A DNA stretch of 40,938 bases. It comes from Candidatus Saccharimonadota bacterium (GTDB lineage Bacteria > Patescibacteriota > Saccharimonadia > Saccharimonadales > Saccharimonadaceae). The notes under the pieces are model-generated. The model did not search any database, was not told the origin of the DNA, and saw nothing but the letters and a program-made list of their open reading frames with translations. Of the stretch, positions 1 to 40,938 are shown one piece after another. Location of the stretch: assembly GCA_017405245.1 (NCBI GenBank), contig JAFRAU010000005.1:1-40938 (forward strand). Reading direction: 5' to 3'. Numbering within the stretch: the first letter of the stretch is position 1; the number at the start of each line of letters is the position of its first letter. The position numbers and the translations under genes were made by a program.

Positions 1-141
1 ATTCCATGCTAGGCAATATGACGCCAGTTGAGTTTTTGCAAAGTCTTGATGGTTATGAGAATGCCTGCCCAGACTTTTCTATGCTATACTAATAATATTA
101 ACAACTAGAAAGTTGTACAACTTGTTTGGGAGGTCGACCTT
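1..141 (+). mobile_element. IS element 3' end, left copy
   Basis: This segment is identical, as reverse complement, to the last 141 bases of the window, with no mismatch until position 142. It contains the 3' end of a transposase frame (3-92) followed by about 50 non-coding bases that end in a CCCAAACAAGTTGTAC-type sequence on the opposite strand. That resembles IS3-family (IS150-group) termini, but the family is inferred from memory of such ends. Because the two copies diverge exactly here, the IS boundary lies at or within a base or two of 141. Only the inner end of the element is present. Confidence 0.8.
3..92 (+). CDS. Transposase C-terminal fragment (IS3/IS481-like, partial)
   Basis: The frame is open from the window edge to TAA at 90-92 and reads SMLGNMTPVEFLQSL followed by 14 more residues. 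A short LGxMTPVEF segment near the C-terminus is typical of rve-type DDE transposases (IS3 OrfB and IS481 families), where it follows the RPHxxL motif. No catalytic residues are included, since the rest of the gene lies outside the window. The same peptide is encoded at the other end of the window. Confidence 0.65.
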   Translation, partial: SMLGNMTPVEFLQSLDGYENACPDFSMLY

Positions 142-194
142 CGGATTAAATGTGGTCTAAATGTAAGCCTTCATTTTTTTCAGCTCCCAGCCTC

Positions 195-223
195 TTTACA
201 TCTCCGCCCAAATTTGCTATAAT
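195..223 (+). promoter_or_regulatory. rnj promoter (TTTACA-17-TATAAT)
   Basis: TTTACA at 195-200 and TATAAT at 218-223 are separated by 17 bp, and a TGn extended -10 precedes the -10 box. The predicted start near 230 gives an 80-nt leader before the RNase J start at 311. The leader contains complementary TCTCTA and TAGAGA segments around 251-280 that could pair. The IS end lies only 53 bp upstream of the -35 box. Confidence 0.75.
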
Positions 224-310
224 AGAGGCACTGACAACACTTGTATCGCTCTCTATGGACTATGGAGGTATGTAGAGAACCCGACATAAGATAAATAAGG
301 AATTTTTTAT

Positions 311-2476
311 ATGAATAAACAAGAACAAGAGCGCCGTGCGCAGCTTTTAAAGAGTGCCAAGGAACGCTTACCTAGTATCAAGGAGCAATTTGAAGAGGCT
401 CAAAATCGTCATTTTAACAGCAATTTTGCCCCGGGTGGGAAGGATGCCCACTTGGTACCAAGCAAGCGTCAGAAGGCCAAAAAAGGCCCAAATACGGCAA
501 ATCAGGTTGCAAAATCTGCCAAAAATGGTCCAAAATCGGCTAAAAATGGCTCAAAAAACACTAAAAATGCTACGAGTCAGCCTAATCCTAACAAGGTCAA
601 CCTATCTGTTTCTACCAGAAAGGGCGAGATGGTGCATCATCAGAGAATGCTATCTCAGGATGTCAATGCCCAGGCCACGCAACATATTATCGGCATCCCT
701 GTAAACAAGTCCAGATATAATGGCTATAACGGTAAGCAAATTACTCATGCTCAGCTTAAAAATTCCCGTCCAGACCCTGAGGCGGTCAGAATTATGCCGA
801 TTGGTGGTGTGGGGGAATTTGGCATTGGTAAGAATATGACGATTGTCGAGTATAAGGGGGAAATTATCGTTATTGACATGGGTGTGCTCTTTGCGGGGGC
901 TGATTATCCAGGGGTTAATTACTTGATTCCAGATATCAAATTCTTAGAAGATAATAAGGATAGGGTTAAGGCAATTCTCTTTACGCACGCTCACCTTGAT
1001 CATATTGGCGCGTGTCGCCATTTGCTACCGAAGTTCAATCCGCTTACTCCTATTTATGGTACAGATTTTACGCTTGGCATGATTAAGAGACAGATGTCTG
1101 AGCTAGATGACGAGCCAGATCTTAATTATCAGGTAGTAGATCCACTAAAACATGAGAAAATCCAGGTTTCAGAGCATCTTTCCGTGGAATTTATTCATAT
1201 GCTCCACTCTATTCCGGGAAATACTGCCATCGTCGTGCGCACGCCTAACGGTACCATTTACTTCTCCGGTGACTGGCGCCATGAGGAAAATCCAATGGGT
1301 CGTCAGGCTGACTACGAGCGGATAGATGAGATTGTGAAAAACGAGGGAATTGACCTTATGGTTAATGAGAGCACCAATATCGACAGCCCGGGTCATCACC
1401 CGCATTCCGAGTATGATGTCGGTGACTCGTTTGGTATGGTGATGGATCATTATGCTAGTGGCCGGATTATTATCTCTTGTTTCTCCTCACAGATTGCTCG
1501 TATTGAGCTGGTACTAAATGAGGCCGCAAGACGTGGTCGTAAAGTCGCCTTTGCTGGATTCTCTATGATAAATAACATCGAGGTGGCACTCCGTGCCAAG
1601 GAAATCAAGGTTCCAAAAGATACCATTATGAAGATGGAAGACATTGTCAAGCTTCCAGATGAAAAGATTACGATTGTCTGTACAGGCTCCCAAGGTGAAT
1701 TAAACGCCGTGCTTAACCGTATGGTAACCGGTGCGCATAAATACATTAAGATTAAAAGCACAGACACTATCATTTTCTCATCCAACCCAATTCCTGGCAA
1801 TGAGCCACATGTGGTTAATACTGTTGACGGCCTGCTCCGTGAGGGTGCGCAAGTGATTCAAAATGGCAAGACTCATCTTACTAATATTGGTCCACTTCAC
1901 CTTTCTGGACATGCTTATTATGAGGACCACGTAGATTTTGTCACGCGCCTTAATCCGACTAATTATATGCCATACCACGGTGAATTTTATATGCTAGAAC
2001 ATAATGCCGAGATGGCAGAAAATGTTATTGGTATTCCAAGGGATAGAATTATTATTGCAGACGATGGTGACGTGATTGAACTTAGCCCATCTAAGAAGAT
2101 TAGAAAATGTGGCCGTATCCATGCCGGCAACAAGCTTTATGATGATGCCGACCAGCCAGTCCACGAAGCCGTAGTAAAAGACCGTATCCATATTTCCAGG
2201 GAAGGAATTTTTGTCTTAGTGCTTACTATTTCTAAGAAAACCGGACGTTTAGTAAAGACTCCGGACATTGTCTCGCGTGCGTTTATTTATCTTGATAATT
2301 CCGAGGAGCTAATTGGGAAAATCCGGCATTATCTCCGCATGAAAATTGATCGGACCGTTTCATCAGAGTCAGACCTCAAAGCCATGAAAGAAGAAATCAA
2401 AGAGGATGTCACTCATATTCTCTTTGATGCTACCGGACACACTCCTATCGTTATTCCAGTTATTAATAAAGTCTAG
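311..2476 (+). CDS. rnj: Ribonuclease J
   Basis: RNase J is a zinc-dependent 5'-3' exonuclease/endonuclease that matures rRNA and degrades mRNA in the cytoplasm in organisms lacking RNase E. Residues 1-155 are a Lys/Asn/Ala/Ser-rich, probably disordered extension with repeated KSAKNG-like units. From about 157 the metallo-beta-lactamase/beta-CASP core begins (RIMPIGGVGEFGIGKN), with the metal motif THAHLDH at 225-231. The usual RNase J spelling is HGHEDH, so the second and fourth positions differ while all ligands remain. The C-terminal domain is present. At 721 aa it is longer than the typical 550-560 because of the extension, which is common in CPR and actinobacterial RNase J. The start has a TAAGGA site about 9 nt upstream and a clear promoter. 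Confidence 0.95.
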   Translation: MNKQEQERRAQLLKSAKERLPSIKEQFEEAQNRHFNSNFAPGGKDAHLVPSKRQKAKKGPNTANQVAKSAKNGPKSAKNGSKNTKNATSQPNPNKVNLSVSTRKGEMVHHQRMLSQDVNAQATQHIIGIPVNKSRYNGYNGKQITHAQLKNSRPDPEAVRIMPIGGVGEFGIGKNMTIVEYKGEIIVIDMGVLFAGADYPGVNYLIPDIKFLEDNKDRVKAILFTHAHLDHIGACRHLLPKFNPLTPIYGTDFTLGMIKRQMSELDDEPDLNYQVVDPLKHEKIQVSEHLSVEFIHMLHSIPGNTAIVVRTPNGTIYFSGDWRHEENPMGRQADYERIDEIVKNEGIDLMVNESTNIDSPGHHPHSEYDVGDSFGMVMDHYASGRIIISCFSSQIARIELVLNEAARRGRKVAFAGFSMINNIEVALRAKEIKVPKDTIMKMEDIVKLPDEKITIVCTGSQGELNAVLNRMVTGAHKYIKIKSTDTIIFSSNPIPGNEPHVVNTVDGLLREGAQVIQNGKTHLTNIGPLHLSGHAYYEDHVDFVTRLNPTNYMPYHGEFYMLEHNAEMAENVIGIPRDRIIIADDGDVIELSPSKKIRKCGRIHAGNKLYDDADQPVHEAVVKDRIHISREGIFVLVLTISKKTGRLVKTPDIVSRAFIYLDNSEELIGKIRHYLRMKIDRTVSSESDLKAMKEEIKEDVTHILFDATGHTPIVIPVINKV

Positions 2477-2496
2477 CGTGCTATAATTAGGCTATT

Positions 2497-3156
2497 ATGC
2501 TAGACACAATCGCTACCCTGGTATTATATTTCTTCATTTATTCTTTTCTGGGGTGGGTTGCGGAAATGGTTTTTTGCACCATTACCTATAAAAAACCACA
2601 AACCAGAGGAGTGCTATTTGGCCCGTATTGCCCAATTTATGGTTTTGGTGCATTACTTGTACTTAGTATTACTGCACCGATAAAAGATAACGTTATTTTA
2701 GTCTTCTTGCTAGCATCACTGTCCTGCACGATTCTAGAATATATGACTAGTCTAATTCTGGAAAAACTATTTAATATCAGATGGTGGGATTATTCTAAAT
2801 CTGGCAAGATTAATTACAAAGGTAGAATCTGTGTCAGAAGCTCACTGGCTTTTGGATTTTTTGGGGTAGTCGTTGTTCAGTGGTTCCAGCCACTCGTTGT
2901 CGGCGTTATTAATTTGGTACCAACGGCCGCACAGTTCATTATTGCCATAGTTCTATTGCTAATTATTACCATAGACATTATTGTGTCGGCTCTGGCTACG
3001 CTAGGCGCTAAGAAGCAACTTAATTTTAGTAAAATCGCCGGAGACCAAACTGCGGTCATTAAAAAAGCTTGTAAAGATGTAGTTAAAAAAACCATCAAAA
3101 AAATTGGCTCCCCAAGGCACAGGAGCAACTCTAAATCAAGAAACCATAAACCATAA
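2497..3156 (+). CDS. CmpB-like putative ABC transporter membrane protein (PF06541-type)
   Basis: The protein is 219 aa with about five hydrophobic segments and a basic tail. The opening pattern YFFIYSFLGWVAEMVF, followed by RGVLFGPYCPIYGFGALL and ILEYMTSLILEKLFNIRWWDYS, is the signature of the PF06541 family ('putative ABC-transporter type IV', CmpB). Its biochemical role is not established, and no ATPase partner sits beside it here. A TATAAT box at 2482-2487, inside the gap after rnj, lies 9 nt before the ATG, so a separate near-leaderless transcript is likely. The C-terminal 30 residues are Lys/Arg/Ser-rich and probably cytoplasmic. Confidence 0.75.
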   Translation: MLDTIATLVLYFFIYSFLGWVAEMVFCTITYKKPQTRGVLFGPYCPIYGFGALLVLSITAPIKDNVILVFLLASLSCTILEYMTSLILEKLFNIRWWDYSKSGKINYKGRICVRSSLAFGFFGVVVVQWFQPLVVGVINLVPTAAQFIIAIVLLLIITIDIIVSALATLGAKKQLNFSKIAGDQTAVIKKACKDVVKKTIKKIGSPRHRSNSKSRNHKP

Positions 3157-3159
3157 ACT

Positions 3160-3246
3160 TGGTCCCCGAGACTGGACTCGAACCAGCACATCCGTGAAGA
3201 CACTAGCACCTGAAGCTAGCGCGTCTACCAATTCCGCCACTCGGGG
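3160..3246 (-). tRNA. tRNA-Leu (CAG)
   Basis: The minus-strand sequence folds as a class II tRNA. The perfect 7-bp acceptor stem is CCCCGAG/CTCGGGG, with encoded CCA. The D-arm is leucine-like (GTGGCGGAATTGGTAGACGC), the anticodon loop reads CTTCAGG with anticodon CAG, and there is a variable arm and a TTCGAGTCC T-loop. A minus-strand TATAAT (3255-3260) lies just upstream. Confidence 0.95.
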
Positions 3247-3286
3247 ATGAAAAAATTATACCACATCTGATGGACTTTTAAAAGGC

Positions 3287-3315
3287 TTGACATGCTAGAT
3301 GCTTAAAAGTACAAT
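3287..3315 (+). promoter_or_regulatory. Consensus promoter (TTGACA-17-TACAAT) of the secreted-protein gene
   Basis: TTGACA at 3287-3292 and TACAAT at 3310-3315 are spaced by 17 bp. The predicted transcript starts near 3322, which excludes the upstream in-frame ATG at 3299 and supports translation from 3344. Confidence 0.75.
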
Positions 3316-3343
3316 AAAACTAACACTAAATAAGGTCATATAT

Positions 3344-4744
3344 ATGAAAAAAATTAGCAAAACAATTACGGCGCTTTTATTCATACTCGCCAGTCTTTTT
3401 TTACCGTTTTCACAACTAGCCTACGCCACACAAGCTAATGCGACAGTGAACTGGACTGTGGAAGAAGGTGGCTTCGCCGATCTCTGGATTAATAATACCA
3501 TGGTTATGCCAGCAGCTGGTGAAAATCCCTATCCTACCAACGTAGCGTATGAAACTGAGACCACTGACACTACGGTTACTTTTCGCTTCGAGACGCTTTA
3601 TATAGAAGTAATTAACTCACTTTCTATTAATGGTCATGACTTTTCTAATCAGCTGCCAAAAACCAGTGCTGAACTGGGCGCACATTATGCCAATCAGCAC
3701 ATTAGCTTTGAAGTAGAAGTTGACAAAAGTGCAAATTATAATATTGTAACAAAATCTGACTTTATCACTGGCAACCAGCAGTTCATGGGCAATTTCCTCT
3801 GGGAAAATGATGAAAATGACGTGCATGCTGTCCCAGATGATATTATAGGTAAAGGTACTCTGGAATTTGTAAAAGCGACCTATGACGGCGTTACCTATAA
3901 TTCTATAACTGACCTCAATCAGAATTGCCAACCGTCTTTCTGTCATTGGGAAGATAGTATCGTCACAGAAGAAGATCAGGATGGCAGTACTGGTGGCGCA
4001 GAACTTCCAATCGGCACTGAACTGACTGTCCGCCTAATTCCAGAATCTGGTTATCAACTTGTCTCCTTTGGCATTAATGGTGGCGAGTTCGAGCCGCAAG
4101 AAAACATTGGCGAATACACCTTTACAATCAGAGGTGGAAATGCTCACCTTGCTGCTGATTTTGAGCCGGTTGATGATGTTGTCGATGCGAGTGCTTCCAA
4201 AGCGATTAATTCTGGTTCTATTTCTCTTGGCGGGGAAGAATCTAGCATGGAAATCGGCACTGCTAGATTAGATGTCTCCGATGTTGAATTATCAGACGAA
4301 CAGATTAGTAATTTTCAATCTGCCGCACCATCTGGGTATAATGTTGTAAACTATGCTGACATCTCTTTATATAACACCGTTTTCAAAGGTTCTGATAGTG
4401 ATAGCTGGGATACTCAGGTGACGGAACTTGACCATACTGCCACTATCACTTTGCAACTAGAAGATGGTATAGATGGTAGCAATCTTGTCGTTATTCACGA
4501 GAAACATGACGGCACGTACGAAGTCATTGAGACCACATACGATAGGGAAAATAATACTATTAGTTTTCAGACTGATAGCTTTTCTAACTATGCTTTGGCC
4601 ACTAAGACTATTACTGCGCCAAACTCTGGCCTTAATAATGCATCCGGGTCTGTTTCCGCTATTTCTAGCAACGCAACTTCCCTCATCACCTTCACTGCTA
4701 TTTCAGCTATGCTTTGGTTCACTCTTCGCAGAATCCATCAATAA
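3344..4744 (+). CDS. Secreted, C-terminally anchored surface protein of unknown function
   Basis: The 466-aa product starts with a classic signal peptide (MKKISK, a hydrophobic stretch, then cleavage after LAYA). The mature part is acidic and rich in Thr/Asn/Asp. A segment around LRP-like VRLIPESGYQLVSF, ending in AAHLAADF-like residues, resembles the beta-rich 'bacterial repeat' (InlB B-type) modules. The C-terminus reads APNSGL, a Ser/Ala-rich spacer, a hydrophobic helix (SLITFTAISAMLWFTL) and RRIHQ, the layout of a cell-wall sorting or tail-anchor signal with a non-canonical LPxTG-like box. An earlier in-frame ATG at 3299 was rejected because it lies between the -35 and -10 boxes; 3344 has a TAAGG-type site upstream. 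It may act in host-cell attachment, but that is only inference from location. Confidence 0.75.
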   Translation: MKKISKTITALLFILASLFLPFSQLAYATQANATVNWTVEEGGFADLWINNTMVMPAAGENPYPTNVAYETETTDTTVTFRFETLYIEVINSLSINGHDFSNQLPKTSAELGAHYANQHISFEVEVDKSANYNIVTKSDFITGNQQFMGNFLWENDENDVHAVPDDIIGKGTLEFVKATYDGVTYNSITDLNQNCQPSFCHWEDSIVTEEDQDGSTGGAELPIGTELTVRLIPESGYQLVSFGINGGEFEPQENIGEYTFTIRGGNAHLAADFEPVDDVVDASASKAINSGSISLGGEESSMEIGTARLDVSDVELSDEQISNFQSAAPSGYNVVNYADISLYNTVFKGSDSDSWDTQVTELDHTATITLQLEDGIDGSNLVVIHEKHDGTYEVIETTYDRENNTISFQTDSFSNYALATKTITAPNSGLNNASGSVSAISSNATSLITFTAISAMLWFTLRRIHQ

Positions 4745-4783
4745 TTGATAAGCATACACTTGCCATAAGCGGTGTCCGTGTGC

Positions 4784-4789
4784 TATAAT
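4784..4789 (+). promoter_or_regulatory. -10 box 8 nt before the Rpf-like gene
   Basis: TATAAT with TGn extension ends 8 nt before ATG 4798, and TTGCCA (4760-4765) lies 18 bp upstream. The predicted mRNA has essentially no leader. Confidence 0.6.
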
Positions 4790-4797
4790 GAAATGGT

Positions 4798-5835
4798 ATG
4801 AGACTAAATTCCAAACGTAACAGATTGTCTCTGATTATTTCTGGTATTGTGATAGTCGCTATGGTTTTTGTATCCGTCGCAAACGCTATCACTCGCAATA
4901 CCTTTGCAGATGAGTCGGGCACTTCCGGCGTCTTAGCAGAGCCGCATTTTATTACTATTCATGACCAAGGAAAGAAACTCACTATTAAGACTACCGCCGT
5001 ATCTGTCGGCGAAGCCTTGGAACGTGCAGGTGTAGAGGTGCTTGATACAGACATTATTGAGCCAGGGAAGACCACCTTAATTAATTTCGATAATTACCAC
5101 ATTAATATTTATCGTTCTCGCCCGGTCACTATCATTGACGGCAAGACTAAAAAGAACATAATGACCGCCAGTTTTGATCCAAAGTCTATTGCGGAGAGCG
5201 CCGGTATTTCTGTCTATGACGGCGACGAAATCAAGCTAGTTAAGAGTACAGATTTTATCGAAACCGGTATCTCTACTACTTATAAGATTACCAGAAATGG
5301 CGGTCAGACCGCTACGGTCGAGACTTCAATTGCCTACACCGAAGAGACTAGGGAAGATAGCTCTCTTTCTCAGGGAGAGACTAAGTTAATTCAACCTGGT
5401 GAAGAAGGCCGCAAAGTCGCCAAGTACTCTGTCAATTTCGTAGACGGAGTTGAAGTTTCTCGTGAACTTGTTTCCGAAGAAACCGTCAAAGAGCCAGTCC
5501 CGCGTATTACGGCCGTTGGTTCTAAAAAGTCCGTTCCCCCAGAGTGGGATACCTGTGCTAACTGGGCGCGTCAGGCTGGTGTCTCTGAGAATGACTTATA
5601 TAGCGCGCTAACCTTAATCTATCATGAGTCGGGATGCCGTGTTAATGCTACTAATGCCTCCTCCGGCGCTTACGGTATCCCTCAGGCTTTACCGGGAAAT
5701 AAAATGGCTACTATTGCTTCCGACTGGGAGACCAACCCCATCACGCAGATTAAATGGATGGCAAACTACGTCACTGGGCGTTACGGTGGTTGGAGTCAGG
5801 CTATGAACTACTGGTGGGAGCATCACTGGTATTAA
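4798..5835 (+). CDS. Rpf-like G5-domain lytic transglycosylase, membrane-anchored or secreted
   Basis: The 345-aa protein has an N-terminal signal/anchor (about residues 10-32). It is followed by two YabE-like DUF348 modules (VSVGEALERAGVEV and a second starting near FDPKSIAESAG), a G5 domain (about 160-230, ending KEPVPRI), and a C-terminal lysozyme-fold transglycosylase domain with YHESGCRVNATNAS and YGIPQA motifs; the Glu of HESG is the expected catalytic acid. This DUF348-G5-SLT order matches resuscitation-promoting-factor-type muralytic enzymes of Actinobacteria and Saccharibacteria, which cleave peptidoglycan glycan strands outside the cell. In an episymbiont it could remodel its own or host wall; that role is inference. 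Confidence 0.85.
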   Translation: MRLNSKRNRLSLIISGIVIVAMVFVSVANAITRNTFADESGTSGVLAEPHFITIHDQGKKLTIKTTAVSVGEALERAGVEVLDTDIIEPGKTTLINFDNYHINIYRSRPVTIIDGKTKKNIMTASFDPKSIAESAGISVYDGDEIKLVKSTDFIETGISTTYKITRNGGQTATVETSIAYTEETREDSSLSQGETKLIQPGEEGRKVAKYSVNFVDGVEVSRELVSEETVKEPVPRITAVGSKKSVPPEWDTCANWARQAGVSENDLYSALTLIYHESGCRVNATNASSGAYGIPQALPGNKMATIASDWETNPITQIKWMANYVTGRYGGWSQAMNYWWEHHWY

Positions 5836-5838
5836 TTT

Positions 5839-6016
5839 AGCAAACGAAAAGCGGTAAAGGGCTAATCGGCAACATAAAAGAGATTCTCCCTGTAATTGCT
5901 AAACTACTAATACCTTACGAGTACCGTTAAGTCGGGCGCAGTAAGGATTTGTGGTTTAGCAATTACAGGCGAGAATCGACTGTTGCCAATTAGCCCTTTA
6001 CTGCTTTTCGCAGCAA
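5839..6016. repeat. 166-bp foldback element flanked by AGCAA direct repeats (MITE-like or long-hairpin RNA)
   Basis: Positions 5845-5906 and 5949-6010 form long inverted arms. Both begin at the outer tip with CGAAAAGC, share TAAAGGGCTAAT, GGCAACA and CTGTAATTGCTAAAC, and differ by only a few substitutions and a short indel. The centre contains a further CCTTAC/GTAAGG pair, so the whole region can fold as one rod. The outer flanks are AGCAA at 5839-5843 and 6012-6016, which may be a target-site duplication. No ORF is present. It could be a non-autonomous element, a structured RNA or a complex terminator for the Rpf-like gene. Confidence 0.75.
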
Positions 6017-6021
6017 GAATT

Positions 6022-6060
6022 AGCAGACTGCCACCAAATAGCCCCTACTACAATCTGCTA
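6022..6060. repeat. Small hairpin between foldback element and rsmA
   Basis: TAGCAGACTG and CAATCTGCTA at the two ends can pair (one mismatch) around a C-rich loop. There is no T-run, so a classical terminator is not supported. Its position suggests it may be part of the same structured spacer. Confidence 0.35.
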
Positions 6061-6086
6061 GTGAAAAATATGTTATAATTATTATA

Positions 6087-6926
6087 ATGAAAAACAACAA
6101 ATCTCTTGGTCAACACTGGCTCTATAATCGCCAAATTTTAGATGATATTGCTGATTTTGCGGCCGGAAATACCCCAGAAACGCTAGAAAACAGCCCTGCT
6201 AAACTTCCAAAATCGCCTAAAACTGCCCTGGAAGAGCGTGTAAGGCCTTTATGCTTAGAAATAGGGCCAGGGCTAGGTACGCTCACATCGAGCCTTCTGA
6301 GGGTCTTTCCGCGCGTCATTTCTGTGGAATTTGACCAAAGATTAGCGGAAAACTTGCCAAAGTCTTTCCCCGGGAAAAACTTGGAGGTTGTGAACCAGGA
6401 CTTTCTCAAATTTGATTTAGAAAGTATCGACGAGCCTTATGTAGTAGCCGGAAATATCCCATACTATATCACGTCCCCTATTATTAAGAAGTTAATTGAG
6501 GCAAAAAATCAGCCACTACGTATTGTCCTCCTGATTCAAAAAGAGGTAGCAGAGCGAATTGCCGCAAAAAAAGGCCGACACACAGTTTTATCTCTATCTG
6601 TTCAAAATCGAGCCAGTGTCACTCTGGGCCCAGTTGTTGGACGAGAATTTTTCACCCCACCACCAGATGTAGATAGCGAGATTATTATCTTGGAGCCGCT
6701 GAGTGCTCCAATCGTTCCAGATCAAATATTTTCCATTATAAAGCGTGGCTTTTCCGCTCCCAGAAAAAAGCTTATCAAGAACATAGGCCAGCTGAGAACA
6801 TCTGACCTTCAAGCGATATTTAGTAGAATTGGCATTTCCGCGGATGCTAGACCGGCGGACTTAGATTTGGTAGATTGGGAAAAACTCTATCAGGAGCTAT
6901 TTTCCTCTTGTCAAAATTATTCATAA
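6087..6926 (+). CDS. rsmA: 16S rRNA (adenine1518/1519-N6)-dimethyltransferase RsmA/KsgA
   Basis: RsmA dimethylates two adjacent adenosines in the 3' hairpin of 16S rRNA during small-subunit assembly, using SAM. Visible motifs are NKSLGQHWL at 4-11 (family form KSLGQHFL), the SAM loop LEIGPGLGTLT near 57-66, and the catalytic NIPYY at 123-127, plus a complete C-terminal helical domain. Residues about 28-52 form a charged insertion not usual in the family. Length is 279 aa, close to E. coli KsgA (273). TATAAT at 6074-6079 ends 7 nt before ATG, predicting a leaderless mRNA. A second, shorter family member lies at 34782-35354. Confidence 0.95.
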   Translation: MKNNKSLGQHWLYNRQILDDIADFAAGNTPETLENSPAKLPKSPKTALEERVRPLCLEIGPGLGTLTSSLLRVFPRVISVEFDQRLAENLPKSFPGKNLEVVNQDFLKFDLESIDEPYVVAGNIPYYITSPIIKKLIEAKNQPLRIVLLIQKEVAERIAAKKGRHTVLSLSVQNRASVTLGPVVGREFFTPPPDVDSEIIILEPLSAPIVPDQIFSIIKRGFSAPRKKLIKNIGQLRTSDLQAIFSRIGISADARPADLDLVDWEKLYQELFSSCQNYS

Positions 6927-6936
6927 CCATTATAAT
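6908..6936 (+). promoter_or_regulatory. Promoter TTGTCA-17-TATAAT
   Basis: TTGTCA at 6908-6913 overlaps the end of rsmA, and TATAAT is at 6931-6936 with a 17-bp spacer. The predicted 25-nt leader contains an AGGGAGG Shine-Dalgarno site (6954-6960) before ATG 6968. Confidence 0.7.
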
Positions 6937-6967
6937 AAAATAAATGTATTAAAAGGGAGGCTTTCTC

Positions 6968-8563
6968 ATGAATCCGGAAGAAAATCAAAATAACCAGCCA
7001 GCAGGACCGGCACCAGACAATGGCGCTCCGAGCACGACTGCCGCACCTGCCGCCACGCAGGATGTGCCTGCTGTGGAGCCGTCGACTCCTCCTGCGGGCC
7101 CAGCTGCCCCAGTCACGGAGCCTGCACCATTTGAGAACGCAGCCGACTCTCTAAACGCTACGATTTCCCCTGAGCCGTCGTCTACTGATGCTTCCAGTTC
7201 CGGAGAAGCACCAGCAGAAACCAACTCAGAAGCTCCATCCCTAGATCAGGTTGCCGCAGATTTAGCCTCTGCTACGGAGTCAACCAATCCCGCTGCGGAG
7301 CCGGCCGTTACGGATTTATCTTCCATCAATCCAGCTGCTCCTGATTTGTCTTCCAACACGGATACCGCAGACGCCACTGGCGCCACAGACGCCGCACAGG
7401 GTGGACTAGCTAGCACCCCAGATGACACTACTTCTACTATGCCAGCTACTAGCCCAGCTCCATTTAGTACAGAGGGTTCCACGGATATCAACTCGACCGT
7501 TGGCACTCCCTCAACTATGGATAATAACGCCACGTCTATTTCTGCTTCACCAACAGGTATTGGCGCACCAGCGTCTCCACTATCAGACACAACCCCATCA
7601 GCAGACGCTACTTCTTCCATCGGAGAAACGCCGTCTATTGGTGCACCATCAATGAGTAATACCCCATCCATCGGCACAGCTCCGTCAGTAGACACTACTT
7701 CATCTGTTGATGCCACTTCGACATCAGCTACTAGCCCAGCAGAGGATTCTTCTAGCACAGAATCAGAGTCCACCACTTCTGCTAACTTCATCGGTGATGC
7801 TCCCGAGGCCCCTAAGGCGGCTAAATCTGATGACGAGGAGGAGGAACCGCTCGTTCCAGCTGAGCCAGTTCCAGGATCTATCGGTAGTGCTTTGGCTTAT
7901 TCCGACACCGCCCCAGGTCACGCTGAACCTATTGGCAAGATGAAAAAAGTTTCAAAATTCACTTCCATTACCAAAGATCCAAAAACCGCTAAGGGGAACA
8001 TTAAGCTTCTTATTATCATTATTGCCGCCGTGGTACTGGTTGCTATCGTTGTTGTTGTGTTATTATTCATCTTTGGTGGTTCTTCCAAAAAATCTTCCAC
8101 TGGCACCACCACTCAGACTACTAAGCCTACCACTCAGCCAACCGTATCTAGCCTTACCTGTACTTTGGAAGGCGACAATACGGCATTCTCGTCTTATGGG
8201 GACGTTGTTTCTGGCCGTAAAGAAGTTATCGCTATGTACTCAGATAGCACATTGACTGACCTAGGTATCAATCTCTCTCTTCAATACAGTGATGAAACCG
8301 CCGCTAATGCCGGCGCCGCCAAGGCTCGCGAGGAGTATGCTAGTAAGTATCAAGCAGCCGGCTTAACCGCTGATCCATTCCTCAGCACTTATGATGTGGT
8401 AGGCAGTGCCTTAACTGTCACTCATCAGGCTGATGGCGATAGTATTACCACCACTAACGCTAAGATTATGGATCTCTTTGTCCTTCGTGGCGAAGTTATT
8501 GATGATATAGAGACACTTCAAGATTCCTACGAGGAAGACGGCTTTACTTGTGAAGCTAAATAG
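6968..8563 (+). CDS. Single-pass membrane protein with a Pro/Ala/Ser/Thr-rich cytoplasmic domain
   Basis: The 531-aa protein begins with about 280 residues of low-complexity Pro/Ala/Ser/Thr/Asp sequence containing loose repeats such as PSIG/SADATSS. A Glu-rich patch (DDEEEEPLVP) and a basic stretch (KMKKVSKF) follow. One strong transmembrane helix lies at about 345-373 (LLIIIIAAVVLVAIVVVVLLF), then a Ser/Thr linker and a folded domain of about 130 residues. Without a signal peptide and with basic residues before the helix, the N-terminus is probably cytoplasmic and the C-terminal domain outside. No known family was recognised; similar architectures are common in Saccharibacteria. The strong SD site and the promoter fix the start. 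Confidence 0.7.
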   Translation: MNPEENQNNQPAGPAPDNGAPSTTAAPAATQDVPAVEPSTPPAGPAAPVTEPAPFENAADSLNATISPEPSSTDASSSGEAPAETNSEAPSLDQVAADLASATESTNPAAEPAVTDLSSINPAAPDLSSNTDTADATGATDAAQGGLASTPDDTTSTMPATSPAPFSTEGSTDINSTVGTPSTMDNNATSISASPTGIGAPASPLSDTTPSADATSSIGETPSIGAPSMSNTPSIGTAPSVDTTSSVDATSTSATSPAEDSSSTESESTTSANFIGDAPEAPKAAKSDDEEEEPLVPAEPVPGSIGSALAYSDTAPGHAEPIGKMKKVSKFTSITKDPKTAKGNIKLLIIIIAAVVLVAIVVVVLLFIFGGSSKKSSTGTTTQTTKPTTQPTVSSLTCTLEGDNTAFSSYGDVVSGRKEVIAMYSDSTLTDLGINLSLQYSDETAANAGAAKAREEYASKYQAAGLTADPFLSTYDVVGSALTVTHQADGDSITTTNAKIMDLFVLRGEVIDDIETLQDSYEEDGFTCEAK

Positions 8564-8577
8564 TTTATAATAACTAT

Positions 8578-10029
8578 ATGTCTAACATCTATCTTACCAC
8601 CGCAATACCATATGTTAATGGTGCACCGCATATTGGTCATGCCCTAGATTATCTTTTAGCTGATACTTACGCAAGATATCAAAAGTCGCTCGGTAACACT
8701 GTCCGTTTTCAGGCCGGCACTGACGAGCATGGCAATAAGATATACAAAAAAGCTCAGGAATTAAACATTCCAGTCGAAGATTATGTTAAAGAAAATTCTC
8801 AGAAATTTCAAGATTTTATTCAAAAACTTGGCGTAGAACCGACTGATTTTATTCGTACTACTGACAAAAACCACGAAACTCGTTGCCAAAAAATTTGGCA
8901 AAAGTTAGAAAATCATATCTATAAAAGTGCCTACGAAGGTTGGTACTGCGATGGCTGTGAGCGCTATATCACCGATAAAGAATATGAAGAAAACAATGGT
9001 GTTTGCCCAGACCACAATAAGCCCTACGAGAAGCTAAGAGAAGAAAACTATTATTTTAGGATTGCAGATTTTAAGGACCAGATCGAGTCTGCCATTAAGT
9101 CGGGCGCCCTAAATATCTTACCGAAATTTCGCGCTAAGGAGATGCTGGCTCTCTTAGAAGATACCCCAGACGTCTCTATTTCTCGCCCAATTTCTCAGTT
9201 GAAGTGGGGTGTCAAAGTGCCAGGCGACGATACTCAGGTAATGTATGTTTGGATTGACGCACTAGCCAATTACATCACTGTGTTAGGCTTTCCAGATAAA
9301 GACATTTCCGATTTTTGGCCAGCCAGTGTTCAGTTTGTCGGTAAGGACATTTTGCGTTTTCATACTATTATTTGGCCAGCCATGCTCTTAGGATTAGGTT
9401 TGCCATTCCCAAAAATTATTCACTCCCACGGTCATATCTTAGTTGATGGGCAGAAGATGAGCAAATCTATCGGTAACGTCATAGCTCCACTTGATGTCCT
9501 AGATAAGTATGGCCTATCCGCATTTCGTTACTTTTTCTTGCGCCACATTGACACCTTTTCTGATAGCAATTTCTCTTGGGAAAAATATGACGCAGCTTAT
9601 AATAATGAGTTAGCAAATGACCTTGGGAACCTAGTACAACGTCTTGCAAATCTCTGCAAAAAACAAGAGCAAAAAGGTCTAGTCGACTATCAGCCAAAAG
9701 AAGACCTGGAATATCAAAAGCTCATGGATTCACTTTATTTTAGCAAGGCTTTTGACTATGTATGGGAGAAAGTCCAAGCCCTAAATAAAGAGATTGACGA
9801 GAAAAAACCTTGGGAATATGGCAAGAGAATAAAAGTCGCAGATTCTTCCGAAGCTGACGTTTTGTCAAAAGAATTAGACAGTCTCTTGCAGGATTTATCC
9901 GCAAAACTACTTTCTATTGCATATCTTTTAGCTCCATTTTTGCCAGCCATCAGCGATAAAATCATTGAGATTTTTACGGCTGACCTAATCCTTCCGCCAG
10001 CTACTCCGCTATTTCCAAAAAGTGTTTAA
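8578..10029 (+). CDS. metG: Methionyl-tRNA synthetase
   Basis: This class I enzyme charges tRNA-Met in the cytoplasm. The HIGH motif is at 18-21 (PHIGHAL) and KMSKS at 293-297 (GQKMSKSIGN). The zinc knuckle is C124/C127 (CDGC) with C143 and H146 (CPDH), a variant with His in place of the fourth Cys. The anticodon-binding helical domain follows. Length is 483 aa without the C-terminal dimerisation/tRNA-binding domain found in many bacteria. TATAAT at 8566-8571 ends 6 nt before ATG, so the mRNA is probably leaderless. The -10 box overlaps the stop region of the upstream gene. Confidence 0.96.
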   Translation: MSNIYLTTAIPYVNGAPHIGHALDYLLADTYARYQKSLGNTVRFQAGTDEHGNKIYKKAQELNIPVEDYVKENSQKFQDFIQKLGVEPTDFIRTTDKNHETRCQKIWQKLENHIYKSAYEGWYCDGCERYITDKEYEENNGVCPDHNKPYEKLREENYYFRIADFKDQIESAIKSGALNILPKFRAKEMLALLEDTPDVSISRPISQLKWGVKVPGDDTQVMYVWIDALANYITVLGFPDKDISDFWPASVQFVGKDILRFHTIIWPAMLLGLGLPFPKIIHSHGHILVDGQKMSKSIGNVIAPLDVLDKYGLSAFRYFFLRHIDTFSDSNFSWEKYDAAYNNELANDLGNLVQRLANLCKKQEQKGLVDYQPKEDLEYQKLMDSLYFSKAFDYVWEKVQALNKEIDEKKPWEYGKRIKVADSSEADVLSKELDSLLQDLSAKLLSIAYLLAPFLPAISDKIIEIFTADLILPPATPLFPKSV

Positions 10030-10030
10030 T

Positions 10031-10062
10031 AAAAAAGCCCCCATAAAGAGGGGGACTTTTTT
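10031..10062. terminator. Bidirectional intrinsic terminator between metG and the aquaporin gene
   Basis: AAAAAAG-CCCCC and GGGGG-(A)-CTTTTTT pair around a short loop, and T-runs follow on both strands. It sits between the convergent ends of metG and the minus-strand MIP gene and can serve both. Confidence 0.88.
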
Positions 10063-10076
10063 AATTGAAGATTTAT

Positions 10077-11000
10077 TTACTTGATAGTCTTCTTAGCTTC
10101 TACGGCGTGTTCGCCAGAAAGGCGAGCAGAAAAATCTGCAATGTAGAAACCGATTACGCCACCAAGCATTGGGAAGATGACGTAAGTCAGTAGTGCGGAA
10201 CAAATCGCACCAAATACTTCACCGAAGTTCTCACCACCAGCCGGTAGAATCTGATACATCAAAGCCGCGGCAGGGTTTAAGATGAAGTTATTTTGAAGTT
10301 GTAGATAAGTAGAAGAAACTACGATAGCAAATAGTAACACTACACAAATACCACCACCATAGATAGCGGCAAAGGTAAATGTGCTACGCTTGTAAGCGAG
10401 TGCGCGTGCAAAGAAGAATGCAATCATAATCGCACCTACAAACTCAATCATTGTTACTACCCAGAATTGACCATCAGCGACTTCCGCCATTTGTGGAAAT
10501 TCCGGTGCTTCCTGAGCGGCACTGCGGAAAGCATTAGCTAGTAGGAATGCTAACCAGGCACCAAGTACCTGAGAGAGTATGTAAAGGATGCCACGAATTG
10601 CAGACATTCTGCGTGACGCCATCATACCGACGGTGATGATTGGGTTAAGATTTGCCCCCGAGAAAGCAAACACCGCCATTGAAATTGCGATTACGCCAAA
10701 CATGATGTAAAGCGGCTGATAAATCCCAAGAGTGAGAAGAATCAGAGTGAGCAGCATCGTGCCAATCACCTCACCGAGAATTGCACCATAGATGCGTGGG
10801 TTCTTAAAAATTGTTAATATATTTTCATTGGCGTCAAACTTTCTAGCAAAGAAACCCTTAAATGGATTCCCGCTTTGTTCGACAACCGGCGCCTTAACAA
10901 CCTCAGTCTTTTTGGTCTCTACTTTCTTAGTAGTAGTCTTAACTGCGGTGGTTTTTGGCTTTGAAGACTTGGTCGTCTTCTTGGACTTGGTTGTAGCCAT
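10077..11000 (-). CDS. Aquaporin / MIP-family channel, atypical
   Basis: After a Lys/Thr-rich cytoplasmic N-terminus of about 70 residues there are six hydrophobic segments and two half-helix loops typical of major intrinsic proteins. The first loop is GANLNPIIT (NPI instead of NPA) and the second LNPAAALMY. The second NPA is normally followed by Arg of the selectivity filter; here it is Ala. The protein therefore keeps the MIP fold (about 230 aa) but probably differs in selectivity from water or glycerol channels. The start has a strong AAGGAGGA site 5 nt upstream and a TGnTATAAT at 11029-11034 on the minus strand. It is divergent from the small membrane protein gene. Confidence 0.82.
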   Translation of the reverse strand: MATTKSKKTTKSSKPKTTAVKTTTKKVETKKTEVVKAPVVEQSGNPFKGFFARKFDANENILTIFKNPRIYGAILGEVIGTMLLTLILLTLGIYQPLYIMFGVIAISMAVFAFSGANLNPIITVGMMASRRMSAIRGILYILSQVLGAWLAFLLANAFRSAAQEAPEFPQMAEVADGQFWVVTMIEFVGAIMIAFFFARALAYKRSTFTFAAIYGGGICVVLLFAIVVSSTYLQLQNNFILNPAAALMYQILPAGGENFGEVFGAICSALLTYVIFPMLGGVIGFYIADFSARLSGEHAVEAKKTIK

Positions 11001-11028
11001 TATTCCTCCTTAATTGGTATATGTATTT

Positions 11029-11069
11029 ATTATAGCACACTTGTCAAATCTGTGTACATCGAATATAAT
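11029..11069. promoter_or_regulatory. Divergent promoters
   Basis: On the plus strand TTGTCA (11041-11046), 17 bp and TATAAT (11064-11069) drive the gene at 11095. On the minus strand TGC-TATAAT (11029-11034) drives the aquaporin gene. The plus -35 box lies only 6 bp from the minus -10 box, so the two polymerases would interfere or be co-regulated. Confidence 0.65.
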
Positions 11070-11094
11070 GGATAATGAATTAAGTGAGGTAATT

Positions 11095-11322
11095 ATGGGA
11101 ATTATAGTTTCAAAGAATAATGATGAGAATAGTAGACTAAATCAGCGAATCACAGCAGATTTGCGTGAGCGTGCCCAGAAAGAGATGCGAGGTAGCGACC
11201 CAGATTTAGTAGAAGACAGTGATTATACTAAGGATATGAAAAAAGGCAGCAAGTTTGCCTGGGTTTGGATTGTCCTAATAGTCCTCGCTATTGCCTCCAT
11301 CGTAATTATTGTGACAGTATGA
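11095..11322 (+). CDS. Small single-pass membrane protein, unknown function
   Basis: The product is 75 aa, with a charged N-terminal half (many Asp, Glu, Arg, Lys) and one C-terminal hydrophobic helix (about residues 52-74) preceded by KKGSK, so it is likely tail-anchored with the N-terminus in the cytoplasm. The ATG at 11095 is chosen because it follows the -10 box by 25 nt and has a GTGAGG site 5 nt upstream; the longer frame opening at 11014 would begin before the promoter. It ends just before pheS. Confidence 0.6.
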   Translation: MGIIVSKNNDENSRLNQRITADLRERAQKEMRGSDPDLVEDSDYTKDMKKGSKFAWVWIVLIVLAIASIVIIVTV

Positions 11323-11335
11323 TATAATATACTCT

Positions 11336-12283
11336 ATGTCGAGTGTTGAAGAAATCAAGAGTAATTTAAAGGCATTAAATGCCGAGTATGCCAAAATCAA
11401 AACTTTACTAAAAGAAGAACGTAAAAGCTTCGGCGAAGAACTAAATAAAAGACGCCGGAAGCTCCAAGCGGAACTCCAAGTCGCCATGGACGCAGCCGAA
11501 GCGGAAAATATCGAGCCGATCGATATTACTGCGCCGTCTGCACCAAATGCTAAAATTCCAGAGATTAAGCAAGGTAGTCGTCATCCACTCATGACAGAGT
11601 TAGAACGAGTTTTAGATATTTATTCTCACATGGGCTTTGATGTTATGGAGGCTCGTCAGCTTGATGACGAATTCCATATGTTTGAGGCACTCAACTTTCC
11701 AGAAGGGCATCCTGCTCGTGACGGCTATGACACTTTCCGGACGAGCGAAGGTTTTATCCCGCCAGCCCACACTTCCACTATGCAACACCGCGCCTTAAAG
11801 CGTTACAAAAAAGACTTAGAAAACGGAGGTAAAATTGCCGTCGTTATTCCGGGCCGCGTGTTTAGAAATGAAGACGTTGACGCCACTCATGAGCATACTT
11901 TTTATCAGTGCGAAGGTGTCTTTGTAGGAAAGAATGTTAATATGGGTCAGATGCTTGGCGTACTAAAAAATTTCTTTGACACATACTATGGTCAAAATCT
12001 TAACATTAAGACTCAGCCCGGCTACTTTCCATTTACCGAGCCGTCCGTAGAATTATTGATAGAAAAGCCAAAATCTCTTGGCGGCAAGGGTGATGGTTGG
12101 CTGGAAATGCTAGGATGCGGCATGATTCATCCTAATGTCTTAAAAATGGCCGGTATTAACCCAGATGAATATCAAGGTTTTGCTTGGGGCGGTGGCATAG
12201 ATCGACTAGTAATGTTAAAATACGGTCTTTCAGATGTGCGTTATTTCGAATCTGGTAAACTAGACTTTTTGAAGGAGTTTTAA
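11336..12283 (+). CDS. pheS: Phenylalanyl-tRNA synthetase alpha subunit
   Basis: The class II catalytic subunit of the (alpha-beta)2 enzyme, 315 aa. A short N-terminal coiled coil (about 1-75, shorter than usual) is followed by HPLMTELERVLDIYSHMGF, the motif 2 region HTSTMQHRAL with FRNEDVDATHEHTFYQCEG, and motif 3 GFAWGGGIDRLVMLKYG. TATAAT at 11323-11328 ends 7 nt before ATG. pheT follows after 2 nt. Confidence 0.96.
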   Translation: MSSVEEIKSNLKALNAEYAKIKTLLKEERKSFGEELNKRRRKLQAELQVAMDAAEAENIEPIDITAPSAPNAKIPEIKQGSRHPLMTELERVLDIYSHMGFDVMEARQLDDEFHMFEALNFPEGHPARDGYDTFRTSEGFIPPAHTSTMQHRALKRYKKDLENGGKIAVVIPGRVFRNEDVDATHEHTFYQCEGVFVGKNVNMGQMLGVLKNFFDTYYGQNLNIKTQPGYFPFTEPSVELLIEKPKSLGGKGDGWLEMLGCGMIHPNVLKMAGINPDEYQGFAWGGGIDRLVMLKYGLSDVRYFESGKLDFLKEF

Positions 12284-12285
12284 TT

Positions 12286-14817
12286 ATGAAAATTAGTCTA
12301 AATGAAATCAAAAAATTAGTTCCGGCCGCCGCCAGCGTTGAAACAGATGAGCTAATTAAGCTTATTGGCTCACGCCTTGTAGAAGTAGAAGGAAAACTTA
12401 ATCTTGCGGAAAAATACAAAGGTATTTATATCGTAAAAGTTGTAGAGTGTGAGCCTATTCCAGACACACATTTACATTTATGCAAGATTGACGCTGGCGC
12501 GCACTCCCTAGACGGACCTATTCAAGTGGTATGTGGAGCACCCAATGTCAGAAAAGACATGCTGGCAGTCTGGCTCGCTCCTGGGGCAGTCGTGCCAGAG
12601 ACTTATGGCGAGGAAAACTTTAAATTAGACGTCCGTAAGCTTCGTGGCTACGAGAGTAATGGCATGCTTGCAGGTTTGGATGAAATCGACCTCGGTGACG
12701 ATCATTCCGGGATTATAGAAATAAGTCCTCATCATAAATACACTGACGCCGAGGGAAAAGAGCACGAAGTCAGCCCGGGCGACGCTTTTGCCGAAGCCTT
12801 TGATCTTAACGACATTATCTTAGATATAGAGAACAAATCCCTCACGCACCGCCCAGACACTTTTGGTTTGGTCGGCTTTGCTCGGGAGGTGGCCGGGATA
12901 TTAGGCGTAAAATTTGAGTATAAAAACGAGCCTTTTGATGCTGATTCTCAGGATGCCCGCCTAGAAGATACAGTTTCTAGCGGTTCTCCTCAGATAGTTC
13001 AGAAAACTGCCACTCATTCAGAAGATAGCCCTATTACTGTCACCATTAAAGATATTTCCCTCTGCCCACGTTACTCCTGTGCAGTTATCGAATTATCAGA
13101 CGCCCTATCCGACGATAAGTATCTAACTGATATGGATGTCTTTTTAGCCAAAGCCGGTATGCGTGGTATTTCTAAGATTGTTGACATTACTAATTATATG
13201 ATGCTAATGACTGGGCAACCATTACACGCTTTTGACTATGATAAATTCCTAAAAATAGCTGGGAGTTCAGAAATCATTATTCGCGCTGCGAAAAACGGGG
13301 AAGAATTACAGCTCTTAGACGGCAAGACCATCAAATGTACTACTGACGACATTCTGATTACGGCAAACGATATTCCAGTCGCACTTGCTGGCGCGATGGG
13401 CGGAGCTAGTACGGAAATTGACGCTAGCACCAAGCGTATTTTATTGGAGAGCGCTACTTTTTCGCTTTATAATTTGCGCAAAACTCAGATGGCACACGGG
13501 ATTTTTTCCGAGGCGATTACGCGCTTTACTAAGGGCCAGCCAGCCAGCCAAACCCTTCCAGTTTTGAGGAAGACTATCAGTTTGTTAGGCGGTAAATTGT
13601 TAAGTGTCGTAGACGAATACCCAAGTCCAACCAAGAAAAATGTTGTAAAAATTACAACACCTGAAATCAATAGTCTGCTTGGTACTGACTATAAGACAGA
13701 ATTAATAATCAAGACTCTTGAAAATGTTGGTTTTACCGTATCTTGCGACCACGAAGAATTAACGGTTACGGCTCCATCTTGGCGCACCGATATTCACATT
13801 AAAGTAGATATTATCGAAGAAGTTGGCCGTATGTTAGGATATGATAATATCCCGCTAGACTTTCCAACTCGGCCATTTGTTGGCGCAACAAAAGATTCAC
13901 TTCTAGACTTAAAATCTAGGCTTAGGACTATTCTTTCTGATAAGCTTTCCGCACACGAGCTTCTGACCTACTCATTTGTTAGCAGTAAGCTTCAAGAAAA
14001 CGTAGGCGAGGATACTGACGATTCTTACGAGATTGTTAATTCTATTTCACCAGAGCTTCAACGCTTTCGTCAGAGTCTTATTCCGTCGCTCCTAGATAAA
14101 GCATATACCAATATCCGTGCTGGCTACCATGATTTTTCTCTTTACGAAATCAACCAGGTCGCCAAAAAATCTTATGGTAAAGACAGCGATAATGTACCAA
14201 TTTTGCATAACCATTTAGGTTTTATCACGCTCGGTGATTATTATAGTATGAAGGTTATTTTAACTACGCTTCTCTGTGACCTCGGTATTAAATCGCCAGT
14301 GATAACGGAGCTAAAAGCCGGCAGCTTACCATATTTAGAGCCACTCCACTCCGCCCTTCTTACGGTTGGCTCCTCCGACTCTCCGCTTAAAATTGAATTT
14401 GGCGAGATTAAGTCTACGGTAAGAAAGCGTCTCAAACTGCCAGAAACTGTATCAGCTTTTGAGATTGACCTCGATGCTCTGCTCTCTAATATTCCAGACG
14501 TTTCTGCTTCCATGCCAGAACTCTCCAAGTTCCCATCAGTCGAACGCGATTTGACTGTCAAAATCGCAAAAGGTGCCACTTATGCTAATGTCTCCGCCGC
14601 CATCTCTGCCGCATTAGATAGCGAAAAAGACAAAGGAATTATTTATCAAATCACGCCAGTCTCAATTTACCAAAAAGACGACGCATCAAAAACTAAGAAT
14701 TTGAGCTTCCATTTAGAATTTGCAAGTCGCAAGAAAACGCTAGAAAATGACGAAATCTTTGCTATAATGAATACAGTATCAAAAAATATAGAGCAGGTGG
14801 GCGCCGAAATTGTTTAG
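12286..14817 (+). CDS. pheT: Phenylalanyl-tRNA synthetase beta subunit
   Basis: The 843-aa subunit has the expected order: N-terminal half-domain (MKISLNEIKKLV), an EMAP/OB tRNA-binding domain (about 45-165), B3/4 editing domain (ISKIVDITNYMMLMTGQPLHAFD), B5 domain, catalytic-like core (LLTYSFVS...FRQSLIPSLLD), and C-terminal FDX-ACB anticodon-binding domain (SKFPSVERDLTV). The AAGGAG site lies within the last codons of pheS, so the pair is translationally coupled. Codons for NVVKITT (near 13637) contain a palindrome shared with hisS. Confidence 0.96.
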   Translation: MKISLNEIKKLVPAAASVETDELIKLIGSRLVEVEGKLNLAEKYKGIYIVKVVECEPIPDTHLHLCKIDAGAHSLDGPIQVVCGAPNVRKDMLAVWLAPGAVVPETYGEENFKLDVRKLRGYESNGMLAGLDEIDLGDDHSGIIEISPHHKYTDAEGKEHEVSPGDAFAEAFDLNDIILDIENKSLTHRPDTFGLVGFAREVAGILGVKFEYKNEPFDADSQDARLEDTVSSGSPQIVQKTATHSEDSPITVTIKDISLCPRYSCAVIELSDALSDDKYLTDMDVFLAKAGMRGISKIVDITNYMMLMTGQPLHAFDYDKFLKIAGSSEIIIRAAKNGEELQLLDGKTIKCTTDDILITANDIPVALAGAMGGASTEIDASTKRILLESATFSLYNLRKTQMAHGIFSEAITRFTKGQPASQTLPVLRKTISLLGGKLLSVVDEYPSPTKKNVVKITTPEINSLLGTDYKTELIIKTLENVGFTVSCDHEELTVTAPSWRTDIHIKVDIIEEVGRMLGYDNIPLDFPTRPFVGATKDSLLDLKSRLRTILSDKLSAHELLTYSFVSSKLQENVGEDTDDSYEIVNSISPELQRFRQSLIPSLLDKAYTNIRAGYHDFSLYEINQVAKKSYGKDSDNVPILHNHLGFITLGDYYSMKVILTTLLCDLGIKSPVITELKAGSLPYLEPLHSALLTVGSSDSPLKIEFGEIKSTVRKRLKLPETVSAFEIDLDALLSNIPDVSASMPELSKFPSVERDLTVKIAKGATYANVSAAISAALDSEKDKGIIYQITPVSIYQKDDASKTKNLSFHLEFASRKKTLENDEIFAIMNTVSKNIEQVGAEIV

Positions 14818-14840
14818 GTAATAAAAAGGAGGAGGTACCT

Positions 14841-15653
14841 ATGGATCAAAAAGCATTAAAAACTAGTTGGCAGCAACGTCTTGTAATCATTATTATTGCA
14901 ATCTTACTACTAGGCTCAACTATCGCCACATATATTTTGATAGTCCTATCTAGTAATAACTCATCCGACAAACAAGTTTCCAAGCTCCAAGATGAATATA
15001 CTGCCAAGCAGGCAGAAATCAATGAGCGCGGCGTAGAACTGTCGAACACTTATTTTAAAGATTTTTCAAGCTTCAAGTCTTACGTTAAGGCTTACAACGC
15101 AGAAAGCGTCAATGCTAGTGGGGTTAAGAAAAATGACTTGAAAGAGGGTACTGGTCGCGAGCTTACTACTGGCGACTTGAATTATTTTGCCTACTACATT
15201 GGTTGGTGCGCAGACGAAAGTATCTTTGATAGCAGCTTGAATAACACTGAAAACCCTACCGCCCTTAACACTCCAATTTATGCTGGCCAAGGCTTAATTG
15301 AAGGCTGGAACGAGGGTGTAGTTGGCATGAAAATTGGCGGTATCCGTGAGATTTCTATTCCAGGAGAACTAGCTTATGGCGATTCTCGTGAGATTTGCGG
15401 TACAACTAACTCCCCACTGAAATTTATCGTCATGCCAATTACTGACGAAAAACTTACCAAGCTAAACGACGAGCTACAAAATATCTACGGCGAGCTAGTC
15501 AATGCCTATTATAGTTCTAGTGCTGCTCAATCTAGTGCTTCTGGTTCTTCCAACTCATCCAGTACTTCCGGTTCTTCTGATTCTTCCACCTCCTCATCTG
15601 ATACTTCTTCTGGTTCCTCGGAATCTAACTCTTCTAGTACGTCCGCAAACTAG
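14841..15653 (+). CDS. Membrane-anchored FKBP-type peptidyl-prolyl isomerase
   Basis: An N-terminal transmembrane anchor (about 13-36) is followed by a coiled linker and an FKBP domain at about 95-203. Family motifs are DLKEGTGRELTTGD, LIEGWNEGVVGMKIGGIREISIP and LAYGD. The ligand-pocket Trp (GLIEGW) and Tyr (LAYGD) are kept. The last 45 residues are almost pure Ser/Gly/Thr, a probable extracytoplasmic tail. It likely folds exported proteins outside the membrane. The 270-aa gene has a very strong AAGGAGGAGG site and follows pheT by 23 nt, suggesting co-transcription. Confidence 0.85.
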   Translation: MDQKALKTSWQQRLVIIIIAILLLGSTIATYILIVLSSNNSSDKQVSKLQDEYTAKQAEINERGVELSNTYFKDFSSFKSYVKAYNAESVNASGVKKNDLKEGTGRELTTGDLNYFAYYIGWCADESIFDSSLNNTENPTALNTPIYAGQGLIEGWNEGVVGMKIGGIREISIPGELAYGDSREICGTTNSPLKFIVMPITDEKLTKLNDELQNIYGELVNAYYSSSAAQSSASGSSNSSSTSGSSDSSTSSSDTSSGSSESNSSSTSAN

Positions 15654-15684
15654 TCTAAGCCCACCCTAAAAAGCACTAGCGCTA

Positions 15685-15713
15685 TTGACTTTTTCTGCAA
15701 AGTGTGCTATAAT
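15685..15713 (+). promoter_or_regulatory. Promoter TTGACT-17-TATAAT
   Basis: TTGACT at 15685-15690 and TATAAT at 15708-15713 (with TGn) have a 17-bp spacer. The predicted leader is about 67 nt, contains AGATT/AATCT complementary segments, and ends with a GGGGGT Shine-Dalgarno-like site. Confidence 0.7.
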
Positions 15714-15787
15714 GTAAGTATAGATTGAACTAATTGGGTGAAATCTAGTATCTGTTGGTTACGATATAGAAAAGGGGGTAATATATT

Positions 15788-16363
15788 ATGTTTAACAATT
15801 TTAATTTTTGGTTCGCTTTAATGCCGTTACTTGCACTGGTCGTTGGAGGACTTTCGAGTCTCAACATTACTGTGCGCCATTACGGCGCAAAGCCAAGATT
15901 CGAGTTTATTCAGGCTGTATTTGATATTATTGCTTTCATAGCGACAGTGCTTAATACAGTGCTGATGTTTCGTGAGAGCTGGGCAGGCTTCGTGCAATTT
16001 GCGAGGGACTATGTCCCCGCAGGAAGAAGTCCGCTCGGCGCAGCCATCTGTGCCGTTACGGCAATCATAGGCATTAACGCAGTATATCTCGTTTTACTGC
16101 GCTTTATCTCCATCAGTGTACAGGAGATAAAGTACGCCTATTTGAAAAGGTCTTACAGACAGAAACGTAAGGCTGAGAAATATAGGCAAATGGCACTGCG
16201 TGACCTGGAAAACGATCTCGATGCCGAGACGTTGAAGGCTATCGAGCAGGCTCTTGACGAAGACTTGTACGAGGCAGAAAAATCCGCCAAAACAACGAGT
16301 CGCAAAACCAAAAAATCGGGCAAGCTTTTAAGCTTCCCGAAAAAGCAGCGCAGGATAAACTAG
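15788..16363 (+). CDS. Membrane protein of unknown function with a basic cytoplasmic tail
   Basis: The 191-aa protein has hydrophobic segments at about 8-26, 42-62 and 80-105, then a charged helical region rich in Lys/Arg/Glu and a tail ending in KKQRRIN. No family was recognised. The gene stands alone, with its own promoter, a 5' leader, an AAAAGGGGG site, and two hairpins downstream. Its codon choice (more GCC/CGC/CTG) looks slightly different from neighbours by eye. This could be a recent acquisition, but composition was not computed. Confidence 0.6.
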   Translation: MFNNFNFWFALMPLLALVVGGLSSLNITVRHYGAKPRFEFIQAVFDIIAFIATVLNTVLMFRESWAGFVQFARDYVPAGRSPLGAAICAVTAIIGINAVYLVLLRFISISVQEIKYAYLKRSYRQKRKAEKYRQMALRDLENDLDAETLKAIEQALDEDLYEAEKSAKTTSRKTKKSGKLLSFPKKQRRIN

Positions 16364-16380
16364 CCGCTGTGCAAAAAGCC

Positions 16381-16405
16381 TGTGGATTCATTTCTAGAAT
16401 CCACA
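16381..16405 (+). terminator. Hairpin downstream of orphan membrane-protein gene
   Basis: TGTGGATT and AATCCACA pair (8 bp) around a 9-nt loop and are followed by an A-rich stretch. It is a weak terminator on the plus strand and sits 18 nt after the stop codon. Confidence 0.5.
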
Positions 16406-16427
16406 ATAAAAAGTAACCCAACAAGTC

Positions 16428-16454
16428 AGCCCCACCATCAAGGTGGGGCTATTT
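16428..16454 (+). terminator. Intrinsic terminator
   Basis: AGCCCCACC (16428-16436) and GGTGGGGCT (16442-16450) form a perfect 9-bp stem with a 5-nt loop followed by ATTTC. It ends the transcript of the orphan membrane-protein gene before sbcB. Confidence 0.8.
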
Positions 16455-16559
16455 CATACTTGTTAACAAATAATCGTAACATCGTTAGCCGATACAACGC
16501 GGCACTACTGCCAGCATAATCCTCTAATACCTAACCCCGCATTATGTTATAATAATCTT

Positions 16560-18059
16560 ATGAAATCATTTTTCTTTTACGATTTAGAAACCTCAGGTCT
16601 CTCCGCCCGGGAAGACCGCATTATGCAATTTGCCGGTCAACGCACCGATATGGATTTGAATCCCATTGGTGAGCCAGTTAATCTTTTAGTAAAACTTGCT
16701 GACGATACTTTGCCTAGCCCTGGCGCAATTCTTGTTACCAAAATTACTCCTCAGGAGACTATCAAAAACGGTATGACTGAGGCTGAATTTTGCAATTACG
16801 TTGATGACGAGCTCTTCACTGACGATACTTGCATCTTAGGCTATAACTCCGTCAGATTCGACGACGAATTTATGCGCCACACCTTTTGGCGTAATTTTCA
16901 CGATCCATACGCATGGAGTTGGAAAAATGGTCGTAGCCGCTGGGATCTTTTAGATGTTGTCCGTCTTACGCGTGCACTACGTCCAGAGGGAATCAACTGG
17001 CCGACACAGGAAAAGAAAATTAAAGACAAAGAAACCGGAGCAGAAAAAACCATTACTGTTCCTACGAATCGCCTAGAATTAATCACTAAATTAAACGGTA
17101 TTGAGCATTCTCATGCCCATGATGCTCTGGCAGACGTTTATGCTTTGGTAGAAGTTACTAAGCTAATTAAAACTAAGCAGCCAAAACTTTTCGACTATCT
17201 TTTTGAGATGCGTGACAAAAGAAAAGTTGCAGAGTTGGTAAATCTCGATCATAAGCGTCCATTTGTGTATGCTTGTGGACGTTTCAGCAATGAGTTTAAT
17301 AAAACTACTGTCGCTTTTCCGCTTACAGCCGGTAGAAATAACAATATCTTAGTATTTGACCTCCGTTATAATTTAGACGAGCTACTTGCAAAAGAAAAAG
17401 AAGAAAGCTCCGCTATTATTAAAAACATGCTGACAACTGGCTCCGCCGGAGTAGACTTAGAAAAGCCCCAGACTTTTTATCCGATTGTTAAGGAGCTCTG
17501 CCTCAATAAGTGCCCAGCAGTTGCTCCGCTGGGGGTGTTAGAAGCGGAAAATGGCTGGGACAAAATTGGTCTCACTAAGGATATTATTGATAATAATCTA
17601 AAATCTCTTCTTTCCCATCCAGAATTTGCCGAGCGTATGCGAACAATGTATGAGAACCGCCCAGAGTTTCCGCCAGCCGTAGACCCGGAGTCGGCACTCT
17701 ATGATGGTTTCCTGACTGACAAAGACAGTACACTTTGTAATGCGATTAGAAATGCCGATGCGGACCGTCTGGCAGATTTCCATCCAGAGTTTTCCGACGA
17801 GCGTCTGCCAGAACTTCTGCTTCATTATAAAGCAAAAAATTATCCAAAATCTCTTTCTGCTGACGAATCGGAAAAATGGGAAGAGTATCGTATTGCAAGG
17901 CTCAGCCGTCAGTTGCCAAGTTTCCAAAAACAAATGGAAGATTTGCAGGAACGCCTAAATAGTGGGCAAACTACTACCGAAAGTGGTCAAAAAATTGATG
18001 AATTTATCTTGGAAGAGCTATCTCTCTGGTATCAAAATCTCAGTCCATCAGATTACTAG
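16560..18059 (+). CDS. sbcB: Exodeoxyribonuclease I (SbcB-type)
   Basis: ExoI degrades single-stranded DNA 3' to 5' and acts in recombination and mismatch repair. The sequence follows E. coli SbcB closely: FYDLETSG (DxE, residues 8-10), GEPVNLLVKLADDTLPSPGA, TKITPQET, CILGYNSVRFDDEFMR, FHDPYAWSW, RWDLLDVVR, LRPEGINWP, and NGIEHSHAHDALADVYA (third and fourth acidic residues with His). The C-terminal SH3-like and helical parts follow, giving 499 aa versus 475 in E. coli. TATAAT at 16548-16553 ends 6 nt before ATG. Its closeness to the gammaproteobacterial form is notable for a CPR genome. Confidence 0.93.
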   Translation: MKSFFFYDLETSGLSAREDRIMQFAGQRTDMDLNPIGEPVNLLVKLADDTLPSPGAILVTKITPQETIKNGMTEAEFCNYVDDELFTDDTCILGYNSVRFDDEFMRHTFWRNFHDPYAWSWKNGRSRWDLLDVVRLTRALRPEGINWPTQEKKIKDKETGAEKTITVPTNRLELITKLNGIEHSHAHDALADVYALVEVTKLIKTKQPKLFDYLFEMRDKRKVAELVNLDHKRPFVYACGRFSNEFNKTTVAFPLTAGRNNNILVFDLRYNLDELLAKEKEESSAIIKNMLTTGSAGVDLEKPQTFYPIVKELCLNKCPAVAPLGVLEAENGWDKIGLTKDIIDNNLKSLLSHPEFAERMRTMYENRPEFPPAVDPESALYDGFLTDKDSTLCNAIRNADADRLADFHPEFSDERLPELLLHYKAKNYPKSLSADESEKWEEYRIARLSRQLPSFQKQMEDLQERLNSGQTTTESGQKIDEFILEELSLWYQNLSPSDY

Positions 18060-18300
18060 ATTTTTCTTCTCGCCGCAAGAATCGCCAAATACTACTGATG
18101 CGCTACGCCTATTTTACGATATTACATCGAACACGCCTGCAATTAATAGTGGATGGAGGTACGAGGGATACCCTCTCCGCTGCATCGCTATACCTTAACT
18201 TAGTTATGCTCCACCGGCGGGCTTTGGTGGAGCCGGTGGAGTTGTCGCAAGGTTTTAGTCAACCCTCCCCAGAGCCAAACGCCTAGACACTAGACTTTTT
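18060..18300. other. Intergenic spacer with GC-rich hairpin
   Basis: No convincing gene is seen; the only open frame (18098-18286) has no promoter, SD site or recognisable content. CTCCACCGGC (18209-18218) pairs with GCCGGTGGAG (18232-18241), and a second GGTGGAG copy inside the loop offers an alternative pairing. There is no T-run. It may be a processed or rho-dependent 3' end of sbcB. Confidence 0.4.
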
Positions 18301-18319
18301 TGCAAGTTAGGTGTATAAT
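18291..18319 (+). promoter_or_regulatory. uvrA promoter (TAGACT-17-TATAAT)
   Basis: TAGACT at 18291-18296 and TATAAT at 18314-18319 are 17 bp apart. The leader is about 24 nt with GTGAGGAAG ahead of ATG 18350. No LexA-type box was recognised. Confidence 0.6.
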
Positions 18320-18349
18320 ATATCGAGCATTTCAAGTGAGGAAGACTAG

Positions 18350-21244
18350 ATGGATGATAATATGATTAAAATTCGTGGCGCTAGGCAACATAATCTCAAA
18401 AATATTGATGTCGACATTCCACGTGACAAGCTAGTAGTTTTGACTGGCCTCTCTGGCTCGGGCAAGTCTAGCCTTGCTTTTGATACGATTTATGCAGAGG
18501 GTCAGCGTAGGTACGTAGAGAGTTTATCCTCGTATGCCAGAATGTTTTTAGGCGTGATGGACAAGCCAGACGTGGATACTATTACGGGTCTTTCCCCTGC
18601 AATTTCAATTGATCAGAAGTCAACTAGCCGCAATCCTCGCTCTACGGTCGCCACCGTAACAGAAGTTTTTGATTATCTAAGGTTGCTATTTGCGCGCGTT
18701 GGTGTGCCGCATTGTCCAATTTGTCATTCAGAGGTTTCGCGCCGTACAGTGGAAGATATTGTAAATGAAGTCATGAAACTACCGCTTGGGTCTAAACTTA
18801 TGTTGCTTGCCCCAGTGGTTCAGCAGAAGAAGGGTGAGTTTTTACATATTTCTGAGCAATATCAGGCAAAAGGCTTTTCGCGCGTGCGTGTAGACGGGAT
18901 TGTATATGCACTCGATGAATTTCCAGAGCTAGAAAAGCAAGAGCGTCACGATATAGAAATTGTCGTGGATAGATTTATTATGAATCCAGAGCTACGTTCC
19001 AGGATTGCTAGTTCTATTGAACAGGCCTTGGAGATTGGGCAGGGAATTATTAAGCTTCTTAAAATTACTGACAATTCCACTGCTATTAGCGAGAAAAGTA
19101 CTGGTAAAAATCAGCGCGTTGGTAGTGATAACACAGAAGTAATTACTTTTTCTCAGCGCTACGCTTGCCCTAATCACCCAGATGAATTAATACCAGAGCT
19201 AGAACCACGTTTGTTTTCTTTTAATGCGCCGCAGGGAGCTTGTCCGACTTGTACGGGTCTCGGTACGCGCATGGAGATTGATCCTAATTTAGTATTTAAT
19301 GATAATCTTACTATTGCTGAGGGTGGTATTAGGCCATTTAACCGTGTTTCACAGGATTCTTGGTGGCTAAAACGTCTGGACGCGGTTGGAAAAAAGCATG
19401 GCTTTTCTATTCATACTCCAATTGGTGAGCTGCCAGAAGAAGTTAAGCAAAAAATCCTTTATGGTACTGGTTCGGAAAAATATACAGTGAAGATTGCTGG
19501 TACTGGCAAATTTTCTGCTGGCACCACATATCAGTCTACTTATGAGGGTGTTATTCCGACTTTGGAACGTCGTCACCGTGAGACGGATTCGGATTTTATC
19601 AGAAAAGACATTGAACGATTTATGCGCTTGAAAGAATGCCAAACTTGTCATGGCGCCAGGCTAAAACCAGTAGTTCTCGCCGTCACAATTCATGGTCTCA
19701 ATATTGTGGACATGTGCAATCTAGATGTTGATGCTACACTAGAAGTTCTAAATAAGGATTTGGAATTTTCCAAAGAAGAGCATCAAATCGCCGACCCCAT
19801 CTTAAAAGAAATCCGCGAGCGAGTTAAATTCATGCAGGATGTAGGGCTAGGCTATCTCGAACTTGGCCGTGCCGCCAATACACTTTCCGGTGGCGAAGCT
19901 CAGCGTATTCGTTTAGCAACGCAAATCGGTTCCGGCCTCCAAGGAGTATTATATGTGCTAGATGAGCCGTCTATTGGCCTGCATCAACGTGATAATGACA
20001 AGCTTATCTCTACATTGAAACATCTTCGCGATCTAAAAAATACTGTTCTTGTCGTAGAGCATGACGAGGACACCATGCTAAGCTCTGATTATATCGTCGA
20101 TATTGGTCCAGGTGCCGGCGTTAACGGCGGACGAGTAGTGGCAGCTGGTACTCCGACGGAGATTATGAATAATCCAAATTCTATTACTGGCGAATATCTT
20201 TCTGGCAAAAAGAAAATCGAAACACCCAAAAAACGTCGCAAGGCTAAAAAAGATCAGTACCTAGAAGTTATTAGTGCACGCGAGAACAATCTAAAAAATA
20301 TTAATGTTAAGTTCCCACTAGGTGTCATGACTGTGGTGTCTGGTGTATCTGGATCCGGCAAATCTACCCTAGTAAACGACATTTTAGCAAACGAGCTCTT
20401 AGCTAGACTTCATCATGCTCAGACTGTTTCTGGCGCCCACGATAAGATTCTAGGAATTGATTACCTCGATAAATGCATTGTCATAGATCAATCTCCAATT
20501 GGTCGCACGCCACGCTCTAATCCAGCTACCTATACGGGCGTTTTTAACCAGATTCGAGAACTTTTTGCGAATCAGCCCGAGGCTAAGCTCCGCGGCTATA
20601 AGGCTGGCAGGTTTTCTTTCAATATTAGAGGTGGCAGATGCGAAACTTGCCAAGGTGATGGTGTAAATAAAATCGAGATGCATTTTTTACCAGATGTTTA
20701 TGTTACTTGTCCGGCTTGTCACGGCAAGCGTTACAATCGTGAGGCCCTAGAAATCAGATATAAGGGTAAAACTATTTCTGACGTCTTAGATATGACCATT
20801 GATGAAGCCGTAGAATTTTTTGAAAACATTCCATCTATTGCTCCAAAGCTTAAAACAATCAAAGAAGTAGGGCTAGGTTATATTCGTCTAGGTCAGCCTG
20901 CCACAACATTTTCCGGTGGGGAAGCACAACGCATTAAGCTTGCCACAGAATTATCTCGCCGTTCAACAGGAAAAACTCTTTATATCCTAGATGAGCCAAC
21001 CACTGGTCTTCATACCGCAGACGTAAAAAAGTTGCTAAGTATTTTGAACAAGTTGGTGGATGGCGGTAATTCCATGATTATTATTGAGCATAATCTCCAT
21101 GTTATTAAATCTGCTGACTGGATTATCGACATGGGTCCAGAGGGCGGACAAAACGGTGGTACAGTTGTCGCCGAAGGCACACCGGAAAATCTTGCCGCCT
21201 CTGGCAAGACTCCTACTGGACAATACTTAAAAACAGTATTATAG
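18350..21244 (+). CDS. uvrA: Excinuclease ABC subunit A
   Basis: UvrA dimers recognise bulky DNA lesions and load UvrB in nucleotide excision repair. The 964-aa protein has two ABC modules. The first Walker A is GLSGSGKSS near residue 33, with the UvrB-binding/insertion region and CPICH...CPNHPDEL and CPTC zinc cysteines, and signature [12 protein letters not shown]. The second Walker A is GVSGSGKST (about 667-675), followed by the CETCQGDG...CPACHGKRY zinc finger, signature [12 protein letters not shown], and Walker [13 protein letters not shown]. Length is slightly above E. coli (940). ATG 18350 is preferred; ATG 18362 is an in-frame alternative. Confidence 0.97.
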
Positions 21245-21257
21245 CTCGCTTTGCCCC

Positions 21258-21286
21258 TTGCATTTTCTCTAAAAATGCGGTAAAAT
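21258..21286 (+). promoter_or_regulatory. L25 promoter (TTGCAT-17-TAAAAT)
   Basis: TTGCAT at 21258-21263 and TAAAAT at 21281-21286 are spaced by 17 bp. The leader of about 35 nt contains AAAAGGA before ATG 21328. Confidence 0.65.
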
Positions 21287-21327
21287 ATACAGAAGTTAGT
21301 TAATACAAGTTTATAAAAGGAAATAAT

Positions 21328-22032
21328 ATGTCCGACAATAAATTGTCTTTACAAAAACGCACCGTTTCTGGTAAGAAAGTTGCCAGTCTTCGTGCTGATG
21401 GTTTAATTCCGTCTGTTATTTATGGTGATAACGGTGAACCTGTTATGGCCCAGTCTACCTACAATGACACAGAGAAGGTTCTTCGCGCCGCGGGTTATCA
21501 CTCTACTATTGATGTGGATTTTGACGGTAAGTCTAATATGGTTATCGTAAAAAACATCGCCATAGATCCAGTCTCTCGTAAAATCGTTAACGTGGAGTTC
21601 CAGGCTGTTTCTGCTGATAAACCAGTTGAGGCTACCACCCCAGTTGTTATTACAGGCTTTGATACTTCCGAGGCTAACAAGCTTCACTATGTCTATACTC
21701 AAAGTATCGAAGAAATCGAAGTTAAAGCTAAGCCAGCTGATCTTCCAAAAGAAATCACCGTTGACGCATCTAAGCTCGCTACTCTTGATGATAAGCTGAC
21801 TATCGCTGATCTTAACCTGCCACAAGGCGTAGAGCTAGCCGACAAGGAACTAAGTCCTGATCAGGTTGTTGCCAGTCTTTATGACCCAGCCGCAGAAGCT
21901 GCTGCTCGTGAGGCTGAGGAAGCTGCCGCTAAGGCCGCTGCTGCCGCCGGCGAAACTACCAGTGCTGCTGATGTTCCATCAGATAATGGTAGTAAGCCTG
22001 AGGAAGCTGCATCCGAGGAAAAATCTGAATAA
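21328..22032 (+). CDS. rplY: 50S ribosomal protein bL25 (CTC/TL5 type)
   Basis: bL25 binds 5S rRNA. The N-terminal domain (KLSLQKRTVSGKKVASLRADGLIPSVIYG) is the 5S-binding part, and the beta-rich C-terminal TL5 domain extends to about residue 185 (TIADLNLPQGVELADKEL). A 45-residue Ala/Glu-rich acidic tail ends the 234-aa protein, as in many CTC proteins. The gene is monocistronic, with its own promoter and a strong terminator. Confidence 0.94.
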   Translation: MSDNKLSLQKRTVSGKKVASLRADGLIPSVIYGDNGEPVMAQSTYNDTEKVLRAAGYHSTIDVDFDGKSNMVIVKNIAIDPVSRKIVNVEFQAVSADKPVEATTPVVITGFDTSEANKLHYVYTQSIEEIEVKAKPADLPKEITVDASKLATLDDKLTIADLNLPQGVELADKELSPDQVVASLYDPAAEAAAREAEEAAAKAAAAAGETTSAADVPSDNGSKPEEAASEEKSE

Positions 22033-22044
22033 TTATAATCAGTA

Positions 22045-22079
22045 AAAAATACCAGCACCAATTGGTGCTGGTATTTTTA
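22045..22079. terminator. Bidirectional intrinsic terminator after rplY
   Basis: A perfect palindrome, AAAAATACCAGCACCA followed by its complement around a central AATT, gives a 16-bp stem with T-runs on both strands. It serves the convergent rplY and aldolase-fusion genes. Confidence 0.9.
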
Positions 22080-22085
22080 TGAGGA

Positions 22086-23892
22086 TTATTTTTTCTTTAA
22101 GGCCTCAGTATTAGCTATAAGTCTTGCCTTAAAGGCATCCTGTGCCGCAGGGGTGTTCTCGTTATTGCCTTTCCAGGCTTCTAGTGCTGGCATTTGTAGG
22201 GCACGAGAGAACGAGAAGGTCACTGGCCATGGGAACGGGCCATTATTAATTATCGCTTGGAGATTATTGGTAGCTTGTTCTACCGTTTGTCCACCAGATA
22301 AGAATACTACACCGGCCACGTTTTCTGGCACGTGAGATTTGAGTACGTCTGCCGTAGCTCTACCCACTTCTTCTGGGGTAGACTGAATCGGATATTTTTT
22401 TGCCGGCGAGCACCATGTTGACTTTGAGGATGGTAGCATCTAGCTTTACTCCGGCCTTAGCTAGTTCGTCAAACAAAGTGTCAAGTACCTTAGAAGTGAT
22501 ATCAATGCTTTGTTGTAAAGTATAGTTACCATCATATTGAACCTCTGGTTCTACTATTGGCACTAGATTATTGTCCTGGCAGGCCTTGGCATATTCTGCT
22601 AAAATCTGACAATTTTTAAGTACCGCCATGTCGGATGGCTTCCCTAAATCAATCTCAAAAGCTGCACGCCACTTACAAAATCTTAGTCCCTGTCTATAAT
22701 ATTCTGGTAGACGATTTTTTAGCGAATCTAGACCCTTGGTATATTTCTCGTCGCTATCCGGGAAGTCCGCTAGACCTTCGTCAACTTTTACACCTGGCAC
22801 AATACCATGTGCGGTAAGATAAGACACAAAGTCTCTACCATCGTCAGATTTTTGTCTAGTTGTTTCATCAAACAAAATCACCGCATTAACATAACGTTCC
22901 AGTTCTGGCGTGGAAAGTAAGACGTTTCGGTAGTCTCTACGGTGTTGCTCATCATCTGGAATCATCATCCCCGTGAACTTCTGATGGATATTACCACCAG
23001 ATTCATCTGCGGCTAAAATCCCCTTGCCAGCAGTCATCATGGTAGCCGCAACTAGCCTAATATCAGTCTCCTCGGTCTTTTGTGTATCTGCCATCGACTT
23101 AATTTTACTCAGTGGCACTGTTCCAGACAGAGACGAATTTTCCGCATTTATCTTAGCATAAAGCAGAGCGTCTTTTACTGACAGGCCTTTTGCTAGTGCA
23201 CCAAATACTGTTGCGGCGATAATCGAATGGGTAGTCAGATGTGTCATAAGATCTGTTCGCTCTACTCGCCACAGTTGCTTATGTCCATTTAGTGAAATTT
23301 CTTGATCGGAGATATAACAAACTGAGGTCTTGTCTTTTACTTCCAAATCCCCATCAGTAAATACCATCTCGGCAAGGTCAAGGAGCTTTCTATCTGTCTC
23401 AGTTAAATCTTTTGGCGCATAAAATGCTACGCGAGTACTTCTGGACATCACCAAGAAATTTTTTAGCTCTTTTACAAGATTCTCTGTTACACCGGCTGAA
23501 CGATCAACAAAAATCCAGTCTACTGCCTCGTCCGGCATAACCCACTTCGTCTCTGCACGTTCATTTGGTACAATGTAGGAAATTTTATTACCATGGCACA
23601 GCATATAACGATAATCATCAGCTAGCTGCCCATTCGAGACAATTTCCCCACCAGCAAAACCGAGTTTAGCCCCAGCAATCCTAGCGGAATAGTCAAACCT
23701 ATTCAGCACTTCTAGCGCCACTGCTGCTCCGCCATAAATACTAATTCTGCGGAAGAACTGGTGTGAACTCCCATCAAATCCGAGATCAAGCCAAGGCGTA
23801 CCGCTCTCGTCAATCTCGAAGTTATTAAGACGCTCATCTAATCTTAGATATACGTCTTTTAATACGTTCCCAATTATAAGTATATTGCTCAT
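22086..23892 (-). CDS. PfkB-like domain fused to class I fructose-bisphosphate aldolase, interrupted by a frameshift
   Basis: From the start at 23892, residues 1-265 resemble a ribokinase/PfkB sugar kinase (NILIIGNVLKDVYL, IYGGAAVALEVLNRF), but the catalytic GAGD is replaced by HLTTHS near 218-223, so kinase activity is doubtful. From about 277 a complete class I aldolase begins: ILAADES (Asp296), GVKVDEG (Lys369), CKWRAAFEI (Lys407), VEPEV, and the Schiff-base Lys490 in ILKVNMV. After GKK (499) the frame shifts at an A7 run (22395-22401); removing one A restores YPIQSTPEEV...FLSGGQ...FSRALQ to the stop at 22086, giving 601 aa. The aldolase splits fructose 1,6-bisphosphate in glycolysis. The start is chosen over 23928 because TATACT (23899-23904) ends 6 nt before it. 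Confidence 0.88.
22395..22401 (-). other. Homopolymer frameshift site (A7 on coding strand)
   Basis: The coding strand reads GGC AAA AAA ATA; the downstream aldolase frame needs GGC AAA AAA TAT. Both frames overlap here (22360-22439), and the protein matches class I aldolase on both sides without missing residues. Either an extra A from a sequencing or biological insertion, or slippage during expression, would explain it. Confidence 0.85.
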
Positions 23893-23898
23893 ACTTTT

Positions 23899-23904
23899 AG
23901 TATA
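23899..23904 (-). promoter_or_regulatory. -10 box (TATACT) of the aldolase-fusion gene
   Basis: On the minus strand TGC-TATACT is followed by 6 nt and then ATG at 23892, the leaderless arrangement. It decides the start codon against the upstream ATG at 23928. Confidence 0.6.
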
Positions 23905-23960
23905 GCATAAGATAAAGCAAACTGCCAAAAAAATACTAGTAAGTATATTCCAACCAAAGT

Positions 23961-23988
23961 AAAAACGCCCTTAGTAAGGGCGTTTTTC
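23961..23988. terminator. Bidirectional intrinsic terminator after rpmA
   Basis: AAAAACGCCCTTA and TAAGGGCGTTTTT pair around a short centre, with T-runs on both strands. On the minus strand it lies just after rpmA. Confidence 0.88.
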
Positions 23989-24004
23989 TACTATGTTTAG
24001 ATTT

Positions 24005-24277
24005 TTAGCGTACTTCCACGCGAACCCTTGGTAATGACTTGCCAGAAAAATGAGTTTTCTTAGTTTTTACAAAGGTAACTACGCCGTCTTTGGCTGCATG
24101 AATAGTAAAGTTCCTAGACATATAAGTACCAGGGCCAGCAATTTTAGTACTACCAGTCTGGCGGACGATGACTTCACCGTTTCGCACCTTCTGACCACCG
24201 AAACGCTTAACGCCAAGCCTCTGACCAGCATTATTGTGGATATTCTTCGCGGTTCCACCTGCTTTTACGTGTGACAT
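24005..24277 (-). CDS. rpmA: 50S ribosomal protein bL27
   Basis: The 90-aa protein shows the family pattern: SHVKAGGTAKNIHNNAGQRLG, VKRFGGQKVRNGEVIVRQTGS and GTYMSRNFTIHAAKDGVV. bL27 lies near the peptidyl-transferase centre. It starts without the cleavable N-terminal extension known from Firmicutes; the first residues are MSHVKAGG, a variant of the usual AxKKAGGSTRNG. The AAGGAAG site lies in the end of the upstream methylase gene, and only 1 nt separates the two, so they form one operon. rplU is not adjacent, which is unusual. Confidence 0.95.
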   Translation of the reverse strand: MSHVKAGGTAKNIHNNAGQRLGVKRFGGQKVRNGEVIVRQTGSTKIAGPGTYMSRNFTIHAAKDGVVTFVKTKKTHFSGKSLPRVRVEVR

Positions 24278-24278
24278 A

Positions 24279-25391
24279 TTATTTCTTCCTTAAATGTATT
24301 ATTTCCCGAGCCACGACCTGCCCTGCACGTGCATACAGTAAATCCTCTTGACTCAGATTCTTATACTTCATTACATTATACCCCAGTCTGTCAACTTCGT
24401 CAAGTATTTTCAGCCGGAAGTAAGTACCATCCGGTCTAAGCCATGCCGGTACCGCAATTACTACTGGTGTACCTGATTCAATTTGCGTGGCAAGATTTTT
24501 TAAGAATCCAGTAATGATAGCATGACATTCTTGTGATACTTCTTTTAGCTTTATCTCCGCTGGTGGGTTAGACATTGGCGGGCCCAGATAAGTCTCGCAT
24601 GCCACTGCCTCAATTGGTTGTTCCCATACACAATTAGTAGCGTCACCAGGTGTGACGGTGTAGTCTGGCAAGTCCTGTCTTTCTTTTAGCCAGTCAAGAT
24701 TCTTTTTAGTATATTCGACCATTCGTGAACTAACGTCAGTCCCATAGGCGGCATATCCAGAGAGTAATGCTTCTTGCAAAACTACTCCGGTTCCACAAAA
24801 CGGATCTAATATTCGTGTCCCAGCAGGCAAGTCTCCGCAAAGGTTAATTAGAATTTGAGCCAGCTTTGGCGGTAGCATCCCCACTTTGGCATCCCTGGCT
24901 GGGCGTTCTCTGTCGCGTGCCGCATAGGCATTTATATTCTGCACTCCAAAAGTGTAGAAAAAACGATTCCCGTACTTGATAATTTCAATATGTCCAGGTT
25001 TTTCTCCAAGTTGGTTATGGAATACTGTCGCAGATGAGAGTATCGCCTCCTTGTTTTCTAGTATGCGCACACTTTTACCAGATTTTTTGAGAATTTTTTT
25101 AAGTCTCAGTGCCGTACTCCAAGCCTTTCTACTATTAGATTTTTTTGAATAATCAGATACTCCAATTACAAATTTTCCATCAAATCCAGTATTTAACAAA
25201 AAATCTTCCACTTTTTCTTCCGTGATTTCTTTGGCTAGTTTAATCACTCCGCCGAGTCGATTAATCTCCGGCTCGTTTTTACTAGTAAAAAGTGCCAGCT
25301 TAGGCGAAAGTATAGTTACGTCAGAAAAAAGACTTTCTAGTTCCGCTACGGAAAGCTTAGCCTGTCGTCCAAGAATCGCAAGGTAAACCAT
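24279..25391 (-). CDS. TRM11/TrmG10-like RNA (guanine-N2) methylase
   Basis: The 370-aa protein has an N-terminal THUMP-like region (about 1-150, LAILGRQAKLSVAELESLF) and a Rossmann methyltransferase domain with the UPF0020 motif DPFCGTGVVLQEALLSGY (about 190-210) and GTDVSSRMVEYTKKNL. The catalytic motif position reads ETYLGPP, rather than the DPPYG typical of tRNA G10 methylases. Members modify guanosine in tRNA at the N2 position with SAM. TATAAT on the minus strand (25401-25406) ends 9 nt before ATG and is divergent from the ABC exporter promoter. Substrate assignment is by family only. Confidence 0.8.
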   Translation of the reverse strand: MVYLAILGRQAKLSVAELESLFSDVTILSPKLALFTSKNEPEINRLGGVIKLAKEITEEKVEDFLLNTGFDGKFVIGVSDYSKKSNSRKAWSTALRLKKILKKSGKSVRILENKEAILSSATVFHNQLGEKPGHIEIIKYGNRFFYTFGVQNINAYAARDRERPARDAKVGMLPPKLAQILINLCGDLPAGTRILDPFCGTGVVLQEALLSGYAAYGTDVSSRMVEYTKKNLDWLKERQDLPDYTVTPGDATNCVWEQPIEAVACETYLGPPMSNPPAEIKLKEVSQECHAIITGFLKNLATQIESGTPVVIAVPAWLRPDGTYFRLKILDEVDRLGYNVMKYKNLSQEDLLYARAGQVVAREIIHLRKK

Positions 25392-25400
25392 ATATAATAT

Positions 25401-25424
25401 ATTATACCATATTTATGCTATAAT
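25401..25424. promoter_or_regulatory. Divergent -10 boxes; plus-strand box overlaps a false ATG
   Basis: A minus TATAAT (25401-25406) and a plus TGC-TATAAT (25419-25424) face away from each other. The plus box contains the ATG at 25423, so that codon cannot be the start; ATG 25432, 7 nt after the box, is predicted to be at or next to the transcription start. Confidence 0.65.
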
Positions 25425-25431
25425 GGTAGAT

Positions 25432-27225
25432 ATGACCAAGGATAAACCTAAGAACCAGTCCAAGAACGTCCGACGTACTCTCCACTATTTTTGGAATGCT
25501 AATAAAAAATATAAATTATATACTGCTGGTGCACTCATCTTTACGCCCTTAGTAATCTTTTTCCGTTCCGCTATCATTCCTCTTTGCTTTGCTAATATGA
25601 TCGACATTGTTTCTCGTGATTTGCCGCAAGAAGAACTAATCAGTGCACTTACTATGCCAGCAGCTACGCTTCTTATTGCGGTCTTTGTAAACTATATGAT
25701 TATTGGTCCGCTGCGCTTATGGTGCCTTTGGCAAGCAGAAATTTCAACTATGAGAGACCTCGGGGCGCAGGTCTTTAATGTTATTTCTGCGCAATCTATG
25801 CAGTTTCATAATAATCGGTTCTCCGGCTCATTAGTTTCCCAGACTAATAAATTCATTTCTGCTTACGAACGTCTTGCTGATGAGTTTATTTGGAATATTT
25901 ATCCAGTTACACTCAATATTTTGATTATCGTCATAATCATGGCGACGCGTGCACCATTATATTCTATAAGTGTTGTTTTAGTAATCATCTTTTTCATGGT
26001 AGTTGCCTACATTTGGTTTAAGAAACTCGCCCCGCTCAACGAGGCGGAAGCTAGCGCCTCTAACCGCGCTACTGGTCAGTTAGCAGATTCTATTACTAAT
26101 ATCCAATCTGTTAAGTCTTACGCTCGTGAGTCGTACGAAAATAAACGTTATTTTAAATATATTGATAAGACTTTTATGGCTTCGCATAATATCCTTATTG
26201 CTGATACCAAGCGTAACTTTTTCTTCGACAGTATCAATATTGTTTTAATGGGCGTAATTGTGATTTTGATGATGTTTGGTCAACACTTTTTTGGCCTGTC
26301 TATCGCAACACTTGTTCTAGCGGTTAATTATTCAGGTGATATTATTGGAGATCTTTGGAGTATTCACTCAGTTTTCAAGTCGTTAAATCGTACCTTTGGT
26401 GATGCGGCAGAAATGACTGCAATACTAGACATGGAAGATGATGTGGTAGATCTCCCTGGCGCTAAAAAACTATCCGTAAGCCACGGTGAAATCATTTTCG
26501 ATCACATCAGTTTCAAGCATCAGGATGCAAAAAGCCCAATTTTTAATGAGTTTACACTTAATATCAAAGCTGGTGAGAGAATTGGTTTAGTCGGTGTGTC
26601 TGGTTCAGGTAAAACTACCCTTACTAAATTACTGCTCCGTTTTGCTGATGTCAATCGCGGGTCAATTTTAATTGATAATCAAAATATAAAAAATGTTACT
26701 CAGGAGAGTCTCAGAAAAAATTTAGCCTATGTTCCACAGGAGACTTCGCTCTTTCATCGTAGTATTGCGGAAAATATTGCCTACGGTAAACCCAATGCCA
26801 GCCAGGCGGAAATAGAACGTGCCGCTAGGCTCGCTAACGCACATGAATTTATCAAAGATTTGCCGAATGGTTATAACACCCTAGTGGGCGAGCGTGGAGT
26901 GAAATTATCTGGTGGGCAGCGTCAACGTGTGGCTATTGCTAGGGCTATCTTGAAGGATGCGCCAGTTCTTGTCTTAGATGAAGCTACTTCCGCCCTAGAT
27001 TCAGAGTCGGAAGCTTTAATTCAAGATGCCCTAAAAAAGCTGATGGATAATCGGACTAGCCTTGTGATTGCTCACCGGCTTTCAACCGTAGCAAACCTCG
27101 ATCGGATTATCGTGCTAGATGACGGTAAAATTATTGAGCAGGGAACGCATCACGAGCTTCTGGAAAAAGGTGGTGCATACAGTAAATTGTGGTCTCGTCA
27201 ATCAGGAGCCTTCCTGGACGAATAG
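25432..27225 (+). CDS. ABC exporter, fused permease and ATPase (MsbA/LmrA type)
   Basis: The 597-aa half-transporter has six transmembrane helices in about residues 20-310 (ABC type 1 exporter fold). A nucleotide-binding domain follows, with Walker A GVSGSGKTTL, Q-loop YVPQETSLF, signature LSGGQRQRVAIARA, Walker B VLVLDEATSALD, and the H-switch IAHRLSTV. It works as a homodimer exporting lipids, peptides or drugs; the substrate cannot be told. The start is placed at 25432, because the alternative ATG three codons earlier lies inside the -10 box. The rarA gene follows after 24 nt with its own -10 box. Confidence 0.9.
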   Translation: MTKDKPKNQSKNVRRTLHYFWNANKKYKLYTAGALIFTPLVIFFRSAIIPLCFANMIDIVSRDLPQEELISALTMPAATLLIAVFVNYMIIGPLRLWCLWQAEISTMRDLGAQVFNVISAQSMQFHNNRFSGSLVSQTNKFISAYERLADEFIWNIYPVTLNILIIVIIMATRAPLYSISVVLVIIFFMVVAYIWFKKLAPLNEAEASASNRATGQLADSITNIQSVKSYARESYENKRYFKYIDKTFMASHNILIADTKRNFFFDSINIVLMGVIVILMMFGQHFFGLSIATLVLAVNYSGDIIGDLWSIHSVFKSLNRTFGDAAEMTAILDMEDDVVDLPGAKKLSVSHGEIIFDHISFKHQDAKSPIFNEFTLNIKAGERIGLVGVSGSGKTTLTKLLLRFADVNRGSILIDNQNIKNVTQESLRKNLAYVPQETSLFHRSIAENIAYGKPNASQAEIERAARLANAHEFIKDLPNGYNTLVGERGVKLSGGQRQRVAIARAILKDAPVLVLDEATSALDSESEALIQDALKKLMDNRTSLVIAHRLSTVANLDRIIVLDDGKIIEQGTHHELLEKGGAYSKLWSRQSGAFLDE

Positions 27226-27249
27226 GCCACATCGTTATATAATATATAT

Positions 27250-28440
27250 ATGCCAAATAGAGTACCATTAGCGGAGCGCATGCGTCCGCAAAAGTTAGAG
27301 GAAGTGATAGGTCAAGAGGAGATTATTGGTCCAGGAAAAATTTTGACGGAAATTGTTAAAAAAGGAGAGCCAGTTAATCTGATTTTTTGGGGACCTCCTG
27401 GCACTGGTAAAACCACTTTGGCCAGAATTTTAGCTAAGGAATATAAGGCAGATTTTATTGAAATTTCCGCAGTCACATCTGGGAAGAAAGATATTGCTTC
27501 CGTCGTTGAGCGTGCCAGAACTAATTGGAATCTAAATACTAGAACGGTACTTTTTGTAGACGAAATTCATCGCTTCAATAAAGCACAACAAGATGCTTTC
27601 TTGCCACACGTGGAGAGCGGCCTAATTATCTTAATCGGTGCAACCACGGAAAACCCTAGTTTTGAAGTAATCTCACCACTTCTTTCACGTTCCCGTGTAG
27701 TAGTGGTATCACCACTAAAAAAGGAGAGTATTGTCGCCGTATTAAAACGCGCTATAAAGGCAGAAAAAGCCACAAAACGCGTCACAAAGTCTGCTATTGA
27801 CTATTTGGCGGAGTTATCTGGCGGTGATGCTAGGAGCGCACTCGGAGATTTAGAACTAGCTCTGTCTCTGTCGCAAAAAGTAGATGTCGATACTGTCAAA
27901 GAAGCTGCCGGACGCAAGGTTCCAGGCTATGATAAAACCGGCGACCACCATTATGATAATATCTCGGCCTTTATTAAATCTATGCGCGGAAGCGATGTTG
28001 ATGCTACCCTTTATTATTTGGCGAGAATGGTGGAAGCGGGGGAAGACCCCAAGTTTATTGCTAGGCGGATGGTGATTTTTGCCAGTGAAGATATTGGCCT
28101 GGCCGGAAATGGCGCACTTAATCTCGCCGTCTCTGCTTTTCAGGCAGTAGAACGCGTCGGTATGCCAGAAGGTGGTATTATCTTATCACACGTGGCAGTG
28201 GTTCTGGCTAAGTGCAAGAAGAATCGTGATAGCTATAATGGTTGGGCGAGAGCAAAGGCTTTGGCTCATAATTCAATGGGCTTACCTGTCCCAATCCATC
28301 TCCGAAACGCCCCTACTAAGATGATGAAAGAAATGGGTTTTGGCAAGGGCCAAAAATGGGAAGCTGGATTTCATCTTGACAAAAACTATCTACCAGATGG
28401 GATTGCTGGACAAACAATTTTTGAAGAAACCAAAAAATAA
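27250..28440 (+). CDS. rarA: Replication-associated recombination ATPase RarA/MgsA
   Basis: RarA is an AAA+ ATPase related to clamp loaders that acts at stalled forks. Motifs seen are [22 protein letters not shown] (N-terminal), Walker [11 protein letters not shown] (about 47-56), Walker [16 protein letters not shown], sensor 1 GATTENPSF, sensor 2 [15 protein letters not shown], and the tetramerisation domain with [20 protein letters not shown] and ASEDIGLA. Length is 396 aa, slightly short of the usual 430-450. TATAAT at 27238-27243 ends 6 nt before ATG. Confidence 0.95.
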
Positions 28441-28506
28441 TTTGTGCAACTACCAACAGTAAATGTAATCAAAAAATGCATAAACTTTTTGTGATATAAT
28501 ATACTC

Positions 28507-28977
28507 ATGAATCAAACATCTGATCAGAAAATCAAAGAAAGAATTGAAGAAGAAATTGAAGACGACGCCGAGACTTCCGCCATCACGGGTTATGATACGG
28601 AAAATCAGCTCGGCAACAATTTAATTACCGTAACGTTGGCTTTTCTTGCACTGATTTCTGCTGCTATCTTCTCTTCCAGCGAGGTCTTAGGCGAGTTGAA
28701 TCTCTTTCAAAAAATCATTATCATTCTGTCGTTAGCGTTGTTTAGCGTCTCGATTATTATTGGCCTCGCCAACTACTTTGCCAACATGCGATTCCATCAA
28801 AAACTATCGACTAATTACAAATTCAATACTAATCAGGCCTCAATAGGCAAGCGCCATCGGCAAGCCGGACGTAGTGGTATGCTACTTTTCATGCAGATAA
28901 TTTTACTTATGATTGGACTGATTTTAACTATTGTCTATGTCGCAACGATGCTGTTTACTACGTCCAACTTAGTTTAA
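28507..28977 (+). CDS. Three-TM membrane protein, unknown function
   Basis: An acidic N-terminus of about 40 residues precedes three hydrophobic segments at about 41-60, 75-96 and 124-150, with a basic loop (KRHRQAGR) between the second and third. No family was recognised in the 156-aa sequence. TATAAT at 28495-28500 ends 6 nt before ATG, so it is a separate leaderless transcript rather than part of the rarA unit. Confidence 0.65.
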   Translation: MNQTSDQKIKERIEEEIEDDAETSAITGYDTENQLGNNLITVTLAFLALISAAIFSSSEVLGELNLFQKIIIILSLALFSVSIIIGLANYFANMRFHQKLSTNYKFNTNQASIGKRHRQAGRSGMLLFMQIILLMIGLILTIVYVATMLFTTSNLV

Positions 28978-29054
28978 TTACTGTCAAAAAAACTTTTTGC
29001 CCAAATGGCTGATTGGCTAGCCGCAGTCAAGCCGCTAGGTCGCGGATATGACGC

Positions 29055-29222
29055 TTAGTCGCAATCAAAACTTCTATCGTCAATCTCGTCGTCATCATAT
29101 GGGTCAAGTCCCAGGACGTCTCTTACATCCTGGTCCCAGATGTCTGCCTCGTCTAGCTCGCCAGCAAAATATTTTTCTTCTACTTCATTGATATTATCCA
29201 GTGTCATATCATCCGGGTCCAT
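29055..29222 (-). CDS. Acidic 55-aa microprotein
   Basis: The minus-strand frame from ATG 29222 to TAA 29055 encodes 55 residues with about 22 Asp/Glu and only four Lys/Arg (MDPDDMTLDN...DPYDDDEIDD). It is too short for many ORF callers. Support comes from a minus-strand TATAAT (29229-29234) ending 6 nt before ATG, the same spacing as the leaderless housekeeping genes, and from codon use rich in GAC/GAT. There is no recognised family. Strong negative charge would fit a DNA-mimic, chaperone-like or regulatory peptide, but nothing shows which. Confidence 0.6.
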   Translation of the reverse strand: MDPDDMTLDNINEVEEKYFAGELDEADIWDQDVRDVLGLDPYDDDEIDDRSFDCD

Positions 29223-29261
29223 AATTATATTATAACATAGAACATGGGAAAAACGGTATTC

Positions 29262-29290
29262 TTTACTAATTTACATATTTATGGTATAAT
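29262..29290 (+). promoter_or_regulatory. Promoter of the radical SAM operon (TTTACT-17-TATAAT)
   Basis: TTTACT at 29262-29267 and TATAAT at 29285-29290 are spaced by 17 bp. The predicted start near 29297 yields a leader of about 65 nt, in contrast to the leaderless genes around it. Confidence 0.7.
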
Positions 29291-29301
29291 AGTAATATCA
29301 G

Positions 29302-29320
29302 TTCTACGATAATCGTAGAA
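29302..29320. promoter_or_regulatory. Perfect palindrome, operator-like
   Basis: TTCTACGAT-A-ATCGTAGAA is a perfect 9-bp inverted repeat with a single central base, located 5 nt after the predicted transcription start. This is the usual place of a repressor operator; as RNA it could form a short hairpin in the leader. Confidence 0.6.
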
Positions 29321-29361
29321 AGTTGTTTAATAATTATTCAGAATAGAAGGGGGTGAGTTCT

Positions 29362-30351
29362 ATGAATGAACTAACTAGTTTTAAATTTGTCAAGGAATAT
29401 GTTTATCCGTCTGGAAGCGTCTACGTACTGTATAATCAAACAAATGATTTTTATATCGAAACAACTTCTATGCAGGATGTAGACACTCGTAACAAATCTC
29501 AAGAAGTAATAACAACGGATGACCCGGAACTTATCAAACAATGTTTAGTTCCGAAGGAAGAAAAGTGGCTTATTGCTATCAGTACTCAGTTTGGCTGTCC
29601 GCAGAAGTGCCGGTTTTGCCTTGTGCCAACACTCGGCTTTCAAGGCAATCTTTCTCGCAACCAGATGTGGGAACAGCTTGAATATGTGTTTTCTCAGAAT
29701 CCTGAAATCACGCATTCTCAAAAAATTAAAGTTGGTTTTGCAAGGATGGGAGAGCCTCAGTACAATTGGCAGAATGTGCTTGCGGTCATGCGTGATATGA
29801 AGTCATATCGCGATGGCTTTCGCTTCCTGCCATGCTACAACACAATTCTACCTAAGGTAAAAGTTGAAGGCAAAGGACCATTGGAAGTAATCATTGATGA
29901 AGTTATGCCGGTAAAAGAGTTGCTAGATGGTTTTATGCATATCCAAATAAGTGTTAACAGTACCAATGAAGATGAACGTAAGTTCTTATTTGGCGGAGCC
30001 GACGTTGCAACACTGAAAGAAATTCAGAGTGCATTTAACGGACTTCCAAATAGCAACCGGTTAATTACACTGAACTTTATTTGTGGTGCTGGTTGGGAAC
30101 TTGACCCCAAAAAACTTGAAGGGCTCGACCCCAACGTTTTTTGCATCAAGATTACTCCGCTCAATATTACAGAACGGACAACCGCAAACAATCTCAGCGA
30201 TGCAATTGGTTGGAACTGGGAACGCATGGAAAAGTTCAAACAAAGTATTAGTAGCTGTGGACTTAGGATTATTACTGACGTTGCCGCAAAAGCCGAGCTC
30301 CCACTTTGTTGTGGGAATTTAGTTCAGGATTACAAAAGGCACAATCCGTAA
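29362..30351 (+). CDS. RlmN/Cfr-like radical SAM protein
   Basis: The 329-aa protein has the radical SAM cluster C79-x3-C83-x2-C86 within ISTQFGCPQKCRFC and the RlmN-like motifs GNLSRNQMWEQ and FARMGEPQYNW (130-135), plus ITPLNITERT and a C-terminal CCGNL (C316/C317), matching the region of the methyl-carrying Cys of RlmN/Cfr. These enzymes methylate C2 or C8 of adenine in 23S rRNA or tRNA. It lacks part of the N-terminal accessory domain of true RlmN and is divergent, so the substrate is uncertain. The start at ATG 29362 has an AAGGGGGTGA site; a GTG at 29353 is an unlikely alternative. It is the first gene of a two-gene operon. Confidence 0.78.
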   Translation: MNELTSFKFVKEYVYPSGSVYVLYNQTNDFYIETTSMQDVDTRNKSQEVITTDDPELIKQCLVPKEEKWLIAISTQFGCPQKCRFCLVPTLGFQGNLSRNQMWEQLEYVFSQNPEITHSQKIKVGFARMGEPQYNWQNVLAVMRDMKSYRDGFRFLPCYNTILPKVKVEGKGPLEVIIDEVMPVKELLDGFMHIQISVNSTNEDERKFLFGGADVATLKEIQSAFNGLPNSNRLITLNFICGAGWELDPKKLEGLDPNVFCIKITPLNITERTTANNLSDAIGWNWERMEKFKQSISSCGLRIITDVAAKAELPLCCGNLVQDYKRHNP

Positions 30352-30365
30352 AAAGGAGGGGATTT

Positions 30366-31073
30366 ATGTATACCGCGACCAACAAAGGCTTTTCTATTAT
30401 CACTAGTTTTGGGTGTGGCCGGAATTGTAAATATTGCATTTCCAAACTTCATCCAATTCTCAGTGCATGTATCTCGCAAGAAGACAATATCGACTGGGAT
30501 CGTCTTGAAAAGTGTATTTCTGAAACAAAAGCACCAGAAGTGAACCTTTCTGGTGGCGGTGATCCATTTTTTGAATGGGAGAGACATCGCAACTTTTATC
30601 TTAGGATATATGAAGTCGCGAGGCATTACAAGAAAAATCTTGCCGTCCACTCGCGTATTATTCCATCCGATGTAGAGCTTTTAAAACTGTTTTCTAAATT
30701 TGCAATCACGGTAGAATACTACGACAGGAATGCGCTTCTTCACCTTAAAGATAATATGCCGCATCTTCAAGGAGTCGAGATAAACGTTCGCGTTGTCCAA
30801 GTCGTCAACGAAATGATGACGCGAGAGGACTGTGAAAACTACGTTAAGTTTCTCAAAATTGAATGTGGTGTTCCGAGAGTTACGTTTCGAGAAATGTTTG
30901 GTTCAGAGCCAGCGCAAGCGAATTTTGCAAGACTGAGAAACATAGATCTTGGAGATGGTGTACTATTTCTGCCGGATGGGGATTATCATGACTACTATTT
31001 TCTTCATGATAACACACTCTATCCATGCTTCTTCGGTAGAAATGAGGAGAGTCGCCAAGCACACTGCATTTAA
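30366..31073 (+). CDS. Radical SAM protein, unknown substrate
   Basis: The cluster motif is C17-x3-C21-x2-C24 in ITSFGCGRNCKYC, followed by EVNLSGGGDPFFEW, which corresponds to the GGEP-type SAM-binding motif. The 235-aa length suggests a core radical SAM fold with few additions. C-terminal cysteines (LYPCFFG and HCI at the end) might bind a metal or take part in catalysis. The AAAAGGAGGGG site, spacing of 14 nt from the upstream gene and a shared terminator tie it to the RlmN-like gene. The earlier in-frame opening at 30306 lies inside the upstream gene and is rejected. No specific family was recognised. Confidence 0.75.
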   Translation: MYTATNKGFSIITSFGCGRNCKYCISKLHPILSACISQEDNIDWDRLEKCISETKAPEVNLSGGGDPFFEWERHRNFYLRIYEVARHYKKNLAVHSRIIPSDVELLKLFSKFAITVEYYDRNALLHLKDNMPHLQGVEINVRVVQVVNEMMTREDCENYVKFLKIECGVPRVTFREMFGSEPAQANFARLRNIDLGDGVLFLPDGDYHDYYFLHDNTLYPCFFGRNEESRQAHCI

Positions 31074-31094
31074 AAAGAGAATTCTGAATAAGTT

Positions 31095-31122
31095 ATAAGG
31101 GAGCCAAGGCTCCCTTATTATT
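31095..31122 (+). terminator. Intrinsic terminator of the radical SAM operon
   Basis: ATAAGGGAGCC (31095-31105) and GGCTCCCTTAT (31108-31118) form an 11-bp stem with a 2-nt loop, followed by TATTATT. Confidence 0.85.
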
Positions 31123-31207
31123 ATTCTAAATTATAAATAATGCTTATTTAGCTCCAAATTTGGTGGTGGAGGATTGAGCGGATGCCAGCAAATGTTCCAT
31201 GAAAAAA

Positions 31208-31224
31208 GGCTACACGAAGTAGCC
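31208..31224 (-). terminator. Intrinsic terminator of the minus-strand gene
   Basis: On the minus strand GGCTAC and GTAGCC pair and are followed by six T, placed 16 nt after the stop of the gene at 31240. Confidence 0.75.
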
Positions 31225-31239
31225 CTTTTAGAAGGTTGA

Positions 31240-31965
31240 TTATAATGATTTATCTCTGACATTATCTAATACTTTGAATAATTCTTCCGATGGCATTAGG
31301 CTATAAAAGGAAAATCCTCCCTTTGGTTTCGGCAGAGATTTTACTCCATACTCTCCCCAAATTTGAGTCGCTTTCTCATTATTATAGCTGTTGTCCCACC
31401 AGCCAGGCCTAAGCGAATCACCGTTTGGTATAAAATATCCCTCAGTATTTTTCAGAAGCTTTTCCGGCTTCCATCTTCCAATAAACATGAGTTGATTACG
31501 GTATAGCAACGGATCCGCTCTCATGCATTTGGTAGAAGAGTGCTTGATTGCAGCTATCTTCTTATCTTTGTATGGATTCGGGTCATCAGCAAAGAAAGGA
31601 ATTCTACTAAGATGCCACAACCAAGACAAATATCTATGAAACACCTTTTGGATAAGCCGCATGGCCGTACAAGGGGCCCCACCTATAAAGAATATTCTTG
31701 AAATTTGACTTGGTCGATATGTCGCCATTGCAAATGCGACGGCTGCGCCAAATCCGCCTTGCGCATGTATTTCAAATTTTTCATCATGCTCGTCAAAAAA
31801 ACTCACAACGCTCTCCTGTATACCGCTAGCGATTAATCGATTACCGTTATACTGAAAAACCTGTACTCGCTTCGTGCTATAATTACGCGAAACATCGTCA
31901 GCATACCATGATTCCGTGTCTACTGAATCACCTTCTGCCGGTATTATTAGAATATCGTCCTTCAT
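31240..31965 (-). CDS. Protein of unknown function, possible alpha/beta-hydrolase-like fold
   Basis: The 241-aa protein has an alternating strand/helix pattern and a segment FEIHAQGGFGAAVAFAMA (64-80) that looks like the strand-turn-helix of an alpha/beta-hydrolase elbow, followed by ISRIFFIGGAP. The nucleophile position holds Gly, not Ser, so esterase activity is not supported. Tryptophan-rich parts (RPGWWDNSYNN) follow. The start at 31965 has AGGAGGTGA 7 nt upstream; frames opening at 32136 or 32004 are rejected because a minus-strand TATAAT sits directly before the latter. It is divergent from the GNAT gene. Confidence 0.6.
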   Translation of the reverse strand: MKDDILIIPAEGDSVDTESWYADDVSRNYSTKRVQVFQYNGNRLIASGIQESVVSFFDEHDEKFEIHAQGGFGAAVAFAMATYRPSQISRIFFIGGAPCTAMRLIQKVFHRYLSWLWHLSRIPFFADDPNPYKDKKIAAIKHSSTKCMRADPLLYRNQLMFIGRWKPEKLLKNTEGYFIPNGDSLRPGWWDNSYNNEKATQIWGEYGVKSLPKPKGGFSFYSLMPSEELFKVLDNVRDKSL

Positions 31966-32094
31966 TTTTTTATCACCTCCTGTTAAGATACAACCTCCTT
32001 TCATATTATAGCATATTTTACGTCTTTTTGCAATTTTTATACCTAGAATAGTCGCCGTAAGATATAAAATGCAGGAGGAAACTGAGGATAATGT

Positions 32095-32100
32095 TATAAT
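32095..32100 (+). promoter_or_regulatory. -10 box of the GNAT gene
   Basis: TATAAT ends 6 nt before ATG 32107, another leaderless arrangement. Confidence 0.55.
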
Positions 32101-32106
32101 ACAAGT

Positions 32107-32619
32107 ATGATATCTTTTCAAGAATTTAGCGTGCAAGACAATCGGGATAAGTTGGATTTTCTAAAAAAAGCTGATCTCCGTGCAAGAGGGTTTAATATTG
32201 TTGGGATGTTTGACGAGATTGAGACTGTAACTCAGATGCGTAATAAGATAAAAGAATTAAACATATTATCAGACCGTGACCCATGCGAGCGTAAGTTTTT
32301 CTGGATTTTGAGAGATAATTATCTTATTGGTGTAATTACTTTACGTCCAGCCCTGAATGGCTTCTGGCTGCATAATGCTGGGTATATAGGCATTGCCATT
32401 GATAAGCCATACAGAGGTCAGAACTGTGGCACTGAGGCGTTTAAGAAAATGTGCAAGAAAGCTAATGCAGAATATGGCATCAAAGATATTATTGTTGCGG
32501 CGCTAATCGATAATGTCGCTAGTCGTGCCATGATTGAGAAGTCCGGTGGCAAATATTGGGATACTATCATAGCCGCCGACGGCGAACAATTAGCAAGATA
32601 TTGGGTCAAGTCAGAATGA
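32107..32619 (+). CDS. GNAT-family N-acetyltransferase (RimJ/RimL-like)
   Basis: The 170-aa protein shows the GNAT acetyl-CoA loop RGQNCGTEAF (103-112) after the beta strands YLIGVITLR and AGYIGIAIDKPY, and the late motif ALIDNVASRAMIEKSGGKY typical of RimL-like acetyltransferases. These transfer acetyl groups to protein N-termini or small amines. The N-terminal 60 residues resemble substrate-binding parts of that group, with the opening DFLKKADLRARGF. The substrate is unknown. It is convergent with the transglutaminase-like gene. Confidence 0.85.
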   Translation: MISFQEFSVQDNRDKLDFLKKADLRARGFNIVGMFDEIETVTQMRNKIKELNILSDRDPCERKFFWILRDNYLIGVITLRPALNGFWLHNAGYIGIAIDKPYRGQNCGTEAFKKMCKKANAEYGIKDIIVAALIDNVASRAMIEKSGGKYWDTIIAADGEQLARYWVKSE

Positions 32620-32694
32620 TAAAATTGAAAATCTTACTAATCGAAGGCGACTTTAATAATATTCAGTGGCTGTACATCTCCCAGGTTTAGCAAT

Positions 32695-33216
32695 CTACAA
32701 AGAAGATATTTTTACCTTCTGGCCTTTTTCGCAGTGTTTATAAAATTCTGAGCAAGATAAACCATACGGAGGCTTTTTATATTCGTATATAACAAGATTT
32801 TGTGGGTTATATTTGTCATTAAGTTCGTTCTGTATGAATTTGTCGCGAATATCGGAAACTGCACTTCTTAGATTATCATATTCATGCAATCCACGCATGA
32901 TGGTCCAGGCATGCTCGTACCAAAATGTTTTGCCACCGTACTCGAAGATTGTAAATGTATGGGTAGGACATTTATCTTCGTCGTAATGAACAATGAAAAA
33001 AGAGCGCGTAGTGACTCCGGCATTAGCAAAAAGTTTTCTTTGCAACTCAACCTGATCCCAACAGACGCCCAAGCAACTTTTTAATAATTGGTCTGGCGCT
33101 TGCAAAATGTATTTTTCAGCATACTGGGACATGTCGGTATACTTAGTTCCGTCATGGTCGACCCAACCATACTGGATTGGAGACACTTTTGCATCAATTT
33201 CTTTTATGAAATCCAT
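32695..33216 (-). CDS. Transglutaminase-like cysteine-fold protein
   Basis: In the 173-aa product, C52 lies in SCLGVCWDQVELQRKLF, H86 in CPTHTF, and an acidic/aromatic segment WYEHAW follows at 100-104. The Cys...His order with a helix after the Cys and strands around the His resembles transglutaminase-like/papain-fold families (PF01841-type). The start is placed at the second ATG (33216): a TAAAAT box (33223-33228) directly abuts the first ATG at 33222 and ends 6 nt before the second. The activity (protease, amidase, crosslinking) is not known. Confidence 0.55.
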   Translation of the reverse strand: MDFIKEIDAKVSPIQYGWVDHDGTKYTDMSQYAEKYILQAPDQLLKSCLGVCWDQVELQRKLFANAGVTTRSFFIVHYDEDKCPTHTFTIFEYGGKTFWYEHAWTIMRGLHEYDNLRSAVSDIRDKFIQNELNDKYNPQNLVIYEYKKPPYGLSCSEFYKHCEKGQKVKISSL

Positions 33217-33255
33217 ATCCATATTTTAGCATATACGCCAAAGTTTCCCATCAAA

Positions 33256-33276
33256 AAACGAAACTACGTTTCGTTT
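33256..33276 (-). terminator. Terminator downstream of tRNA-Phe
   Basis: AAACGAAAC-TAC-GTTTCGTTT is a perfect 9-bp stem with a 3-nt loop. On the minus strand it continues into a T-run and lies 19 nt after the tRNA CCA end. Confidence 0.75.
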
Positions 33277-33294
33277 CTAATTTGCGAAGTAACT

Positions 33295-33370
33295 TGGTGG
33301 CTCCGACTGGACTTGAACCAGTGACACAAGGCTCTTCAGGCCTCTGCTCTACCAACTGAGCTACAGAGCC
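33295..33370 (-). tRNA. tRNA-Phe (GAA)
   Basis: The minus strand folds into a standard 76-nt tRNA with encoded CCA. The acceptor is GGCTCTG/CGGAGCC with one G-T pair, the D-arm is GCTCAGTTGGTAGAGC, the anticodon loop is CTGAAGA with anticodon GAA, and the T-loop is TTCAAGT. Confidence 0.95.
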
Positions 33371-33412
33371 ACTTAAATTTTATTATAGCACATCTTATGG
33401 TATAATGGAAGC

Positions 33413-34771
33413 ATGAAAAAGATGAATACTTCTCCGATTTCTGGCACCCAAGAGTTTTTGCCAGAAAAACAAGCAATTTTTAATCACATTAAATCTCAGA
33501 TTGAGAAGGTATATCATCTCCACGGGTTTTTGAGTATCGAGACGCCAACTATTGACCGCACAGAAATTCTTTTTGCAAAGGCGGGTGGAGACACGGAAAA
33601 GCAAATTTACAAAGTTTATAAGACAGAAGAAACATCAAAAGACGCGGACCAGGCGCTCCGCTTCGATCATACCGTACCACTTGCACGCTACGTCGCGGAG
33701 CATGAGAGTAGTCTTAGTTTTCCATTCTCTGTCACGCAGATTGGTAAAAACTTTCGTGGTGAACGCGCTCAAAAAGGACGATTCCGCGAGTTTTATCAGT
33801 GCGACGTCGATGTTATTGGTAGAAACAGTCTCCCGATTTTTTATGATGCCAAGGTTATTGCTTGCTTTTACGACGCACTTAAAGCGTTTGTTGATACAGA
33901 CATTAAAATTCGCCTTAGCAACCGCAAGTTCCTAAATGGCGCCCTGGAAGTATTGGGTCTAACTGACAAATCGAAAGAGATTTATAGTATTATTGACCAC
34001 TCGGAAAAGGTCCCCGCAGAAAAAACTCTCGCAAGCCTCAAAGAAATAGGCCTACCAGAAGAAAATGTTGTAAAAATTACAACGCTTATCAATACCCATG
34101 GTAATCTCTATGTCCTAAATGATTTAGACTTTCTCAAAATACATATCAGTCCACTAACTTCCGACATTTCGGCTTATGAAGCCTCTACCTGTATTGATAA
34201 CGAGAACCTAAAAGCTGGTCTCGGCGAGCTTATTGAAGTCATGAATGATCTAGTAAGCTACGGACTAGAAGATTCCGTAGAGATAGATCTTCGAATTGTT
34301 CGCGGACTTGACTATTATACCGGTACAGTTTTCGAAGGCAATTTGCCTAAGTATCCAGAGCTTGGTTCAATTGGTGGCGGCGGAAGATACGACAACCTAG
34401 CCAGTCACTATACCGACCAAAAATTTCCAGGGGTCGGCGCATCAATTGGCCTTTCTCGTTTATTCTATATCCTATCAGAAAACAACCTAATTGACTTTGC
34501 CACCAAAAAACCAGTCGACGTTGCCATTATTCCAATTTCCACAAAAGACATACTCCTTAGGCGTGCTGCTTATGGTTTAGCAAAAAGCCTCAGAAAAGAA
34601 GGTAAGAGCGTAGAAATAGTCCTAACTGATAAGAAATTAGGCGACAAAATCACCTTTGCTACTAAGATTTCTAAATCCGGTATAATTTTTGGTGAAGACG
34701 AAGTTGGCTCCGGAATATACCACATCAAAGATTTTACCACTGGCAAGCAGACTGAATATCGCATCGGCTAG
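33413..34771 (+). CDS. hisS: Histidyl-tRNA synthetase
   Basis: The class II synthetase of 452 aa. Motif 1 region is SGTQEFLPEKQAIF; motif 2 is IGKNFRGERAQKGRFREFYQCDVDVIG; the His-specific motif is LRIVRGLDYYTGTVFEG, and motif 3 is GIGGGGRYDNL-like (SIGGGGRYDNLASHY) with PGVGASIGLSRL. The C-terminal anticodon-binding domain follows (DVAIIPIS...LRKEGKSVEIVL). TATAAT at 33401-33406 ends 6 nt before ATG. The coding sequence includes a 22-bp stretch identical to one in pheT (34062-34083). Confidence 0.96.
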   Translation: MKKMNTSPISGTQEFLPEKQAIFNHIKSQIEKVYHLHGFLSIETPTIDRTEILFAKAGGDTEKQIYKVYKTEETSKDADQALRFDHTVPLARYVAEHESSLSFPFSVTQIGKNFRGERAQKGRFREFYQCDVDVIGRNSLPIFYDAKVIACFYDALKAFVDTDIKIRLSNRKFLNGALEVLGLTDKSKEIYSIIDHSEKVPAEKTLASLKEIGLPEENVVKITTLINTHGNLYVLNDLDFLKIHISPLTSDISAYEASTCIDNENLKAGLGELIEVMNDLVSYGLEDSVEIDLRIVRGLDYYTGTVFEGNLPKYPELGSIGGGGRYDNLASHYTDQKFPGVGASIGLSRLFYILSENNLIDFATKKPVDVAIIPISTKDILLRRAAYGLAKSLRKEGKSVEIVLTDKKLGDKITFATKISKSGIIFGEDEVGSGIYHIKDFTTGKQTEYRIG

Positions 34772-34781
34772 CTCTAAGACC

Positions 34782-35354
34782 ATGAGAAACCACCTACTTT
34801 CACAACATTTTCTAAGAAACCCACGTCTTGCATTAATGTTGATTGGTCATAGCGATATTAAAAAACGTGACATCGTGATTGATATTGGTGCCGGTTCCGG
34901 AGTGATTACGGTCGCCCTAGCAAAACGCTGCAAGACGGTTATCGCTATTGAGCCAGATCATCAAACTGCAAGAAAGTTGTATGCAAATTTGAAAAAGTAT
35001 CATATGAAGAACGTAGTGATTATCGAAGACGATTTTCTAAACTGCGAACTTCCAAAAGAGTCGTATAAAGTTTTTGCCAATCCGCCGTTTCATTTATCTT
35101 CTGCAATTGTTAAGAAGCTCCTTACGGCCGACAATCCGCCAGAGAGCATATATTTAATTTTACAAAAACAGTTTGCCTTAAAGCTCTTAAATACTGATCG
35201 CCATTATACCTCGAAGCTCGGACTGGCACTAATTCAGAAATATCAGACCAAAATTCGCTACCCACTGCATAGGACAGATTTTACACCGCCTCCGGCCGTA
35301 CCAACAGTTTTATTCGAGGCAAAGAAAATCCCAGATAAAATCTCACCGGCATAG
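34782..35354 (+). CDS. Short Erm-like rRNA adenine N6-methyltransferase
   Basis: The 190-aa protein opens with LLSQHFLRNPRLA, the Erm-type version of the RsmA start. It has the SAM loop VIDIGAGSGVIT (32-43), acidic IAIEPD, and motif IV as NPPF (100-103) in place of NIPY/NIPF. It then shows TDFTPPPAVPTVLFEA, the family's post-catalytic segment, and stops, so the C-terminal helical domain of usual Erm (about 245 aa) is absent. A similarly truncated enzyme is mycobacterial Erm(37). Erm enzymes modify A2058 of 23S rRNA and give macrolide-lincosamide-streptogramin resistance. Start 34782 follows hisS by 10 nt; the frame also opens at 34689 inside hisS. The rRNA target is unproven. Confidence 0.75.
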   Translation: MRNHLLSQHFLRNPRLALMLIGHSDIKKRDIVIDIGAGSGVITVALAKRCKTVIAIEPDHQTARKLYANLKKYHMKNVVIIEDDFLNCELPKESYKVFANPPFHLSSAIVKKLLTADNPPESIYLILQKQFALKLLNTDRHYTSKLGLALIQKYQTKIRYPLHRTDFTPPPAVPTVLFEAKKIPDKISPA

Positions 35355-35385
35355 TCAAATACGTCTTGGAAAATACCATATTTAC

Positions 35386-36093
35386 TTATTTTTTGAGCCC
35401 TGCGTCTAAGTACTTTTTAACGTAATCCCAACCCCAGTTAGTATCAAATCCTCCGGTGGTAAAACTACCGAATTTGAAGTACGGTAAGCCCCCGTCTACG
35501 TATTTAGTGGCCTTTTCTGTATTAGCACGGACCTCCGGGAGCATCTGGTGAGTAGTGTAGCAAGTCTCAAACTCAGAGCCAAGCCCAAGGTCTTTACCAA
35601 TTTCCAGCCAGTAATCAGACGTCATTCCGGTGATAGCCGGGCTAGTTTTAGATACGCCAAAACCATGAGACTGATAATCATCCCAAAGCGATTTGAGAGC
35701 CGCATGGTAATATTCCCAGAACTTGCCCTGTTTTCTTGCACAGTAAACTCCCTCTGCGCTCCATTCGGACATCTCTGGGTGATGCTCACCATATTCATGC
35801 AAAAACTCCGTTACGCGCACCTCAAATAGGATGTCCTTTCCCTCGATATAATCTCGCTTAAACTCCTCCTCATTTTCTGCAATCGCTCGGGAAAATGCAT
35901 CACAATATGGACAGGCCAGGTCGGTATACATAATATAATAATTCTTAGCATCAGCACGGCCCATGGTAGTGCCCTCATTCCAGATTTGATCTGTATGATT
36001 TTCCGTTCCACCATTCATATTAAAAACTATCAGCGCGCCAAGCAACGCGATTACTCCAATTAATATAATAGTTGATAAAACTCTACTTTTCAT
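35386..36093 (-). CDS. DsbA-like thioredoxin-fold protein, membrane-anchored
   Basis: An N-terminal anchor (about 7-25) is followed by a DsbA/DsbG-type thioredoxin fold with the active site CPYC (61-64) in YTDLACPYCDAFSR and a helical insertion. The cis-Pro region may be GGLPYFKFG near the C-terminus. The 235-aa protein probably makes or shuffles disulfides outside the membrane. Start 36093 has AAGGAGA and overlaps the upstream gene's end by 11 nt; the ATG at 36147 lies inside that gene. The partner gene encodes a membrane protein with a CPTC motif. Confidence 0.85.
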   Translation of the reverse strand: MKSRVLSTIILIGVIALLGALIVFNMNGGTENHTDQIWNEGTTMGRADAKNYYIMYTDLACPYCDAFSRAIAENEEEFKRDYIEGKDILFEVRVTEFLHEYGEHHPEMSEWSAEGVYCARKQGKFWEYYHAALKSLWDDYQSHGFGVSKTSPAITGMTSDYWLEIGKDLGLGSEFETCYTTHQMLPEVRANTEKATKYVDGGLPYFKFGSFTTGGFDTNWGWDYVKKYLDAGLKK

Positions 36094-36823
36094 TTCTCTC
36101 CTTAGCCGTGTGTTTATCCGCACGGTGCTTTTTTCTCCATTCTTCATCTATCATTATAACATACGCTTGCTCCCCCACTTTTTTCAGTGAAAGAAGTGCG
36201 ATAATAATGGCAATTACCGTAATAGTTCCAGAAACCGTCTCCGCCATCGCATATCCGCTGGCCGAGAAAATACCGCCCAAAATTGGCGTGATAAGAGCCG
36301 TACCGCAGGTCGGGCAGCCACTTCCGAGTATGGCAAGACCTGCTACAATTCCGGCATTTTGTAGTGTATTGTCAGCCGACTTATTTTCGACGGATGCAGC
36401 CACTTCTCTTTTCTTTTTCCAGACTAGCGCAATCAGAGCAATCAGTAGGCTCTGCAAGATAGTAATTAGAAAGGTTAGACCCCAGTCTAAGAATGCTCGG
36501 CCATTTAGCCCAATCAGTGCCAGGAAACTGTCTTTGATAACGGAGATTTTACCAAAAAAATCAGTCGCAAAAAAGAAGTTCACTTTCCCCATGCCATCTG
36601 ACAGTAGCGAAAGTAACGTTCCAAAAATCACAAAGCTAATGATAAATACAAGCCAGAACTTAGGTTTTTTAGAAGCAAGTACTACGCCCATCGCCGAAAG
36701 CCGCCATCCGTCGCACCATTTTAGGAATTTTTGACGAAATGATGTATGCCTCATCGCAGACTTTTTCTCCCCAGTATCGGCGCTGCCATTATTACTTACT
36801 TTTTTCACTCCACTTTTTACCAT
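36083..36823 (-). CDS. Polytopic membrane protein with CPTC motif
   Basis: The 246-aa protein has four to five transmembrane helices: about 56-75, 112-134, 157-190 and 193-212. At the start of the third-to-fourth region, LGSGCPTCGTALITP carries C170 and C173, next to a membrane face. The N-terminus is basic and the tail (DEEWRKKHRADKH) cytoplasmic. No VKOR, DsbB or CcdA signature was recognised, but a membrane CxxC beside a DsbA-like gene suggests a redox partner. Start 36823 (MVKSGVKK) is chosen because TATAAT (36830-36835, minus) ends 6 nt before it. Confidence 0.7.
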   Translation of the reverse strand: MVKSGVKKVSNNGSADTGEKKSAMRHTSFRQKFLKWCDGWRLSAMGVVLASKKPKFWLVFIISFVIFGTLLSLLSDGMGKVNFFFATDFFGKISVIKDSFLALIGLNGRAFLDWGLTFLITILQSLLIALIALVWKKKREVAASVENKSADNTLQNAGIVAGLAILGSGCPTCGTALITPILGGIFSASGYAMAETVSGTITVIAIIIALLSLKKVGEQAYVIMIDEEWRKKHRADKHTAKERNEK

Positions 36824-36829
36824 AAACCT

Positions 36830-36835
36830 ATTATA
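36830..36835 (-). promoter_or_regulatory. -10 box of the redox operon
   Basis: Minus-strand TATAAT followed by 6 nt and ATG 36823 predicts a leaderless mRNA and decides the start against the upstream ATG at 36838. Confidence 0.6.
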
Positions 36836-36839
36836 CACT

Positions 36840-37011
36840 AAAAATCTCGCTTGGCAGGCGAGCTTACTGGATTTTTATGGAAAATGTTAGAAAATCGCAA
36901 TATGTTATAATTTCATTATACCACACAAATGCTAAAAAGTCAATAGATTTTCAGCCACCGCCCCTGTTATTTTCCAAAAAATTATGACATATAAAATCTT
37001 AAAAATCAATA
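36840..37011. other. AT-rich intergenic region with facing TATAAT boxes
   Basis: It contains a small hairpin (CTCGC/GCGAG near 36845-36862), a plus-strand TATAAT (36904-36909) and a minus-strand TATAAT around 36917. The 36-codon frame from ATG 36877 lacks support. No gene was accepted here. Confidence 0.4.
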
Positions 37012-37039
37012 TTGACACGCATTTTGCCTATGCTAAAAT
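37012..37039 (+). promoter_or_regulatory. Promoter of candidate small RNA (TTGACA-16-TAAAAT)
   Basis: A consensus -35 (37012-37017) and TAAAAT (37034-37039, with TGn) are separated by 16 bp. No start codon with SD follows before a terminator. Confidence 0.65.
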
Positions 37040-37045
37040 AGAATT

Positions 37046-37145
37046 AAGATATTGGACGATGTTGAGAGCCGCCTAATATCGGGAGTTTCTTGCTGTGATT
37101 ATTCACCTAGAAACAGAAACGCGCCTAATTGGGGCGCGTTTTCGT
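37046..37145 (+). ncRNA. Candidate small RNA with intrinsic terminator
   Basis: The segment between the promoter and the hairpin at 37118-37140 (AACGCGCC / GGCGCGTT, followed by TTCGTT) is about 100 nt long. A 5' stem is possible (GATATT at 37048 with AATATC at 37075). No coding frame with an SD site is seen. The next gene has its own -10 box after the terminator, so this is a free small RNA or an attenuated leader. No known family (4.5S, 6S, tmRNA, RNase P) was recognised. Confidence 0.55.
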
Positions 37146-37222
37146 TGCAATGTATCATGCACATACCGACGTAAGCTCGCACGTGCATCTAAATTCAGGT
37201 CCTGCTTTCGACTTGCTTATGC

Positions 37223-37228
37223 TATAAT
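37223..37228 (+). promoter_or_regulatory. -10 box deciding the start at 37236
   Basis: TGC-TATAAT ends 7 nt before ATG 37236. It lies after the earlier in-frame openings from 37095, which are therefore rejected as starts. Confidence 0.6.
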
Positions 37229-37235
37229 CATAAAT

Positions 37236-38144
37236 ATGAACACCGTTAATGATTTTGCTCGTGGCACAGAAAAATTAGTAAATCCTATGGATGTAGGTAC
37301 CACGCATCACCTTCAAAAGAAACTTAGCCGCTTGCCAGTTTTTATTCAGCGTATGATTATTACCTCTGCCGCCAAAAAAGCCAGTAAAATGGGTTTCGTT
37401 GTTGAACCTTACGCATTTTTTCTTTTTTATGAGATAGATAACCCTGATAAAATTCAGTACCTTCTGCCAGATGGTTTTATTCCAGCCAAGTCTAGCGTAT
37501 TTGCCGGTGATACAGCTAAGTATTACGGCATCGCGAGCATTTTTCGTTTACATACCAGTGCTTTTTGGGGTGCAAGGTCAGAATTTTATGCGGTATCTAG
37601 GAACACTAAAACTGGGCTTTTAAGTTGGGTTATTTTGGATTATTCCAGCGATACTATTAGTTATGATAAAAAGTATGGCTTGCGTTCGCCAGATGCTGAT
37701 TACTCTGTTGTGACCACTACTTGCGAGGGAAAGTTTATTGGCGAGATTAAAAGTAATACCGGCCATATTATTTCCTGTGAGGCCGACCTTACTCATCATC
37801 AGATGCGTGCATTAGACGAGGGCCTTTGGATAGATGGCAACACCTCTATTGCTTACGGTAAAGAAATCGGAGGCGGTGATGGCGGGCTCTTTTCTTTGAC
37901 TTTTCTCCCGGCTGAAATGAAAGAAGCCTGGGAAATACCGCTAAGAAGTATTACTCATGAAAAAGTTACTTGGTTCAAAGATGTACTCGGTGGGAAGCTA
38001 GATAAAGCCGCCTGTTTTCCGTTTTCTCAACATATGCTTTCTGATAGCCCTGGTACTAAGACTCACTACGGCTCAAAGACTTCGCTTGAAAAAGCGGCTA
38101 GCAGTGTAGATTTCTCTAAACTTAAAACGTTTAGTCAAAAATAA
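37236..38144 (+). CDS. Conserved-looking protein of unknown function (possible acetoacetate-decarboxylase-like fold)
   Basis: The 302-aa protein has no transmembrane segment. The stretch YLLPDGFIPAKSSVFAGDTAKYYGIASIF followed by strand-rich sequence with EFYAVSRN and SWVILDYSS recalls the beta-barrel entry of acetoacetate-decarboxylase-like proteins (LPxG near the N-terminal third, then a ligand strand). No catalytic Lys could be assigned, so this is a structural guess only. The start at 37236 is favoured by the -10 box; the 47 extra codons upstream cross the small-RNA terminator. Confidence 0.6.
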   Translation: MNTVNDFARGTEKLVNPMDVGTTHHLQKKLSRLPVFIQRMIITSAAKKASKMGFVVEPYAFFLFYEIDNPDKIQYLLPDGFIPAKSSVFAGDTAKYYGIASIFRLHTSAFWGARSEFYAVSRNTKTGLLSWVILDYSSDTISYDKKYGLRSPDADYSVVTTTCEGKFIGEIKSNTGHIISCEADLTHHQMRALDEGLWIDGNTSIAYGKEIGGGDGGLFSLTFLPAEMKEAWEIPLRSITHEKVTWFKDVLGGKLDKAACFPFSQHMLSDSPGTKTHYGSKTSLEKAASSVDFSKLKTFSQK

Positions 38145-38190
38145 CTCCTGCTAAACAAGAGTTATATTATGCGACGCCAATAGTATTAGT

Positions 38191-38275
38191 TGGTGCCCGA
38201 GATGGGACTTGAACCCATATGGATTTCTCCATTCGATTTTAAGTCGAACGCGTATACCGATTCCGCCACTCGGGC
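38191..38275 (-). tRNA. tRNA-Leu (UAA)
   Basis: The minus-strand class II tRNA has acceptor GCCCGAG/CTCGGGC, encoded CCA, a leucine-like D-arm (TGGCGGAATCGGTATACGC), anticodon loop CTTAAAA with anticodon TAA, a variable arm, and T-loop TTCAAGT. Confidence 0.95.
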
Positions 38276-38282
38276 AAATTCG

Positions 38283-38356
38283 TGGAGGCGCCTACCGGAA
38301 TTGAACCGGTGTAAAAGGTTTTGCAGACCTCTGCGTAACCACTCCGCCAAAGCGCC
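38283..38356 (-). tRNA. tRNA-Cys (GCA)
   Basis: The 74-nt minus-strand tRNA has acceptor GGCGCTT/AGGCGCC (one G-T), encoded CCA with discriminator T, anticodon loop CTGCAAA with anticodon GCA, and T-loop TTCAATT. It lies 7 nt upstream of tRNA-Leu(UAA), so the two are likely co-transcribed. Confidence 0.95.
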
Positions 38357-38428
38357 ACCTCTCTCATTCTATCATATTTTTTAGAAAACTAAAAGACTAG
38401 GCATATTATAGTAATAATGATATGATAC

Positions 38429-38458
38429 TTGCCAAAACAGCAATAATAATGTTATAAT
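38429..38458 (+). promoter_or_regulatory. Promoter of the HNH operon (TTGCCA-18-TATAAT)
   Basis: TTGCCA at 38429-38434 and TATAAT at 38453-38458 are 18 bp apart. The -10 box ends 7 nt before ATG 38466, predicting leaderless translation of the first gene. Confidence 0.65.
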
Positions 38459-38465
38459 ATAGAAA

Positions 38466-39515
38466 ATGAGTGAAGAGTTTCTGGGGGTCGACATTACTCC
38501 TGACATGAGATTAGCGCAGACCGTTCAGCGTGCCAGGCTTATTTATTATGCGCTTGCAAAAATCTCACCACTGTTTAAGAAATTCGACTTTCGCTCTGCG
38601 GATGAGCTCGCTGGCGAAATTCTTATAGAAGAAAAACCATTTATTGAGTTTTCGGAGTACCATAGCGCCAGACACGATTTCGAAAATCTAGCTAAAATCA
38701 AGAATCTTTTAGATGATTATAATTTCCGTACCGCCAAAGTCGACTTCGATTTAAGAGAAGTGGGTCTCGGAGGCTATGCTTCGGAAGAGTTGTACCAGAC
38801 CATGAAAGATGCTGCAATAAAAGCGGCTGTACCAGTCTTAAAATCTGCTATCATTTCCCGTGACTATCAGAAGGCAGAAAAAATAGCTACGGAGCTAATT
38901 AAAACTAATGAAAACCATTTCGACACGGAATATTACGACTTTCTAGTTAATCTCCTGCACCCAGAATTTCATTTTATCACTGGCGAGGAGTGTTATTATG
39001 TCCCAGCTAATCACAATTTAGACCAGGAGGACTCGTCAGCTGACATCAAGGATGCTTTTGAGGCTTTGCCAGAAATCGCGAGTAGTGATAATTGCTTAGA
39101 AAAAACTCTCGCTGTTCTCTGGCTCTTAGACGTACAGGCACTAGATTATTTGAGCTATTTTGCAGATGACGAGTTCACTAAAAGTGACTGGTTTGACCAT
39201 CTTCTAAAAAAGTCTGTTAACCTTCCGGAGTCTGATAATCACTACTATATAAAAGCACTCCTTATAGACCGCCAGCCTGGCTTGGCACGCAAGATTTTTG
39301 ATTTCGCAGACAGTCCCAAACTTTCTGAGGAGGAATATTTTGATATCGTCTCAGAAGTAGCAGAAAGAATAAAGCAAGAAGAAATTGATAGAGCTAAGAA
39401 GTCGCAAAATCAAGTAGCATCAGACGAAAACGAAGCAGTGGATATAGAAGATATTGAAACAAAACCAGAAGACGATTCATTAAGCGAGGAGGCTTATGAC
39501 GATGACCTTATCTAA
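38466..39515 (+). CDS. Acidic soluble protein of unknown function, first gene of HNH operon
   Basis: The 349-aa protein is mostly helical by composition, without membrane segments. It contains a LINE-like run of helices (LKSAIISRDYQKAEKIATELI), a more structured middle, and a strongly acidic, probably disordered tail of about 55 residues (ENEAVDIEDIETKPEDD). No family was recognised. It overlaps the next gene by 20 nt, with the downstream SD site (GCGAGGAGG) inside its tail codons, so expression of the two is coupled. Confidence 0.65.
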   Translation: MSEEFLGVDITPDMRLAQTVQRARLIYYALAKISPLFKKFDFRSADELAGEILIEEKPFIEFSEYHSARHDFENLAKIKNLLDDYNFRTAKVDFDLREVGLGGYASEELYQTMKDAAIKAAVPVLKSAIISRDYQKAEKIATELIKTNENHFDTEYYDFLVNLLHPEFHFITGEECYYVPANHNLDQEDSSADIKDAFEALPEIASSDNCLEKTLAVLWLLDVQALDYLSYFADDEFTKSDWFDHLLKKSVNLPESDNHYYIKALLIDRQPGLARKIFDFADSPKLSEEEYFDIVSEVAERIKQEEIDRAKKSQNQVASDENEAVDIEDIETKPEDDSLSEEAYDDDLI

Positions 39516-40251
39516 AAATTACTCAGCAATATTAATTCGCGCACTGTCAGAGATATGCGACGAGAATGACGTGTTCGCATTTTGTCGCAAATATAAATTT
39601 GACGTTGAAAAATGTTATCAAAACGCCACAGAAATCGCCGATCCGGGCAAGCTTCTTGCGGCGCTAGACACTGCTGAGCAAGATATTGCGACGAAACAAA
39701 ATGACGATAAAAAGATTTTAACTATTTTTGACTATCACGACCAAATATCTAATAATTATATTTATTACTGGGGAGATAAAAATGTTCTATTCTCCCCTAA
39801 ATTCACAATTAATATGAGTCACGCTTCCAATGTTCTTGCGCAGCGCGTTGACGAAATCTTAGAGCAAATTGCAAAAGCGATTGAAGCGCTCAAAAAAGAG
39901 CACCCTGAGATTTCGCTAGTAATGGTGGGTGGTGCTAGCAGTAGTTTTGCCTCCTGTGTTAGATTCCGCGAATGCAATCAACCCGTGATTATGACTACGG
40001 AGAAAGACCTGGGCAATTTCCGAAATAACGTAGCAGATTGTATCGTGTATGACGTCAGACCGAGTGTTCTCAAACCCACACCTGTTACCTTTGACTTAAT
40101 ATCCGTAGAAAGCACCGGAGACGTGGCTGTCAAAGGTCTTCGTCAGACGATCGTAAGTGTTGGGGAAAGAGAAATCAACGTCACCAAGTTAGGCGTCCTT
40201 GCTGCCGTTCAGGAAATAATAACTATTCTTTTGGAGTCTAAAAATGAGTGA
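39496..40251 (+). CDS. Protein of unknown function with HSP70/actin-like VGG segment, second gene of HNH operon
   Basis: The 251-aa protein has a helical N-terminus (about 1-65), a strand-rich part (KKILTIFDYHDQISNNYIYYW), a long helix (LAQRVDEILEQIAKAIEALKKEH) leading into ISLVMVGGASSSF, and a C-terminal strand/helix region ending in a helix. The helix-plus-LVMVGG pattern recalls the late phosphate loop of HSP70/actin-fold ATPases (VVLVGGSSRIP), but the rest of that fold is not evident; treat this as weak. ATG 39496 has GGAGG at 6 nt; ATG 39502 is an alternative. It overlaps the HNH gene by 8 nt. Confidence 0.6.
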   Translation: MTMTLSKNYSAILIRALSEICDENDVFAFCRKYKFDVEKCYQNATEIADPGKLLAALDTAEQDIATKQNDDKKILTIFDYHDQISNNYIYYWGDKNVLFSPKFTINMSHASNVLAQRVDEILEQIAKAIEALKKEHPEISLVMVGGASSSFASCVRFRECNQPVIMTTEKDLGNFRNNVADCIVYDVRPSVLKPTPVTFDLISVESTGDVAVKGLRQTIVSVGEREINVTKLGVLAAVQEIITILLESKNE

Positions 40252-40834
40252 GATTAGCCCGGAATTATTAGCAAAATATAAAGAATTGAAAAAATCGTAT
40301 CCGGATGCAGTATATAAATATCTTTTTGATAGTGTACCGGGCTTAGAAAATCTAGATCAAGTAATTGAAGATGATAAGAGGGCTGCCAAAAAACAAGAAA
40401 TTCTTGACCTTCAAGGTGAATACTGGAACTTTTCTAGTTATATTTTCTCCAAGTTAAAAAAGAAATTAATCTGGAAAAGGTGGGCAAAGTCCCAATACGA
40501 TTGTCAATTTGGAGTTTGTGCTATCTGTCATAAACCAATGTCGAACATACATAATTCCAGAGTAGAGCATATCGTGCCTATTAGAAAATACGGCACTAAT
40601 TTCCCGGATAATTTAGTACTTGTTCACCCAAATTGCAAACGCAAGAACGGCGAGACTTTGGATGTTGACACTAGTAAATATAAAGACAATAGGTTTTCTG
40701 AACGACTAGACGAATATGTTTCCGATTTAATATCTGACACTAGGGAAGAGTATCCAGTATCTTTCCCAGACGAGATTTTTGAGCGAGAAGCAAGTAAAAG
40801 GTCGACCTCCCAAACAAGTTGTACAACTTTCTAG
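40244..40834 (+). CDS. HNH endonuclease, C-terminus altered by IS insertion
   Basis: The zinc-binding HNH core is at about 92-131: C92-x2-C95 (CAICHKP), EH at 108-109 (VEHIVP, catalytic His), N123 (DNLVLVHPNCKRKNG) and H128...C131. Residues 1-90 are basic and helical. HNH nucleases cut DNA in restriction, phage defence and mobile elements. The ORF's last 12 or so codons lie inside the IS end (40798 onward), so the native C-terminus is missing or replaced by RSTSQTSCTTF. It is the third gene of an overlapping operon, which suggests a nuclease effector with two accessory proteins. Confidence 0.8.
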   Translation: MSEISPELLAKYKELKKSYPDAVYKYLFDSVPGLENLDQVIEDDKRAAKKQEILDLQGEYWNFSSYIFSKLKKKLIWKRWAKSQYDCQFGVCAICHKPMSNIHNSRVEHIVPIRKYGTNFPDNLVLVHPNCKRKNGETLDVDTSKYKDNRFSERLDEYVSDLISDTREEYPVSFPDEIFEREASKRSTSQTSCTTF

Positions 40835-40938
40835 TTGTTAATATTATTAGTATAGCATAGAAAAGTCTGGGCAGGCATTCTCATAACCATCAAGACTTTG
40901 CAAAAACTCAACTGGCGTCATATTGCCTAGCATGGAAT
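40798..40938 (-). mobile_element. IS element 3' end, right copy
   Basis: This is the exact reverse complement of 1-141. The transposase tail is encoded on the minus strand at 40847-40936, so this copy points into the window. It is fused to the HNH gene at 40798 and supplies that gene's stop codon (TAG at 40832-40834). Only the terminal part is in the window. Confidence 0.8.
40847..40936 (-). CDS. Transposase C-terminal fragment (partial), right copy
   Basis: The same 29-residue transposase tail as at 3-92, on the opposite strand, open to the window edge and ending at the TAA complementary to 40847-40849. It is identical to the left copy at DNA level. Confidence 0.65.
   Translation of the reverse strand, partial: SMLGNMTPVEFLQSLDGYENACPDFSMLY

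Follow-up and report, generated by a model that had tools for sequence, protein, structure and literature searches.

Organization of the locus

We analyzed a 40,938-nucleotide stretch of DNA from a Candidatus Saccharimonadota bacterium (positions 1 to 40,938 of contig JAFRAU010000005.1), hereinafter the window. It encompasses two adjacent genes for radical SAM proteins, denoted P1 and P2, which are flanked by predicted expression signals and are located in a variable interval of the chromosome:

29262..29290, + strand: promoter-like site TTTACT-17-TATAAT with TG ahead of the second hexamer (extended -10), 10 of 12 consensus positions
29302..29320, + strand: inverted repeat TTCTACGATAATCGTAGAA in the leader, with perfect 8-bp arms, a putative hairpin or operator
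29349..29357, + strand: Shine-Dalgarno run GGGGGTGAG upstream of P1, recognized from the sequence
29362..30351, + strand: P1, RlmN/Cfr-like radical SAM protein, 329 aa, identified by profile and by phage relatives
30353..30359, + strand: Shine-Dalgarno sequence AAGGAGG upstream of P2, recognized from the sequence
30366..31073, + strand: P2, small radical SAM protein outside the curated families, 235 aa
31095..31118, + strand: predicted intrinsic terminator stem-loop 3' of P2, with 10 pairs (5 of them G-C) and a T-rich tail
33295..33370, - strand: tRNA-Phe (gaa), bounding the variable interval on its distal side

The ATG of P2 (30366) is located 14 bp past the stop codon of P1, on the same strand. 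For P1, ATG 29362 is the best start because the listed one, GTG 29353, lies inside the Shine-Dalgarno run at 29349-29357 and the relatives of P1 begin at about the ATG. Inspection by eye revealed no further genes within the P1-P2 unit. A preliminary description of this DNA had placed two radical SAM genes here, and both are real: each encodes a CX3CX2C motif, and their relatives are paired in phage contigs. The same description assigned to them a common promoter, leader, Shine-Dalgarno sites and terminator, and consensus matches indeed bracket both genes. Promoter-like sites number 12, versus 7.8 +/- 2.3 in shuffled sequences, and terminator-like sites 5 versus 1.7 +/- 1.5, the promoter and the terminator of the operon being consensus matches only. 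The leader has a fold z-score of -1.93. A second copy of the leader inverted repeat was not found in the same genome with up to 2 mismatches allowed; an operator common to other genes was rejected on this ground.

The genes downstream are separate from the unit; they start at 31240 (minus strand), 32107 (GNAT) and 32695 (minus strand, with a weak transglutaminase match). The first of these (31240-32055), next to the operon, is intact and encodes a 271-aa protein with no Pfam or NCBIfam family at E 1. Divergent to P1, a very acidic 55-aa open reading frame (MDPDDMTLDNINEVEEKYF...) occupies positions 29055-29222 of the minus strand; the stretch ahead of the promoter is otherwise empty. In an Rfam search over the region, tRNA alone scored above the threshold, and a CrcZ match that overlaps the stem of the terminator, at 23 of 95 bits, was attributed to chance. 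A single gene split in two was rejected as well: both frames are intact, and P1 and P2 show only 22.8% identity over 136 aa.

A recurrent two-gene cassette in phages and bacteria

The first relatives of the pair were found in one bacterial contig and six viral contigs, with the P1 and P2 profiles hitting the identical six; three of these contain near-identical matches and may represent one phage. The P1 relatives in phage contigs are 72-73% identical to P1, and P2 relatives adjoin them. A wider P1 profile retrieved 14 viral contigs, namely, the first six, L184 (the contig of locus L153) and seven others. Each of the 14 carries, beside P1, a small radical SAM gene with the CX3CX2C motif; this gene is P2-like in 13 contigs and of another kind in L187. 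The pair is present also in genomes G060 and G658, the latter from the same phylum as the host, where the two genes overlap in the P2-P1 order and the neighbors, judged by eye, do not look like phage genes. The preliminary description did not recognize the pairing of two such enzymes as a familiar pattern; the pair turns out to recur as a phage cassette.

The arrangement of the two genes varies. The order is P1-P2 in the window and in L185-L190, P2-P1 in L153, L191, L004 and L008, and P2, one small intervening gene, P1 in the L002- and L005-type contigs; the P1 and P2 reading frames overlap at several loci. We take the small intervening gene, inspected by eye, to be HAD-like; its copy in L002 has no match in Pfam, and L002 carries, in addition, ClpP and PAPS reductase genes identified with Pfam. 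A third radical SAM gene, for a protein of 295 aa, is found about 1-2 kb past the pair in L004 (11910-12797) and L008 (12889-13776). No other gene constant beside the pair was noticed by eye.

In phylogenetic analysis, the paired P1s form a single clade (support 97/96) beside the clade of the Bacteroides phage Versailles protein, in a tree for which the program warns of long branches meeting elsewhere. At the P1 loci of this sister family, a CX3CX2C gene within 1.5 kb was found in 0 of 79 cases. The pairing count does not include the 20 solo relatives of P2, which belong to a phrog_17662/P70 side branch; with these added, 7 of the 27 P2-superfamily contigs contain a P1-type gene within the flanks that were fetched. 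The distances among P1s and among P2s are correlated (r = 0.89 for 13 pairs and 0.71 for 10 non-redundant pairs), and 0 of 10,000 permutations reached the observed r in either set; given that common descent of the carriers also yields correlated distances, the correlation demonstrates joint inheritance, not contact. Thus, the existence of a recurrent two-gene phage cassette is well supported. A search of mainly open-access full texts found no description of the pair.

P1 is a diverged member of the RlmN/Cfr group

The residues of P1 that are conserved throughout the paired clade are the following:

29596..29619, + strand: CX3CX2C of P1 (C79, C83, C86), invariant in 14 of 14 aligned paired P1s
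29833..29835, + strand: Cys158 of P1, in an LPCxN motif, invariant in 14 of 14 paired P1s
30307..30312, + strand: vicinal Cys316-Cys317 of P1, invariant in 14 of 14 paired P1s

Judging by its sequence, P1 is a clear but remote relative of RlmN and Cfr, in line with the earlier assignment: it scores 44.6 bits against TIGR00048 (cut-off 290) and 31.8 of 550 against TIGR04432, and all 14 paired P1s match TIGR00048, the best with an E-value of 1.3e-21. P1 also matches phrog_24834 (6.8e-33). The alignment to E. coli RlmN starts in the beta extension, past the helical N-terminal (HhH) domain, which bears out the earlier remark that P1 is missing part of the N-terminal domain. The structure model of P1 is poor (pLDDT 51) and did not enter the fold search.

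In the same alignment, P1 retains the MGEP motif, and Cys317 falls at C355, the methyl-carrying cysteine of RlmN, a role that is predicted for Cys317 as well. Cys158, which is missing from the Versailles protein, belongs to a stretch that comes to lie close to the STSG motif when P1 is aligned with RlmN. The position of RlmN C118 is occupied by Ala in the window P1 and its ~72% identical phage relatives and by Thr in the distant paired P1s. According to two publications, C118 (C105 in Cfr) is indispensable, probably as the general base, its mutation traps a crosslink between the enzyme and RNA, and the N-terminal HhH domain of Cfr is engaged in RNA binding (PMC9692996, PMC13001441). The score, the loss of C118 and the absence of the N-terminal domain rule out P1 as RlmN proper. 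Because C118 is reported to be indispensable, it is even possible that P1 does not act as a methylsynthase.

Within the paired clade, the loss of C118 accompanies the partner gene, and P1 and P2 have diverged in step. Both observations are compatible with a direct service of P2 to P1, whereby P2 would resolve the crosslink, activate P1 or provide a radical or an electron in place of C118, so that the pair would be one enzyme of two chains. Such an arrangement appears distinctly improbable because the Versailles family, which has no partner, also lacks C118 (Thr in 74 of 80), indicating that the loss of C118 by itself does not call for P2; moreover, the partner in L187 is a different small gene.

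P2 is a small radical SAM protein whose modeled fold ranks nearest to viperin

The two principal motifs of P2 are conserved across the family:

30414..30437, + strand: CX3CX2C of P2 (C17, C21, C24), invariant in 13 of 13 aligned P2s
30549..30566, + strand: SGGGDP of P2, a GGE-type SAM-binding motif, with SGGGD invariant in 13 of 13

Also invariant in the 13 aligned P2s are H95, R142, Y207 and Y210. As the preliminary description had it, P2 is a small radical SAM partner without a family: no curated profile exceeds its cut-off, with EpmB at 21.8 of 369.3 bits, KamA at 17.3 of 199.2 and NrdG2 at 11.6 of 131, and the curated QueE and MoaA profiles give no match to P2 at E 1. Archaeal MoaA is matched by one of the 13 P2 relatives (2e-5). 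In PHROGs, P2 matches phrog_17662 (9.3e-18), a family of unknown function.

The P2 model (pLDDT 74.9) retrieved viperins in all 11 best rows of the fold ranking (Z 14.7-16.4), followed by SuiB (13.9), PqqE and AbmM (13.3 each) and QueE (13.2). The best alignment with a viperin covers 201 residues (Z 16.4, rmsd 2.7) at 9% identity, the fold being a common one in the superfamily and the model one of fair confidence. A viperin-like function would have P2 make a radical-modified free nucleotide to which P1 adds, or from which it removes, a carbon, so that the pair would be a nucleotide-altering or counter-defense device of phages or bacteria. The lead of the viperins in the fold ranking, the small size of P2 with its single cluster motif, the loss of the RNA-binding domain from P1 and the residence of both genes in phages are all compatible with this possibility. 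We nevertheless consider it unlikely: a likeness of fold does not show function, by eye nothing else is constant beside the pair, and the support for a viperin in sequence comparisons is nil to weak. Specifically, pVip and P2 match at E 0.0078, the two pVip models match 3 and 2 of the 13 members under E 0.1, and the viperin profile NF038283 matches 1 of 13 (E 0.0039), whereas EpmB weakly matches 11 of 13 P2s. A known defense system was rejected, with no significant PADLOC match.

The EpmB matches (best 1.5e-7), which extend over the cluster and the SGGGDP region, are in keeping with modification of a protein or a peptide by P1 and P2, for example, of a host translation factor or ribosomal protein, in the manner of EpmB or of the RiPP enzymes. 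No other family is matched by as many P2s as EpmB, which is involved in EF-P lysylation, the SGGGDP motif resembles the SGGDP of the aminomutase group, and SuiB and PqqE come after viperin in the fold ranking. This alternative, too, is decidedly improbable: the EpmB score of P2 is far under the cut-off, P2 has 235 aa compared with the 321 positions of the EpmB model, no constant gene for a precursor peptide was seen by eye beside the pair, and the kinship of P1 is with RNA enzymes.

Chromosomal context and horizontal transfer

The interval that harbors the unit is bounded on one side by an AAA ATPase gene (27250-28440), which we take by eye to be of the rarA type, and a gene for a 156-aa protein, and on the other side by tRNA-Phe and a gene identified by eye as presumable hisS. 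A second, partial hisS-like frame (151 aa, 56% identical) occurs elsewhere in the same genome (G000:C43:6712-7152) and may be explained by contamination or a second strain. tRNA-Phe is located between the ATPase gene and hisS in each of the 10 sibling loci scanned, and the ATPase-hisS distance varies from ~0.7 to 9.5 kb among the sibling loci with both matches in the fetched stretch. Neither P1 nor P2 has a match in any of the 15 fetched sibling stretches or in any of 59 related genomes (35 from the same genus and 24 from the same order). The block thus looks accessory, as described previously. At 0.41, the GC content of the pair is near the value for host genes in the window (0.427 +/- 0.015), and composition therefore speaks neither for nor against recent transfer; the patchy presence in the bacterium, however, points to transfer. 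A prophage remnant at the site was rejected given that inspection of the ORFs in the window by eye revealed no structural genes of phages and that no duplicated tRNA-Phe end was found. In summary, the cassette bears the marks of horizontal acquisition by this genome, where it forms a stand-alone operon.

The variability of the site among siblings and the lack of two RlmN features in P1 fit a pair of ordinary accessory genes that reached the site by chance and do not function together, P1 being a decayed RlmN. This explanation is highly improbable: the frames are intact, the catalytic motifs are invariant in 14 P1s and 13 P2s, the pairing is maintained in many lineages and the operon has its own predicted promoter and terminator.

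RlmN itself appears to be absent from the order of the host as judged by profile searches: the TIGR00048 cut-off was passed by 0 of 36 genomes of the order, compared with 11 of 14 control genomes. The genome that carries the pair is 92% complete, so that the absence of RlmN there is not proof taken alone. The objection named in the preliminary description, that P1 could prove to be the sole RlmN of its genome and P2 a known activase or QueE/MoaA-type enzyme, applies by half: P1 is indeed the only RlmN-like match in the genome but, by score, C118 and the HhH domain, is no RlmN, and P2 matches no curated family. RlmN-like matches do occur in other families of the phylum: at E <= 1e-10, the P1 profile hits 69 of 379 genomes, almost always with partial matches in the range of 40-70 bits; the one such match examined closely, L247, shows the RlmN pattern (LCVSTQ...DAACGQL).

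Proposed function of the pair

With somewhat less than even confidence, we favor the interpretation of the operon as a horizontally acquired cassette of phage type that encodes two radical SAM enzymes acting on a common substrate, most likely tRNA. Under this interpretation, the modification would proceed in two steps on a nucleic acid that is probably tRNA. P1, as a member of a phage branch of the RlmN/Cfr fold, would methylate Cys317 and form a methylene radical there, on paper the two reactions with which the RlmN cycle opens, and Cys317 would then deliver the one-carbon unit to an aromatic carbon of the substrate. Cys316, which adjoins the methyl carrier, or Cys158 could stand in for C118, these two, the other invariant cysteines, being our candidates. 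P2 would next elaborate the added one-carbon unit or help to release it. The most likely substrate is tRNA, with an anticodon-loop adenosine as the putative target. The pairing, the distribution in phages, the residue pattern and the patchy presence in the bacterium are observed, and the methyl-carrier chemistry, the surrogate cysteine, the order of the two steps and the tRNA substrate are all parts of the model that we infer. Speaking against this interpretation are the reported indispensability of C118, the loss of the HhH domain, the lack of both cysteines in more distant phage relatives and the fact that viperin, the best fold match of P2, acts on a free nucleotide.

We favor tRNA given the kinship of P1 to RNA enzymes and the presence of tRNA genes near two of the pairs. 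In L153, an array of 26 tRNAs begins 264 bp past the pair (after P1), in a locus that also contains what we presume, by eye, to be an RtcB gene; in L190, tRNAs flank the pair on both sides. Outside the window, 13 pair loci were examined, and tRNA arrays accompany the pair at only 2 of these; a single tRNA-Ser is found at L243. In the wider family, any tRNA at all occurs at 7 of 92 loci. Because the other 11 pair loci have no array and the RNA-binding domain is gone, the link to tRNA as the substrate is suggestive only.

Given that P1 is RlmN-like and yet lacks a residue thought to be essential, the pair may perform a modification that has not been described so far. A more specific scenario, which we regard as possible albeit doubtful, is a pathway of two phage-born radical SAM enzymes that install a new nucleoside modification, with P1 natively free of C118 and relying on Cys316 or Cys158 instead (or keeping the carbon bridge for P2), and with P2 enlarging the added carbon group. 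If so, in phages the pathway would protect or retune tRNAs in the course of infection and, in the present host, would now be a stand-alone operon within a lineage without RlmN. More generally, the paired clade points to an unassigned modification system exchanged between phages and bacteria with small genomes, in which RlmN appears to be missing. The mechanism of the class A enzymes depends on two cysteines, and C118 mutants serve to trap the crosslink between the enzyme and RNA. A natural clade that keeps C355, has Ala or Thr in place of C118, contains further invariant cysteines and possesses a fixed second radical SAM partner offers a ready test of how this crosslink is resolved or used.

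Comparison with known systems

Viperin (pVip) is the nearest solved fold to the P2 model but shares only 9% identity with P2, and its profile matches are not significant. EpmB and KamA resemble P2 through weak profile matches to the cluster and the SGGGDP region; their scores, however, are far under the cut-offs, and P2 is shorter than either model. The small radical SAM proteins of the phrog_17662/Listeria phage P70 type are remote relatives of P2 with which it shares the TNFGC and SGGGDP motifs; in contrast to the paired P2s, none of the 20 other relatives has a P1-type gene in its flanks, which were fetched for up to 5 kb.

On the side of P1, the likeness to RlmN and Cfr, the class A methylsynthases (TIGR00048 and TIGR04432), consists of the radical SAM core with the CX3CX2C and MGEP motifs, the beta extension ahead of the core and the C-terminal CG[NQ]L cysteine at C355. 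P1 differs from these enzymes in the absence of the N-terminal HhH domain, the replacement of C118 by Ala or Thr, a score far under the cut-off, the additional invariant Cys158 and Cys316, and the constant small radical SAM neighbor. The solo RlmN relatives of the Bacteroides phage Versailles family are a sister clade with Thr at C118 in 74 of 80 members and TCGN at C355 in 76 of 80; unlike the paired P1s, this clade lacks the Cys-Cys pair, and the partner gene is missing from all 79 of its 79 loci. This family is large, with relatives encoded by 394 stretches of the viral collection, L066-L145 among them.

Other phages encode further variants. In Stenotrophomonas phages (L053, L064), a solo RlmN relative is located beside tRNA genes, and the L053 protein keeps Cys at C118 along with GCGQL. 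A distant phage branch (L011, L055, L056, L057, L058) lacks both methylsynthase cysteines and ends early. In the alignment, both cysteines are absent from the relatives in Moorella, Kehishuvirus, Vibrio, Pectobacterium and Yersinia phages, which suggests that, in these distant relatives, the RlmN fold has been reused for other chemistry.
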